Shown here in pieces: positions 1 to 46,717 of a stretch of DNA of 46,717 bases. The DNA is taken from positions 1 to 46,717 of the forward strand of contig PFUL01000175.1 of assembly GCA_002790095.1 (NCBI GenBank). Reading direction: 5' to 3'. The stretch comes from Elusimicrobia bacterium CG_4_9_14_3_um_filter_62_55. Its GTDB lineage: Bacteria > Elusimicrobiota > Elusimicrobia > UBA1565. The notes below the pieces were generated by a model. That model did not search any database, was not told the DNA's origin, and worked only from the letters and a program-made list of their open reading frames with translations. The stretch's first letter is position 1. Every line of letters starts with the position of its first letter. The translations under genes were made by a program, and so were the position numbers.

Positions 1-16
1 CCTTGGATCGTATGTA

Positions 17-40
17 CTTTATAAGCGATCGCCTATAAAG
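17..40. promoter_or_regulatory. 24-bp near-perfect palindrome, probable operator of the XRE gene
   Basis: The two halves CTTTATAAGCGA and TCGCCTATAAAG pair at all but one base pair around a central GCGATCGC. The right arm contains TATAAA (34-39), a plausible -10 box ending 10 nt before the ATG at 50. A dyad over the promoter of a helix-turn-helix gene is the usual layout for autorepression. The operator role is inferred from position. Confidence 0.5.
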
Positions 41-49
41 AAATAAGGG

Positions 50-424
50 ATGGGGAACCTTCATAAACTACCGCTGCGTTTGCGCCGCTTGCTGAATCGT
101 ATTCTCGTCGTCGCGGGCGGGATGGCTGCGGATATTCGGGTCGCGCCCCCGCATGAGTTGTTGTATGCCGTTCGCGTAAAGATCGGGATGAGTCAGGCCG
201 AGGCCGCCGCGCGCGCGGGAATTTCCCAGCCGGCGTGGCAGGAGCTGGAGTCGGGCGGGCGCGACGCCGGCGTCGGATCGTGGCGGCGGGCGTTTATGGG
301 TCTCGAGTGCGACTTGGCGCTGATGCCGGTTCCGCGGCGCCATTTGGGCGAATGGCGCGCCCAACGGGCGCTCGAGGGGCGCTGGGCGGCCCGTTCGGTT
401 ACGCGGATTTCAGAAGAGTTCTGA
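50..424 (+). CDS. XRE-family helix-turn-helix regulator
   Basis: A 124-residue protein whose centre (about residues 40-75) reads as an XRE helix-turn-helix, including MSQAEAAARAGISQPAWQEL, where SQ..AA..AGISQ is the typical helix-2/helix-3 pattern. The N-terminus is basic and the C-terminus has no domain I recognise. Such single-domain regulators are often antitoxins or autorepressors. No toxin is visible downstream, and the upstream side is cut by the window edge. The ATG at 50 follows TATAAA and AAGGG; the ATG at 122 is an alternative start that would keep the whole DNA-binding domain. The 3' end overlaps the convergent TatD/TcdA gene by 26 bp. Confidence 0.65.
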   Translation: MGNLHKLPLRLRRLLNRILVVAGGMAADIRVAPPHELLYAVRVKIGMSQAEAAARAGISQPAWQELESGGRDAGVGSWRRAFMGLECDLALMPVPRRHLGEWRAQRALEGRWAARSVTRISEEF

Positions 425-1394
425 CGGCGACGCCGGCGGCGGCGAAGCCGAAGGCGCCGGTGACGAACCCGGCGGTCCCCATGATCAGGTTGCGGCTCTC
501 GCAGGTGAAGCCGCTTTCCCCGCCCTGCGGGCAGACGCAGCGAAAGCCCTTGCCGTTGTCGTAGCCGAGCTCCATCGGCTTCGTCGGGAACTCGTCGGAG
601 TACACCGCGGTGATGCCGAAATTCCCCGTCGCCGGAAATCCGTATTTCTGCCGCAGAATGCGGCGTAGGTCGCGCGCGAGCGGATCGACCTGCGTGGCGC
701 CGAGGTCCGCCGTGCGCACCTTGGTCGGATCCAGGCGCCCTCCCGAACCGGTCGAGGTGACGACGGGAATCCCCGCGGCGCGGCAGCGCGCCAGCAGGCC
801 GCACTTCGCGGTGACGCTGTCGATCGCGTCGATGGAAATCCGTCCGACGCCCGAGCGCGCGATCGCTTCGGCGATCGTTCGGGCGATCGTCGGCAGGTCC
901 CGGCCGGGGCGGTCCGCGTCGCTCTCGACGAGCAGGCTCTCGCCGGGGATCTCCGCGACGGCATCGCAGCGGCGGTGTCCCAGCGAGATCAAAAAACCCA
1001 AATCCCGGTAAGCGCCCGCGGTCGCCGCGTTTCCGGTAAACCCGTGAACGAGGCCGGCTCGCGGGAAGGGACCCTCGCGGCGCAGGATGCCGAGCGCCTC
1101 CTTGTGCGCGCCGACGACGTGCAGGACCGTCGGTTTATGAAAACGCTTCGCCAGCGTCAATTGCGCGGCGAAGGCGGCGCGCTGGGAGTCCAGCGTTCGC
1201 TTAAAGCGAGGCGACGCGTCGAGTCCGGTTTCTCCGAGAGCGGCGGCCTCGGGCAGCAGGCGTTCGAGCGCCGCGAGTGCGGCGGCGTCTTGGCCGGTGA
1301 CGGCCCACGGGTGCAGGCCGAAGGCGCGCAGAACGCCCGGCTGAGTCAGTGCGCGTCGATCCAGCGGGCGGTCATGAGCTCTAATTATATTCAT
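399..1394 (-). pseudogene. TatD-TcdA chimera, probably a decayed deletion fusion
   Basis: The reading frame joins two unrelated enzymes. Residues 1 to about 175 resemble TatD-family metal-dependent DNases (GLHPWAV, ALGETGLD, VLHVVGAH, LVHGFTG, LLVESDADRP). Residues from about 180 match the C-terminal half of TcdA, the ThiF/E1-like tRNA threonylcarbamoyladenosine dehydratase (DAIDSVTAKCGLLARC, VTSTGSGGRLDPTKV, then a C-terminal hydrophobic helix). The ATP-binding GxGGVGS half of TcdA is absent, and so is the N-terminal HxH metal site of TatD. The likely original start is the ATG at 1375, which begins MTARWIDAH, a typical TatD N-terminus, but that frame stops after nine codons. A -10 box TATAAT (1384-1389) lies 8 nt before 1375 and overlaps the apparent start at 1394. 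I read this as two deletions plus a frameshift, not a working bifunctional enzyme, though the long open frame leaves room for doubt. Confidence 0.7.
1384..1389 (-). promoter_or_regulatory. -10 box TATAAT for the TatD-like start
   Basis: On the minus strand TATAAT ends 8 nt before the ATG at 1375 (MTARWIDAH). This matches the short -10-to-start spacing seen across the window and supports 1375 as the ancestral start. Confidence 0.5.
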
Positions 1395-1425
1395 ATTTTG
1401 AATGGGTTATTTTTTAAGCGGGCCG

Positions 1426-1434
1426 TGCTATACT
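1426..1434 (+). promoter_or_regulatory. Extended -10 promoter TGCTATACT, leaderless start
   Basis: TGC plus TATACT (1429-1434) ends 6 nt before the GTG at 1441. No Shine-Dalgarno sequence lies between, so transcription would begin at or next to the start codon. Confidence 0.65.
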
Positions 1435-1440
1435 GAACCC

Positions 1441-2367
1441 GTGAGGTGGTGGCGAACGCCCGGCTATTTGCTGTGGTCCGCGCTGGCGGCCACTCTTTGG
1501 TGTTCTCCGAACGCCGGTGCCCAACTTTCCATCGAAGCGGTCCGATCCCGGGCCGCTCTTCCTTTATCCGCGGCGCCGACCGCCGCGGCGCCGGCGATCG
1601 GCGAAGCGCGCGCGCTGCGCGGGCTGTCTCTGCTGCAGGAGGCTCACGCCGCCGCGGCCCGCGGGCATCGTTCCCTTACTTACGGTGAAGCGCAAACCGC
1701 GATCTTCTCCTACACGGACAATCTCGAATACGATGGGACGCGCGGGGTTTACGCGGCGTATTCCGAGGTGTTCGTCCCCGGAACCGGACGCTCCGGAGGG
1801 ACATATAAGGAACACGGGGATGCGAACGGAGACGGCTACGTCGATTCCGGAGGGATGAACGTCGAGCATACCTGGCCGCAGTCCTTTTTCAAGAAGCGGC
1901 TGCCGATGAAATCCGATCTGCATCATCTGATGCCGACCTTTATGCATCCCAACGGGATGCGCGGCCGTCTGCCGTTTGGAACCGTTTCCGGCGGAGATGC
2001 CGATTACGGCACGCGCTCCGGCGCCCGGCGGGGCGGCGGGGTTTTCGAGCCCCCGGATTCGGCTAAGGGCCGGGTCGCCCGCTGCGTTCTCTATTTCTAT
2101 GTTCGCTATCTGGGAACGAACATCCTGCCGCGCGACTTCGTCGAATCGTTTTGGAATTCCAAGATTGAGCTGATGCTCGCGTGGAACCGCGCGTATCCGC
2201 CGAGTGAATTCGAGCGTTGGCGCAACGACCGCGTGCAGGAAGTGCAGGGCAACCGCAATCCCTTCGTCGACGAACCGTCCTTGGCCGACCAGATCGGGGC
2301 CGACGCCTTCCGTCTGAGCGCGGGCTTCTCGGCCTACGCGAAATCACCCATCCAGCCTAGACGCTAA
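1441..2367 (+). CDS. Exported endonuclease I family nuclease
   Basis: A 308-residue predicted periplasmic or secreted DNase of the endonuclease I (EndA/PF04231) family. I chose the GTG at 1441, giving VRWWRTP then a hydrophobic signal segment ending NAGA. Longer in-frame starts would precede the promoter. Family landmarks are NVEHTWPQS (residues 140-148, general-base His143), SDLHHLMP (His161-His162) and GNRNPFVDEP near the C-terminus. Between the N-terminal part and the His motif sits DANGDGYVD (127-135), an EF-hand-like DxNGDGxxD loop suggesting a bound calcium ion. The gene is transcribed away from the TatD/TcdA relic and has its own promoter. The likely role is degradation of external nucleic acid. 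Confidence 0.85.
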   Translation: MRWWRTPGYLLWSALAATLWCSPNAGAQLSIEAVRSRAALPLSAAPTAAAPAIGEARALRGLSLLQEAHAAAARGHRSLTYGEAQTAIFSYTDNLEYDGTRGVYAAYSEVFVPGTGRSGGTYKEHGDANGDGYVDSGGMNVEHTWPQSFFKKRLPMKSDLHHLMPTFMHPNGMRGRLPFGTVSGGDADYGTRSGARRGGGVFEPPDSAKGRVARCVLYFYVRYLGTNILPRDFVESFWNSKIELMLAWNRAYPPSEFERWRNDRVQEVQGNRNPFVDEPSLADQIGADAFRLSAGFSAYAKSPIQPRR

Positions 2368-2379
2368 GATCATTTTTCG

Positions 2380-2388
2380 TGCTATGCT
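2380..2388 (+). promoter_or_regulatory. Extended -10 promoter TGCTATGCT
   Basis: TATGCT (2383-2388) with the TGC extension ends 9 nt before the ATG at 2398. The intervening GTCCCGACT has no ribosome-binding motif. Confidence 0.6.
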
Positions 2389-2397
2389 GTCCCGACT

Positions 2398-3780
2398 ATG
2401 GCTGCCGCGGTAGGCATCTATTTGGTCGGGCTGTTCGGCGTCGGCGTTTGGGCGCGGGGCAGAATCGACGACCACGAAGACTACATCGTCGCCGGACGGC
2501 GCCTGCCGTTGGCGCTCAATACCTTCACGCTTCTGGCCACCTGGTTCGGCGCCGGCACATTGCTGACGGCGACCGACGAGATCGCGGCGAACGGGTTGGG
2601 ACCCGCGCTGCTGGAGCCCTACGGCTCGGGCATCTGCCTGCTGATCGCGGGGTTTTTCTTCGCGAAGCCGTTGTGGGAAATGAAGCTGTGCACGATCACC
2701 GACTTCTTTAAGCGCAAGTACGGTCCGCGGATCGAACTACTCTGCGTCATCACCTCCATCCTCAGCTTCACCGGCTGGATCGCGGTGCAGCTCGTCGCCC
2801 TCGCCGCCGTGCTCGACGTGCTGTTCGGCGTTCCGGTAAAGATCGGAATCGGCGCGATCGCGGCGGTCGCCACCGGCTACACCTTGCTCGGCGGCATGTG
2901 GTCGGTGACCGTCACGGATTTTCTGCAGATGTTCTTCATCATCATCGGAGTCACGATGCTGGGTTGGAACGTTTTGGGGGCGCTCGGGGGAGAAGCCGCT
3001 CTCGCGCCGCTGCCCGCGGCCGATTTCCGACTGATCGACGCGTCCTCGGCGAAAACGGTCCTGATGTCGGTGAATCTCTTCCTTGTCGCCGCGTTGGGCA
3101 ATATCCCGAGTCAGGATTTGGGGCAACGGCTGTTCGCCGCCAATTCGGCGCAAACGGCGAAACGCTCCTGCTACATCGCCGGCGTACTCTACGTCATTTT
3201 CGGCTCCATCCCGGTGTTCTTGGGGCTCGCCGCGAAGGCGCATTATCCGGAATTGACGGAAGCGGTGATCCCGACGCTCGCCAAGAAGTTCCTGACCCCG
3301 GCGGCGACGACGGTGTTTCTGCTCGCCGTGTTGTCGGCGGTGCTGTCGACGATCGACAGCGCGATCCTGGCGCCGGCGACGACGCTCGCGAATAATTTCC
3401 TGCGCTACAAGGTCTCGGATGATGTCTCCACCCTCACGCTTTGCCAGTGGGCCACGCTCGCGATCGCGATCGCGTCGACCGCCTTGGCGTATTCCGGCGC
3501 CGGCGCGTATGAGATGCTCGAGCAGGCCTACGGGATTTCGCTGGCGGCGTTTTTCGCGCCGCTGGTGATCGGCATCCTGCATGAGAAGCCGGATCGGTTC
3601 GGCGGACTGCTCGCGATGTCGGTCGGATTCGGGTTCTGGTCTTTGGAGATCATCGTCGGCGGGGACGCGCCGTTCTCTTTGATGGGCGCCGTCGCCGGAT
3701 TCGCCGTGTATTACGGCCGGGTCGCCTTCGAGAAAAGCCGCGTCGGCGCCGCCTCGATTTCTGAACTGAAACCGTTATGA
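2398..3780 (+). CDS. Sodium:solute symporter (SSS family)
   Basis: A 460-residue inner-membrane protein with about 12-13 hydrophobic segments. Family signs are the early DDHEDYIVAGRRLPL, ATWFGAGTLL, the GW..VQ helix, IPSQDLGQRLFAA and SAVLSTIDSAILAPAT (the Na2-site Ser region). These fit the SSS/PanF-PutP group that couples import of a small organic solute to sodium. The substrate cannot be named. The first residues run straight into helix 1, so the N-terminus is a little shorter than usual. It lies 30 bp after the nuclease but carries its own promoter. Confidence 0.88.
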   Translation: MAAAVGIYLVGLFGVGVWARGRIDDHEDYIVAGRRLPLALNTFTLLATWFGAGTLLTATDEIAANGLGPALLEPYGSGICLLIAGFFFAKPLWEMKLCTITDFFKRKYGPRIELLCVITSILSFTGWIAVQLVALAAVLDVLFGVPVKIGIGAIAAVATGYTLLGGMWSVTVTDFLQMFFIIIGVTMLGWNVLGALGGEAALAPLPAADFRLIDASSAKTVLMSVNLFLVAALGNIPSQDLGQRLFAANSAQTAKRSCYIAGVLYVIFGSIPVFLGLAAKAHYPELTEAVIPTLAKKFLTPAATTVFLLAVLSAVLSTIDSAILAPATTLANNFLRYKVSDDVSTLTLCQWATLAIAIASTALAYSGAGAYEMLEQAYGISLAAFFAPLVIGILHEKPDRFGGLLAMSVGFGFWSLEIIVGGDAPFSLMGAVAGFAVYYGRVAFEKSRVGAASISELKPL

Positions 3781-4035
3781 TTTCGGCGTGAGTATTCCCG
3801 GATGCGCCGCAACGCGGCGCAGGGGATTGTTGAAGGGCAACGGTGATTGTTCCATGCCGATAGGGTAGAGGGGGATTCGTGAGGAATCTACGCGATTCCG
3901 CTCCCCGCACCATAGTCACGGGCCCATGATCATCGCGGGCCCAGGCCCGACACCTAAAGGTTTCGTAAACGCTGGATTAATAAGCACTTTTCTTCATAGA
4001 GTGAATTGCGTCAAGCTCGTCCTTGGAGGTGGAAA
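3781..4035. other. Intergenic region with hairpin and GGCCC/CCTAAAG tract
   Basis: It holds a perfect 7-bp hairpin (GCGCCGC 3804-3810, GCGGCGC 3814-3820) without a T-run. It also has two GGGCCC words flanking ATGATCAT and a CCCGACACCTAAAGG tract at about 3946-3960, similar to tracts ahead of other exported-protein genes. No gene is seen. Confidence 0.5.
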
Positions 4036-5097
4036 ATGCGTTCAACTCTCTTTTCGGTCCTGCTGTTGTTGTCGGCATCCTCGGTTCGGGCGGTGTCCCC
4101 CGCGCCGAACTTCGACTCCCGCGCCTTCCTTAATACCGCTCGCGAAGCGGTTTCCCAAAACCCAATGCCTGAACTTCGAGGAGCGGATCAGCAGGTACTG
4201 GAACACGTTTTCAGGTCCTACCCGAAGGATCGGGGTGAATGTCCGGAATCGGCGCGAAAAATCGCCGCCGATTTCGCTGCGGCGACCGGAGCCGAGACGC
4301 TCGGCGCCGTTTGCCTGGCGGACGGCCCCCGGGGATTCACCATCGCCGTTCAATACCGCGCCGGCGGGAAATTGCCTTTAGTGTCCACGATGGGGCGACC
4401 GTCGGTCTCTCCTTCCGCGGGGTGGGAGTCGAAGCAGGCGTGCGAGGCCGCGCTCGAAGAGGAGACGGCCCGGTTTAAGCGCAATACGGGACTGACCCCG
4501 GCCGCGTCCTACTGCTATCAGGAAGAATACGCCCGCAAGGACGAATGGACGATGCGGATCGATGGATTCGGAACGGCATTATCCTCGCCGCAGTTGGGCG
4601 GGGCGTACGTGTTCGGAAAGGTCCTCGGTCATTCCCGCGCGTCGTTTCTCGCGGAGCTTCGCTCCGGATTGGAGCGAAGCGGTCTCGATGTGTCGTTCGT
4701 TCGCTATCGCGCGTCGATGGCCTACGGAGAGATCGGCGTCCTGTACTACGCCCCCGAACGCGTGCGCTTGGAGAGCGTCGAGTACGCCAAGGTCGCCGAT
4801 GCGGCTCAATGCGCCGAGCAGTTGGATCTCTCCCGGGCGGCGCTGACGGACGCGAACGAGGCGATCTCGTATTGCGGAGCCATGTCCGTGACCGGAAACT
4901 ACGAGGTCTCCTATCTCTTCGCGGGGAACGCGCGGAAAACGACCTCGCACTATAAGAAGTTCGATTCGTACGCGTCCTGCATGGCCGACCGAGAGTCGGA
5001 ACTTGAGCATTTCCGCGGGCAAGGGCGTTCGGTGGTGGGCGCCCTCTGCGGGCGGACCGATGCGGGCTGGGGGATCGTCTTTCTTAACGGAAAGTAG
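4036..5097 (+). CDS. Exported protein of unknown function with scattered cysteines
   Basis: A 353-residue protein that I cannot assign to a family. The ATG at 4036 is favoured because GGAGG (4025-4029) stands about 6 nt upstream and the product then opens with a clean signal peptide ending SSVRA. The mature part is mixed alpha/beta with no membrane segment. Cysteines recur at intervals (GECPES, GAVCLAD, KQACEAAL, SYCYQEE, AQCAEQ, SYCGA, ASCMAD, GALCGRT) and probably form disulfides in the envelope. Three stretches (around TALSSPQLGG, ASMAYGEIGVLYYAPERV and SVTGNYEVSYLF) share a strand pattern and may be degenerate internal repeats. A strong terminator follows. Confidence 0.7.
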   Translation: MRSTLFSVLLLLSASSVRAVSPAPNFDSRAFLNTAREAVSQNPMPELRGADQQVLEHVFRSYPKDRGECPESARKIAADFAAATGAETLGAVCLADGPRGFTIAVQYRAGGKLPLVSTMGRPSVSPSAGWESKQACEAALEEETARFKRNTGLTPAASYCYQEEYARKDEWTMRIDGFGTALSSPQLGGAYVFGKVLGHSRASFLAELRSGLERSGLDVSFVRYRASMAYGEIGVLYYAPERVRLESVEYAKVADAAQCAEQLDLSRAALTDANEAISYCGAMSVTGNYEVSYLFAGNARKTTSHYKKFDSYASCMADRESELEHFRGQGRSVVGALCGRTDAGWGIVFLNGK

Positions 5098-5114
5098 ATC
5101 GTCCGACCGTCGGT

Positions 5115-6846
5115 CTAACGGGCGCCCCGGAGCGGATCCCTCCGGGGCGCTTCTGTTTTAGCGGGGGCGCCGAGCCAACGCAGAAACGCCTCCTCCGATG
5201 GATCCCGGCCGAGGAAATCCCGAAGGCTGTCCATCTCTTCCCGCGTGCTTCCCCTTTCGAGAATCGCCCGCCGGTAGCGCGTTCCGACACGGGGCGAGAC
5301 ACCGCCGTCTACGTCGAAAAGCGAGTAAACATCCTGCGCGTAAACCTTCGACCAAAGATAGCCGTAGTAGGCCGAGGCGTAGCCGCCCATGATATGAGCG
5401 AAGCGGGCGGGGAAGCGCGACGCGGAGTTCGGTTTCCCGCCGTTGACGATCCTACCGACCCGCCGATACACGTCGAGGGGATCGACGGTCGACAGGGTAT
5501 GGTAGGCTAGATCGATCGCGGCGAGCAGCACCTGTCCGAGCGTCGCCGACGCGGCATGAAAGTTGCGGGCCGCGATCATTTTCGCGACCATTTTTTCCGA
5601 AATCGGCTCGCCGGTGCGGTAGTGTCCGGAGATGCGGGTGAGCACGTCCTCTCGCCAGATAAAGTTTTCCATCATCTGCGACGGTGCTTCGACAAAATCC
5701 CGCGCGGTGCGCGAACCCGCGAAGCTCCATCGTTCGGCGGTCGTCAGAGTCTGGTGCATGATGTGGCCGAATTCGTGGAACAGCGTGCGGACGTTGTCGT
5801 GCGTCATCAGCGCGGGTTTGTCCCCGACGGGCCGCGGGAAATTCGCGACCATCGCGGATACCGGTTCCTGGTAGCGGCCGTCCGGAAGCAGGCGGCCGCC
5901 GACTATCGTATACGCGGCCGCGCCGGATCGCTTTCCGGGGCGGGGGTGCAGATCCAGGAAGAACCTGCCGATGCGGGCGCCGGTTTCGCCGTCGCGGATC
6001 AGGAAGGCCCGAACGTCCTCGTGCCAGGCCGCCGATTCGATGCTCTCGAATCGGAGTCCGAGGAGCTTCGCTTTCTCGCGGCGCAGGTCGAGGGTTTCCT
6101 TAAGAATCGGCATGTTCACGGCGGCGGCCTTTTTCTGCATGCGGTAATAGAGCCGTCGCCGCAAACCGGCGCTGCGGGCCTTCGTCATCACGTGTCCGTA
6201 AACGGTCGGTTCGACGCTGATGCGCAGTTTGCGCCCCTTCCCCTTCGGCAGGGAATCGATGAAGGCCGAGGACAGCCCGGCGAGTTCCCCGCGGCGCACT
6301 TCGATCCCGTCGTCCCATTCCCGGAGATTCTTCGAGAACGCCCGGCCGAGTTCGGACAGGCGCGACTCGACGCGCTTAAGCCGTTCCTTCGCCTCCGGGT
6401 TCAGGCCCATTCCGGACGTTTTGTAGTCCAGCAGCGATTCATCGAGGAGCTTCTTTTTTTCCCCGGCAAGGGCCTTCGCTTCTTCCGTCTTGGCGTAGGC
6501 GAGTACTTTCCCGTAAAGATCCTCGCGCGTGACCTGGTCGCGCAGCAGTTGTGAGGACCCTTTTTGCCAGAGATCGACGGCTTCGCGGTCGCGCCGCGAC
6601 CGCGTCCAGCGCTTCGATGAGGCGGGCGGAGGCCTCTCCGTAGAGGGAAGCGATGCGCGGCGCGTCGAGCCCGAAGTCCAGTACCGAGGGGGCTCCGGGG
6701 GCGCGTTGGAAGCCTCCGGAGGCCGGGGCCGCCGCGTTCAGCGGCCGGGAGGGTGAGGGAAATCTGGGGATGGGCGCTGCGGCGGCGAGCGAAGGAGGCG
6801 GGAATCCGAGCGCCGCGCTCAGCAGGATTGCGCAAAGTCGTTCCAT
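5115..6846 (-). CDS. Exported M3-family oligopeptidase, frameshifted near its N-terminus
   Basis: A zinc metallopeptidase of the M3 (oligoendopeptidase F/thimet) family. HEFGHIMH is the HExxH zinc site, MENFIWRED supplies the distal Glu region, and GGYASAYYGYLWSKV is the family's C-terminal substrate loop. The start at 6846 gives MERLCAILLS and a signal peptide ending SLAAA. That frame runs to about 6600 (RLIEALDAVAA). The peptidase then continues one frame over (DREAVDLWQKGSSQLLRDQV) and stays open to 5115. A net 1-bp change near 6590-6600 in a GCG/CGC-rich run therefore splits the gene. If repaired it would be about 577 residues, normal for the family. Either this is a sequencing slip or the gene is newly broken; the rest looks intact. 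The longest uninterrupted frame starts at ATG 6410. Confidence 0.8.
5122..5159 (+). terminator. Rho-independent terminator after the gene at 4036-5097
   Basis: Perfect 11-bp stem: GCGCCCCGGAG (5122-5132) pairs with CTCCGGGGCGC (5140-5150), loop CGGATCC, followed by TTCTGTTTT. The stem lies inside the last codons of the convergent M3 gene, so one sequence serves both. Confidence 0.85.
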
Positions 6847-6926
6847 TGCGGATTTTCCCAAACGAAGGCTTCTTGAGGATGGGACGAAAGCCCTAGAGAG
6901 CCCCGAAAAATGGACCTACCGGAATT

Positions 6927-7478
6927 TCACTCGTCGTCGCGCGAGATGCGGATGGAAACCTTGGCGGGTTTTCGCGAAATGGTTTTCCAGCGGCCGAGCG
7001 TCGAAAGCACCTCGGTCTGCAGTTGCCAGGTCTCGATTTCAATCCCGTCTTTGCCGGAGAGCGGTCCCGACAGTTCGAGCTGGATCTGCGTGTCCACCCG
7101 CGTGGGATTGTTGGGGTCGATCACCGGCAGCGTGTTGACGATGAAGCCCCAGCGCTTGAATTCGACGCCCTCCCCGTTTGCTGTGTGGACCTTAAAGGGA
7201 CGATCCCCTCCGGTCACGTGGTTCGACTGCGTTTGGTTCATCGCCGCGAAATCGGCCTCGCCCTTCAGTTCCTTGTACTCGGCCTTGACCTCGATGCGCA
7301 GCGGGGTGTCTGACGCGCCGTCGTTTTCGTCGAATCGAGGGATGGCGCCTTCCGTGATTCCCTCTCCGGGGTCTTCGACGGCCTGTTCCTTCAGGGTGGG
7401 GGTCGTGTCGGCTTTCGCCTCCGCGCAAACCGCGGCGAAGCAAAACAACGGCACGAGAAGCAAAGAGAGTCGGGTCAT
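6927..7478 (-). CDS. Small exported protein of unknown function
   Basis: A 183-residue protein with a signal peptide (MTRLSLLLVPLFCFAAVCAEA). GGAGGA sits about 8 nt before the ATG at 7478, making this one of the few clearly leadered genes here. The first half of the mature chain is acidic and probably flexible. The second half is strand-rich (GFIVNTLPVID, VDTQIQLELSG, ETWQLQTEVLSTL), ending in a basic KISIRI-like strand. The strand pattern faintly recalls secretin or pilotin beta domains, but I see no diagnostic motif, so function is left open. It is transcribed toward the M3 peptidase and diverges from the flavoenzyme gene. Confidence 0.65.
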   Translation of the reverse strand: MTRLSLLLVPLFCFAAVCAEAKADTTPTLKEQAVEDPGEGITEGAIPRFDENDGASDTPLRIEVKAEYKELKGEADFAAMNQTQSNHVTGGDRPFKVHTANGEGVEFKRWGFIVNTLPVIDPNNPTRVDTQIQLELSGPLSGKDGIEIETWQLQTEVLSTLGRWKTISRKPAKVSIRISRDDE

Positions 7479-7580
7479 CGAGAGTTCCTCCGGATGCCGT
7501 CATTTTACGGCGCGGCGGGCTCTCCGGCAAGGGCCCGCCCAAAATGGAGCGTAAATGCACCCTGTTGCTGGAAATTTCGT

Positions 7581-7589
7581 TGCTAGTAC
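7581..7589 (+). promoter_or_regulatory. Extended -10 promoter TGCTAGTAC
   Basis: TGC plus TAGTAC (7584-7589) ends 7 nt before the GTG at 7597, with no Shine-Dalgarno sequence. It argues against the upstream in-frame ATG at 7555. Confidence 0.5.
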
Positions 7590-7596
7590 TAAATGC

Positions 7597-9024
7597 GTGA
7601 GCGACGGGCTTTTCAAAGACCTCGACATCATCGTCGGGGGTATGGGGGTGGACATCTCCAGCGTGGAGCTTGTCTCGACGGTGGCAAATCATCCGAGCGG
7701 ACGCATGGCGGGTAGTTTGTCGGGAACCGCGCTGGCCGATTTCTACGCAAGACTGCTGCAGCTCGGCGACCCGCACGGGGCGGCGCGGGAGGCCTTCGAC
7801 GCCTTTAAGACCTTGGTTCCCGCCTTAGCCGGCGAGGTCGACGTCCTGTTTTCGAAGTATTTTATCCCGGGCGGCAAGGCACCGGACGCCTTGTTCAAGG
7901 GGCTTGCGATCGGGGGGATGGAGCCTCCGCGGGACGTCCAGGTGATGACGATCGTTTCGACCTTCGCGCATATTTGGCGCGCGAAAAAAGCTGCGCCCGG
8001 TCGCCCGATCGGCGTGAACTTCCTGCGCAAGATCGAGCGCGTGCTCCTCTACGGGCTTTACGGCGCCGTGCTCGCCGATGCCGATTGGGTGGTGATGGGC
8101 GCGGGGGACCCGAGCGCAATCCCGGGCCTGCTTCGAAAGCTCGCGAAGCACGAGCCGGTCGAACTGCCGATGCAGGTGGCGACGGTTCCGCTAGGGGAAT
8201 ACAAGGTCCGTTTCGACCCGAGAGCGATGGTCGGCGAGGCGTTTCCCGAAAGCCGCCGTCCGGCGTTCATTGCGATCGTCAGTTCCCATCTGCAGGCGGA
8301 GGGTTTGGCGGCGAATCCCGAGACGCGGCCGGACGCGTTCGTCGTTGAGGGTCCCGAGGCGGGGGGGCATAACGCGCCTCCCCGGCTGAAGAAAAAGGAC
8401 GAGCGCGGGAACTACATATACGGCGAAGAGGATGTTGCGGACATCGAGGCGGTCGCGGCGCTCAAAATCCCGTTTTTCGTGGCCGGCGGTCACGGGCATC
8501 CCGTTTTGGGAGGCACTCCGCATCCCGCGCGCCAGGTGGGGACGCTGTTCGCGCTGAGCACGGAGTCGGGAATGGAGCCCGAACTTCGCAAGCGCGCGTT
8601 GGATATGATTTGGAAGAACAAGATGGAAGTCGTCGCGAGCGCCAACGCGTCGCCCAGCACCTTCCCGTTTAAGCTGGCGCTCGTTCCCGGGACGCTCGGC
8701 GACCCGACGGTCTATTCGCAGCGCAATCGGGTCTGCAATTTGGGCCACTTGCGCGGACAGCGGCCGAAGGACGGAAAGCCCATCGGGCTGTGTCCGGCCG
8801 ATAAGCCGGAGATCTTCAAGCAGTCGGGCGGCGCGATGTGGCGGACTCAGAACGCGATGTGTCTGTGCAACGGACTGATGGCCGCCTGCGGTTTGGGGCA
8901 GCCGGGCGAGCCCCCGCTGCTGACGCTGGGCGACATCACGCCGGTGCGCGACCTGCAGCGGCGTCTGCGGCGGAAGGAATACTCCGCGCTCGAAGCCGCC
9001 GACTACCTGATCGGAAAAATCTAG
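7597..9024 (+). CDS. Nitronate monooxygenase-like FMN oxidoreductase
   Basis: A 475-residue flavin-dependent TIM-barrel protein of the nitronate monooxygenase/2-nitropropane dioxygenase superfamily. Visible landmarks are LDIIVGGMGVDIS at the start of the barrel, PIGVNFLRKIE, DAFVVEGPEAGGHN (the FMN-phosphate and active-site loop) and IPFFVAGGHGHP with a following glycine-rich turn. It is longer than the roughly 320-residue classical enzymes and has a C-terminal Cys-containing tail (CNLGHLRGQ, GLCPADKP, MCLCNGL), as in the larger group related to PfaD-type enoyl reductases. The GTG at 7597 gives VSDGLFKDLDIIVGG, where homology-like sequence begins. The oxidised substrate cannot be predicted. 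Confidence 0.8.
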   Translation: MSDGLFKDLDIIVGGMGVDISSVELVSTVANHPSGRMAGSLSGTALADFYARLLQLGDPHGAAREAFDAFKTLVPALAGEVDVLFSKYFIPGGKAPDALFKGLAIGGMEPPRDVQVMTIVSTFAHIWRAKKAAPGRPIGVNFLRKIERVLLYGLYGAVLADADWVVMGAGDPSAIPGLLRKLAKHEPVELPMQVATVPLGEYKVRFDPRAMVGEAFPESRRPAFIAIVSSHLQAEGLAANPETRPDAFVVEGPEAGGHNAPPRLKKKDERGNYIYGEEDVADIEAVAALKIPFFVAGGHGHPVLGGTPHPARQVGTLFALSTESGMEPELRKRALDMIWKNKMEVVASANASPSTFPFKLALVPGTLGDPTVYSQRNRVCNLGHLRGQRPKDGKPIGLCPADKPEIFKQSGGAMWRTQNAMCLCNGLMAACGLGQPGEPPLLTLGDITPVRDLQRRLRRKEYSALEAADYLIGKI

Positions 9025-9083
9025 CAGGCGCTTCCGCAGCGGGTATTGATATTTATAGATTGTAGTGTGTTATTTATACGACT

Positions 9084-10273
9084 ATGATCGAATATATATC
9101 AGAGCATAGTCAGAACGCCGTCTCACGCGAATTGCTGAAGCGATTGGCGGAGCCCCCCTCAGGACGGGTTCAGCTTCTTTTGGGTCCCCGGCAGGTCGGC
9201 AAGACGACCGTGCTTCTGGGGTTGATGGACCCGATCCCCAACGCGATCTATCGGGCGATGGATTCCCCCGAAGCGGCTTTGGCCGGCTGGTGGGAGGCGA
9301 CCTGGCGCGAGGTGACCCATCGGGCGGGCAGCGAAACCGTCATCGTAGTCCTCGATGAGATCCAGTATTTGGACGGCTGCGGCGCAAGAAGGCCCGGGTG
9401 CATCTTGTGGTGAGCGGATCGTCATCGCTGCTGGTCAGCCGGGGCCTCAAGGAGACGATGGCCGGACGCTTCGAGAAGCTTCAGATCAACCATTGGAGCG
9501 CCGCGGACCTTGTCGAGGCTTTTTAGATCGGACCGGATCAAGCCGTGGACCACTTAGTGCGCCGCGGCAGCTATCCGGGCGCCTTTCCCCTCGTCGACGA
9601 CTCGTCCCGGTGGCGCGCCTACATGCGCGACGGCATCGTGGAGCCCGCCATCGGGCGCGACATCCTCATGCTGGAACCCGTACGCCGGCCGGCGCTTTTG
9701 CGCCAACTCTTCTTCCTGTGCTTGGAGTATCCGGCGCGGATCATGGCGCTGCACAAGCGGGCGGGCCAAATCCAGGACAAAAGCGCGCTGGAAACACTGG
9801 CGCATTATCTTCAGGTGCTCGAACAGGCTTTCTTGGTGGCCGGGCTCTCCAAGTACTCGGAGCGTCCGATCCGGCGGCGCGCCTCTCCCCCGAAATTGGT
9901 CGTCTTAAACAACGGGCTCTTGGCCGCCGTCCATGACGTCGAACCCGGCGGCCAAGGCTGGGGCAGCCGCGTCGAGAACGCCTGTTTGGTGCATGCAGTC
10001 AACAGCGGGCAGGAGCTATGGTATTGGCGCGAGGAACCTTATGAGGTCGACGCGGTCATTTCCGGAAGCTGGGGTAAATGGGCCGTCGAGATCAAGACCG
10101 GGAATTTCGTTATGCGCGATCTGGCCGGACTGCTGGAGTTTTGCCGGAGGCATTCGGAGTTCGAGCCGTTGGTGCTTTGCTCGCGCGAGAGGGCGGCCGA
10201 GAAGCTCGACGGGGTCAAAACCTTGTACTGGGGGGACTTTCTGCTGGGCAAGGGTCCCGCTTTGGCGGGGTGA
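9084..10273 (+). pseudogene. AAA_14/DUF4143 ATPase, disrupted
   Basis: Homologous segments lie in two frames. 9084 to about 9385 encodes the AAA part (Walker A GPRQVGKTT, Walker B VIVVLDEIQYLDG). After a frame change near 9385-9400 comes RVHLVVSGSSSL (sensor region) and MAGRFEKLQINHWSAADLVEAF, interrupted by an in-frame TAG at 9524-9526. The frame then continues to 10273 with the DUF4143 half (RRGSYPGAFP, then AVDAVISGSWGKWAVEIKTG-type nuclease-like motifs). Between Walker B and sensor 1 about 15-20 residues are also missing compared with what the family normally has. So there is one deletion/frameshift and one nonsense change. Intact members are about 400 residues and often travel in mobile or stress-related loci. 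The last 242 residues could still be translated from internal starts, but the ATPase is not functional as read. Confidence 0.8.
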
Positions 10274-10498
10274 GGAAATTCAGGAGGCTTTCGTCACCAT
10301 TCCGGGCGGCTATCGGCTCGTCGGATAGCGGCGATTTCGTTTCAGGGAGTCAATTGGAGTCAGGCCCCTTCGACGAGAGACTCCTATAACTCGGTAAAGG
10401 CCTCGTAATTCCTGCGCCGTGGCTCTTGCTATTGGGTAGAACCCCGGATAAATTCATTCGGGTAGCTGGGAGTCGCTTTCCTGGCGTCTCGCTGATTT

Positions 10499-11665
10499 AT
10501 GCGCACGCGCCGAGCCTTCGTTGTCGCCGTTGCCGTAGGAGCGAACTGCCTCCGCGGCATGGCGGGCTATTCTCAATCCGGTCCATTCAACGGCGACGAT
10601 CCTGCGCCCGAACCGATCTCGCTTGTCGAGGCTTGGGCGCGCGTGCGCGAGATGCCGCTCGACAAGCCCGATCCGTTCCTTCGGCAAGCCGACGCCTGGC
10701 GCATCGAGACGCCCGAGGACGTCCCAGCCGCGACGGCCCTGCTGGCCCGGATCGAGCGCGCCACGCTTGAGGAAGCGGCGGCGCATATCGCGCTCCTCGC
10801 GCACAAGAGCGTACTCGCGCATGTGGAGCGCCTCGACGATAAGCGCCTCGCGGGGGAACTGTTGCGGACGCTGGAAGCGGCGCTGGGCGAGTTTCCCGAC
10901 GACTATGGCGGGGAGTGGGTCGCTGAAAGCGGCAAGGAGGCGCGCTATGAGCATCTGCGCTTTAACCGCTTGTCGGCGTTCGGGGAGGCCGCCGTCGGTA
11001 CCGTGGGCGAGGCGGCGCGGCCGGTGCTTTGGCGGATGTTCGCCAAGAAGGGGGTTTTGGCCGGGAAGGCGGTCAATCTGCTCGGGAAGGTCGGGGACGC
11101 GGCGGATTTGGACAAGCTGATTGAGAAAGTCGGGAAAACGGATGATCGGTTTACTTTGTATTCCTTCCCCGGCGAGCTTGTGCTGCCGCGGTTACTGGAA
11201 GCCATCGGGAAGGCGACGACCAAAACTCGGCGGGCGCATCTGATCTCGAGTCTTCCGAAGGTTCGTTCGGATTCGGACGCGCTTCGCTATTTTGAGCTCG
11301 CGACGGAGACGCAGAATGAACAACTCAAGCGCGTGCTTCTTATGAAGATTGCGGATGCGAAGAGGCCGATCGCGGTTGATCGGTTTGTTCCATTCTTGTT
11401 GAGTTCGGATGGAACAGTCAGACTCCGAGCTGCGCACGGAATCGCATCGCAAATGGGGACTTCCGAGGAAGCGCTTAGAATCGGACTTGAGCATCTCCGC
11501 ACTCACTATGACGATATCGTTCGGAATCGCATTATTGGCGAATTGGTTGACCAGAACATCTATAGCGCCAAACCCGTGTTGGAAGAAGTCGCCGAGAAAG
11601 ACAATTCACCGCGGATTCGAACGTGGGCGAGATGGATTCTTAACCACCAGTGGAAAGACAAATAG
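10499..11665 (+). CDS. HEAT-like repeat exported protein
   Basis: A 388-residue, almost entirely helical protein. The N-terminus (RTRRAFVVAVAVGANCLRG) looks like a weak signal peptide. The mature chain holds helix pairs typical of HEAT or PBS-lyase-type alpha solenoids (AGKAVNLLGKVGDAADLDKLIEKV, FVPFLLSSDGTVRLRAAHGIA, RNRIIGELVDQNIYSAKPVLEEV, RIRTWARWIL). No catalytic motif is seen; solenoids of this type usually bind proteins. The start is not well supported: no good Shine-Dalgarno or -10 sits close to 10499. GC content falls in the last 350 bp, which continue into the next gene only 18 bp away, so both may form one operon of partly foreign composition. Confidence 0.6.
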   Translation: MRTRRAFVVAVAVGANCLRGMAGYSQSGPFNGDDPAPEPISLVEAWARVREMPLDKPDPFLRQADAWRIETPEDVPAATALLARIERATLEEAAAHIALLAHKSVLAHVERLDDKRLAGELLRTLEAALGEFPDDYGGEWVAESGKEARYEHLRFNRLSAFGEAAVGTVGEAARPVLWRMFAKKGVLAGKAVNLLGKVGDAADLDKLIEKVGKTDDRFTLYSFPGELVLPRLLEAIGKATTKTRRAHLISSLPKVRSDSDALRYFELATETQNEQLKRVLLMKIADAKRPIAVDRFVPFLLSSDGTVRLRAAHGIASQMGTSEEALRIGLEHLRTHYDDIVRNRIIGELVDQNIYSAKPVLEEVAEKDNSPRIRTWARWILNHQWKDK

Positions 11666-11683
11666 ATTCGAGACGGAAGGAAA

Positions 11684-12178
11684 ATGCAGAGCTTTAGACG
11701 CCTCTATCGCCGAGCGCTTCGTGGAGCCGCCATCTTGGGGTTGTTTGTCCATGCTCCGTCTGCGTTCGCATTCAAAAACTTCCAGCACAAGCGCGCGACG
11801 ATCCAGGCCATCGACAACATGGGCGGCGACTACCCCGATATCGAAGAGAAAAATCGAAAGTCCGTCATTACGTGGAGCTACGGCATCGGCGGCTTCCTCG
11901 GCAAAATCGGCGCAGGGAAGCCCGCCGAGTCTTTGGCGCATGCCAACAATCAAGAAACCGATATTCTCGAGGTCCATAATAATAACGGCCCTTTCAAAAA
12001 TTTTGTTGATGCCGCAATGGAAAATTACATAGATGGCAACTTTTATTCGGAAGTACCCAGAAAAGAAGGCGCCTACGTCCTCCTCGGCGCAACCCCGACA
12101 GCTTTCGGGCCATCGTTTATGCGCCGAAGGCGTACAAGGCGATGGAAGGGAAAGGTTGAATCCTACCCCTGTTTCTAG
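11684..12178 (+). CDS. Exported protein of unknown function, C-terminus frameshifted
   Basis: As read, 164 residues: a basic N-terminus, a hydrophobic segment and a probable signal-peptide cleavage at PSAFA. Then comes FKNFQHKRATIQAIDNMGGDYPDIEEKN and a Gly-rich stretch. GGAAGG upstream of 11684 supports the start. I do not recognise the family. After GAYVLLG the given frame turns into Arg-rich nonsense (MRRRRTRRW). The alternative frame from about 12085 gives RNPDSFRAIVYAPKAY followed by a stop at 12157-12159, which looks much more protein-like. A one-base slip near 12080-12085 probably moved the C-terminus, and the native product would be about 157 residues. It lies directly behind the HEAT-like gene. 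Confidence 0.55.
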   Translation: MQSFRRLYRRALRGAAILGLFVHAPSAFAFKNFQHKRATIQAIDNMGGDYPDIEEKNRKSVITWSYGIGGFLGKIGAGKPAESLAHANNQETDILEVHNNNGPFKNFVDAAMENYIDGNFYSEVPRKEGAYVLLGATPTAFGPSFMRRRRTRRWKGKVESYPCF

Positions 12179-12702
12179 AGCAGCACGCCCTTGACTTCTT
12201 CGTGCCAAGAGCCCCCATCCAGTTTCCAAACGCGGCGGCGGCTTTTCGACGGGTCGTCGAGATCGATTTCGTAGAAATCCCAGAGGAAGACACGAAGCAC
12301 CACGACGCCGAAATGCGGGCTGACGTTTTCGATGGAGCGGGCGTCGTCTTTCCAATACTCCTGCAGAATCCAGTCATGCGTCCCGCGCCACGACAAGGCC
12401 ACTTCCGGCGCCGCGGAGTCGGTGACGAGTTCGGCGTTCGCGCTCCAGCGAAGCTGCACCTGCTTCTTCGGATGGAACCAGCACCCGGCCATGAGGGGAT
12501 TGTCCCGGAGCTCCTTCCACTTCGGGGAGCCGGTGTGGCAGGCGAAGGCGATCGTCTCCACGTCGGGGATGTAGCGATAGTGCACGGTGCGGACGCTCGG
12601 CACCCCGTCCGCGGAGGCGGTGGCGGCCTGCGCGTAGAGCGGGCGCTCTTCGCTTTCGAAGATCGACGGAACGAGATCCGCGATCGGTCCGGGAACGGTC
12701 AT
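12175..12702 (-). CDS. Pyridoxamine 5'-phosphate oxidase-like flavoprotein
   Basis: A 175-residue split-barrel flavin-binding protein of the PNPOx-like superfamily. Visible features are YAQAATASADGVPSVRTVHYRY (FMN-phosphate-binding strand pair), SPKWKELRDNPLMAGCWF (the K...N helix before the dimer strand) and VQLRWSANAELV. The C-terminus VWKLDGGSWHEEVKGV matches the Alr4036/zebrin-like group where the last strand often carries WxxxRL; here it is altered, so true pyridoxamine oxidase activity is doubtful. The ATG at 12702 has a -10 box TAAAAT 6 nt upstream and no Shine-Dalgarno. It ends 4 bp inside the convergent gene. Confidence 0.75.
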   Translation of the reverse strand: MTVPGPIADLVPSIFESEERPLYAQAATASADGVPSVRTVHYRYIPDVETIAFACHTGSPKWKELRDNPLMAGCWFHPKKQVQLRWSANAELVTDSAAPEVALSWRGTHDWILQEYWKDDARSIENVSPHFGVVVLRVFLWDFYEIDLDDPSKSRRRVWKLDGGSWHEEVKGVLL

Positions 12703-12708
12703 CGGCTC

Positions 12709-12714
12709 ATTTTA
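12709..12714 (-). promoter_or_regulatory. -10 box TAAAAT, leaderless start
   Basis: Minus-strand TAAAAT ends 6 nt before the ATG at 12702. The intervening GAGCCG offers no ribosome-binding match at useful distance. Confidence 0.6.
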
Positions 12715-12716
12715 CC

Positions 12717-14153
12717 TTAGGTCGAGGGAACGCGGCGCGCCCTTTCGAACTGCTCGTAGGCATTGAGCAGGATGTCGGAAATCGTGTCGCCTGTTTCGAT
12801 GGCGCCCAGGCGCATCAGGTGGCCTAGATCGGGGGAGACCTTGCGCGGATTCGCCTCGTACCAACGCCGCATGGTCCCCTCTCCGCCGAGCGCCTCGTAG
12901 AGGTTCAGGAACGCGCAGCCGCTCTCGTGCGCCGCCTCGCTTGCCGCCTCGACGACTTGCGGGACGGCCGGACGGGTCACGAGGAGGTTGCGGTTGCGCA
13001 TCCCCATGTCCTTGGTCGAGATCACCAGGCAGGAGGCGCGCGGGCGGGCCGCCATCGTTTGGCGGATGCTCTCGACGTAGGCGCGGCGGAACGCGCGCAG
13101 CTGCGCGGGGTGCATTTGGGGATTGCGCATCAATTCCTTAGCGCCCCATTGAAAGACGACGAGGTCCGGCCTGCGGCGGGCGATCTGGCGCTTCAGGTGC
13201 TCCGGGTCGAACACCGACTGGGAATTCGCCCAGGCGCCGATCACCATCGCCGCGTCGAGGACGAAGCCCCGCTCGCGTTCGAGCACCGCGCCGTAAAGCC
13301 GTACCGGCCGGCGGCCGGCGACCACGCGCACGCGATGGGGACCGTCGTCGAGCGTCATCACGGCGACGCGGTCGCGCGGTTCGTGGGAGGCGCCGGGAAG
13401 CAGCATCGTCCGAGCTCCGTCATCAGAACGGATTTCAATATCGCCGCCGCCCGGATAGGTTTGGTAGTAGAGTTCGAAGCGCGAGAACCTCGTCCCGGCG
13501 GGGAAATTCAGATATCCGTCGGGCCGGCTGTCGGCGACCGGGACCGTCGCGAATTCCGTCCACGCGGGACCTTCGCTGACGGCGAGAACTCCGCCCAGGC
13601 CGTAGCGTCCGTCCTTTCGTTTCGCGCCGCGGATCGTGTCGATTTTCCACGAGCCGCTTTGAGTCCATTCGACGTCGCGGTGGCGCTGGTAGCGCCAGCC
13701 CGGCACGGCGACCAAAAAGCCCTTTCCACCGTCGCCGAACTGCGCTTGGAATCTCCTTCGAATCTGGCTGGTCGAGCGATCGAAGCCGATCTCGGAATTC
13801 CCGTAGTACAGGACCCGGATCGGTTCCCGCCGCTTGCCTTGAGTTTCCGCGAGCAGGGCCGAGAAGAAACGCCACATGCTGCCGTGCGGATCGCTGTAGT
13901 GCTTGACGGAAATCGGGCGGTGGGCCCCCGCGCGAGCGTCCTCTTCGCGGCGCGCCGCTTCGACGGCGTCCGTTTCCTCCTCGGCGACGACCGTCGGGAG
14001 TTCGGCCTCCTCGGACGCCGGGCGGCGCATCCACGCGTCCGCTCCCGCGACGACGGCGAGCAGCGCGAAGGCGAGCATGCCGCGCCGCACGCCCTCCAAG
14101 GGGTCGGGTTCGGGTTCGGGCAGGACCAGGTCTTCGATGACGGGTTCGTTCAT
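12717..14153 (-). CDS. Membrane-anchored SGNH/GDSL-hydrolase-like partner of the MBOAT acyltransferase
   Basis: A 478-residue protein. The start is the ATG at 14153, which overlaps the stop of the MBOAT gene (TAATG), so translation is coupled. A much longer upstream frame is only the MBOAT gene read out of register. Residues 1-45 hold an acidic N-terminus and a single membrane helix (GMLAFALLAVVAGADAW). The extracytoplasmic part begins after an EEAELPTVV linker. VLYYGNSEIGFD resembles the block I GDSx loop of SGNH hydrolases with Ser in the nucleophile position. PDLVVFQWGAKELM resembles block III (GxND-like, altered), and DLGHLMRLGA could hold the C-terminal DxxH. Paired MBOAT and SGNH proteins O-acylate exopolysaccharide or cell-wall sugars, as in AlgI with AlgX/AlgJ. 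That role is inferred here. Confidence 0.75.
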   Translation of the reverse strand: MNEPVIEDLVLPEPEPDPLEGVRRGMLAFALLAVVAGADAWMRRPASEEAELPTVVAEEETDAVEAARREEDARAGAHRPISVKHYSDPHGSMWRFFSALLAETQGKRREPIRVLYYGNSEIGFDRSTSQIRRRFQAQFGDGGKGFLVAVPGWRYQRHRDVEWTQSGSWKIDTIRGAKRKDGRYGLGGVLAVSEGPAWTEFATVPVADSRPDGYLNFPAGTRFSRFELYYQTYPGGGDIEIRSDDGARTMLLPGASHEPRDRVAVMTLDDGPHRVRVVAGRRPVRLYGAVLERERGFVLDAAMVIGAWANSQSVFDPEHLKRQIARRRPDLVVFQWGAKELMRNPQMHPAQLRAFRRAYVESIRQTMAARPRASCLVISTKDMGMRNRNLLVTRPAVPQVVEAASEAAHESGCAFLNLYEALGGEGTMRRWYEANPRKVSPDLGHLMRLGAIETGDTISDILLNAYEQFERARRVPST

Positions 14154-15592
14154 TAGAATTGGAAGTAAATAAAGCTCTTGCGGGCGATCACCGCCGCGCG
14201 CGAAACGGCGAAGGCCGCGACCGTGATCGCGGCGCTTTGCGCCGCCGGACTCAGCGCGGCGAAGCGCGCGACGGCCTTCGATTCCCAATCCTCCGGGATG
14301 AAGTGAGCGAGCGTGGCGGCGCAAAGCGCCGCGAGCGCTCCGGCGCCGTAGCCCAGCGACGATCCGCTGAAGGAGAGCACGCCTTTGTAGAGCACCCAGG
14401 CGGCGGCGAGATCGTCGGCGCGAAACAACGGCATCGAAAAGACGACGAAGAGGTTCGAGACGACGACCGGGAGGATCCAGGACTCCAGCGTCGATTCGAG
14501 CCTTTCCCCGGAACGGCCGAGCACGGACGCCGCCGCCTTGAACAAGGGCCTGGACGCCGCGACGCCCAGCGCGTGATACAGGCCGAACAACACGAATTTC
14601 CATTCGGCTCCGTGCCATAGGCCGATCAGCGCGAATGTGGCGAAAACGTTGAGCAAGGTTCGAAGCTCCCCTTTGCGGTTGCCCCCGAGCGGGACATAGA
14701 GGTAGTCGAAGGCGAATCGGGTCAGCGTCATATGCCAGCGCCGCCAGAACGCGGCCGGCGTCGAAGCGGTAAACGGCTTCGCGAAATTCTCCGGCAGGCG
14801 GTAGCCGAAGAGGCGGGCCGAGCCGAGGGCGATGTCCGTGTAGCCCGAGAAGTCGCAGTAGATTTCCGCGAGAAACGCCCATAAGGCGACGAAAATCTCA
14901 AGGGAACCGAACAGGTGCGGTATGTTGAAGACGGGGTCCACGATCGTGACCGCCAGGAAATCCGCGAGCACGATCTTCTTGATCATTCCGCGGAGGATGC
15001 GCCACGCCCCTTGCGCGAAATCGCCGCGATCGAGCCTCGGAGTCGTTAAAAACTGCGGAAGAAGCTCCGCGGCGCGCACGACGGGTCCCGCGACCAGTTG
15101 GGGGAAGAACGCGACGAACAAAAAGAAATCCCGCGCGCGCTTCACCGGTTCGATGCGGCGGTAATAGATGTCGAGCGTGTAGCTCATGCTCTGGAAGGTG
15201 TAGAACGAGATGCCCACCGGCAGCAGGATGCGCAGCGCGGGGGCTTCGACGTCCCAGCCGAAGAAGCCCATCACCGCGACCGCGTTTTCCGTCGCGAACC
15301 GACCGTATTTGAAGAAGCCCAGCACCGCGAGGTTGCTGACGACGCTGACCGCGAGCATTCCCCTACGAAACCTCGGCCAGTCGTCGTTGTCGTGAATCAG
15401 TCGGCCGGCGCAATAGTCGATGAAAGTGGAGGCGACGATAAGCAGGAGATACCAGCCGTTCCAGGCGGCATAGAACGCGTAGCTGGCCCAAAGCAGAATC
15501 CAGAGCCGCGCGGAGGGGCGGTCGCGCAGCCCCCAGAAGAACACGAAGGAGGCCCCGAGGAGAGCGATGTATTCGAGACTGTTGAAAGACAC
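14153..15592 (-). CDS. MBOAT-family O-acyltransferase (AlgI/DltB-like)
   Basis: A 479-residue polytopic membrane protein with about 10-11 hydrophobic helices. Diagnostic stretches are LPVGISFYTFQSMSYTLDIY, FFPQLVAGPVVRA, YCDFSGYTDIALGSARLFGY, NFAKPF, PAAFWRRWHMTL and IGLWHGAEWKFVLFG, the last carrying the conserved catalytic His. The family moves acyl groups from a cytoplasmic donor across the membrane onto a surface glycan. The downstream gene supplies the probable extracytoplasmic partner. The GTG at 15592 gives VSFNSLEY, the standard family N-terminus. A TGCTACCCT promoter (15609-15617) leaves a leader of about 9 nt without a Shine-Dalgarno sequence. Confidence 0.9.
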   Translation of the reverse strand: MSFNSLEYIALLGASFVFFWGLRDRPSARLWILLWASYAFYAAWNGWYLLLIVASTFIDYCAGRLIHDNDDWPRFRRGMLAVSVVSNLAVLGFFKYGRFATENAVAVMGFFGWDVEAPALRILLPVGISFYTFQSMSYTLDIYYRRIEPVKRARDFFLFVAFFPQLVAGPVVRAAELLPQFLTTPRLDRGDFAQGAWRILRGMIKKIVLADFLAVTIVDPVFNIPHLFGSLEIFVALWAFLAEIYCDFSGYTDIALGSARLFGYRLPENFAKPFTASTPAAFWRRWHMTLTRFAFDYLYVPLGGNRKGELRTLLNVFATFALIGLWHGAEWKFVLFGLYHALGVAASRPLFKAAASVLGRSGERLESTLESWILPVVVSNLFVVFSMPLFRADDLAAAWVLYKGVLSFSGSSLGYGAGALAALCAATLAHFIPEDWESKAVARFAALSPAAQSAAITVAAFAVSRAAVIARKSFIYFQF

Positions 15593-15608
15593 GGTTTGAG
15601 TCGTCGAT

Positions 15609-15617
15609 AGGGTAGCA
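15609..15617 (-). promoter_or_regulatory. Extended -10 promoter TGCTACCCT of the MBOAT-SGNH operon
   Basis: Minus-strand TACCCT (15609-15614) preceded by TGC, ending 16 nt before the GTG at 15592. The same GCTACCCTA word is used ahead of the genes at 28228 and 29726. Confidence 0.45.
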
Positions 15618-15710
15618 AGTTCCGATCGCTGCCGCTCGGGGTGTCCGCGGCACGACGTCGCGCGCGGGCGCTTTTTTTAAAAGACTATTGATTCACCTAT
15701 AAGGAAAGTC

Positions 15711-16091
15711 CTATTTACGGGGATGTTCTTTCCCGCCCATTTTTCCGTGTTCGCCTTTAGAACCGGAGCAGCATTCGCCCTTGGCCATTTTCTCGGCCGC
15801 GGCTTGAATCTTCGCGACCGCATCCTTGTCCTTCGCCGAAATCCGAATAACGACGCCTTCATCGGTCTTCTCTACTTTGACTTTCGCTCCGTCGACGTGC
15901 GCCGGGCAGCTTTTTCTCTTGTGCGCGCATTCCAAGCCGCACGCGTGTTTGCCGACCTTCGCCTCTTTCTTCGGGGCATCCTCTCCCACTCCGCAATGTC
16001 CGCAATGCGCGCGCAGCGCGGCGGGGGCGAGAAACAGCGACATCAACGCGGTGAAAAGTCCAAGTTTCATAACTCTAAATCCTGATTTCAT
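15711..16091 (-). CDS. Exported Cys/His-rich protein, probably metal-binding
   Basis: A 126-residue protein with signal peptide (MSLFLAPAALRA) followed at once by HCGHCGVGED. A second cluster is HACGLECAHKRKSCPAH, and the C-terminus has GECCSGSKGEHGKMGGKEH. The density of Cys and His in an exported protein suggests binding of soft metals such as copper or zinc. The middle (AKVKVEKTDEGVVIRISAKDKDAVAKIQAAAEKM) is a small alpha/beta module seen in other exported metal-related proteins. The function is inferred from composition. GGAGGAAGG immediately precedes the ATG at 16091; the ATG at 16070 (MKLGLF) is an alternative that keeps the signal peptide. It diverges from the SWIB gene. Confidence 0.65.
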   Translation of the reverse strand: MKSGFRVMKLGLFTALMSLFLAPAALRAHCGHCGVGEDAPKKEAKVGKHACGLECAHKRKSCPAHVDGAKVKVEKTDEGVVIRISAKDKDAVAKIQAAAEKMAKGECCSGSKGEHGKMGGKEHPRK

Positions 16092-16160
16092 CCTTCCTCC
16101 TGTGTGCGGATATTTTGACAAGGAAGCCGATGAAGTGGCAAGTTTATAGTGCGAACTTAA

Positions 16161-16166
16161 TATAAT
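16161..16166 (+). promoter_or_regulatory. -10 box TATAAT of the SWIB gene
   Basis: Consensus TATAAT 27 nt before the ATG at 16194. A CAGGAGC Shine-Dalgarno lies at 16183-16189, so this gene has a normal leader, unlike most in the window. Confidence 0.6.
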
Positions 16167-16193
16167 GAGCGCACATCGACGTACAGGAGCGAT

Positions 16194-16448
16194 ATGGCCA
16201 AAACGAACAGCCAGTTTATGAAGCCGGTCCAGCCTTCCGCGGATCTCGCCGAGGTCGTCGGCAACAAGCCGATCCCGCGCACCGAGATCACGAAGAAGCT
16301 GTGGGCGTACATCAAGAAGAACAACCTGCAGGATCCGAAGAACAAGCGGAACATCAACGCCGACGACAAGTTGAAGAAGGTGTTCGGCGGAAAGAAGGTC
16401 GTGAACATGTTCGAGATGACGAAACTCGTCTCGAAGCACCTCGGCTGA
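16194..16448 (+). CDS. SWIB/MDM2-domain protein
   Basis: An 84-residue protein that is essentially one SWIB domain: DLAEVVGNKPIPRTEITKKLWAYIKKNNLQDP, then the KR.I..D..L..VFG pattern, then VNMFEMTKLVSKHLG. The ADLAEVVG, RTEITKKLWAYI and LQDP signatures are intact. Bacterial stand-alone SWIB proteins are small, basic and thought to be chromatin- or topoisomerase-associated. In Chlamydiae the domain is fused to the C-terminus of DNA topoisomerase I. Here a topA without C-terminal zinc fingers lies 1.4 kb away on the other strand. A strong terminator closes the gene. Confidence 0.92.
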   Translation: MAKTNSQFMKPVQPSADLAEVVGNKPIPRTEITKKLWAYIKKNNLQDPKNKRNINADDKLKKVFGGKKVVNMFEMTKLVSKHLG

Positions 16449-16470
16449 TCACGAAAACTCTTCGAGCGAA

Positions 16471-16505
16471 AGCCGTCCGCGGACTCCGCGGGCGGCTTTT
16501 TGTTT
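16471..16505 (+). terminator. Rho-independent terminator after the SWIB gene
   Basis: AGCCGTCCGCGG (16471-16482) pairs with CCGCGGGCGGCT (16486-16497), 12 bp with one G-U wobble, loop ACT, followed by TTTTTGTTT. Confidence 0.92.
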
Positions 16506-16507
16506 CG

Positions 16508-16513
16508 TACACT
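16508..16513 (+). promoter_or_regulatory. -10 box TACACT of the small lipoprotein gene
   Basis: TACACT lies immediately after the terminator T-run and ends 5 nt before the ATG at 16519. There is no room for a ribosome-binding site in a leader. Confidence 0.55.
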
Positions 16514-16518
16514 GTGGC

Positions 16519-16605
16519 ATGAGATTACTTCACGCGTTGACGATCGGTCTGGTCGCTTCCCTGCTGGCGGCCTGCAGCGGGATTCCGCTGATTCCCGGAA
16601 TTTAG
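16519..16605 (+). CDS. 28-residue lipoprotein
   Basis: A very small gene with the full organisation of a real one: upstream terminator, own -10 box, start, stop and downstream terminator. The product begins MRLLHALTIGLVASLLAAC, a complete lipoprotein signal peptide with lipobox LAAC, leaving a mature peptide of only ten residues, CSGIPLIPGI. Entericidin-like and other micro-lipoproteins have this build, and a C-terminal GIPLIPGI-like tail recalls small lipoproteins of other bacteria. The function is unknown; the peptide would sit on the membrane by its lipid. Confidence rests on the lipobox and on the flanking signals. Confidence 0.65.
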   Translation: MRLLHALTIGLVASLLAACSGIPLIPGI

Positions 16606-16632
16606 CGGCGGGGGCGGTCGTAGAAGGGAAAG

Positions 16633-16662
16633 ACCCGCGCTCGAAATCCCGGGTTTTTCTTT
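16633..16662 (+). terminator. Terminator after the small lipoprotein gene
   Basis: ACCCG (16633-16637) pairs with CGGGT (16650-16654), followed by TTTTTCTTTT. The stem is short but the T-tract is strong. Confidence 0.6.
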
Positions 16663-16796
16663 TGCGCTTTATTTATATGAGAAATTGATGGATTAAGAGG
16701 GCGTTATCCCCAATATTGTTCACCCGCCGCACAAGGTTCCGAGACGGGGTGGGAGCTGGAATTGTTCATATTTCCCCAAAATCTTACGCGAATGGT

Positions 16797-16802
16797 TATA
16801 AT
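16797..16802 (+). promoter_or_regulatory. -10 box TATAAT, leaderless start
   Basis: TATAAT with an upstream TG ends 6 nt before the ATG at 16809. It rules out longer in-frame starts such as the one at 16716, which lie upstream of the promoter. Confidence 0.65.
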
Positions 16803-16808
16803 TCAGGC

Positions 16809-17387
16809 ATGAAAAACATGTTGCTTGCCGCCGCAGCCGTTCTCTTAGTCTCGCCGTCCATCGCCGGAGCCCAGTGCGTCCGGGGCAGCGAGAAAGGTCT
16901 TCGGGTCGGTTGGACCGCGTTTAAAACGCCCGCGAAGATCGGCGTCGGCGGCCACCTCCGAGGAATGAAATCGCAGGGACCGAGCGAGGCCCAATCGTGG
17001 CAGCGGCTCGTCTTGGGACAGACGCTGACGCTCGACGCGGACGAGAAGAGCGTCGACACCGACGACAAGGCGCGCGACGCCAAAATCGCGAAGTTCTTCT
17101 TCGACAACATGAAGGGGAAGATCGTCGCCCGCGTCGTGAAGATCGACGAGAAAGAGAAGACGCTCACGCTTTCGGTGACGATGAACGGCCGAACTGTCGA
17201 CAACGTCGCGATGGAGTTCAAGCGCGAGGGCGACGGTCTAAAGGCGCGCGGGCACATCGACGTTCTGGATTTCGGGGCGTCGAAGGCGCTGAAGGCGATC
17301 AACGAGGCCTGCTTCGAGAAGCATCAGGGGAAGACCTGGTCCCACGTCGAAATCCGCTTCGACGCCGACTTCAAGCCCTGCCTCTAA
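16809..17387 (+). CDS. YceI-like exported protein
   Basis: A 192-residue protein with signal peptide MKNMLLAAAAVLLVSPSIAGA. The mature chain follows the YceI lipocalin-like beta-barrel pattern. GLRVGWTAFKTPAKIGVGGHLRG resembles the first strands (VxWxAFKT variant), then come RDAKIAKFFFDNMKG, TLSVTMNGRTVDNVAMEFKREG and a terminal HVEIRFDADFKPC. Family members bind isoprenoid or other lipids in the periplasm. An N-terminal and a C-terminal Cys may pair. The start is set by the promoter 6 nt upstream and by the signal peptide. Confidence 0.75.
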   Translation: MKNMLLAAAAVLLVSPSIAGAQCVRGSEKGLRVGWTAFKTPAKIGVGGHLRGMKSQGPSEAQSWQRLVLGQTLTLDADEKSVDTDDKARDAKIAKFFFDNMKGKIVARVVKIDEKEKTLTLSVTMNGRTVDNVAMEFKREGDGLKARGHIDVLDFGASKALKAINEACFEKHQGKTWSHVEIRFDADFKPCL

Positions 17388-17393
17388 TTAAGT

Positions 17394-17858
17394 TCAGCGG
17401 GACAACCGACTCGCCGCTTCCGGCAGCGCGCGGATCAGCGCCCTTTCGAAACGCGCGATCTCCAAGGCCCCCGCGCTTGCGGCGCGGCTGTTGCCGTGCA
17501 GTTCGACGAACACCGCCGGGTCGGAATTGACCGAGCGAATCTCGGCGAGGTATCGCTCGTAGACCTGTTTCGCCCGGGGCGTATGCTCTTCCTCATCGCT
17601 GGAGCGGACGCCGAAGTTTTCGGTCGGACGGCTGACGTTGATCGGGTGCTCCTTGCGCCGGTAGCCTTCGGCGGCGACGCAATCCCAGCCGATCTTCGGA
17701 CAGACGCGCCACGCGATCGGGACCGTGTTGAAGTCGAAGTCGCCGTGGGGCGCGGCCAGCACGAAGCGCGACTCGAAATCGAGGCTTTTCATCCTTCCGA
17801 GAGGGGCTTCGGCCCTCGCGGCGCCCGCGAGCAGCAGAGCGGTGAGCGTGAATCTCAT
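17394..17858 (-). CDS. Small exported protein, N-formylglutamate-amidohydrolase-like
   Basis: A 154-residue protein. The start at 17858 overlaps the topA stop by 4 nt (ATGA) and gives a signal peptide MRFTLTALLLAGAARA. Motifs in the mature part are FVLAAPHGDFDFNT, INVSRPTE and VFVELHGNSR. The PHG, NxNRPTE and E/D-x-HG-N triplet recall the N-formylglutamate amidohydrolase or poly-gamma-glutamate hydrolase fold, where such His, Asp and Glu bind zinc. It is short for those families, so this is a tentative placement. It is the last gene of the minus-strand operon. Confidence 0.55.
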   Translation of the reverse strand: MRFTLTALLLAGAARAEAPLGRMKSLDFESRFVLAAPHGDFDFNTVPIAWRVCPKIGWDCVAAEGYRRKEHPINVSRPTENFGVRSSDEEEHTPRAKQVYERYLAEIRSVNSDPAVFVELHGNSRAASAGALEIARFERALIRALPEAASRLSR

Positions 17859-19627
17859 GACGCCTTTTGGGAGCGCGGCACCAGCGGATCGTACCACAGT
17901 CCGGCTCCGCGCGCGAGCGCGAGGACGCCGAAGGCCGCCTCGGTGACGACCTTCTGCCATTCCAATTCTCCGCGAGAAATCTTGTCGAGTTCCTCTTCCA
18001 GCCGGGCGGTGTAGTCCAGATCGATGAAATTACCGGAATAGTTGCGCACGAGAAACGCCGTCACCTGCATCCCCAGCGGGGTGCAGTGCAGCATGCGCTT
18101 CTTCTCTTCGACGTAGCCGCGCGTCAGGATCGTGCGCATGATGTTGGCGTAGGTCGAAGGCCGCCCGATGCCGTCTTTCTCAAGTTTCTTGATTAAGGAG
18201 GCCTGGGTGTAGCGCGACGGAGGCTTGGAACTGCGCAGCTTCTGTTCGAGGCCGAGCAGTTTCAGCGGATCCTTCACGGCGAGCATCGGAAGCTCCTTGC
18301 TTTCGTCGAGGTCCGCGTCCTTCTTCGTTTTCTTCTTCCTCTCCTCGGTGGCGTCCCCGCCGGTGAGTTTGCGCCAGCCGTCGAAGAGGATCACCTTGCC
18401 TTTCGCTTGGAACACGCCGAGCGGGACCTTCCCGCGCTTCTCGTGCGTCCATCCTCCGGGCTCGCAGGCCACGTCGATCGTGGTCATCTGGTCCTTGCCC
18501 GGCGCCATCTGGCAGGCGATGAAGCGCCGCCAAATCAAGGTGAACAATTCTCCGGCGGGGCCCTTTCCGGCCGCGGCCGAACCGAGTTCCGGGGCGGTGG
18601 GACGGACCGCCTCGTGCGCCTCCTGCGCGTTCGCCGCTTTCGAGGCGTGGACGATCGGCTTTTCAGGCAGATATTCGGGGGAAAATTTCTTCGCGATCAT
18701 CGCGCGCGCGACGGCGACGGCCTCGGGAGCCAGCGCGGTGGAGTCGGTCCGGTGGTAGGTGATCTTCCCTTCCTCGAATAGGCTCTGCAAAAGCTTCATC
18801 GTCTGTTCGGGGTTGATTTTCAACTGAACCGACGCCGCCTGCTGCACCGTCGCGGTCGTAAACGGCGGCGGGGGATTGCGCAGCGCGTCCCGGCGCTGGC
18901 AGGCGAGCACCTCCCAGACGGCCGTCTTCAAGCGTTCCACCGTTTGCTTCGCCACGCCTTCGTCGCGGAGGCGGTGCCCCAACGGATCGCCCTTCCATTC
19001 ATCGAGGCGCGCGGTAAACGACGGCTTGACGCCTTCCTTTTCCAGAAGCGCGTCCAAAACGAAGTACTTCACGTTGTCGTGCTTGGAGATCTCCTGCTCG
19101 CGCCGGGCGACCAGGCGCAGGGCGACCGACTGCACGCGGCCGGCGCTCTTGGCGTCTTTCGAGACCTTTCGCAGGGTCGGGCTGACCATCCAGCCGACGA
19201 CCCGGTCGAGGACGCGACGCGCCTGCTGCGCGTCGACGAGTCCCGTCGCCAAATCGCGCGGTTCGGCGACGGCCTTCTTCACTTCACGCTCGGTAATCGA
19301 GTGAAAGACGACTCTGCGGTAGGTGTGCTTGCCGATGAGTTCGCTGACATGCCAGGCGATCGCCTCGCCTTCGCGGTCGGGATCCATCGCGAGCAGAACT
19401 TCCTCGGCGTTTTTCGCGAGAGATTTCAACTCCGAGACCGAGCGCGCCGAGCGATCGATCATCTCGTAGGTCACAACGACCTTCCCGTCCTTGAATTCGA
19501 CCGCCAGATCGCCTTTCGCCGGCAGGTCCCGCACATGTCCGAACGAGGCGGCGACGCGGTAGTCGGGTCCGAGAAAGCCCCGGATCTTTTTGACCTTGTT
19601 CGGCGATTCGACGATGACGAGCTTCAA
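17855..19627 (-). CDS. topA: DNA topoisomerase I (type IA), without zinc fingers
   Basis: A 590-residue type IA topoisomerase that relaxes negative supercoils. N-terminal TOPRIM domain: VIVESPNKVKKI (Glu7) and MDPDREGEAIAWH (acidic triad, 81-93). The catalytic Tyr291 is in ITYHRTDSTAL. Other signatures are SAGRVQSVALRL, NAQEAHEAVRPT and DGIGRPSTYANIM. The chain ends soon after the DLDYTARLEEELDKI segment, so the C-terminal zinc-ribbon domains found in E. coli TopA are absent. The start is TTG at 19627, overlapping the YceH stop (TTGA). A Lys-rich insert (TEERKKKTKKDADLDESKE) lies around residue 430. The free SWIB protein nearby may compensate for the missing tail. Confidence 0.95.
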   Translation of the reverse strand: MKLVIVESPNKVKKIRGFLGPDYRVAASFGHVRDLPAKGDLAVEFKDGKVVVTYEMIDRSARSVSELKSLAKNAEEVLLAMDPDREGEAIAWHVSELIGKHTYRRVVFHSITEREVKKAVAEPRDLATGLVDAQQARRVLDRVVGWMVSPTLRKVSKDAKSAGRVQSVALRLVARREQEISKHDNVKYFVLDALLEKEGVKPSFTARLDEWKGDPLGHRLRDEGVAKQTVERLKTAVWEVLACQRRDALRNPPPPFTTATVQQAASVQLKINPEQTMKLLQSLFEEGKITYHRTDSTALAPEAVAVARAMIAKKFSPEYLPEKPIVHASKAANAQEAHEAVRPTAPELGSAAAGKGPAGELFTLIWRRFIACQMAPGKDQMTTIDVACEPGGWTHEKRGKVPLGVFQAKGKVILFDGWRKLTGGDATEERKKKTKKDADLDESKELPMLAVKDPLKLLGLEQKLRSSKPPSRYTQASLIKKLEKDGIGRPSTYANIMRTILTRGYVEEKKRMLHCTPLGMQVTAFLVRNYSGNFIDLDYTARLEEELDKISRGELEWQKVVTEAAFGVLALARGAGLWYDPLVPRSQKAS

Positions 19628-20226
19628 GGGGATTCTGTCAGTTTGTCGAGACGCTCTTCGAGCGACGCGACGCGCTTCTCCAGTTCCGTGATGCGCTCGT
19701 CTTTTGCGGACGCCGGGCGAGGGGCCGACGACGACGGCGCCGGCGGCGCGTCGCCCGAAAACAGATGATGATATTTGCCTCGGGCGCCCCGGGCGACGAA
19801 CGGGCCGTCGGAATCGGCGGCGAGTTTATCGAGCAGAGCGGCGGCGTCTTCCGTCTTTTCGAATTTGGCGATCCGGTCCGTGCGCACGCGGATTTCCGCC
19901 GCGGTTTGCGGGCCGCGCAGCAGAAGCATCGCGATCGTGCCGAGGATGTCGGGGGAATCCCCGGCGCCCAAATGCTCCCCGTAATGCGAGTATTTTGGGA
20001 CGCGGCTGCCGTGGCGCACCGCGGCGAGTCCTTTGTCCTGGAGCGACGCGAGCGCGGCCGCCAACGCATCCGGCTCCAGTTCCATCACCGGGTCGCGGCT
20101 GGTCTTTTGATTGCAGGCGCCCAAGAGCGCGCTGAACGAGAGGGGGTACTGGTCCGGCGTGGTGAAGGATTTTTCGATCAGCGAGCCGAGCGCGCGGGCT
20201 TCGAAGGCGTCCAGTTGTGTGGGCAT
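19624..20226 (-). CDS. YceH/DUF480 family protein
   Basis: A 200-residue protein of the YceH family: two winged-helix units plus a C-terminal coiled coil. Signature stretches are LDAFEARALGSLIEKSFTTPDQYPLSFSALLGACNQKTSRDPV and KYSHY, then DILGTIAMLLLRGPQTAAEIRVRT. The tail KDERITELEKRVASLEERLDKL is a heptad coiled coil. The molecular role is not established in the family. The ATG at 20226 has TAGAAT 6 nt upstream. The stop overlaps the topA start, so the two are translationally coupled. Confidence 0.92.
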   Translation of the reverse strand: MPTQLDAFEARALGSLIEKSFTTPDQYPLSFSALLGACNQKTSRDPVMELEPDALAAALASLQDKGLAAVRHGSRVPKYSHYGEHLGAGDSPDILGTIAMLLLRGPQTAAEIRVRTDRIAKFEKTEDAAALLDKLAADSDGPFVARGARGKYHHLFSGDAPPAPSSSAPRPASAKDERITELEKRVASLEERLDKLTESP

Positions 20227-20232
20227 GCCCCT

Positions 20233-20238
20233 ATTCTA
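20233..20238 (-). promoter_or_regulatory. -10 box TAGAAT of the YceH-topA unit
   Basis: Minus-strand TAGAAT ends 6 nt before the ATG at 20226. The gap AGGGGC could act as a weak Shine-Dalgarno only if the transcript began further upstream. Confidence 0.6.
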
Positions 20239-20272
20239 CTAGAAGTCCGGAATTCGAACCAACGCGGCCCGC

Positions 20273-22000
20273 TTATCCCACGACGCCGAACCGTCGGCGG
20301 TCGGCGGCGACCGGGGCGGCGGCGAGCGCGCCTTTGCGGACGAAGGCCTTTCTGTCTCCGGCGCTCCCTTCGTACGCGGTTCTGCGCAGAGGGGGTTGGT
20401 ACGCCGGGGTTTCGTCGTTTCCGCGCCCGACGGCCCGGGTCATGTTCCATAAACCGAGAGCGCGCGCAACCCGATCGAAGATGCCCGGCTTCCCGACGAG
20501 GCGGTCGAAACGGTTCGCGAGCGCGTCGGCTTGTTCGCGAACCGCCTCGGACGCGGCGTGGCGGCGGACGGCCGGGAGCAGATTGCGATTGAGCGACGCG
20601 AGGGTCCCGTAATGCTTGAACTGGCGCCTCCCGAAGGCGTCGGAGCGCGTCGCGAGCCGTTCGCGCGCGTTGAGGAATATCTCGAGCATCCCGAGAAAGG
20701 GGGGGCCGTTTTCCTCGGCGAGCCGGCGGTGCGCGAGTTCGAAGAGCTCCGCGGCCCGTTCAGGTTTCAAGTTCGGGTGCGACGCGGCGCCCATGCGCCA
20801 TAAGTGAAAATCCTTCCAGCCGAGTTCGGGATCGAGTCGTCCCGCGTCCTTCAGGCGCCGGAACAATTCGGTTCCGGGGCAGGGCTGAAGCGGCGCGACC
20901 TGATAAAACGGCGTGCGCAATTTCACGAAGCGGTCGATCTCCGCGACGATGCCCGCGTCCGTTTGAAAGTCGTAGCCGAACGGGAGCGAGCAGACCGTCA
21001 GCACGCCCGCCTCATGCAGTCCCTTCACGACGGCCTCCGCGTCGCCGCGCCGCTTCGCCGAATCGGCGCCCTCTCCGGATCCTGCGGGCGCCTCAAAGGA
21101 CTCGATGCCCAGCCAGATCGCGCCGCAGCCCGATTCGCGAACCTCCTCCGGATCGATTTTGGAAAGGGAGCGCACGCTCGCGAAGCCGAACCACTTGGCG
21201 CCCCACATCGACGGATCCGCTCGGATCAAGGCGCCGAGCCTTCGAGGATAGGCGGGATCGAGAAAGAGGTCTTCGTCGAAGATCATCGAGAGGAACAAGT
21301 CCGCGTTCATGCGTTCGCGGTGCGCTTTGAGGAAGGCGAACAGTTCCTCCGGTTCGGCGACGCGTAGTTTCTTTCCTCCGAATTGGGCGCTGGTATTGCA
21401 AAAGGTGCACCCGGTCGGACATCCGAGCCCCGCGAGCAGCGCCGGCACGTGCATGTAGCGGCGCAAAAAACCGCGGACGGTGAATCCGGCCCACGGCAAA
21501 AGGAATTGGGTGACGGGAGCGCCTTCTTGCGGGTCGCCGAGGAAGCGGCGCATAAAGGACACGCCCTCCTCCCGGCACAGCGCGTCGGCGAGTTCCTTCA
21601 ACGCCGTCGCCGTCCCGCGGTCGTCGGGCACCGGGTCGTCGAGGGCGCCGACGCCGTAGCCGCCGAGCACGATTCTCGCGGTGGGGCGACGGGCGCGGAT
21701 CAACCGGCTCATCTCCAGCACCCGCTCGGTGTGCAGACTTTTCAAGTGAATCCCGACGACGTCGTAGCCGGCGTCCAGTTCCTCCTCGAACTGCTCCCGC
21801 GTCGGCTCCTCCAAAACGGTCACCGGTCCCGAGAGGTTCTCGGCGATCATGTGCAGCCCGAACTCGTGGAAATGGGAGCTCATCGAGAACGCGCCGTGCC
21901 CGCGAGTCAGGCGCGACGCGAACAGATCGTGCGGGCTCTCGCCGCGGAGTTTATCGAACGGGCCGTACGGCGTCGTGAGCAGGACGCGCGGGAGGCTCAC
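20273..22000 (-). CDS. B12-binding-type radical SAM protein
   Basis: A 575-residue protein. The start is GTG at 22000, overlapping the hydrolase stop as GTGA. An N-terminal Rossmann-like region (YDVVGIHLKSLHTERVLEMSRLI, RIVLGGYGVGA) matches the cobalamin-binding-type domain of this superfamily, but no DxHxxG cobalamin His motif is clear. The radical SAM core has Cys194, Cys198 and Cys201 in GCPTGCTFC for the 4Fe-4S cluster. GIESFEA and PGTELF follow as in the elongator/methylthiotransferase-like core. The C-terminal 150 residues are helical and Arg-rich. The substrate is unknown; relatives act on lipids, hopanoids or peptides. Confidence 0.88.
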   Translation of the reverse strand: MSLPRVLLTTPYGPFDKLRGESPHDLFASRLTRGHGAFSMSSHFHEFGLHMIAENLSGPVTVLEEPTREQFEEELDAGYDVVGIHLKSLHTERVLEMSRLIRARRPTARIVLGGYGVGALDDPVPDDRGTATALKELADALCREEGVSFMRRFLGDPQEGAPVTQFLLPWAGFTVRGFLRRYMHVPALLAGLGCPTGCTFCNTSAQFGGKKLRVAEPEELFAFLKAHRERMNADLFLSMIFDEDLFLDPAYPRRLGALIRADPSMWGAKWFGFASVRSLSKIDPEEVRESGCGAIWLGIESFEAPAGSGEGADSAKRRGDAEAVVKGLHEAGVLTVCSLPFGYDFQTDAGIVAEIDRFVKLRTPFYQVAPLQPCPGTELFRRLKDAGRLDPELGWKDFHLWRMGAASHPNLKPERAAELFELAHRRLAEENGPPFLGMLEIFLNARERLATRSDAFGRRQFKHYGTLASLNRNLLPAVRRHAASEAVREQADALANRFDRLVGKPGIFDRVARALGLWNMTRAVGRGNDETPAYQPPLRRTAYEGSAGDRKAFVRKGALAAAPVAADRRRFGVVG

Positions 22001-22893
22001 CCGTCCGCCTCCGCGGCCAGGCGCAGAATTTCCGAGGCGACGGAGGCGGGGTCGTCCTCTTGCAAATAATGCGAGGCTTCCGGAAGCGTCCGCATGCGGC
22101 ACCCTCCGAGAAGGCGCGCGATGTTCTCACCGGCGCGAATCCGGCAGAACGGGTCGCGGGCGCCCCACAGCACCGTCGCGGGTCGAGCGAACCCGGCGAG
22201 CGCCCGGCGAACGCCGGCCAGGTAAGGGAGGACGGACCGATAGGCCTGCAGCGTTCGGATCAAGCCGAGGCGGCCGCCGTCGCGCAGCAGCAGAAAGCGA
22301 TCGAAGGCTTCGTCTTCGCTGGAGAGCGAGGCGGAGGCGGCGTGGGCGCGGCGGCGCAGATAGCCGTAGAGAAAGCGGGTGAACGCGGCATCGGGCAGGC
22401 TTGCGCGCTGCCAGGACGCCGGAAGCAGCGCCGAGGCGGCGACCGGCGCCGGGATTCTGAATCCGGAAAGAGTCAGCGTGGTGTTCAATACCGTGAGGCT
22501 CGCGACGCGCTCCGGATGGCGAGCGGCGAAGCCGAGGGTGTAGGGACCTCCGACGTCGTGACAGAGCAGATGCGCGCGCTCGACGCCCAACGCGTCTAGG
22601 AAAAGGCCGAAGACGCGCTCGAATTCCTCGAACCGGTAGCGCTCGCGTTCAGGCGGCTTGTCGGAAAAGCCGGCCCCGAAGAGATCCCACGCGATCGCGC
22701 GCCTGCGCCCGGAGAGGCGGTCGAGAACCTTCCTGTAGACGAAGCTGGAGCGGGGAATCCCGTGGGTCAATACCAGAGGCGCCTCTTGGGAACCGGGGAC
22801 TTCTCTGTAAAAGAGATTCAGGCCGTCCACTCGGACGGTGTTCCCTGCGCGGCGCAGGGTTTCCCGTGGGTCCGTCGCGGCCGCTGCGCTCAT
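21997..22893 (-). CDS. Alpha/beta hydrolase, dehalogenase/epoxide-hydrolase type
   Basis: A 298-residue soluble alpha/beta hydrolase. PLVLTHGIPRSSFVYRKVL contains the oxyanion HG motif. The nucleophile elbow is LLCHDVGGPY, so the nucleophile is Asp, as in haloalkane/haloacetate dehalogenases and epoxide hydrolases, not Ser. ATVLWGARDPFC gives the acid region and EASHYLQEDDP the catalytic His. The start is the ATG at 22893, 6 nt after a TGCTACACT promoter; longer frames extend upstream past the promoter. It is the first gene of the minus-strand operon and overlaps the radical SAM gene by 4 nt. Confidence 0.85.
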   Translation of the reverse strand: MSAAAATDPRETLRRAGNTVRVDGLNLFYREVPGSQEAPLVLTHGIPRSSFVYRKVLDRLSGRRRAIAWDLFGAGFSDKPPERERYRFEEFERVFGLFLDALGVERAHLLCHDVGGPYTLGFAARHPERVASLTVLNTTLTLSGFRIPAPVAASALLPASWQRASLPDAAFTRFLYGYLRRRAHAASASLSSEDEAFDRFLLLRDGGRLGLIRTLQAYRSVLPYLAGVRRALAGFARPATVLWGARDPFCRIRAGENIARLLGGCRMRTLPEASHYLQEDDPASVASEILRLAAEADG

Positions 22894-22899
22894 GCTCCC

Positions 22900-22908
22900 A
22901 GTGTAGCA
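22900..22908 (-). promoter_or_regulatory. Extended -10 promoter TGCTACACT, leaderless start
   Basis: Minus-strand TACACT (22900-22905) preceded by TGC, ending 6 nt before the ATG at 22893. It probably drives the operon hydrolase, radical SAM. Confidence 0.65.
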
Positions 22909-23010
22909 GGCCGCCCGTCCCCCGGCCAGGAGCGGTGCTGGAAATGCGGTGTATTGATCAAAGCCGCACATTTTTTTACCCTGGGGGAGGGGTGGGAGCG
23001 CCCCTAAACC

Positions 23011-23346
23011 ATGATCTATAAACTGCTGCTTCCCGGCGAGTGGACGGCCTTCCAGGGCTCCGCCGTCTTCACGGGCTCCCCGGTCGACCGCGCCGACGGG
23101 TTCATTCATTTCTCCACCGCCGAACAGTTGCGCGAGACCGCCCGCAAGCACTTCGCCGAAGAGTCCGGACTCGTGCTGCTGGAGATCGATCCCGCGAGGC
23201 TTTCCGGCGCGCTTAAGTGGGAGCCTTCCCGGGGCGGCGCGCTCTTTCCCCACCTCTATGCCGAACTGCCGCTGCAGGCGGTGACTCGGCATTGGACCCT
23301 TCTCCGAGGCGCCGGCGGGGAGTTAATTCCTGAAAATCTAATATAA
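23011..23346 (+). CDS. DUF952 family protein
   Basis: A 111-residue protein matching the DUF952 pattern: IYKLLLPGEW near the start, PVDRADGFIHFSTAEQL as the core signature, LLEIDPARL, and LFPHLYAELPLQAV at the end. The family is widespread, small and without an established reaction; its fold is related to ADP-ribosyl-handling enzymes. GGGAG lies upstream of the ATG. An AT-rich spacer of about 70 bp follows its 3' end, separating it from the AAA ATPase relic. Confidence 0.9.
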   Translation: MIYKLLLPGEWTAFQGSAVFTGSPVDRADGFIHFSTAEQLRETARKHFAEESGLVLLEIDPARLSGALKWEPSRGGALFPHLYAELPLQAVTRHWTLLRGAGGELIPENLI

Positions 23347-23409
23347 TTAATACATAAATTATAAGTGTATTTTTGATAAACTTAGTATATTTAGATAACT
23401 AACCTACAT

Positions 23410-23910
23410 ATGGATCCCCTTCGAAATCCCTTCTCTCCAGGCGCCGAAAATCCGCCGCCCGAACTAGCCGGTCGCTTCCCGCGCTGTTGATACCCGCGCT
23501 GCGTGCGGTCCTGATCAAGTTGGATCGCATGGAGGGCATCAGCACCAAGGCGAAGCTCGGACTGAGAGTGCTCCGAAGCTTCGTCGGCGCGCTCAAAGTG
23601 AAGCTCGGCGATCAAGAAGCTCGACGCGAGTTTCTTCAGGGTCCGCTTCGACCGGCTCACTCCCCGCGAAAAGGAATACCTGCGCGCGTTGGCGGAATTG
23701 GGGCCGGGCTCCCATCGCTCGGGCGATGCAGCCGATATCCTCGGTGTCAGGGTCGCATCGATCGCACCCCTTCGTTCCGGACTTATCCGCAAAGGGATGG
23801 TCTATAGCCCGGCGCATGGCGACACCGCGTTCACAGTGCCGTTGTTTGACGACTTTATGCGCAGAACCATGCCGGATTGGAAGAATTCGCACAAGAAACG
23901 AATCAAATAG
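23410..23910 (+). pseudogene. Collapsed AAA ATPase relic (N-terminal, middle and C-terminal pieces)
   Basis: Three pieces of one ATPase family survive in order but in different frames. At 23410 MDPLRNPFSPGAENPPPEL is the typical N-terminus leading to the P-loop. From about 23487 comes LLIPALRAVLIKLDRMEGIS and KAKLGLRVLRSFVGALKVK, a segment from the centre of the protein. From about 23650 to 23910 comes LTPREKEYLRALAELGPGSH, then the winged-helix C-terminus ending GDTAFTVPLFDDFMRRTMP. Both Walker motifs are gone, so several hundred bases have been deleted. Intact relatives are about 380-400 residues and occur with mobile or toxin-like loci. The last 73 residues still form an open frame. The identification is from memory of the conserved ends. 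Confidence 0.7.
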
Positions 23911-24034
23911 CGCGAGCCGACTCTCGCGTCGCTTCCCCAGGCCAGGGGTCCCCCGTCCGGGTGGTCGGGAGACCTAGGGGATTTCGGGCCCATCGCCTCT
24001 GACGGAAGGCGGCTTGAGCGGGCATCCTCTCCTT
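23911..24034. other. Leader region of the exported fusion gene, with GGCCC/TAGG tract
   Basis: It contains GGAGACCTAGGGG and TTCGGGCCCATCG (about 23969-23994), one of several similar tracts ahead of exported-protein genes. No clear -10 box stands near the ATG at 24035. Confidence 0.4.
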
Positions 24035-26356
24035 ATGAAACAATTTCTTGCGCTTTTGCTGATGCCCGCGACCGCGTTCGCGGGACCGGTGCTCCGGAAC
24101 GCCCCCGTCGGGACCGGAGGGACGAATGCGGTCGCTCCGGTCGCGTCGACTGTTCATCTCGGCGCGCCGTCTTTGCTGTCGGGACCGTCGATTTCTCGAA
24201 GCCCCGCCGAATCGTCCTTGATCATCCCCGAAGGGGAGCCGGGCCTCTACTCTCCGGAGAAGCCCTCGATCATCATGCCGGCGCCGAAGAAGCTCATCCT
24301 TCCCGAGCCGAAGAAAATCATCACCGAGACGGAGTCGACCCTCGTCGAGGCGGATCGGGCGTTGACCGAGGAGGAGCAGGCCGTCGAGACGATGCCGTCT
24401 AAAGCTGAACTCGACCGGCTGGCCAAGTCCCTGACTTCCGAAGACGACGACAGCGGACCGAACGCGGCGGCCGGCGCCGAAGCGAAAGGGCGCTCCATCG
24501 GCGCGGCGTTCGACGGTTCCGTCCCGATGTCCGCCGAGGACAGGACCGCCGTCGCGGGCTACTTCTATTCGGACCGTCCGCACGCTCCCGAACTCGCGAA
24601 GGTCCGAAACGCGGCGCTGCGGATGTTCCGCGGGCTGCTTCCCGCCTTTTATCGCCGGGTTCCGACCGCGGCGCGCTACGATTTGTCCCCGAACGGGTCC
24701 ACCGGCCATTTGTGGTCGGCGGAAACCGGGCATATCATCGAGATCGCGCCGATTGTCGCGGACGAGCGCGGCGAAGTCTCCAGCGCGTTCGCCATCCCTG
24801 GGATGGTTCGCGTGCAGCAGAAGGTCGAACAGGTTTTGGAGTTCGCTCACGAGTACGCGCACGTGATCTTCGACGCCGAGGTGAAAAAGGCGGAGAATCA
24901 TCCGCCGTTGTCTGCCTATTCGGCGATGACCGAGGGCTTCGCGGTGACGCTGGAGCAGGCCTTGATCGACCGCGCGGTTTCCAATCCGGGCTTGTTGGGC
25001 CTGTCGCCGCGCGACGTCGGGGATTTCCTCGCAATTGCGCGCGGGCGGCGCAATTGGCTTTCGGCCGTGGACTCTCACTACAGCGAGGGGATCGTCTCTT
25101 GGAGAAAGGCTTTCGAGAAAGACGGGGTCGCGGGCGTCGCGAAGCTGCTCGCGTCTCTTTCCTCGCACCGCATGGTGAAGACTCAGCGCTCCGATCCCGC
25201 CTATCAATTGGCCGTCGAGGAGCCGGAACTGACCGTCGCGTATCTCGGCAAGGACCCTCATGCTCCGTACCGGGCGGGCCTGGACGCGGTGAAGAAGGCC
25301 GCCTCGGGTGAAGCGCTCGACGCGGAGGAAACGAAGGCCGCCGCCGAGGCGATCGAGAAGGCGGGACCCGGCGGGCGGCGCCGCGTTTTCGAACGGTCCT
25401 TGCTGGAGGACAAGCGCGTGTCCGACGCGCGCGCTCCGGAGTCCGGCGGAGCCTGGTGGGAGAAGGGAAAAGCGGCTCCCGTCGATATCGGAGCGGCGTT
25501 CGCGCTCGCGAGACTCAGCGCCGTCGCGGCGGAGGAACTCGCGGTCTTTCTGACGGAGACCCTCCGTTCGGGGGGCGGGGCCAATCTCTTCGGGCCGCGC
25601 GGCCCCAATGAAAAGCTCAACGCGGTCGTTTCCGAGGCCGAGCGTCTTCCGTTCACCGAGGAAGACAAGGCCTCGTGGACCGAGGCGCTGACACAGTGGC
25701 TGTTCTCGGGCTTTCAGGCCCGCTCCGCGGGGGTCTCGACTCCGGGAATCTCGGGCAAGGACGGCGTCTCAACGTCCGCGCCGCTGCGGCTCGGACCGAA
25801 ACGGTTTGCCATCGTCGGCCCGCCGGGCGTCGGCAAGACGACGCAGGCGACGGCGCTCGCTTCCGATACCGGGATCGTTCACATTTCCGTCGGCCGATTG
25901 CTGCGCGAATATGCGAAGGACAAGCCTGCGATCCAACGGGTGATGAACGCCGGAGAACTGGTCGATACGGCGTTGGTGATGCGGCTGGTCCGCGAACGCC
26001 TCTCTCGTGCCGACGTCCGTGAGCGCGGCTTCGTCCTCGACGGATTCCCACGCCGGCCGGTGGAAGAGGAGGCGCTGCTCGGCCTGCTCCGCGAGGATGG
26101 GATCGAACTGGACGGAGTGATCCGCCTCGACGCGCCGAGCGAAGAACTCGAGCGCCGGATCCTTGCTCGCGGCCGGGCCGACGACAAGCCCGAGGTTTTC
26201 GCCGAGCGGATGCGCGTTTACGAGCGCGACACGCTGCCGGTCATCGAACGCTTGGGGCGAAGATATCCGACGGTCCGCCCGGACGGGCGTACGACGCGCA
26301 TCGCCTCGATCACCGCGAGCCTGCGCGGGCGCCTGGCGAAGCTCTTCGGCCGTTAG
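24035..26356 (+). CDS. Exported metallopeptidase-like protein fused to adenylate kinase
   Basis: A 773-residue protein. Residues 1-16 (MKQFLALLLMPATAFA) are a signal peptide; an in-frame TTG at 24014 is a poorer start. A Pro/Ala/Ser-rich and then acidic segment runs to about residue 150. Next is a domain with HEYAH (272-276, an HExxH zinc site) and MTEGFAVTLEQ about 35 residues later, which could give the gluzincin third ligand Glu. Residues from about 590 are a complete short adenylate-kinase-like domain: P-loop GPPGVGKTT (595-603), ISVGRLLRE, VLDGFPRRPVEEE and the RILARGRADD lid Arg region without a long LID insert. Adenylate kinase normally works in the cytoplasm, so an exported copy joined to a protease-like domain is very unusual. 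The catalytic state of either half is unproven. Confidence 0.8.
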   Translation: MKQFLALLLMPATAFAGPVLRNAPVGTGGTNAVAPVASTVHLGAPSLLSGPSISRSPAESSLIIPEGEPGLYSPEKPSIIMPAPKKLILPEPKKIITETESTLVEADRALTEEEQAVETMPSKAELDRLAKSLTSEDDDSGPNAAAGAEAKGRSIGAAFDGSVPMSAEDRTAVAGYFYSDRPHAPELAKVRNAALRMFRGLLPAFYRRVPTAARYDLSPNGSTGHLWSAETGHIIEIAPIVADERGEVSSAFAIPGMVRVQQKVEQVLEFAHEYAHVIFDAEVKKAENHPPLSAYSAMTEGFAVTLEQALIDRAVSNPGLLGLSPRDVGDFLAIARGRRNWLSAVDSHYSEGIVSWRKAFEKDGVAGVAKLLASLSSHRMVKTQRSDPAYQLAVEEPELTVAYLGKDPHAPYRAGLDAVKKAASGEALDAEETKAAAEAIEKAGPGGRRRVFERSLLEDKRVSDARAPESGGAWWEKGKAAPVDIGAAFALARLSAVAAEELAVFLTETLRSGGGANLFGPRGPNEKLNAVVSEAERLPFTEEDKASWTEALTQWLFSGFQARSAGVSTPGISGKDGVSTSAPLRLGPKRFAIVGPPGVGKTTQATALASDTGIVHISVGRLLREYAKDKPAIQRVMNAGELVDTALVMRLVRERLSRADVRERGFVLDGFPRRPVEEEALLGLLREDGIELDGVIRLDAPSEELERRILARGRADDKPEVFAERMRVYERDTLPVIERLGRRYPTVRPDGRTTRIASITASLRGRLAKLFGR

Positions 26357-26385
26357 GCTGCTGCTTCATCACGCAGTACATCGGT

Positions 26386-26422
26386 CCGTCGTTGAAACTG
26401 GGGAAACCTGGAGGAGTCCCCG
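26386..26422 (+). repeat. Dispersed repeat, left copy
   Basis: About 37 bp containing TTGAAACTGGGGAAACCTGG and GGAGGAGTCCC. It matches the copy at 26675-26710 at roughly 30 of 36 positions, in the same orientation. A weaker copy lies at 43623. Confidence 0.7.
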
Positions 26423-26477
26423 CCATGTTCCCGTAGTTTTGCCTGATCAACGGCGTCTTGCTTCGAACGAACCGGCA

Positions 26478-26495
26478 ACTGTCCCCGGGGACAGT
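26478..26495. repeat. Perfect 18-bp palindrome ACTGTCCCCGGGGACAGT
   Basis: Every base pairs about the centre CCCC|GGGG. Words of this kind accompany REP-associated tyrosine transposases in many GC-rich genomes; that link is recalled, not tested. Confidence 0.7.
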
Positions 26496-26582
26496 CGCTC
26501 TCGATTGAAATTTCCGTTGCGGCATGCACGCGCGTGATGCGCGGGAGCGCGTCGCCTGGAGCCCGCCGGCGTAAAATCCATT

Positions 26583-26684
26583 ATGCCGAGGGCAACTCTC
26601 GTATTTCCCCTCGGCGCGCTTGCGCGCCGAGGCCGGACGCCCCCTGCGGGGGCGTCCGCGCCGTTGGGGGCATTCCGTCCTTGA
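26583..26684 (+). pseudogene. Possible REP-associated transposase N-terminal remnant
   Basis: A 33-codon frame beginning MPRATLVFPLGAL, which resembles the MPR.xRVxxPGA opening of IS200-like REP-associated transposases, and then ending at TGA. TAAAAT (26572-26577) lies 5 nt before the ATG. Most of the frame is formed by two hairpins, so translation is doubtful. Confidence 0.3.
26609..26657. repeat. Two adjacent perfect GC hairpins
   Basis: CCTCGGCGCGC (26609-26619) pairs with GCGCGCCGAGG (26622-26632) around TT. GGACGCCCCC (26635-26644) pairs with GGGGGCGTCC (26648-26657) around TGC. Neither has a T-run, so they look like REP-type structures, not terminators. Confidence 0.75.
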
Positions 26685-26710
26685 AACTACGGGAACATGG
26701 AGGAGTCCCG
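26675..26710 (+). repeat. Dispersed repeat, right copy
   Basis: Contains TTGAAACTACGGGAACATGG followed by AGGAGTCCCG; the partner of the copy at 26386-26422. It overlaps the right inverted end of the 278-bp element. Confidence 0.7.
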
Positions 26711-26750
26711 TCTTGTAATTTCCCAGAAACTCCCTTATTCTTATCGCGCG

Positions 26751-27365
26751 ATGATTCGCTTGGCCGAGAACATCTATTGCTGGAACGCCTTCAACGAAGA
26801 GAAGAACGTGAACTTCAACGGCTATCTCATCGCCTGCGGAGATCAAACCCTCGTCGTCGATCCTCCCGCGCACGCGGTCAGCGACGAACTCTTCCTGGAG
26901 AAGAAGCTCGGGCGAACGCCGACTTTGGCCGTCGTCACCAACAGGCACCACCTTCGCGACGTTCAATGGTGGATGGAGCGCTTCGCCATCCCCCTGGCGA
27001 TGCACGAAAGCGAGACCAACGACTACGAGTTCGAGGTCGCGCGGCCGCTGAGGGCCGGCGAGCGCGTCGCCCCCGGGTGCACGGTCGTCTCTTTGCCCGG
27101 CAAGACCGAAGGCGAGATCGGACTTTACCTGGAGGCAAACGGCGGATCGCTGCTGGTCGGCGACGCGTTGATCGCCGATCCTTTCGGCGCCCTTCGCTTC
27201 GTGCCGGAAGCTAAAATCCAGGACCGCGGCCGACTGATCGCGTCGCTGCAGGCGCTGCGGGGACTTTCCTTCCAACGCCTGCTCCCCGGCGACGGTGAAC
27301 CGCTGCTGACGGGAGCGAAGGAGACGGTCGTGAAGTATCTGGACGGGCTGGACGCCGGAGGCTAA
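26751..27365 (+). CDS. MBL-fold metallohydrolase-like protein with altered metal site
   Basis: A 204-residue protein with the metallo-beta-lactamase fold order: MIRLAENIYCWN, NVNFNGYLIACGDQTLVVDPP, then VVTNRHHLRDVQWW where the family has THxHxDH. Later come GCTVVSLPGKTEGEIGLYLE (family: PGHTPG), GSLLVGDALIADPFG and LLPGDGEPLL (family: PGHG). Several metal-binding His are replaced, so catalysis may be changed or lost. The ATG at 26751 follows TATTCT (26736-26741) by 9 nt. Longer frames start inside the repeat at 26675-26710 and are rejected. Its last 4 bp overlap the convergent gene. Confidence 0.75.
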   Translation: MIRLAENIYCWNAFNEEKNVNFNGYLIACGDQTLVVDPPAHAVSDELFLEKKLGRTPTLAVVTNRHHLRDVQWWMERFAIPLAMHESETNDYEFEVARPLRAGERVAPGCTVVSLPGKTEGEIGLYLEANGGSLLVGDALIADPFGALRFVPEAKIQDRGRLIASLQALRGLSFQRLLPGDGEPLLTGAKETVVKYLDGLDAGG

Positions 27366-28093
27366 ATCTCTTCGCCCATATGGGCGTAGGCGTAGCCTTC
27401 CCAGGGCTCGGGATGGTTCGGGAACTCGCCTTGGCCGTCGAGCGCCGACTCGATGGCCCCGTCGAAGTGATGGTGCCACTCGTGCGAGAGAACCACGAGG
27501 GAGGGGCCGATCAAGGTGATGTCGCCGCCGCTCCAGAGGCCCGCGACGCCCGGAGGCAAAGGACCGAGCTTCAGCGTCGGAAACGAGCCCCAGCCGCGCG
27601 GTTTTTCAAGAGACGCCTTGATGAAGGCGATGTGCCGGGCGATCGATCCGCCGCCGCCGCCGAAGAAATAGACGCGTCGCAGATATTCCCGGTAAAGGGC
27701 CCGCGTTTCCGGAGTCGCCTTGGCTTCGGCCGCCGACCAGATGTTCTCCTCGACGAGCTGCGCCTTTTCGACCTCGGCCTCGGCGATGATGTCGGCCATG
27801 AAGCTCTCGTCGGAGGCCGCGGCCAATTCCTGGATTCGGGACATGATGTCCGGGTCGAGTTCCAAATCGTCGGGCCGGACCAGAGCGTCCGCTTCCCCGG
27901 TCTGCTTTTGACGCTTCAGGCGCTGCTCGAAATCCTTCTGCTTTTGCCGCAGTTCGGGGCGTTCCCGCATCGCGTTCTCGATTTCCTGCACCGAGGTTCC
28001 GTCGGCGTGCTCCGAGGGGCCGGACGCGAGGGCCCTCTCCGTCGAAGAGAGGGTCAGCGCGAGGGAGGTCAAAATCGGGATGAGCCGCTTCAT
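27362..28093 (-). CDS. Exported HEWHH-motif protein, putative zinc metallopeptidase
   Basis: A 243-residue protein with a signal peptide (MKRLIPILTSLALTLSS...ALA). A charged helical region follows, with coiled-coil character (RPELRQKQKDFEQRLKRQKQ). The C-terminal third holds VVLSHEWHHHFDGAIESAL, an HExxH zinc site in a helix, followed by EPWEGYAYAHMGEE with possible third-ligand Glu residues. The family is not recognised; size and export suggest a small envelope protease or a zinc-binding non-enzyme. CACACT lies 7 nt before the ATG at 28093, a poor -10 match. It converges on the MBL gene. Confidence 0.65.
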   Translation of the reverse strand: MKRLIPILTSLALTLSSTERALASGPSEHADGTSVQEIENAMRERPELRQKQKDFEQRLKRQKQTGEADALVRPDDLELDPDIMSRIQELAAASDESFMADIIAEAEVEKAQLVEENIWSAAEAKATPETRALYREYLRRVYFFGGGGGSIARHIAFIKASLEKPRGWGSFPTLKLGPLPPGVAGLWSGGDITLIGPSLVVLSHEWHHHFDGAIESALDGQGEFPNHPEPWEGYAYAHMGEEI

Positions 28094-28117
28094 TTCCGAT
28101 AGTGTGCCCTTTCGGCC

Positions 28118-28200
28118 CGAAGGGGCCCAGGTGCCGGGGGCCTAATCGGGTCTAGGTCTCTAGGCCTAGATGGGATGGGACCTAAAGGCCATTGGTAGGT
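28118..28200. repeat. GGCC/TAGG-rich intergenic tract
   Basis: Repeated words GGCCTA, TAGGTC, CTAGGCCTAG and GGGACCTAAAGGCC occupy about 80 bp between two divergent exported-protein genes. The tract contains the palindrome CTAGGCCTAG. Similar shorter tracts are at about 3936-3960, 23966-23995, 29634-29665 and 45170-45200. Confidence 0.5.
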
Positions 28201-28214
28201 TCTCCCGGACGGGC

Positions 28215-28220
28215 TACCCT
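28215..28220 (+). promoter_or_regulatory. -10-like box TACCCT in GGCTACCCTA
   Basis: Ends 7 nt before the ATG at 28228. The identical word GGCTACCCTA is used ahead of 29726. AGGGG sits directly before the ATG. Confidence 0.45.
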
Positions 28221-28227
28221 ACAGGGG

Positions 28228-29625
28228 ATGAGGAAGCGAGGGATGGTTTTGGGGGTGTGCGCGTCGTTGCTGGCGCCGGGGTTCGCCGAGGCGGCCGCGG
28301 GGGCGGTCCCCGTCCTGCGCGCGCGCCGTGAGGCGAAATCCCCGGAATTCAATCAGGCCCCGACCAACGACGACCTGGCCTCCTTGGTGCTCCATTTGGG
28401 CGATACCATCGCCGATAAGACCAAGCCCCAGGACCGGGTCCCCGGGGTCGACTTTTTCCTCGAAAATCTGGAGGAAAGCCTTAGAGAAGGCAACGATTTG
28501 CCTCGGGACAACATCGTGCGCAACGCCTCGTCCGCGCGCGAGAGTCTGCGCCGGGCCTACAACGACCTCGCGACGGCGGGCGCTCCTCCGCTTCTCACCG
28601 AGGTCGCGAAGAAGCTGAAAGAAGCCGCGGACGCGCTGGTGCCGCTGATCGCGCGCAATCAGGATCAGGTCCGGGAACTTGAGTTCGTTGCCGTCGCCGC
28701 CCGCGCGACCGTCAACGCGATGACTTTGCGTCCGCCCGGTTCCCCCGGCGCGTTGGTTCCCTTGGGACGGTTGAACGCGATCGTGCCGCTCAAGCCCGAG
28801 ATTCAGCCGATTCGGGACGATCTCAAGAAGCTCGTCAAGCAGTTGGCGATGGCGAAGAAGTACGTCGAGCGCGCGCGCAAGAGCGCCGCGTCCGCCAACG
28901 CGCGCGCCGAGCGGGCCGGGGCGCTCGATGAGGAAGCGCTCAAGAGTCTGGGACAGCGCCGGACGCGAGGAATCCCGACCGAGTACAAGACTCAGATGAA
29001 GTCGAAGAAGATTCTTATGAACGCGAACCGCTACGTCGTTCGCGCCGTCGAGGGCGCCGATAAAACGATCGGCGAATTTTCGCGGCAGCTCGATCCGAAA
29101 AACCAGGAGGGACTGCGTTGGGCGGTGGATCGCCTGCTCGAGGCCGACGCGTTGGCCCAGCAGTCGCGCGAACTGCAGCGGCGCTCGGGCAAACGCATTA
29201 ATTTCAATCATGAGGTCCGGCTCAACAAGTACATCTACAACGGCTGGGAAGTGACCCGCGGCACCCGCCGCGAGGCGTGGTGGCTCGGGCGCTCGAACAT
29301 GGCGATTTCCGAGGCGCAGGTGGACGCCGACAAGATTGAGGAGGCGTATCGCCGCGCGGAGGCCTTCTCCCGCAGAGCCGACGAAGCGGCCCGCACGGGC
29401 GTCGCGAGCGTGAAGGCGGTGGAGCGATCGCTCGGACGCTTCCGCGACAAGCCGCCGCTGATCTCCTACCGGGAACTTGACGTTCCCGCGGTGAAGCGGG
29501 CCCGCGTCGAGCGGCGGCAGCGGAAAACTCCGGAAGTGAAATCCAAGCGCCTGAAGGTTCCCAAAACCTTCGACGTCCCGATGGACGAGATCGTCGGTTC
29601 CTACGACGGAACGTGGGGCCGCTGA
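28228..29625 (+). CDS. Large helical exported protein of unknown function
   Basis: A 465-residue protein with a signal peptide ending GFAEAA. The mature chain is almost wholly helical and rich in Ala, Arg, Glu and Lys, with long amphipathic runs (KEAADALVPLIARNQDQVREL, KKLVKQLAMAKKYVERARKSA, VERSLGRF). Coiled-coil bundles are likely. The C-terminal 60 residues are very basic (RARVERRQRKTPEVKSKRLK). No family is recognised. Because the N-terminus carries a cleavable signal and no later membrane helix, it should be periplasmic or surface-bound. The next gene downstream is also exported and uses the same GGCTACCCTA promoter word, suggesting co-regulation. Confidence 0.65.
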   Translation: MRKRGMVLGVCASLLAPGFAEAAAGAVPVLRARREAKSPEFNQAPTNDDLASLVLHLGDTIADKTKPQDRVPGVDFFLENLEESLREGNDLPRDNIVRNASSARESLRRAYNDLATAGAPPLLTEVAKKLKEAADALVPLIARNQDQVRELEFVAVAARATVNAMTLRPPGSPGALVPLGRLNAIVPLKPEIQPIRDDLKKLVKQLAMAKKYVERARKSAASANARAERAGALDEEALKSLGQRRTRGIPTEYKTQMKSKKILMNANRYVVRAVEGADKTIGEFSRQLDPKNQEGLRWAVDRLLEADALAQQSRELQRRSGKRINFNHEVRLNKYIYNGWEVTRGTRREAWWLGRSNMAISEAQVDADKIEEAYRRAEAFSRRADEAARTGVASVKAVERSLGRFRDKPPLISYRELDVPAVKRARVERRQRKTPEVKSKRLKVPKTFDVPMDEIVGSYDGTWGR

Positions 29626-29709
29626 GTCCGAAATCCAGGCCCAAACACCGTAGGTCCAAATCCCGCACCGCCGTTCCCTATCGGCCCCCGCGCGCCGCCG
29701 CCGCGCGGC

Positions 29710-29715
29710 TACCCT
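29710..29715 (+). promoter_or_regulatory. -10-like box TACCCT in GGCTACCCTA
   Basis: Ends 10 nt before the ATG at 29726, with GAGGAT directly before the ATG as a possible weak Shine-Dalgarno. Confidence 0.4.
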
Positions 29716-29725
29716 ATCCGAGGAT

Positions 29726-31093
29726 ATGCGCCTTAACAGTTTTCTGAGCGCGTCGACGGCCCTGCTGCTCTGCGTGCACCCCGCGGCGGCCTTCGCCCGC
29801 ACGATCGCCGCGGGTGCCCGTCCCGCGTCGGGAGCCGTCGCCGTCCAAGCGCCCTCCGTTTCGGCCCCGACGATCTCCGGCGCCGCGCCCTTGACGGTCC
29901 CCGCGATGAGCGGTTCGCTGCCGGCGCTTGCGCCGCTTCCCACGCTCGCCGCTTTGTCGGCTCCTTCCGCGCCGGCCGCCGTCGCTTTGGGCCCGCGGGC
30001 CGTCACCTCCGCGTCTCCGGTTTCGCGGCCCGTGCCCGCTTCCCGAGAAGTCGTGCCGCCGCTTAAAGCCGTTTCCGCGGCCATGGAGGGGGTCCGCCCC
30101 GACGCACTCGCGCAGGGGACGGCCTCGGAAGGCTACGGCGTCGGCTTGGCGCTGACCGGTGCGATGACCGGGGAAGCGGGGGCCTCCCGATCGGATCTCC
30201 CGGTTTCCCCGCGCGCGGGCCGGTTCGCGGCGCGGCGGGGGCCGCGGCTTGCGCGGCCGCAGCGCTCCGGCAACGCCGCCGACGATGCGGCGCAGTTCGA
30301 GGAAGGCAGCGTCTTCGGCTGGAAGCCGATCGAAAAGTCGCCGGGTCACGGCTTTGCGCCGCTGGATTGGGCGATTCGGCGTTTTCTCTCCCGCAAGGAC
30401 GGCCGCTTCGACCGGGGTTTTTCCTTCGAGACCGGATCGGCTCGGGGCGACTCGGAAGTCTTTCTCTACGGCGAACGGCACACCGACTCGGACCTGATCG
30501 CGCGCAACATGAATCAACTCGCCATGGACATGAAACCCGGCCGGGGAGCCGTGATCTTAATCGAAGGGTATCTCGGCCGGGACCTGCGCGGCAGCGAGGC
30601 CGTGCGCAAGTTGCAGAAGGCGGGGCTCGACGAGTCTTTGCTGCGGGAGCGGGACATCCCCATCGAAGAAATCGAGCTGCGGGGCTGGGACGAGGAGGGG
30701 CCTTATGTCGGCTCGAACCATTTCGTGCTCCAACATCACATGAATCTGCTCGCGCTCAACCACTTGGCCTACGGGGAACTGCGGGGCCGGCGGTACTACC
30801 GCGAGGTCGCGAAGGCCGCGTGGAAAACTTTTCTGAATTGGAAGGCGATGCGCCGCGCGGCCATCGACGCGCGCAACGAGGTGTTGGACCGCGCGGTCTC
30901 CGCCGCGATCGCCTACGCCGGCAGGGAAAACAAAACGGTGCACGCGATCATCGGCACCGAGCATTTGGTGCGGCGGCCGCTGTGGGTGGAATGGCCGCTG
31001 ATCGGCGGCTACCGGATCCGCCCCGGCTTGGAGGCGGCCCTCGGCGGGCGGCCCTACGCCGGCGGCGCGGTCCCGTCGACGCTTCCTCGTTAA
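29726..31093 (+). CDS. Exported TIKI/TraB-like or ChaN-like protein, 3' end altered by insertion
   Basis: A 455-residue protein: signal peptide (LSASTALLLCVHPAAAFA), then about 150 residues rich in Ala, Pro, Ser and Val without recognisable fold. From about residue 190 comes a globular domain with VFLYGERHTDSDLIARNMNQL (GERH at 249-252), AVILIEGYLGR, FVLQHHMNLLAL and VHAIIGTEHLV near the end. The GxxHxD, E and terminal GxxH order is that of the TIKI/TraB/EreA/ChaN superfamily of metalloprotease- or esterase-like proteins. The last codons are duplicated 906 bp downstream (31943-31983) beyond the toxin-antitoxin cassette. There the frame ends AVPSFRD instead of AVPSTLPR, so the present stop is probably a product of the insertion. 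Confidence 0.7.
   Translation: MRLNSFLSASTALLLCVHPAAAFARTIAAGARPASGAVAVQAPSVSAPTISGAAPLTVPAMSGSLPALAPLPTLAALSAPSAPAAVALGPRAVTSASPVSRPVPASREVVPPLKAVSAAMEGVRPDALAQGTASEGYGVGLALTGAMTGEAGASRSDLPVSPRAGRFAARRGPRLARPQRSGNAADDAAQFEEGSVFGWKPIEKSPGHGFAPLDWAIRRFLSRKDGRFDRGFSFETGSARGDSEVFLYGERHTDSDLIARNMNQLAMDMKPGRGAVILIEGYLGRDLRGSEAVRKLQKAGLDESLLRERDIPIEEIELRGWDEEGPYVGSNHFVLQHHMNLLALNHLAYGELRGRRYYREVAKAAWKTFLNWKAMRRAAIDARNEVLDRAVSAAIAYAGRENKTVHAIIGTEHLVRRPLWVEWPLIGGYRIRPGLEAALGGRPYAGGAVPSTLPR
31037..31077 (+). repeat. 41-bp direct repeat, left copy
   Basis: Begins GCCCTCGGCGGGCGGCCC and ends CGGTCCCGTC, inside the 3' end of the TIKI-like gene. It matches 31943-31983 at 40 of 41 positions (C/G difference in GCCGGSGG). 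Identity stops sharply on both sides. Confidence 0.9.
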
Positions 31094-31148
31094 GAGCGCG
31101 GTGGCCGGAGGGCGGCTTAGGGGCTTTCTGAACGCACCGTGATTGCGA

Positions 31149-31538
31149 TCACTTGCGCAATTTCGGCTTGGCCCGATACTGCTTTCTGCGGCCTTTATCC
31201 CGGACCACCCCGGCCTCAAGTTCCTGGGAAGAACCGGTCTCGATCTTGACGATCAGTCGACCGCCAACAGCCTTGGCAATTTTACCCAGAGTTCCAACGG
31301 TAACGTTCTGCTCGCCGCTCTCGATTCTGGAGACGTTTTGCTGCCTGTCGCCGATCTGCTGCGCGAGTTCCCTTTGAGTCAAGCTGGCCTTTTGCCTGGC
31401 CGCGATGATTTCCATGGCAACACGTCGCTTGATGGATATCTCATCGTAGAATTGCTTGAACTCAGGGTCCTTAAATTCCGCATCGAGCCATTCCTTTAAA
31501 GGGACGCCTTTTCTACGCTTCTTCTTGATTGACATCAT
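31149..31538 (-). CDS. higA: HigA-type antitoxin with XRE domain
   Basis: A 129-residue protein counted from the ATG at 31538, which overlaps the toxin stop by one base (TGATG). The N-terminal 45 residues are charged (SIKKKRRKGVPLKEWLDAEF). The core is an XRE helix-turn-helix: ASLTQRELAQQIGDRQQNVSRIESGEQNVTVGTLGKIAKAVG. The C-terminus is a short strand and a basic tail. It would neutralise the toxin upstream and repress the shared promoter. The toxin-first order is typical of HigBA-like modules. Confidence 0.85.
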   Translation of the reverse strand: MMSIKKKRRKGVPLKEWLDAEFKDPEFKQFYDEISIKRRVAMEIIAARQKASLTQRELAQQIGDRQQNVSRIESGEQNVTVGTLGKIAKAVGGRLIVKIETGSSQELEAGVVRDKGRRKQYRAKPKLRK

Positions 31539-31882
31539 CAACCTCGCGATAACCACTCGGCTCGCAATCTCCGGGCGCGTTCGATTTCCCCCGAGGGGAC
31601 CTTCTTTGTTTTCTTGGGAAATCCATGGGTGAGCACGATTATTCTGCGACCAGAAAAGAAAAATAAAAGTCGGTACTCGTTCCGTTCGACTTGCCAGCGA
31701 AGTTCATGAATGCCATCCTCAAGATAGCCGATAATCGGGCGCTCGAGGCTGCCCCCGTACGTCTGTAGTTGTTCGAGCAACCACCCGGCCTCGGCGCGGA
31801 CGCGTTTCGGTTGGCTCCGCAGAAAATCGAGGGCGGGAGACCGTCCTGATTCTGACTCAAAGAATACGAGCTCATAAGCCAC
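31538..31882 (-). CDS. higB: HigB/RelE-type toxin (Gp49-like)
   Basis: A 114-residue protein starting with GTG at 31882. It carries the phage-derived Gp49-like/HigB pattern: FFESESGRSPALDFLRSQPKRVRAEAGWLLEQLQTYGG, then LEDGIHELRWQVERNEYRLLFFFSGRRIIVLTHGFPKKTKKVPSGEIERA. The R/K-rich second half and the HGFPKKT motif are the usual catalytic surface of ribosome-dependent mRNA interferases. The AT-rich promoter and the flanking 41-bp repeats mark the pair as inserted. Confidence 0.88.
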   Translation of the reverse strand: MAYELVFFESESGRSPALDFLRSQPKRVRAEAGWLLEQLQTYGGSLERPIIGYLEDGIHELRWQVERNEYRLLFFFSGRRIIVLTHGFPKKTKKVPSGEIERARRLRAEWLSRG

Positions 31883-31889
31883 CGCTTAG

Positions 31890-31918
31890 AGTATATCTCG
31901 TATATGATGTATTGTCAA
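31890..31918 (-). promoter_or_regulatory. Consensus sigma-70 promoter of higBA, leaderless start
   Basis: TTGACA (31913-31918), 17-bp spacer, TATACT (31890-31895), then 7 nt to the GTG at 31882. This is the best promoter in the window. The spacer and -10 contain TATAC-GAGA-TATAC, a possible antitoxin binding site. The expected transcription start falls on or within 1-2 nt of the GTG. Confidence 0.85.
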
Positions 31919-31942
31919 GGTCGGATCGAGCCCCCGATTTTT

Positions 31943-31983
31943 GCCCTCGGCGGGCGGCCCTACGCCGGGGGCGCGGTCCCGTC
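31943..31983 (+). repeat. 41-bp direct repeat, right copy
   Basis: Second copy of 31037-31077. In the frame of the TIKI-like gene it reads ALGGRPYAGGAVPSFRD and then a stop, which looks like the displaced original C-terminus. Confidence 0.9.
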
Positions 31984-31992
31984 CTTTCGGGA

Positions 31993-33564
31993 TTAGGCGG
32001 AGTGCGCCGCCGCTCGCGCGAGCGGAAAGAGTATCGAGATTTGGGTTCCCTGATTTTGCGAGCTCTCCATGCGAAATTCACCCTTGTGCCGAGCGACGAT
32101 GTTTCGGACCGTCGTCAGGCCGAGTCCGGAGCCGCTTCCCTCCTCCTTGGTCGTGAAAAAGGCTCCACCGGCATTTCGGAGCGTTTCGGGGTCCATGCCG
32201 ATTCCCGTGTCGGATACGGCCAGAAGCATCGCCGGACGGGGCGGATGTTCGGGGAATGCGGACCGGTGCGTACGGATCGTGATTTTTCCCCCGGAGGGCA
32301 TCGCATCGCGCGCGTTCAGGATGAGGTTTGTCAGCAGTTGTTCGATCTGGCAGTGGTCCCCGAGAATCAGAGGCGGATACTCTTCGAGTTTTAAATCGAC
32401 TTGGATCTCGGTTTTCATGAGCCGTACGAGCAATTCCGATGTTTGGCGGATGACGGAGTTCAAATCCTGTTCGGTGAGGGGACCTTCCTTGTGGCGGGTG
32501 AACGAAAGCAACTGCGAGGTGAGCGCCATTCCCTGGTCGCAGGCGGTGCTCAGCATTCTTGTGATTTCCCGGCTCCTCGAATCGTAGGTCGGTACCTCCT
32601 CAAGCAGACCGATGGCGCAGCGGACCACGGTCAGAACCGTTTTGAAATCGTGGGTGATAGATCCCGCCATTTGTCCCAGGGCGCTGAATTTTCGCGAGCG
32701 TTCGAGTTCCCCGGCCTCCGCGAGCCGTTTGGTCGCGTCCTCGGCGACGCCGTAGTACAGAGGCTGACCTGATTCAGGGTCCTCATAGGGGAAGAGGCGG
32801 TCCCGGATCGTTCGGATTTCCCCGTTTTGAAGCCGGATTCGGTATATGAAATTGACGGGCCCCGCCGGGAGACGGCGCTGAATCAAGGCTTCAAAGCGGG
32901 CTTGATCACGGGGAAGCATCGTACTCGTCCACAACGATGGGGTACGGTACAACGCTTCCGGGGTGATGTCCCGTACGCGCTGGATGCCTGGACTGACGTA
33001 GAAAGCCCGTTTAAAATCACGTGAGAAGATCCAAAAAACATCATGCATGGAAGCCAGCAGTCTTTTTAGAACGGAATCGCTTCTCTGACGTTCCACTTCG
33101 GCCGCCGCTCGGGTGGCGAACACGCGGAGTACGGGAAGAATCTCCTTGGCCTCCGGCAGGGGACCCCGGTCGAAAACGGCCAGGTGCCCCAAAATGTTCT
33201 TTGAAAGGTCCTTCAGCGGGACTCCTGCGAACGAGTCGGCTTTCAGGGATTCAATTTCTCGTGAAGCGGGAAACTTCTTCCGAAGGTGGTTTGTGTGAAC
33301 GACTTCCCGGCCCGCGATCACCTGTTCGCACGGTGTTCCCTGGCAGTCGTATTCGATGTTTTCGGCAGGCTGCTTGAAGCGTACGAATGCCAAGGAGCGT
33401 AATTGGGGCGCGGCGGCCCCTACCCGTGCTGTGAGAATCACGTGATCGACGTGGAGTGCTTTCGCGAGCGAGGTCGCCAACGGCAGATAGAATTCCGGAC
33501 CGGTCAACCCGGCGGTCGATTGCATGACCCTCCAATAGGCCTTTTCAACGGAGCGCTTTCGCAT
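31993..33564 (-). CDS. GAF-PAS sensor histidine kinase, soluble and orphan
   Basis: A 523-residue kinase without membrane helices. Residues about 20-155 form a GAF-like domain (CEQVIAGREVVHTNHL, ADSFAGVPL). About 165-285 is a PAS domain with PAC motif (LASMHDVFWIFSRDF, YYGVAEDATKR). HisKA follows with the phospho-accepting His305 in SITHDFKTVLTVV. HATPase motifs are NLILNARD (N box, 413-420), DTGIGM (G1, 452-457) and SGSGLGLTTV (G2). The architecture resembles NtrB-like soluble sensors that respond to small ligands. No response regulator is in the window. TATAAT (33588-33593) is 23 nt before the ATG; no Shine-Dalgarno is present. Confidence 0.92.
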   Translation of the reverse strand: MRKRSVEKAYWRVMQSTAGLTGPEFYLPLATSLAKALHVDHVILTARVGAAAPQLRSLAFVRFKQPAENIEYDCQGTPCEQVIAGREVVHTNHLRKKFPASREIESLKADSFAGVPLKDLSKNILGHLAVFDRGPLPEAKEILPVLRVFATRAAAEVERQRSDSVLKRLLASMHDVFWIFSRDFKRAFYVSPGIQRVRDITPEALYRTPSLWTSTMLPRDQARFEALIQRRLPAGPVNFIYRIRLQNGEIRTIRDRLFPYEDPESGQPLYYGVAEDATKRLAEAGELERSRKFSALGQMAGSITHDFKTVLTVVRCAIGLLEEVPTYDSRSREITRMLSTACDQGMALTSQLLSFTRHKEGPLTEQDLNSVIRQTSELLVRLMKTEIQVDLKLEEYPPLILGDHCQIEQLLTNLILNARDAMPSGGKITIRTHRSAFPEHPPRPAMLLAVSDTGIGMDPETLRNAGGAFFTTKEEGSGSGLGLTTVRNIVARHKGEFRMESSQNQGTQISILFPLARAAAHSA

Positions 33565-33701
33565 AATAATTTGTTGAGACCGATTAAATTATAGGAGTGA
33601 GGTAAATTCTTGTCCATCCGCATTGTTACGGAAAAGGAGCGTGACTTTAGGCACTGCCCCCTTGTTAAATAAAGTGTTGTCTTATAAGCTTTTCTAAATA
33701 A

Positions 33702-34700
33702 ATGGACGCTTTTTCCAAAGGGATTCCGAAAGCCGAGCTCCATTTGCACATCGAGGGGACGCTCGAGCCGGAAATGATGTTCGAACTCGCGAACCGAAAC
33801 GGAGTGCCGCTGCGCTTTAAGTCGGTTGAAGAGGTCCGCGCCGCGTACGAATTCTCCGACCTGCAGTCCTTTCTCGACATCTATTACGAGGGTGCGCGCG
33901 TTCTACTCAAGGAGCGCGATTTTTACGATCTCGCGTCCGCGTATTTCGTCCGGGCGGCGCAGGACGGCGTGCGCCGCGTCGAGATGTTCTTTGATCCGCA
34001 AACGCATACCGAGCGCGGGGTTTCGTATGAAACGGTTCTTGAGGGCCTGTCGCGCGCCTGCGAAGACGCGCGCTCCCGCTACGGAATCAGTTCCGGACTG
34101 ATCCTGTGCTTTCTCCGTCACCTTTCGGGAGAGGAGGCGATGCGGACCTTAAATGGCGCACTATCGTCGAAAGAACGCCTGCTCGGCGTCGGGCTGGATT
34201 CGTCCGAGAGGGGGCACCCGCCTTCGAAGTTCGTCGAGGTTTTCGCGCGCGCCCGCGCCGAGGGGCTCCGGGCCGTCGCGCACGCGGGAGAGGAGGGACC
34301 GCCCGACTACATCCGCCAGGCGCTGGATCTTCTCAAGGTCGAGCGGATCGATCACGGGGTGCGCTGTCTTGAGGATGCCGAGCTCGTCGCGCGGCTTAAG
34401 CGCGATCGGGTGCCGCTGACGGTCTGCCCGCTTTCGAACGTGAAGCTGCGGGTCTTCGAGACGCTCGGGACGCACAATCTGCGGCGTCTGCTCGAGGCGG
34501 GACTCGCCGCGTCGATTCACTCCGACGATCCCGCCTACTTCGGCGGCTACATCGGAGAGAACTTCGCGGCCGCGCAAAAAGCCCTTGATTTGAGCGCCGA
34601 TGAAGTGCGGACTCTGGCCCGCAACTCCGTCGAGGCCTGCTTCGTCGAAAGCGGCGCGAAACGCGCGCTGCTCGATGAAGTCGACGCGTTCCGCCTTTAG
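33702..34700 (+). CDS. Adenine/adenosine deaminase
   Basis: A 332-residue TIM-barrel zinc deaminase. Metal and catalytic motifs are ELHLHIEGTLEPE (His14, His16), VAHAGEEGPPDYI (His and catalytic Glu), ERIDHGVRC and SIHSDDPAYFGGYIGENF. The SDDPAYFGGY form, where adenosine deaminases have a different sequence after SDDP, is typical of the adenine deaminase subgroup (EC 3.5.4.2). I therefore favour adenine to hypoxanthine conversion in purine salvage, with adenosine as the alternative. The AT-rich upstream region includes TATAAG about 13 nt before the ATG and no Shine-Dalgarno. The 3' end overlaps the convergent FKBP gene by 4 bp. Confidence 0.88.
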   Translation: MDAFSKGIPKAELHLHIEGTLEPEMMFELANRNGVPLRFKSVEEVRAAYEFSDLQSFLDIYYEGARVLLKERDFYDLASAYFVRAAQDGVRRVEMFFDPQTHTERGVSYETVLEGLSRACEDARSRYGISSGLILCFLRHLSGEEAMRTLNGALSSKERLLGVGLDSSERGHPPSKFVEVFARARAEGLRAVAHAGEEGPPDYIRQALDLLKVERIDHGVRCLEDAELVARLKRDRVPLTVCPLSNVKLRVFETLGTHNLRRLLEAGLAASIHSDDPAYFGGYIGENFAAAQKALDLSADEVRTLARNSVEACFVESGAKRALLDEVDAFRL

Positions 34701-35206
34701 GGTGCTGAGACGAACAGGACCTTCGCGTGGAAGGTCAGCGTCTTGCCCGCCAAGGGGTGATTGAAGTCGATGAGCGCGTTTTTCCCTTCGATGCCCACGA
34801 CGCGGGCGTCGTGCATGACGCCGTTGCGCTTCATTTGAAACAGGCGCCCCGGTTCCAGCGCGAAGTCCTTCGGGAAAGCCCCGAGCGGAACCGGCTCGAC
34901 CAGTTTGGGATCGTGCGCCCCGAAGCCCTGAGCCGGGGGGACGACGATGTCCTTGGTTTCCCCGGCGCGCATGCCGACCAGTCCATCCCGGAATCCCGGG
35001 GCGAGATTCTGGCTGCCGTGCACGAAGGTGAGCGGGTTCTGGGGCGTGACGGAACGCAGCGTCTTCCCGTCGACGATCAAGTCGTAGGCGAGCCGCACAT
35101 TGGATCCGGGGCGGACTTTGGGGCCGGAGTCCTGCGAAGACTTGACGCAAGCGGCGCTTAAGACGGCGGCAAGCAGGCAGGCGGCGAGCGGGGTTTTGGG
35201 TTTCAC
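34697..35206 (-). CDS. FKBP-type (SlyD-like) peptidyl-prolyl isomerase lipoprotein
   Basis: A 169-residue protein from the GTG at 35206, with GGGAG 7 nt upstream. The N-terminus VKPKTPLAACLLAAVLSAAC ends in lipobox LSAAC, so it is a lipid-anchored envelope protein. The rest is an FKBP/SlyD domain: VRLAYDLIVDGKTL, TFVHGSQNLAPGFRDGLVGMRAGETKDIVVPPAQGFGAHDP, then the insert-in-flap region and LIDFNHPLAGKTLTFHAKV, which is very typical of SlyD. It lacks SlyD's His-rich tail. It follows secY by 19 nt in the same operon, consistent with folding newly exported proteins. Confidence 0.9.
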   Translation of the reverse strand: MKPKTPLAACLLAAVLSAACVKSSQDSGPKVRPGSNVRLAYDLIVDGKTLRSVTPQNPLTFVHGSQNLAPGFRDGLVGMRAGETKDIVVPPAQGFGAHDPKLVEPVPLGAFPKDFALEPGRLFQMKRNGVMHDARVVGIEGKNALIDFNHPLAGKTLTFHAKVLFVSAP

Positions 35207-35225
35207 GAGAGTCTCCCGGACGCGA

Positions 35226-36401
35226 TCAACGCCGCTTTTTCTTTTTGCGCTGGGTGCCGCGGCGACGGGGACGGCCGGCTTCGCGGGCGCGCTCCGCGGC
35301 GCGCAGCATGCTGCCGTCGTTTTGCTCAAGCATCGCGCGTCCTTGCGCCTGGTTGAGCAGGTCGAAAGCGGCTCCGCCGGCGAGCACGAGAACCGGGGCG
35401 GAGACGGAGGCGGGAAGTCCGACGGCCGCGCGCACGCTTTCCCAAACGGCCGTAAGCGCCGCGAGCGCGAACGCGCTGCCCAGGCTCAATCGGTCGCGGA
35501 GGTTCTCGAAGTGCTCCACGGTCGCTTCGCCCGAACGAACCCCGGGAAGATATCCCCCCATCGTTTGGATGGTCGCCGCCATCTCCTTGGGGTCGCCCGC
35601 GGCGTCGTTGAAATAGAAGGTGAAGAAGCCGACAAGCAACGCGATGACGGGGATCAGCACCGGATGGGCGTCGGGAAGCCAGGCCAAGAGCGGGAGCACC
35701 GCGGCGGCGCCGAGAATTCCCGCGGCGTTGACCTTCACCGGCAGGGTCGTCTTTTGACCGGCCATCATCTGCCGACCGACGATTTTCGCCGAATACCGGA
35801 CGGTGAATTTCCGATGGGCGGTCTCGATCGCCACGACGCAGGCCCAGACGAGCAGCACGCCCAGCACCGGGAGCAGCGCGACGAAAAAGTCGAGTTCCTT
35901 TTTCCCCACCCGAGCGAACAGCGCGCTGAGCGCTCCGCCGAAGCCGAGTACGGCGTCCACCAAGAGAATCAGGATCACCCCATTGCCGATGCCGGAGTCG
36001 GTGATTTCTTCGGCGATCCACAAGAGCAGGATCGCCCCGGCCGTGAGCGTCAGCGTCGCCTGCGCGGCGGTGACCATGGAGGGGGCGCCCGGAGCGGCCA
36101 GGCGGTACGCGTATGCGGCGGAGACGGCGAAACCGGCGAAGCGCGTCGCGTAAAAAAGCGACTCCCGGCCGCCTTTCCCTCCGCGCCGCCAGGCGGCGAG
36201 CGTTCCGACGAACGGCGCTGCGAGGCTCACGGCGACGGCGGCCGCGACATAGGGCAGAATTCCGGCGGAAAACAGGCCCAGCCCCTCTGCGCCGGGAACC
36301 GGAACCGCGGCGCCCAGGCGGTAGGCGGCGAGTAGGCCGAGGGTGATCAGCGAACGCTTCGGGATCGAGGACGATTTAATGTGCGCGAGCGGGTCCGTCA
36401 T
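35226..36401 (-). CDS. secY: SecY-family preprotein translocase subunit, divergent
   Basis: A 391-residue membrane protein with ten predicted helices. SecY landmarks are LGLLAAYRLGAAVPVPG (helix 1), GILPYVAAAVAVSL, KGGRESLFYATRF, EITDSGIGNGVILILL, RKFTVRYSAKIVGRQMMAG, TTLPVKVNAAGILGAA, and GGYLPGVRSGEATVEHFENL with the following helix. It is about 40 residues shorter than usual and ends in a very basic tail (RPRRRGTQRKKKKRR). It lies outside any ribosomal-protein cluster, so it may be a second, specialised SecY; a search of the rest of the genome decides this. A much longer upstream frame is the antisense of the ATP-grasp gene and is rejected. The start at 36401 follows TAGAAT by 7 nt. Confidence 0.85.
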   Translation of the reverse strand: MTDPLAHIKSSSIPKRSLITLGLLAAYRLGAAVPVPGAEGLGLFSAGILPYVAAAVAVSLAAPFVGTLAAWRRGGKGGRESLFYATRFAGFAVSAAYAYRLAAPGAPSMVTAAQATLTLTAGAILLLWIAEEITDSGIGNGVILILLVDAVLGFGGALSALFARVGKKELDFFVALLPVLGVLLVWACVVAIETAHRKFTVRYSAKIVGRQMMAGQKTTLPVKVNAAGILGAAAVLPLLAWLPDAHPVLIPVIALLVGFFTFYFNDAAGDPKEMAATIQTMGGYLPGVRSGEATVEHFENLRDRLSLGSAFALAALTAVWESVRAAVGLPASVSAPVLVLAGGAAFDLLNQAQGRAMLEQNDGSMLRAAERAREAGRPRRRGTQRKKKKRR

Positions 36402-36408
36402 GCGGAGG

Positions 36409-36417
36409 ATTCTATCA
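36409..36417 (-). promoter_or_regulatory. Extended -10 promoter TGATAGAAT, leaderless start of secY
   Basis: Minus-strand TAGAAT (36409-36414) with TGA upstream ends 7 nt before the ATG at 36401. The gap CCTCCGC resembles the anti-Shine-Dalgarno, so an SD-led start is excluded. Confidence 0.7.
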
Positions 36418-36459
36418 ATTCCGGGTCGAATCGGCGTCAAAACGGCCCGTGATTCGGGG

Positions 36460-36465
36460 TAGAAT
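36460..36465 (+). promoter_or_regulatory. -10 box TAGAAT of the ATP-grasp/DUF1704 operon
   Basis: TAGAAT ends 8 nt before the ATG at 36474. AGGA follows at once and could serve as a very short Shine-Dalgarno. It is back to back with the secY promoter about 45 bp away. Confidence 0.55.
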
Positions 36466-36473
36466 AGGACCTC

Positions 36474-37496
36474 ATGAATATCTGCTTCTGCATCGATCGC
36501 TGGTCGGACATCAAGCCGGAAACGAACTCGACGCTCCGGATGATACACGAAGCCGTTTTGCGCGGCCATCGGGTCGCGCTGATGTATCCCCGCAAACTCG
36601 GAGTTCGGGACAACGTCACCACCTGCATGTTCCATATCTTCGAGCCGATGGATAAGGTCCCGGACCGGGCGCAGACGTTCTACGCGAAGGCGGCCTTCCG
36701 CAAGCAGCGTCTTCCCGTTAAGGGCTTCGACATCGTCGTGCTCCGTGCCGATCCTCCGATCGACACTTTGATGCTCAACTTCCTGGACTCGGTCAAGGAC
36801 GACACTTTGATCGTCAACAGCATCGACGGCTTGCGCATGGCCAACAACAAGCTTTACCTGACGACCTTCGACGACGCCCACGACATCATCCCCGAGACCT
36901 ACGTTTCGAAGGACAAAGAGTTTCTCTACGACATCATCATGTCCAGCGAACGCGACAAGATGATCATGAAGCCGATCGACGGCTTCGGCGGAAGCGGCGT
37001 TATTCTGCTGGAGAAGCGCGCCAAGAGCAACATCCGCTCCCTCCTTGATTTCTATATCGGCGACGACGAGCGGCGCTACGTGATCGTCCAGGAGTACGTC
37101 GAAAGCGAGGACGGCGGCGACGTTCGCGTCTGGATGCTCAACGGCGAGGCGTGCGGCGCCTACAAGCGCGTCCCCCACGAGGGCGATGTCCGCGCCAACC
37201 TCCACTCCGGCGGAACCGCCGTCAAGCACGTCATGACCTCCCATGAGAAGATGATCTGCGAGCGCGTCGGAAAGAAGCTCGCGGTGGACGGTTTGCTGAT
37301 CGCCGGTTTGGACATCATCGGCGGCAAACTGATCGAGGTCAACGTGGTCAGCCCCGGCGGGATCGTCAATATCAACAAATTCAACAAGACCCGTCTCGAG
37401 AAGCAGGTTCTCGATTTCCTGGAGCAGCAGCACCGGCGCCGGGAGTCGGGCTTCGAGCGCAAGATGGCGTTCAAGAAACAGGTCCTCGAGAGCTGA
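36474..37496 (+). CDS. ATP-grasp ligase, glutathione-synthetase-like
   Basis: A 340-residue ATP-grasp enzyme that should ligate a carboxylate to an amine with ATP. The N-terminal Rossmann-like part begins MNICFCIDRWSDIKPETNST. The substrate region has VVLRADPPID, as in GshB. The ATP-grasp core shows MIMKPIDGFGGSGVILLEK (nucleotide-binding loop), YVIVQEYVESEDGGDVRVWMLNGEACGAYKRVP and GLDIIGGKLIEVNVVSPGGIVNINKFN (metal-binding end). It has the full prokaryotic glutathione synthetase layout, but no glutamate-cysteine ligase is nearby. Its only partner is the amidohydrolase-DUF1704 gene starting 3 nt after its stop. The acceptor substrate is therefore open. Confidence 0.9.
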   Translation: MNICFCIDRWSDIKPETNSTLRMIHEAVLRGHRVALMYPRKLGVRDNVTTCMFHIFEPMDKVPDRAQTFYAKAAFRKQRLPVKGFDIVVLRADPPIDTLMLNFLDSVKDDTLIVNSIDGLRMANNKLYLTTFDDAHDIIPETYVSKDKEFLYDIIMSSERDKMIMKPIDGFGGSGVILLEKRAKSNIRSLLDFYIGDDERRYVIVQEYVESEDGGDVRVWMLNGEACGAYKRVPHEGDVRANLHSGGTAVKHVMTSHEKMICERVGKKLAVDGLLIAGLDIIGGKLIEVNVVSPGGIVNINKFNKTRLEKQVLDFLEQQHRRRESGFERKMAFKKQVLES

Positions 37497-37499
37497 GGC

Positions 37500-39482
37500 A
37501 TGACCGAAGCCGAGATCCTAGGGAAGATCGCCCGGGGGGAATGCTTCTCCGGGGTTTCCGAAGACGACTCATTCTTCATCGCCGTCGATGAATGGGTTCC
37601 CTATGTCTGCGCGGCGATCCACAACGGCGGCAACTTCCGCAAGGACCTGCTCCCCAAGATGGCGCTTTCCAAGTTCGAGCGCTGGCAGGAAGAGGATCCG
37701 AAGACGGGACGCTTCATCTCGGCGTTCCCGATCCGGATTATCGCCCATGATTCCCGCTATGAGTACGATCTGAACCGACCCCCGTCGGAATGCATCTACG
37801 ATTCCGCCTGGGGGAAGACGGTTTGGAAATCGCCGCTGACGAAGGAGGATCGCCGGGTCTCGCTTGAGAAGCATCGCCGCTTTTACCGCGTCCTCACGGC
37901 GGTGGTCAAGCGCGTCGAGACTCAGTTCGACCGCTGTCTCGTCTACGACATGCATTCCTTTTGCGTGCGCGACTACCCGAAAAGGTCCCAGCCCCTGTTC
38001 AACCTGGGGACGAAGAACGTCGATCGGGTCCGCTACCGGCAAACCGTCGAGAGTTGGCTGCACGAGCTCACGCGCATCCGGCTTCCGCACGTGTCCGGAC
38101 GCACCTCCGAGAACGAGAACTTTCAAGGCGAAGGATTTTTGCTCAAGCACCTGACGAAGCGTTCGAAGAACGTTCTGGTGCTTGCGACCGAGATCAAGAA
38201 GGTCTATTGCGACGAGAAAACCGGCGACGTCTTTCCCGCGATCATGCTTGCGCTTCGCGAGGGGCTTAAGCGCGCGGTCGTCAACACCGCGAGCGTGTTC
38301 GCCGCCGGGGGGGCGTCGCACAAGTACGGCAAGCGCCAGCGTCTGCTCTCATCGACGATCACCGACGATATTCGAACCGTCGACGAGCGCCTGCACAAGC
38401 TGTCGCGCGGCTTCGATCTCCTCGATTTCATCAACCCGGTGAATAAGGAATCCGAGAAGAACCGGTTCCTGCGCTCAAAGTTCCGGACTCGGCCGCGATT
38501 TCGGCATAAGCCGCTTCCGATCGATCCGATCGTCTTCAAGCGCGAGGCGTATTCCATCCCCGTGTCCCGCATCCGCGACGCGCAGATCCAGTCGATGTAC
38601 CGCGACATCATTGAGGCGCAGGTGTCCTTGGTCGACATGCTGGCGCGGCGCGGCAGCAAGGATTTCTTGTTCGAGTCGCTTAAGCAGTACGGAGAACCCG
38701 ACGCGGCGGATCTGGCCAACGCCCGCTATCTGGTGCATTTCCCGGTCGAGTCGCGTCCGATGCGGCCGATCCGGGCCGAGGCGGCCGTACGGCGTATGCG
38801 CGCGACGGTAAAGCTCTACGGTCAGGAGTGCAGGGTCTGCATCGGAGAGAATCTTTCGGCGAAGGCGATGTTCTCTCCGGGCCGCAGGGAGCTTCAGATT
38901 CAGCAGGACGCCTCGTTCTCGGAAGGAGAGATCCTGGCGCTCGGCCATCATGAAGTGGGCGTCCATCTTCTAACGACGATCAACGCCCGTTCGCATGAAC
39001 TTAAATTCACCCGGACCGGCATGCCCGCGTATTCGTACACGCAGGAGGGTCTTGCGATCGTCAGCGAATACTTGTCGGGAGGGATGAGCGTCTCCCGCCT
39101 TCGGGAACTCGGCTGCCGGGTCCTCGCGGTGCGCAGCATGATCCGCGACTACGATTTTAAAACGACCTTCGAATTGCTCGTCGACGAATGCGGACTGAAC
39201 CCCGACTCGGCGTTCGACGTCGCCACGCGCGCCTACCGCGGCGGCGGGCTCACCAAGGACTTCCTCTACCTGAAAGGCTTTAAGGACGTGCTAAACCTCT
39301 ACCGTTCGGGAGAGCGCTGGCGCTTCCTGCTGCTCGGAAAGGTGTCGCTTGACTACCTGGACATCCTCGAAGAGCTGGTGTCGCGCGGATTTCTGAAGAA
39401 GGCGCCGTTGATGCCGATTCCGTTTCGCAAGCCGAAGAAGGCTTCCGCGGCGGTAGAGTTCCTGGTCTCCGGAATCAAATAG
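37500..39482 (+). CDS. N-formylglutamate amidohydrolase-DUF1704 (QEGLA) fusion
   Basis: A 660-residue protein joining two domains. Residues about 1-265 match N-formylglutamate amidohydrolase: FIAVDEWVPYVCAAIHNGGNFR, DRCLVYDMHSFC, TSENENFQGEGFLLKHL and a following ATEIKKVYCDEKTG. Residues about 300-640 are DUF1704, the QEGLA-motif family: HEVGVH (484-489) is an HExxxH zinc motif, followed by YSYTQEGLAIVSEYLSGG (QEGLA 515-519, Glu523). Human DUF1704 proteins (MATCAP/TMCP) are zinc carboxypeptidases that remove C-terminal Tyr or Glu from tubulin. Coupling with an ATP-grasp ligase one codon upstream suggests addition and removal of a terminal amino acid. The bacterial substrate is unknown. The domains are usually encoded by separate neighbouring genes. 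Confidence 0.88.
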   Translation: MTEAEILGKIARGECFSGVSEDDSFFIAVDEWVPYVCAAIHNGGNFRKDLLPKMALSKFERWQEEDPKTGRFISAFPIRIIAHDSRYEYDLNRPPSECIYDSAWGKTVWKSPLTKEDRRVSLEKHRRFYRVLTAVVKRVETQFDRCLVYDMHSFCVRDYPKRSQPLFNLGTKNVDRVRYRQTVESWLHELTRIRLPHVSGRTSENENFQGEGFLLKHLTKRSKNVLVLATEIKKVYCDEKTGDVFPAIMLALREGLKRAVVNTASVFAAGGASHKYGKRQRLLSSTITDDIRTVDERLHKLSRGFDLLDFINPVNKESEKNRFLRSKFRTRPRFRHKPLPIDPIVFKREAYSIPVSRIRDAQIQSMYRDIIEAQVSLVDMLARRGSKDFLFESLKQYGEPDAADLANARYLVHFPVESRPMRPIRAEAAVRRMRATVKLYGQECRVCIGENLSAKAMFSPGRRELQIQQDASFSEGEILALGHHEVGVHLLTTINARSHELKFTRTGMPAYSYTQEGLAIVSEYLSGGMSVSRLRELGCRVLAVRSMIRDYDFKTTFELLVDECGLNPDSAFDVATRAYRGGGLTKDFLYLKGFKDVLNLYRSGERWRFLLLGKVSLDYLDILEELVSRGFLKKAPLMPIPFRKPKKASAAVEFLVSGIK

Positions 39483-39492
39483 CCGGCGCCGT

Positions 39493-40551
39493 TTAGGCTT
39501 GGTCGGCGAGCAGTTCGGCGAGCACGGCTTCGACCTCGGCCTTCTGCGGTTGCGTGAAGTTCTCGAGGCTCGGCGAGAGCCCGACTCCGGGGGTCGCCTT
39601 GGCGGCCAAGAGCCGCGGACGGACATCGAGCTCGTCCCACATTTCATCGACGAGGCGGCGGATCAGGTGTTCGCCGAAATTCGTGATCTCGGTTTCCTCG
39701 TTGATGAAGACGACGCGGCCGGTTTTTTGGACCGAGGTCGTGATGGCGTCCCAATCGTAAGGGATCAAGGACCGAAGGTCGAGCACCTCGACCGACCCCT
39801 TGCCGCTCTCGGCGAATTCCTTCGCGACGCGCTCGCAAATGGGGGCCATGCGTCCGTGCGTGACGACCGTCGCGCCGGCGCCCTCGACGGCGACGCGCGC
39901 CTTGCCGATCTCGACGGTGTAGTCGGTCAGCGTCGGCCAGTCGGGCTTCCAGTCGGAACGGTCGCCGACGGGGGCGTCGATCCTTTTTGAGAGTTCTTTG
40001 GGGTCTTCCGGTTCGCCGGGAATCCGTTCCGCGCCGCGGGCGCGAAGCAGGACCTTGGGTTTCAGGTAGATCACCGGATCGTCGCTCTTGATCGCGGCGA
40101 TCATCAAGCCGTAGGCGTCCTTCGCGTTCGACGGGCAGACGACCTTGATCCCGTGCAGCTTCGTCGCGATCGAGTCGAACGAGTGCGAGTGGTACAGAGA
40201 ACCGTGAATCCCGGACCCGGTCGGGGACATGAGGACCATCGGGGCCTTCCACTGCCCTCCCGAGGCCCAGAGTCCGTTGCCGGCCAGCTTCAGCAAGTCG
40301 ATGGTGTTGAAGATGTAGTCGACGAACTGAATCTCGGCGACCGGACGGCTGCCCGCCCAAGCCAGTCCGAGCGCCGCCCCGACGATGCCGCGTTCGTCGA
40401 GCGGCGAGTTCCACGAGTTTTTCAGTCCCTGCGTCGCGGTGAACACCCCGCCAAGCGGGGGGCCGACGTCCTCTCCGAATATTTCTTTGACGCCGAGATG
40501 TTCCTCTCCGTAGTGCAGCGCCATTCGGATCGCCTGGGCGATATTGGCCAT
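39493..40551 (-). CDS. 2-oxoacid dehydrogenase E1 component, beta subunit
   Basis: A 352-residue transketolase-like beta chain of a pyruvate or branched-chain 2-oxoacid dehydrogenase. Motifs are IFGEDVGPPLGGVFTATQGL (TPP-activating Glu region), ERGIVGAALGLAWAGSRPVAEIQFVDYIFNTIDLL, GSGIHGSLYHSHSFDS, VVCPSNAKDAYGLM and EVLDLRSLIPYDWDAI. The order and partner gene are typical of bkdAB/pdhAB. The ATG overlaps the alpha stop by one base (TGATG), so the two are made together. E2 and E3 are not in the window, hence the exact 2-oxoacid cannot be named. Confidence 0.92.
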   Translation of the reverse strand: MANIAQAIRMALHYGEEHLGVKEIFGEDVGPPLGGVFTATQGLKNSWNSPLDERGIVGAALGLAWAGSRPVAEIQFVDYIFNTIDLLKLAGNGLWASGGQWKAPMVLMSPTGSGIHGSLYHSHSFDSIATKLHGIKVVCPSNAKDAYGLMIAAIKSDDPVIYLKPKVLLRARGAERIPGEPEDPKELSKRIDAPVGDRSDWKPDWPTLTDYTVEIGKARVAVEGAGATVVTHGRMAPICERVAKEFAESGKGSVEVLDLRSLIPYDWDAITTSVQKTGRVVFINEETEITNFGEHLIRRLVDEMWDELDVRPRLLAAKATPGVGLSPSLENFTQPQKAEVEAVLAELLADQA

Positions 40552-41579
40552 CAGGAGCGCCCCTTCGTCGGATAGGAGGACGGCATCCCATCGGCGAAAA
40601 CGTCATCCCAGATGCTTTCCGGTTTCGGGAAGGCCTCGGTTCGGACCGTTTTGCGGCCCTCGGTCAACGCGTCGCCCTCGTCGATCCGGACCTTCTGGAA
40701 GGCCTCGGCGTCCCCGAGGCCGCGCGCGATCAAATCCGACTCGAAGCGTTGGAGGCAGTCCGGTTCGTCGACCCGGTTGGCGCCCGAGGAGGACGAGTGC
40801 CCGTGCAGGCGGCTTGTCTTCGCGACGAGCAGATAGGGTTTTCGCTCCTTGCGCACGAAAGAGAACGCCTCTTCGAGCGCCGACCAGGAGGCGGCCGCGT
40901 CGTTGCCGTCGATCTCCTTGCCGGGCATCTCCGGGAAGACCTTGGCCCAATCGGCGATCGACTTCTCGCCGTGCTGAGTCTGCATCTCGGTCGAGATGCC
41001 GTAGCCGTTGTCCACGACGATCATCAGAATCGGCAGCGGCAGCGCCGGCCGGTTCGCCCAGACCAGGCAGGAGTGGAAATCGCCTTCCGCCGAGCCTGCA
41101 TCGCCGCCGTTGACGATCGTGATCGCGTCGGTTTTGAGGCGTGCCTGGGCGATCGCCGTTCCGATCGCCGTGGAGTACTGCGTCTCGATGGTCGAGGCCA
41201 CCGGAAGGATATTCCATTCCGGAATAGCGATATGGTTGATGAAATTGCGGCCCTTGGAAAAACGGTCTGTTTCGACGCTGCGCATCTGGCGCAGGAAGTC
41301 GACCGGGTCGGCGCCCATCGCCAACGCGATCGCCGCAGACCGGTAATGAAGATGAAGAAAATCGAACTCCGGTCCGCGGCCCTTCTTGACCTGCAGCCCG
41401 AGCGGGACGTTGAAGCCCTCCTCTCCCGGGCCCCCGATCCAAAAGTAGCCCTCGCCGCCCTTGCTCATCTTGATCAGGCGTTCCTCCAACAGCCGGGCGC
41501 GCACCATCAGGCGGTGCATCTCCAAAAGCGCCGGCTCCGGACGTGAAAAAAGGTCAGCCTCGACCGCGGCATTGGTCAT
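40551..41579 (-). CDS. 2-oxoacid dehydrogenase E1 component, alpha subunit
   Basis: A 342-residue TPP-binding alpha chain. LMVRARLLEERL is the usual N-terminal helix. HYRSAAIALAMGADP and KGRNFINHIAIPEWNILPVAS (phosphorylation-loop region) follow. The TPP motif GGDAGSAEGDFHSCLVWANRPALPLPILMIVVDNGYGIST is complete, and the C-terminal part holds TSRLHGHSSSSGANRVDE. The alpha subunit supplies the thiamine-diphosphate site with the beta subunit encoded next. TAGAAT lies 6 nt before the ATG at 41579. Confidence 0.92.
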   Translation of the reverse strand: MTNAAVEADLFSRPEPALLEMHRLMVRARLLEERLIKMSKGGEGYFWIGGPGEEGFNVPLGLQVKKGRGPEFDFLHLHYRSAAIALAMGADPVDFLRQMRSVETDRFSKGRNFINHIAIPEWNILPVASTIETQYSTAIGTAIAQARLKTDAITIVNGGDAGSAEGDFHSCLVWANRPALPLPILMIVVDNGYGISTEMQTQHGEKSIADWAKVFPEMPGKEIDGNDAAASWSALEEAFSFVRKERKPYLLVAKTSRLHGHSSSSGANRVDEPDCLQRFESDLIARGLGDAEAFQKVRIDEGDALTEGRKTVRTEAFPKPESIWDDVFADGMPSSYPTKGRS

Positions 41580-41585
41580 GCCCCC

Positions 41586-41591
41586 ATTCTA
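41586..41591 (-). promoter_or_regulatory. -10 box TAGAAT, leaderless start of the E1 operon
   Basis: Minus-strand TAGAAT ends 6 nt before the ATG at 41579 with GGGGGC between. Confidence 0.65.
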
Positions 41592-41671
41592 CGAAATTGA
41601 GCTCGGTGTCTGGAATCGGGGGACTTAGAGAACTAACTTCCCTCCGGCCGGTATTGGGGGGCTTGCGGGCA

Positions 41672-41680
41672 TGGTATAAT
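41672..41680 (+). promoter_or_regulatory. Extended -10 promoter TGGTATAAT with a normal leader
   Basis: TATAAT (41675-41680) with TGG upstream, followed by a leader of about 25 nt containing AGGAG (41699-41703), 8 nt before the ATG at 41712. Confidence 0.65.
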
Positions 41681-41711
41681 GCCCTCAAGACCTATAATAG
41701 GAGCTTCTCCC

Positions 41712-42359
41712 ATGACGCGATCCCTTTTACTTGTTGCCGCTTTCGTCTCCCTCGCCGCGCCCGCACGCGCCGCAGGGCTCGAGTCTCTCTCGCTGACTTC
41801 CGCGGGCGCGTTTGAAGCCGCCGCGGGTGTGCAGGGAGTCCGTACCACTTTGGCCGCCTCCGCGCTGCGCGTGTCCGGGCGGCCGTATTTCGGCTCGCTG
41901 ACCGGCTCCCAAGGCGGTGCCGCGCTGGACCTCCGCTTCGACCGCAGGGCTTGGTCGGTCGTGGGAATCGCGAAGAGCGGTTCGGTCGACCTTCGCGTCG
42001 ATCACGCGGCTACCAGGATCACCGGTTTCGCGGGAACTGCGCCGGTTCAGATCGCCTTTCAGTGGCATCCCCAGCGGATGGCGATGCGCGGCACGGCGAT
42101 GGGATCCCCGCTGGAACTGATCGTCGATTTCGACTCCGCCGCCCTCCGCGGCCACGCGGCCGGAGCGCCGGTGCAGGTCGCCTACGATAAAGCGACCGGT
42201 TCGATCTCGGGAAGCGCGAAGCATCTCCCGGTGCGCCTGTCCTACGACAGGATTTCGGGACGGCTTCACGGGACGATCGGCGGCGACCGGGTCGAGGCGA
42301 CTCTGATGAACCTCGAGATCGGCGACTTCCTGCAGTACTTTTTCCTCTTTTTATCCTAG
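41712..42359 (+). CDS. Exported beta-repeat protein of unknown function
   Basis: A 215-residue protein. The ATG at 41712 is supported by AGGAG and gives a signal peptide MTRSLLLVAAFVSLAAPARA. An in-frame upstream start overlaps the promoter and is rejected. The mature chain consists of short strand-turn units of about 20-25 residues with recurrent G-x-A/S-x-G-x-P-V/L (GFAGTAPVQIAF, GTAMGSPLELIV, GHAAGAPVQVAY, GSAKHLPVRLSY, GTIGGDRVEATL). These look like five or more internal repeats making a beta-solenoid or sheet. No catalytic motif is visible. The hydrophobic end FLQYFFLFLS might be a membrane-insertion or sorting tail. Confidence 0.68.
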   Translation: MTRSLLLVAAFVSLAAPARAAGLESLSLTSAGAFEAAAGVQGVRTTLAASALRVSGRPYFGSLTGSQGGAALDLRFDRRAWSVVGIAKSGSVDLRVDHAATRITGFAGTAPVQIAFQWHPQRMAMRGTAMGSPLELIVDFDSAALRGHAAGAPVQVAYDKATGSISGSAKHLPVRLSYDRISGRLHGTIGGDRVEATLMNLEIGDFLQYFFLFLS

Positions 42360-42416
42360 CGCGTTAAAAATTCTTGCTCCGCGCATGTGAGCGGATCGCC
42401 GGTCGCACTGATTCGG

Positions 42417-43085
42417 CTAGAAAGAATTCCATGGCATTGCGCTTTTAGGATTGGGCCCGGAACAGCAGATGGAAACGCGGCCGGAATCCGGGTTATAGCA
42501 CCAGCTTCCCAGATCCGGGAGTTCCTCGCCGTGGACGACGACGATTTCGCGGGATTGATGACGGTGATCCCCATAGGCGTTCGTATAAATCCTAAGTCGG
42601 GGAACAGATTCCAAAAAGGCGAGGTCCTCCGGAAGGGCTCCGTGGAGATCCTTGTAGGTTTCTACCGCGTCACGCAGAGTCTGGAGTTTATGGAAGTTCC
42701 TCATTTGCCGGTCAAAATGAGCGAAATCCATCGTTTTCGGAACGAGGATGAAATAGAACAATACGGCCGGTACATGCCACATGAGCGCGTTGAGCGTTTC
42801 GGAGAGTGCGGCGAGTCCTTTTTCGTCCGGGCGCATACGCTTCCCAAGGTAAAGCGAGGCCGGGAGCAAAACGGAAAGGAGGGGAAACGCGATTAATGCG
42901 GTCTTGGGCCTTTCGTCCGGCAACAGCGCCAGCAACAGCCACGGTCCCCATACCACGCAGGCATAAAGCCCCGCCGCCGTCGCCAGGCCCGCCGCATTAA
43001 GTCGATGGCGTTTCGCGGCGATCTCCCGGCCCGTGACGGCGAGCAGGCCGAGGAAAATCAAACATAGGAAAATTTCCGCGATCAT
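42417..43085 (-). CDS. Membrane protein with a pseudopilin-like soluble domain
   Basis: A 222-residue protein. The first 115 residues hold four hydrophobic segments (IAEIFLCLIFLGLLAVTG, AAGLYACVVWGPWLLLALL, TALIAFPLLSVLLPASLYL, MWHVPAVLFYFILV). The C-terminal 100 residues read like the globular part of a GspG/type IV pilin: FHKLQTLRDAVETYKDLHGALPEDLAFL, then LRIYTNAYGDH and DLGSWCYNPDSGRVSICCSG. The match is in the alpha-helix, the LP-x-DL turn and the G-x-W-x-Y(N/D)P-x-x-G strand. The pilin N-terminal processing motif is absent; membrane helices stand in its place. It might be a recruited pilin domain, and function is unknown. The start region lacks a good Shine-Dalgarno. Confidence 0.6.
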   Translation of the reverse strand: MIAEIFLCLIFLGLLAVTGREIAAKRHRLNAAGLATAAGLYACVVWGPWLLLALLPDERPKTALIAFPLLSVLLPASLYLGKRMRPDEKGLAALSETLNALMWHVPAVLFYFILVPKTMDFAHFDRQMRNFHKLQTLRDAVETYKDLHGALPEDLAFLESVPRLRIYTNAYGDHRHQSREIVVVHGEELPDLGSWCYNPDSGRVSICCSGPNPKSAMPWNSF

Positions 43086-43286
43086 CGCCGGAAGTAGAGC
43101 AATTTGAATGCCGCGAAGCCAGGCGTCGGACCTCTATGTTCCCGTCCTTTCAACAACTGAAGGGACGGAATTTCTTCGGCCTGCGGGGCCGATGCTGCGG
43201 GTTTTGAACGGCCAAAACCCGAAGCCTCAACGGCAGCAATATTTCGTTGAAACGAGTTTTCGAGAAAGAGCTGAAAAAATAAATAG

Positions 43287-43314
43287 TTTTTACATATCGC
43301 GCGATATGTAAAAA
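43287..43314. repeat. Perfect 28-bp palindrome in an AT-rich patch
   Basis: TTTTTACATATCGC (43287-43300) is exactly complementary in reverse to GCGATATGTAAAAA (43301-43314). T-run and A-run are on the wrong sides for a terminator on either strand, so an operator or cruciform site is more likely. Confidence 0.8.
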
Positions 43315-43622
43315 ACGGTTATTTTTAAAACGCTTCTTTGAAAATTCGATTTGCCGCCCATCCAAACGTCCCTAGCATCGTTGAACGGCCGCCTCCGCGC
43401 AAACGCGCCTGCATAAAGCGGAATTCAAGACAGTCGAAGCGACGACTTGCGCTGGAACAGCGTAAAGCGCGGGAGCGGCGAAACCCAGGCCGCGCCGTCC
43501 CGGCTTTTCGAATCCAAGAAACGGCTGTTCGGGCTCGGAGTTTTGGATAGAAAACATTTCGAAAAGCGCAAAACTTCGAGCATCGCCGACAAAGGGCGAA
43601 AATGATCGCCGTTACCGCGTCA

Positions 43623-43642
43623 AAACTACGGGAGCTTGGAGG
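43623..43642 (+). repeat. Third, diverged copy of the dispersed repeat
   Basis: AAACTACGGGAGCTTGGAGG resembles the core of 26684-26703 (17 of 20 positions). Confidence 0.45.
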
Positions 43643-43654
43643 TCGGACGGGAGC

Positions 43655-45112
43655 TCAGCGCTCAAAGAGCAAGGTCATCGAGCCGTTGAGCGCGGAGGCG
43701 TAGCTCTGTTTCTCGGTGTCGACGCAGATGTCGACGCGTCCATAGCCCTTGCCGGTGAAGGCGCCGCCGGTGTCCACGACGCGGAACTCGATCTTGCGGC
43801 CGTATTTCTTTTCGAGTTCCGGAATCCGGAGCTTGGTGCTGGACGGCAGCTTCAAGCGCTTGTCCATCGCGACCGACACGTACGCGCACTCTCCCCGTAG
43901 GTAGCACTGCAGCGTTTGCAGCGGACGGCCGAAGCGGTCCTTTTGGCCGCCTTCCATCCGGCGCTTCGCCGCCGTGTTTTGGCCGTACTTGAAATAGGCG
44001 GATCCTTTCGCGCGGTGGGCTTTGTATTTCGCCGTTTCGCCGCTCGTGATCGGGGGCTGGGGCGGCGCCGTGGGCGGACGCGTGAGCCGCGCCGGAGGCC
44101 TCGCTGCGGGAAGCGGAACCGTTCGCGCGTCGCCGTCTCGCGGTCTCGGCTTCGGCAGCGGGGGGAGTTCCGCGGCTTGGTCCGCCGATGGAGGACGCGC
44201 GTCGATGCCTCGGGTCAAAGCGCGTTCCCCGAAGAGTTTGGCGACGGTCTCTGCGTCGAGCTCTCCCGTGGGTTCTATACCGTGATCGCGCTGGAAGGCG
44301 GTGATCGCCGAGCGAGTTTTGCCGCCGGGCACCCCGTCCTCCTCGATGCGGGAGCGTTTGCGCGCGACGCGATCTTTGTTCAGCCGCGCCTGGATGCCGA
44401 TCATATCCGGCTCCAGCAGGCGATTCCAGGACGCTTCGCCCTGAGCGCGGGACTCGGAATAGGTCATGCCGCGGAACCAGGAGCGCGTCTTCGTTCCGTT
44501 GCCGCGCGCGATCAGGTGGGCGCGCAGATTGGGATGCGCCTTCGTGAGCCGTTCGAGTTCGCGGTATTCGGCGGTCGTCAACTGCCGGTCGAGAGACACC
44601 GCGATCCGGGAGAGGGCCTCCGCGGATTTTGAATCCTTTCGCAGCGCCCGGACCAGGCGCATCAGCTCCCCGGTGCTTTCAAGGCGCATCATCACCGGTT
44701 TACCCGGGTGTTTCTCCGCCGCGCGCTTGAGCCATCCCACCGAATCGGGGGACTCTCCTTTCTCTTCGCAGGGAGAGTAGACCGCCATCGCGTTGTTTTT
44801 GCCCAAGCGGCCCGCGGTCTGATCGGCGACCGCACCCGGGGCGGAGCTTTCACAATCGCCGGTGCCTCCGCTGAGGTTTAGAGTCACGGCCTTTATCTCC
44901 GCGGAGCCGCTGTCGCCCGGACCGGAGAAAACCTCGAGGCGGACCGGGTCCGCGGAAAGGGTTCCGTCCGAGGCGCTCCAGGTGATGACCGCGCCGGACC
45001 GTTTGACCTTGGCCGGATCGGGGCGGGCGAAAACGGGAGCGGACAGTCCTAAAACGAGGATCGCCCCCAGGACGGTTCGTGACCCAATGAAATTGCGCCC
45101 TTCGCGTCTCAT
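43655..45112 (-). CDS. Exported cell-wall protein with peptidoglycan-binding and 3D domains
   Basis: A 485-residue protein with a signal peptide (VLGAILVLGLSAPVFA). The first 200 residues of the mature chain are unassigned. A peptidoglycan-binding domain 1 lies around residues 265-295: DGVPGGKTRSAITAFQRDHGIEPTGELDAETVAKLFG. A Pro/Arg-rich linker (PPLPKPRPRDGDART, PPARLTRPPTAPPQPP) follows. The C-terminal 110 residues form a double-psi-barrel 3D domain (AYFKYGQNT, IPELEKKYGRKIEFRVVDTGGAFTGKGYGRVDICVDT) in which the DTGG..xG.GR.D pattern carries the catalytic Asp residues. Such domains in MltA and YabE-type proteins cut glycan strands lytically. Cys occur in pairs (QCYLRGEC). GGAGG lies 5-9 nt before the ATG at 45112. 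Confidence 0.85.
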   Translation of the reverse strand: MRREGRNFIGSRTVLGAILVLGLSAPVFARPDPAKVKRSGAVITWSASDGTLSADPVRLEVFSGPGDSGSAEIKAVTLNLSGGTGDCESSAPGAVADQTAGRLGKNNAMAVYSPCEEKGESPDSVGWLKRAAEKHPGKPVMMRLESTGELMRLVRALRKDSKSAEALSRIAVSLDRQLTTAEYRELERLTKAHPNLRAHLIARGNGTKTRSWFRGMTYSESRAQGEASWNRLLEPDMIGIQARLNKDRVARKRSRIEEDGVPGGKTRSAITAFQRDHGIEPTGELDAETVAKLFGERALTRGIDARPPSADQAAELPPLPKPRPRDGDARTVPLPAARPPARLTRPPTAPPQPPITSGETAKYKAHRAKGSAYFKYGQNTAAKRRMEGGQKDRFGRPLQTLQCYLRGECAYVSVAMDKRLKLPSSTKLRIPELEKKYGRKIEFRVVDTGGAFTGKGYGRVDICVDTEKQSYASALNGSMTLLFER

Positions 45113-45169
45113 ACCGCCTCCGCCATTTAGGATGGACGGGGTGGAAGCGGTTGGAAACCGCGCAAAGGC

Positions 45170-45200
45170 CCAGGGCGAACTAGGTCTAAAGTCCCAAAGG
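45170..45200 (-). repeat. GGCC/TAGG-type tract upstream of the 3D-domain gene
   Basis: In the direction of the gene this reads TTTGGGACTTTAGACCTAG, then GCCCTGGGCC at its far end. The words resemble those at 28118-28200. It stands about 55 bp ahead of the start at 45112. Confidence 0.35.
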
Positions 45201-45213
45201 TTGAAAGGTGAGA

Positions 45214-45411
45214 TTACCCGAGTTTTTCGCGGGCCGCGTCTACCACGAAGGCGTGTACCCCGAACGTGAAGGCGACCGAATCGGGGGAGCCGTCTTTGAG
45301 GTATCCCAGTCCCAGCGGATGACGCTTCGCGGACTCGATCAAGGCGTCGACTTCCGTTGCGCTGGGCGTGTAAGCGATTTTACCGGCTCGTTTCAGGAGG
45401 GTCGTTGCCAT
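45214..45411 (-). CDS. Small protein of unknown function
   Basis: A 65-residue protein from the ATG at 45411, which stands 6 nt after a consensus TATAAT. A longer frame begins upstream of that box and is rejected. The chain begins MATTLLKRAGKIAYTPS, continues with an amphipathic helix (TEVDALIESAKRHPLGLGYL) and ends VAFTFGVHAFVVDAAREKLG. It has no signal peptide or Cys. Composition and codon use are like the neighbours. No family is recognised; its size suits a small regulator or antitoxin, but nothing shows that. Confidence 0.6.
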   Translation of the reverse strand: MATTLLKRAGKIAYTPSATEVDALIESAKRHPLGLGYLKDGSPDSVAFTFGVHAFVVDAAREKLG

Positions 45412-45417
45412 GGGGGG

Positions 45418-45423
45418 ATTATA
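45418..45423 (-). promoter_or_regulatory. -10 box TATAAT, leaderless start
   Basis: Consensus TATAAT followed by CCCCCC and then the ATG at 45411. The six Cs exclude a Shine-Dalgarno. Confidence 0.75.
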
Positions 45424-45536
45424 ACCGTCGGCCGGGGAAAAAAACAAGGGCCCCGTTTCGGCCCGGAAAAAAGAAAGAGACGGGTTCGGGGCGGGATGTC
45501 GTAAAATATCCCACGACGCAGCACTGGAGGCAGACC

Positions 45537-46499
45537 ATGGCTCTTCCCAAAACAGTAACCCTTTGCGAATGCTGGGCCCGCGACGGCCTGCAGTCCATCC
45601 CCAAGGTGATTCCCACCGCCGAGAAAGTCGAGATGCTCAACCGCTTCATCGACGCCGGCGTGAAAAAGATGGAGGTCACCTCCTTCTCGCATCCCAAGCT
45701 TTTGCCCCAGTTCGCCGACTGCGTCGAGGTGCTGCGCCGGGTCGAGCGACGCGACGACGTGACCTACGTGGTGTTGATGCCCAACGAAAAGGGCTTCGAA
45801 CGTTTTGAGGTCTGCCAGAAAGAAGGCTACGGCGCCGACGAGATCATCCTCATGATCTCGGCGAGTGAGGCGCACAATAAAGCGAACTTCCGCATGGAGC
45901 ATGCCGAGGCGAAGCGTTCACACGCGGCGATCATGAAGCGCGCCCATGCGCTCGGCGTGCGCGTGATCGGCTGCACCGGAACCGTCTACGGCTGCCCGAT
46001 CGACGGGGACGTGCCGATGGATAAGATCATCGACATCACGCGCTTCTACATAGAGGAAGGGGCGCACACCTTGATGCTGGGAGACACGACCGGCGCGGCG
46101 AACCCGCTGATCGTGCGCGAGCGAATCGGCGAACTGTTGTCTTTGTTTCCGAAGACGAAGTTCATCGCCCATTTCCACGACACCCGCGGAAACGGCGTGC
46201 TCAACACCTACACGGCGCTCGAACTCGGTCTCGAGTTCGTCGACACCTCGCTCGGCGCCATCGGCGGTCAGCCGCAGCCTTCGACTTCGTCGAAGAAATA
46301 CCAGGACGGCTTCACCGGAAACACCTGCAGCGAGGATCTGATCGCGCTGCTCGCGGAGACCGGCGTCGAGACGGGTATCGACCTGGAGAAGACGATCTCC
46401 AGCGGACGGCGCGCCGAAGACATCCTCGGCCGGCCCTTGCGCGCGAACGTGATCCACAGCGGACCCGTTTCGCACCGGCCGAAGATCTTCAGCGTCTAA
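45537..46499 (+). CDS. mvaB: Hydroxymethylglutaryl-CoA lyase family protein
   Basis: A 320-residue HMGL-like TIM-barrel lyase. Motifs are CECWARDGLQSIPK (substrate and metal Asp in RDGLQ), KKMEVTSFSHPKLLPQFADCVEVL, LMLGDTTGAANP, FIAHFHDTRGNGVLN (metal-binding HxH) and GNTCSEDLIALL (the catalytic-Cys loop of HMG-CoA lyase). The reaction is HMG-CoA to acetoacetate and acetyl-CoA, the last step of leucine breakdown. The nearby 2-oxoacid dehydrogenase could feed the same pathway if it is branched-chain specific; that link is inferred. The ATG at 45537 has GGAGG 6 nt upstream and TAAAAT at 45502-45507, so it is a leadered gene. Confidence 0.9.
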   Translation: MALPKTVTLCECWARDGLQSIPKVIPTAEKVEMLNRFIDAGVKKMEVTSFSHPKLLPQFADCVEVLRRVERRDDVTYVVLMPNEKGFERFEVCQKEGYGADEIILMISASEAHNKANFRMEHAEAKRSHAAIMKRAHALGVRVIGCTGTVYGCPIDGDVPMDKIIDITRFYIEEGAHTLMLGDTTGAANPLIVRERIGELLSLFPKTKFIAHFHDTRGNGVLNTYTALELGLEFVDTSLGAIGGQPQPSTSSKKYQDGFTGNTCSEDLIALLAETGVETGIDLEKTISSGRRAEDILGRPLRANVIHSGPVSHRPKIFSV

Positions 46500-46510
46500 A
46501 GGGCTTCCGT

Positions 46511-46590
46511 TCAACGCGTTTCGACCACTTCCCCGAGCGGGAAGCGCACCTTGCCGCGCCCCGCGTAGGCGTTGAGCAGGTTGCCCAAGC
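46511..46590 (-). pseudogene. C-terminal remnant of an unidentified gene
   Basis: On the minus strand LGNLLNAYAGRGKVRFPLGE is followed by a few residues and a TGA at 46511-46513. The protein-like run is lost upstream of about 46590. Too short to identify. It converges on the HMG-CoA lyase gene. Confidence 0.3.
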
Positions 46591-46610
46591 CCTTTCTCCG
46601 AAGCCTCGCT

Positions 46611-46619
46611 TGGTATACT
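46611..46619 (+). promoter_or_regulatory. Extended -10 promoter TGGTATACT ahead of the intron
   Basis: TATACT (46614-46619) ends 6 nt before an ATG at 46626, the same spacing as at other genes here. The downstream sequence becomes intron-like within two or three bases of this ATG. Confidence 0.5.
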
Positions 46620-46630
46620 TTGGGCATGTC

Positions 46631-46717
46631 GTGCCCTGAAAGCTGTGCCTGGCCAGCGGGTGAAAGTCCCGCCGGGGTAAGTGCCGAGACGCCCCGTAGC
46701 AGACCCGAGTAGGGATG
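46631..46717 (+). ncRNA. Probable 5' end of a group II intron
   Basis: GTGCCC (46631) starts a stretch containing CCAGCGGGTGAAAGTCCCGC, the stem with GTGAAAGTCC that is characteristic of domain I near the 5' end of bacterial group II introns. GTAAGTGCCGAGACGCCCCG and CCCGAGTAGGG follow. The window ends before any maturase gene. The exact 5' base could instead be 46645. Confidence 0.55.

Follow-up and report, generated by a model that had tools for sequence, protein, structure and literature searches.

A conserved module of a GshB-type ATP-grasp ligase, an FGase-like amidohydrolase, and a predicted MATCAP carboxypeptidase in an Elusimicrobia genome and in unrelated bacteria

The stretch of DNA analyzed here (the window; 46,717 nucleotides of a contig from Elusimicrobia bacterium CG_4_9_14_3_um_filter_62_55) encodes a GshB-like ATP-grasp ligase immediately upstream of a protein in which an FGase-like zinc amidohydrolase is fused to a MATCAP/DUF1704 (QEGLA) zinc carboxypeptidase domain. 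Sequence comparisons firmly support the linkage of the ligase and the hydrolases as a conserved unit in unrelated bacteria, and the resulting three-activity module is real, conserved, and apparently not previously described. We tentatively interpret it, with a little less than even confidence, as a cycle of ligase, C-terminal carboxypeptidase, and deacylase that may make and unmake a small N-blocked glutamyl peptide.

The gene pair and its predicted active sites

Both genes lie on the forward strand and begin with ATG. The ligase gene (positions 36474–37496; 340 aa), identified from its ORF and profile matches, ends with TGA at 37494–37496; three nucleotides (ggc) separate this stop from the start of the fusion gene (37500–39482; 660 aa; ORF and Pfam). 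Coordinates, frames, and domains all agree with the sequence-only reading, which had described a ligase ORF ending 3 nt before an FGase-DUF1704 fusion. Pfam matches of the flanking genes indicate adenosine deaminase, a SecY-like protein, and E1 dehydrogenase subunits; as these neighbors look unrelated, the pair is a two-gene cassette.

The ligase comprises a GSH-S_N domain (residues 1–121; 36474–36836, forward strand; Pfam, 72.5 bits) and a GSH-S_ATP ATP-grasp domain (residues 125–304; 36846–37385, forward strand; Pfam, 167.1 bits, and alignment to 1gsa), both scoring well over gathering cut-offs. By far the top model is NF009110 (PRK12458), at 362.5 bits under a curated cut-off of 408; operon relatives from Bacteroidota score 396–472 bits against the same model. 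Glutathione synthase models follow, with PRK05246 at 271.6 bits, just below its cut-off of 272, and TIGR01380 at 225.2 bits, below its cut-off of 299.05; RimK ranks after those in NCBIfam. Pfam matches to the ligase include GSH-S and RimK and no TTL-type profile. The kinship to tubulin tyrosine ligase drawn in the sequence-only reading is accordingly not supported: NCBIfam places the enzyme among GshB-type ATP-grasp proteins, and the analogy is weak. Residues R91, K126, K166, R218, R232, R240, D280, E288, and N290 are invariant across 15 operon relatives and correspond, in the same order, to R86, K125, K160, R210, R225, R233, D273, E281, and N283 of E. coli GshB (1gsa). Several of these aligned 1gsa positions are functional residues of GshB. 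Judged by this alignment, the ligase has the complete set of predicted ATP/Mg and substrate-arginine residues.

In the fusion protein, the FGase-like domain spans residues 34–234 (37599–38201, forward strand; Pfam and alignment) and matches PF05013 at 66.4 bits against a gathering score of 28.9. It contains the motifs IHNGG (residues 40–44), DLNR (90–93), and DMHS (150–153); H41, G43, E64, E65, D66, P67, D90, N92, and R93 are invariant in relatives, as are D150, H152, S153, and E231. The predicted M14-like motifs, including DLNR, are complete. Aspartoacylase binds zinc through H21, E24, and H116 and its substrate through N70-R71 (PMC10998430); by comparison with the latter pair, the DLNR motif suggests that the substrate carries a free carboxylate. 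Searching the FGase profile against solved structures gave no match. The HutG equivalog model TIGR02017 reaches only 15.6 bits with this domain, far under its cut-off of 278.75.

The MATCAP/DUF1704 domain occupies residues 322–657 (38463–39470, forward strand; Pfam, alignment, and 7z5g), matching PF08014 at 295.4 bits (gathering score 27) and, as a close relative, the TIGR02421 QEGLA model at 324.2 bits, below the curated cut-off of 338.65. Its zinc motif HEVGVH (HExxxH) lies at residues 484–489 (38949–38966, forward strand; ORF, alignment, and 7z5g), and QEGLA at residues 515–519 (39042–39056, forward strand), where E516 presumably provides the third zinc ligand (alignment, 7z5g, and PMC10499314). 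H484, E485, H489, and E516 are invariant in 19 sequences and align to 7z5g, the structure of the human detyrosinase KIAA0895L (E 4e-24); the alignment spans HEIG(T)H, EEGLA, and the RG...KD..YL.G...GK segment. KIAA0895L is a metallocarboxypeptidase in which HExxxH is joined by a third ligand, located in EEG (PMC10499314), and the bacterial domain is likewise a predicted metallocarboxypeptidase with a complete HExxxH + E site. The motifs expected for both halves of the fusion were located, with an H/E/G core that is invariant in relatives.

Conservation, gene order, and origin of the module

Among 395 Bacteroidota genomes, with PRK12458-type ligases counted at 396 bits or more (the next best match scored 215), 20 such genes occur in 18 genomes and MATCAP (PF08014) occurs in 19. 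Ligase and MATCAP are found together in 18 genomes (hypergeometric P 3e-30, uncorrected for relatedness), and a MATCAP gene lies within 2.5 kb of every one of the 20 ligase genes; the MATCAP of the single genome without a ligase (G527) is divergent. Distance matrices of the two proteins are strongly correlated (Mantel r 0.89; 0/5000 permutations). The survey draws on whole-genome searches and plasmid records, and its coverage of proteobacterial chromosomes is not systematic. A scan of genome contigs with the fusion as query recovered one Bacteroidales relative; the fused form is present in Photobacterium sp. DA100 and GJ3 and in one Bacteroidales genome, with ligase overlaps of 20–23 nt. Rhizobiales replicons carry a tight order of FGase, QEGLA, and "glutathione synthetase" genes, and on one plasmid, from Sinorhizobium medicae, FGase and the remaining module genes are set apart by group II intron genes. 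Junctions among the three activities mostly range from overlaps to less than 100 nt in all listed loci except one. Partial arrangements also occur: Vibrio HDW18 (L008) encodes an FGase-MATCAP without a neighboring ligase, and Pseudoalteromonas and Legionella encode shorter, stand-alone QEGLA proteins. The proposed co-occurrence of ligase and DUF1704 across bacteria is thus borne out by the 18 shared Bacteroidota genomes and by adjacency in Photobacterium and Rhizobiales.

Two arrangements can be distinguished. Type I loci, which include the window, Bacteroidales, Photobacterium, and flavobacteria-type loci, follow the order ligase, FGase, MATCAP, in which FGase and MATCAP may be fused or encoded separately. 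Type II loci, in Rhizobiales and other Bacteroidota, follow the order FGase, MATCAP (610–660 aa), ligase. The type II MATCAP has an additional N-terminal region of ~240 residues, which hhalign relates to FGase (probability 96%, E 4.5e-9) and which is devoid of the FGase catalytic motifs. By sequence relationship, this N-domain is identified as a decayed FGase; the neighboring gene usually specifies an intact one. The retention of an intact FGase beside the decayed copy argues that FGase is an integral partner and no passenger.

Within the window's own phylum, 1 of 341 genomes (that of the window) contains the operon, and the same genome is the only one whose PRK12458-type ligase reaches this level (362 bits). 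The ligase of a congener (78% complete) is more GshB-like (202 bits), and two genomes of the window's class encode apparently secreted MATCAP/QEGLA forms of 387–389 aa. GC content, at about 0.60, is no outlier; the module was likely acquired horizontally by the window genome. Rarity in the phylum is the one observation that would suit genes adjacent merely by chance, an explanation already contradicted by co-occurrence and adjacency in Bacteroidota, Photobacterium, and Rhizobiales, and to which we attach almost no probability.

Viral contigs yielded no FGase-MATCAP. Their sole ligase match (L059) is immediately preceded by the end of a QEGLA gene; the sequence resembles host DNA flanking a provirus, and the match was rejected. 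PADLOC returned no defence match. A literature search covering PF08014, TIGR02421, COG3930/3931, and PRK12458 turned up no name for the module; a 2009 amidoligase survey may mention some of the neighborhoods, and one V. vulnificus paper includes the neighboring tags VV2_1203 (COG3930) and VV2_1204 (glutathione synthetase).

Candidate substrates and physiological role

The gshA family PF04262 is absent from the window genome and from all 18 Bacteroidota carriers (the search covered the PF04262 and GCS2 families), which argues against a plain glutathione operon. The statement in the sequence-only reading that glutamate-cysteine ligase is missing is accurate for the window and, as regards PF04262, for the whole genome; the opposing case, a gshA elsewhere together with no DUF1704 co-occurrence, differs from what was found on both counts, PF04262 being absent and co-occurrence strong. 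GCS2 is present in 5 of the 18 carriers and absent in 13, and the window genome contains one very divergent GCS2-like ORF (contig C74; 24.9 bits over one 29-residue stretch). What the module carries out is probably not ordinary glutathione synthesis but a cycle centered on a glutamate-containing compound. It is unlikely that the ligase is instead a true synthetase of glutathione, or of a close thiol analogue, and that FGase-MATCAP recycles or degrades a thiol peptide. Such an enzyme would fit the GSH-S_N/GSH-S_ATP domains, the near miss of the PRK05246 cut-off, and the retained metal ligands and E. coli GshB arginines, which make a gamma-Glu-Cys-like substrate possible; rhodanese genes within three operons hint at sulfur chemistry, and the weak GCS2-like ORF points the same way. 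However, the distribution of PF04262 and GCS2 among carriers and the scores below both glutathione synthase cut-offs speak against it, and GshB requires neither a carboxypeptidase nor a formylglutamate deacylase as partner.

The deacylase genes offer a clue to the substrate. Three loci in which no FGase was found (L051, L052, and L054) have a gene for a deacylase of the AstE/AspA family (PF24827, 67.9 bits in L051) adjoining the ligase, co-directionally in two loci and reversed in L052. An amidohydrolase partner, as originally proposed, is therefore upheld: FGase belongs to the unit, and an AstE/AspA deacylase gene lies alongside where it is missing. Members of the FGase and AspA families use N-acylated glutamate or aspartate as substrates. 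Eight flavobacteria-type loci have an SDF Na+/dicarboxylate (glutamate) symporter gene (PF00375, 427 bits) upstream of the ligase; this adjacency may reflect common descent of related genomes. Taken together, the family logic of FGase and AspA and the neighboring transporter suggest that the substrate may be acidic and N-acylated.

Under our preferred reading, the ligase would act on a small acidic peptide that bears an acyl or gamma block, activating its carboxylate and attaching an amino acid (glutamate being the likeliest); the MATCAP domain would take off that added C-terminal residue; and FGase (or AspA) would split the leftover N-acyl amino acid, yielding free Glu (or Asp). A writer and an eraser within one operon could alternatively mean salvage remodelling. 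In the corresponding scenario, FGase-MATCAP fully hydrolyses imported N-acyl-glutamyl peptides, such as conjugates or folate tails, and a product is trapped or joined again by the ligase. The presence of two hydrolases in a single protein, the symporter upstream in eight loci, the AspA gene where FGase is missing, and an aminotransferase gene 2 nt after MATCAP in one Bacteroidales locus (L002) are compatible with salvage; yet the triad has no further catabolic genes as conserved companions, and the hydrolases come with a dedicated, ATP-consuming ligase that co-evolves with MATCAP. We regard this scenario as improbable.

Evidence on physiological context comes from published RNA-seq of Photobacterium damselae RM-71, in which A0J47_RS17020 ("GshB") is up 38.4-fold, RS17025 (QEGLA) 27.5-fold, and RimK 52-fold at 1% versus 3% NaCl; the authors took RS17020 as glutathione synthetase (PMC10308900). 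Given the consecutive tags, the annotation, and a matching gene order in other Photobacterium, RS17020 and RS17025 are probably the ligase/MATCAP pair. Additionally, ATP-grasp-linked RloA proteases of Pseudomonas cleave poly-glutamate and are required in hypo-osmotic stress (PMC12239564). By analogy, a role of the module in adjusting a glutamate polymer or glutamyl peptide as salinity drops is plausible; as the surroundings become less saline, the cycle proposed above would probably tune the pool of a glutamate-rich osmolyte or anion.

The sequence-only reading had also proposed a writer/eraser pair that might act on a protein terminus. The conserved linkage of ligase and hydrolase agrees with the pairing itself; kinship to TTL, a protein target, and terminal Tyr are not supported. 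A bacterial analogue of the tubulin tyrosination cycle, in which the ligase adds and MATCAP removes a residue at the C-terminus of a cellular protein while the fused amidohydrolase recycles released acyl-glutamate, would have precedents in the homology of MATCAP to tubulin carboxypeptidase and in the action of RimK/RimB on RpsF (PMC12239564), and RimK is co-induced in P. damselae. We nonetheless consider this quite improbable. The ligase is GshB-type, neither TTL nor RimK; partners of the FGase/AspA type take single N-acyl amino acids as substrates, and DLNR is expected to bind a free carboxylate. Moreover, no companion small ORF in the flanks is conserved across divergent lineages, so that the shared small peptide gene anticipated near DUF1704 did not materialize; shared small ORFs occur mainly among flavobacteria-type loci, which have flanking genes in common.

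Relation to known systems and significance

The module is a variant of the ATP-grasp ligase/hydrolase type, which is itself already known. Its closest parallel in logic may be the N-acetylaspartylglutamate (NAAG) cycle, whose parts are the ATP-grasp enzymes RIMKLA/RIMKLB, glutamate carboxypeptidase II/III, and aspartoacylase (PMC10998430, PMC10995945, PMC7907349): Glu is put on an N-acyl acidic amino acid by a ligase and taken off again by a zinc carboxypeptidase, and an M14-like deacylase splits the N-acyl amino acid. The likeness extends to gene content, as aspartoacylase shares the AstE/AspA family with the genes that adjoin the pair in L051, L052, and L054. In contrast, the module is a single operon with a GshB-type ligase and with MATCAP (an HExxxH gluzincin) as the carboxypeptidase; its deacylase is usually FGase, fused in the window. 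RimK/RimB and the Pseudomonas rlo operon similarly combine an ATP-grasp ligase with a hydrolase, in their case with glutamate polymers and a hypo-osmotic need for the rlo proteases (PMC12239564). However, their eraser is a retropepsin-like aspartic protease, they lack FGase and MATCAP, and their ligase belongs to another ATP-grasp subfamily.

Resemblances to the remaining systems are limited to individual components. The MATCAP/TMCP tubulin carboxypeptidases share the MATCAP catalytic domain and motifs (PMC10499314), whereas, compared with MATCAP/TMCP plus TTL, the module has a ligase that is not TTL-like, a fused FGase, and no tubulin-tail substrate in view. GshA/GshB resembles the module in the GshB domain architecture and active-site residues of its ligase; the module differs in having no PF04262 GshA, in the nearly constant presence of hydrolase partners, and in scores below glutathione synthase cut-offs. 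With the N-formylglutamate deformylase HutG it shares the FGase Pfam domain, but it falls far short of the TIGR02017 cut-off, is fused to MATCAP, and has no histidine-degradation genes among identified neighbors.

Bacterial DUF1704/QEGLA proteins bear the uninformative name "flavohemoglobin expression-modulating." Partnership with a ligase and a deacylase gives these proteins a testable biochemical function. It also implies that PRK12458-type "glutathione synthetase" genes, probably including the low-salt-induced gshB of P. damselae, may not be glutathione synthetases, and it may reveal the chemistry of the wider family, including the eukaryotic tubulin detyrosinases.

Neighbors and rearrangements of the triad in other lineages

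In the Bacteroidales locus L002, a GNAT-nitrilase fusion, resembling that of locus L017 in the window's own genome, lies ~2 kb upstream of the ligase–FGase–MATCAP triad; in the Vibrionaceae (loci L008, L009, and L055), the operon is preceded by two genes, one DUF413/MaoP-like and the other encoding a LysR regulator. Two hybrid operons (L043 and L044) combine a type I ligase and FGase with MATCAP of type II; each also has a second ligase, which is of type II. On a Sinorhizobium medicae plasmid (L069, 773–7329), the FGase and QEGLA genes of the operon are split by inserted group II intron reverse-transcriptase genes.

Stand-alone MATCAP proteins

Two genomes of the window's class encode stand-alone MATCAP proteins of 387–389 aa (L014, 3665–4834; L015, 6073–7236); both proteins have apparent signal peptides, and both carry a eukaryote-like EEG motif in place of QEG.

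Other possible ligase and hydrolase genes in the window's genome

On contig C22 of the window's genome (L017, 3665–6892), a second RimK/GshB-like ATP-grasp ORF adjoins the GNAT-nitrilase fusion. Additionally, contig C74 (L016, 2957–4791) contains a Peptidase C26 gene, of the gamma-glutamyl hydrolase type, overlapped by a divergent ORF resembling GCS2, the glutamate–cysteine ligase family; these genes possibly represent a second ligase/hydrolase pair in this genome.
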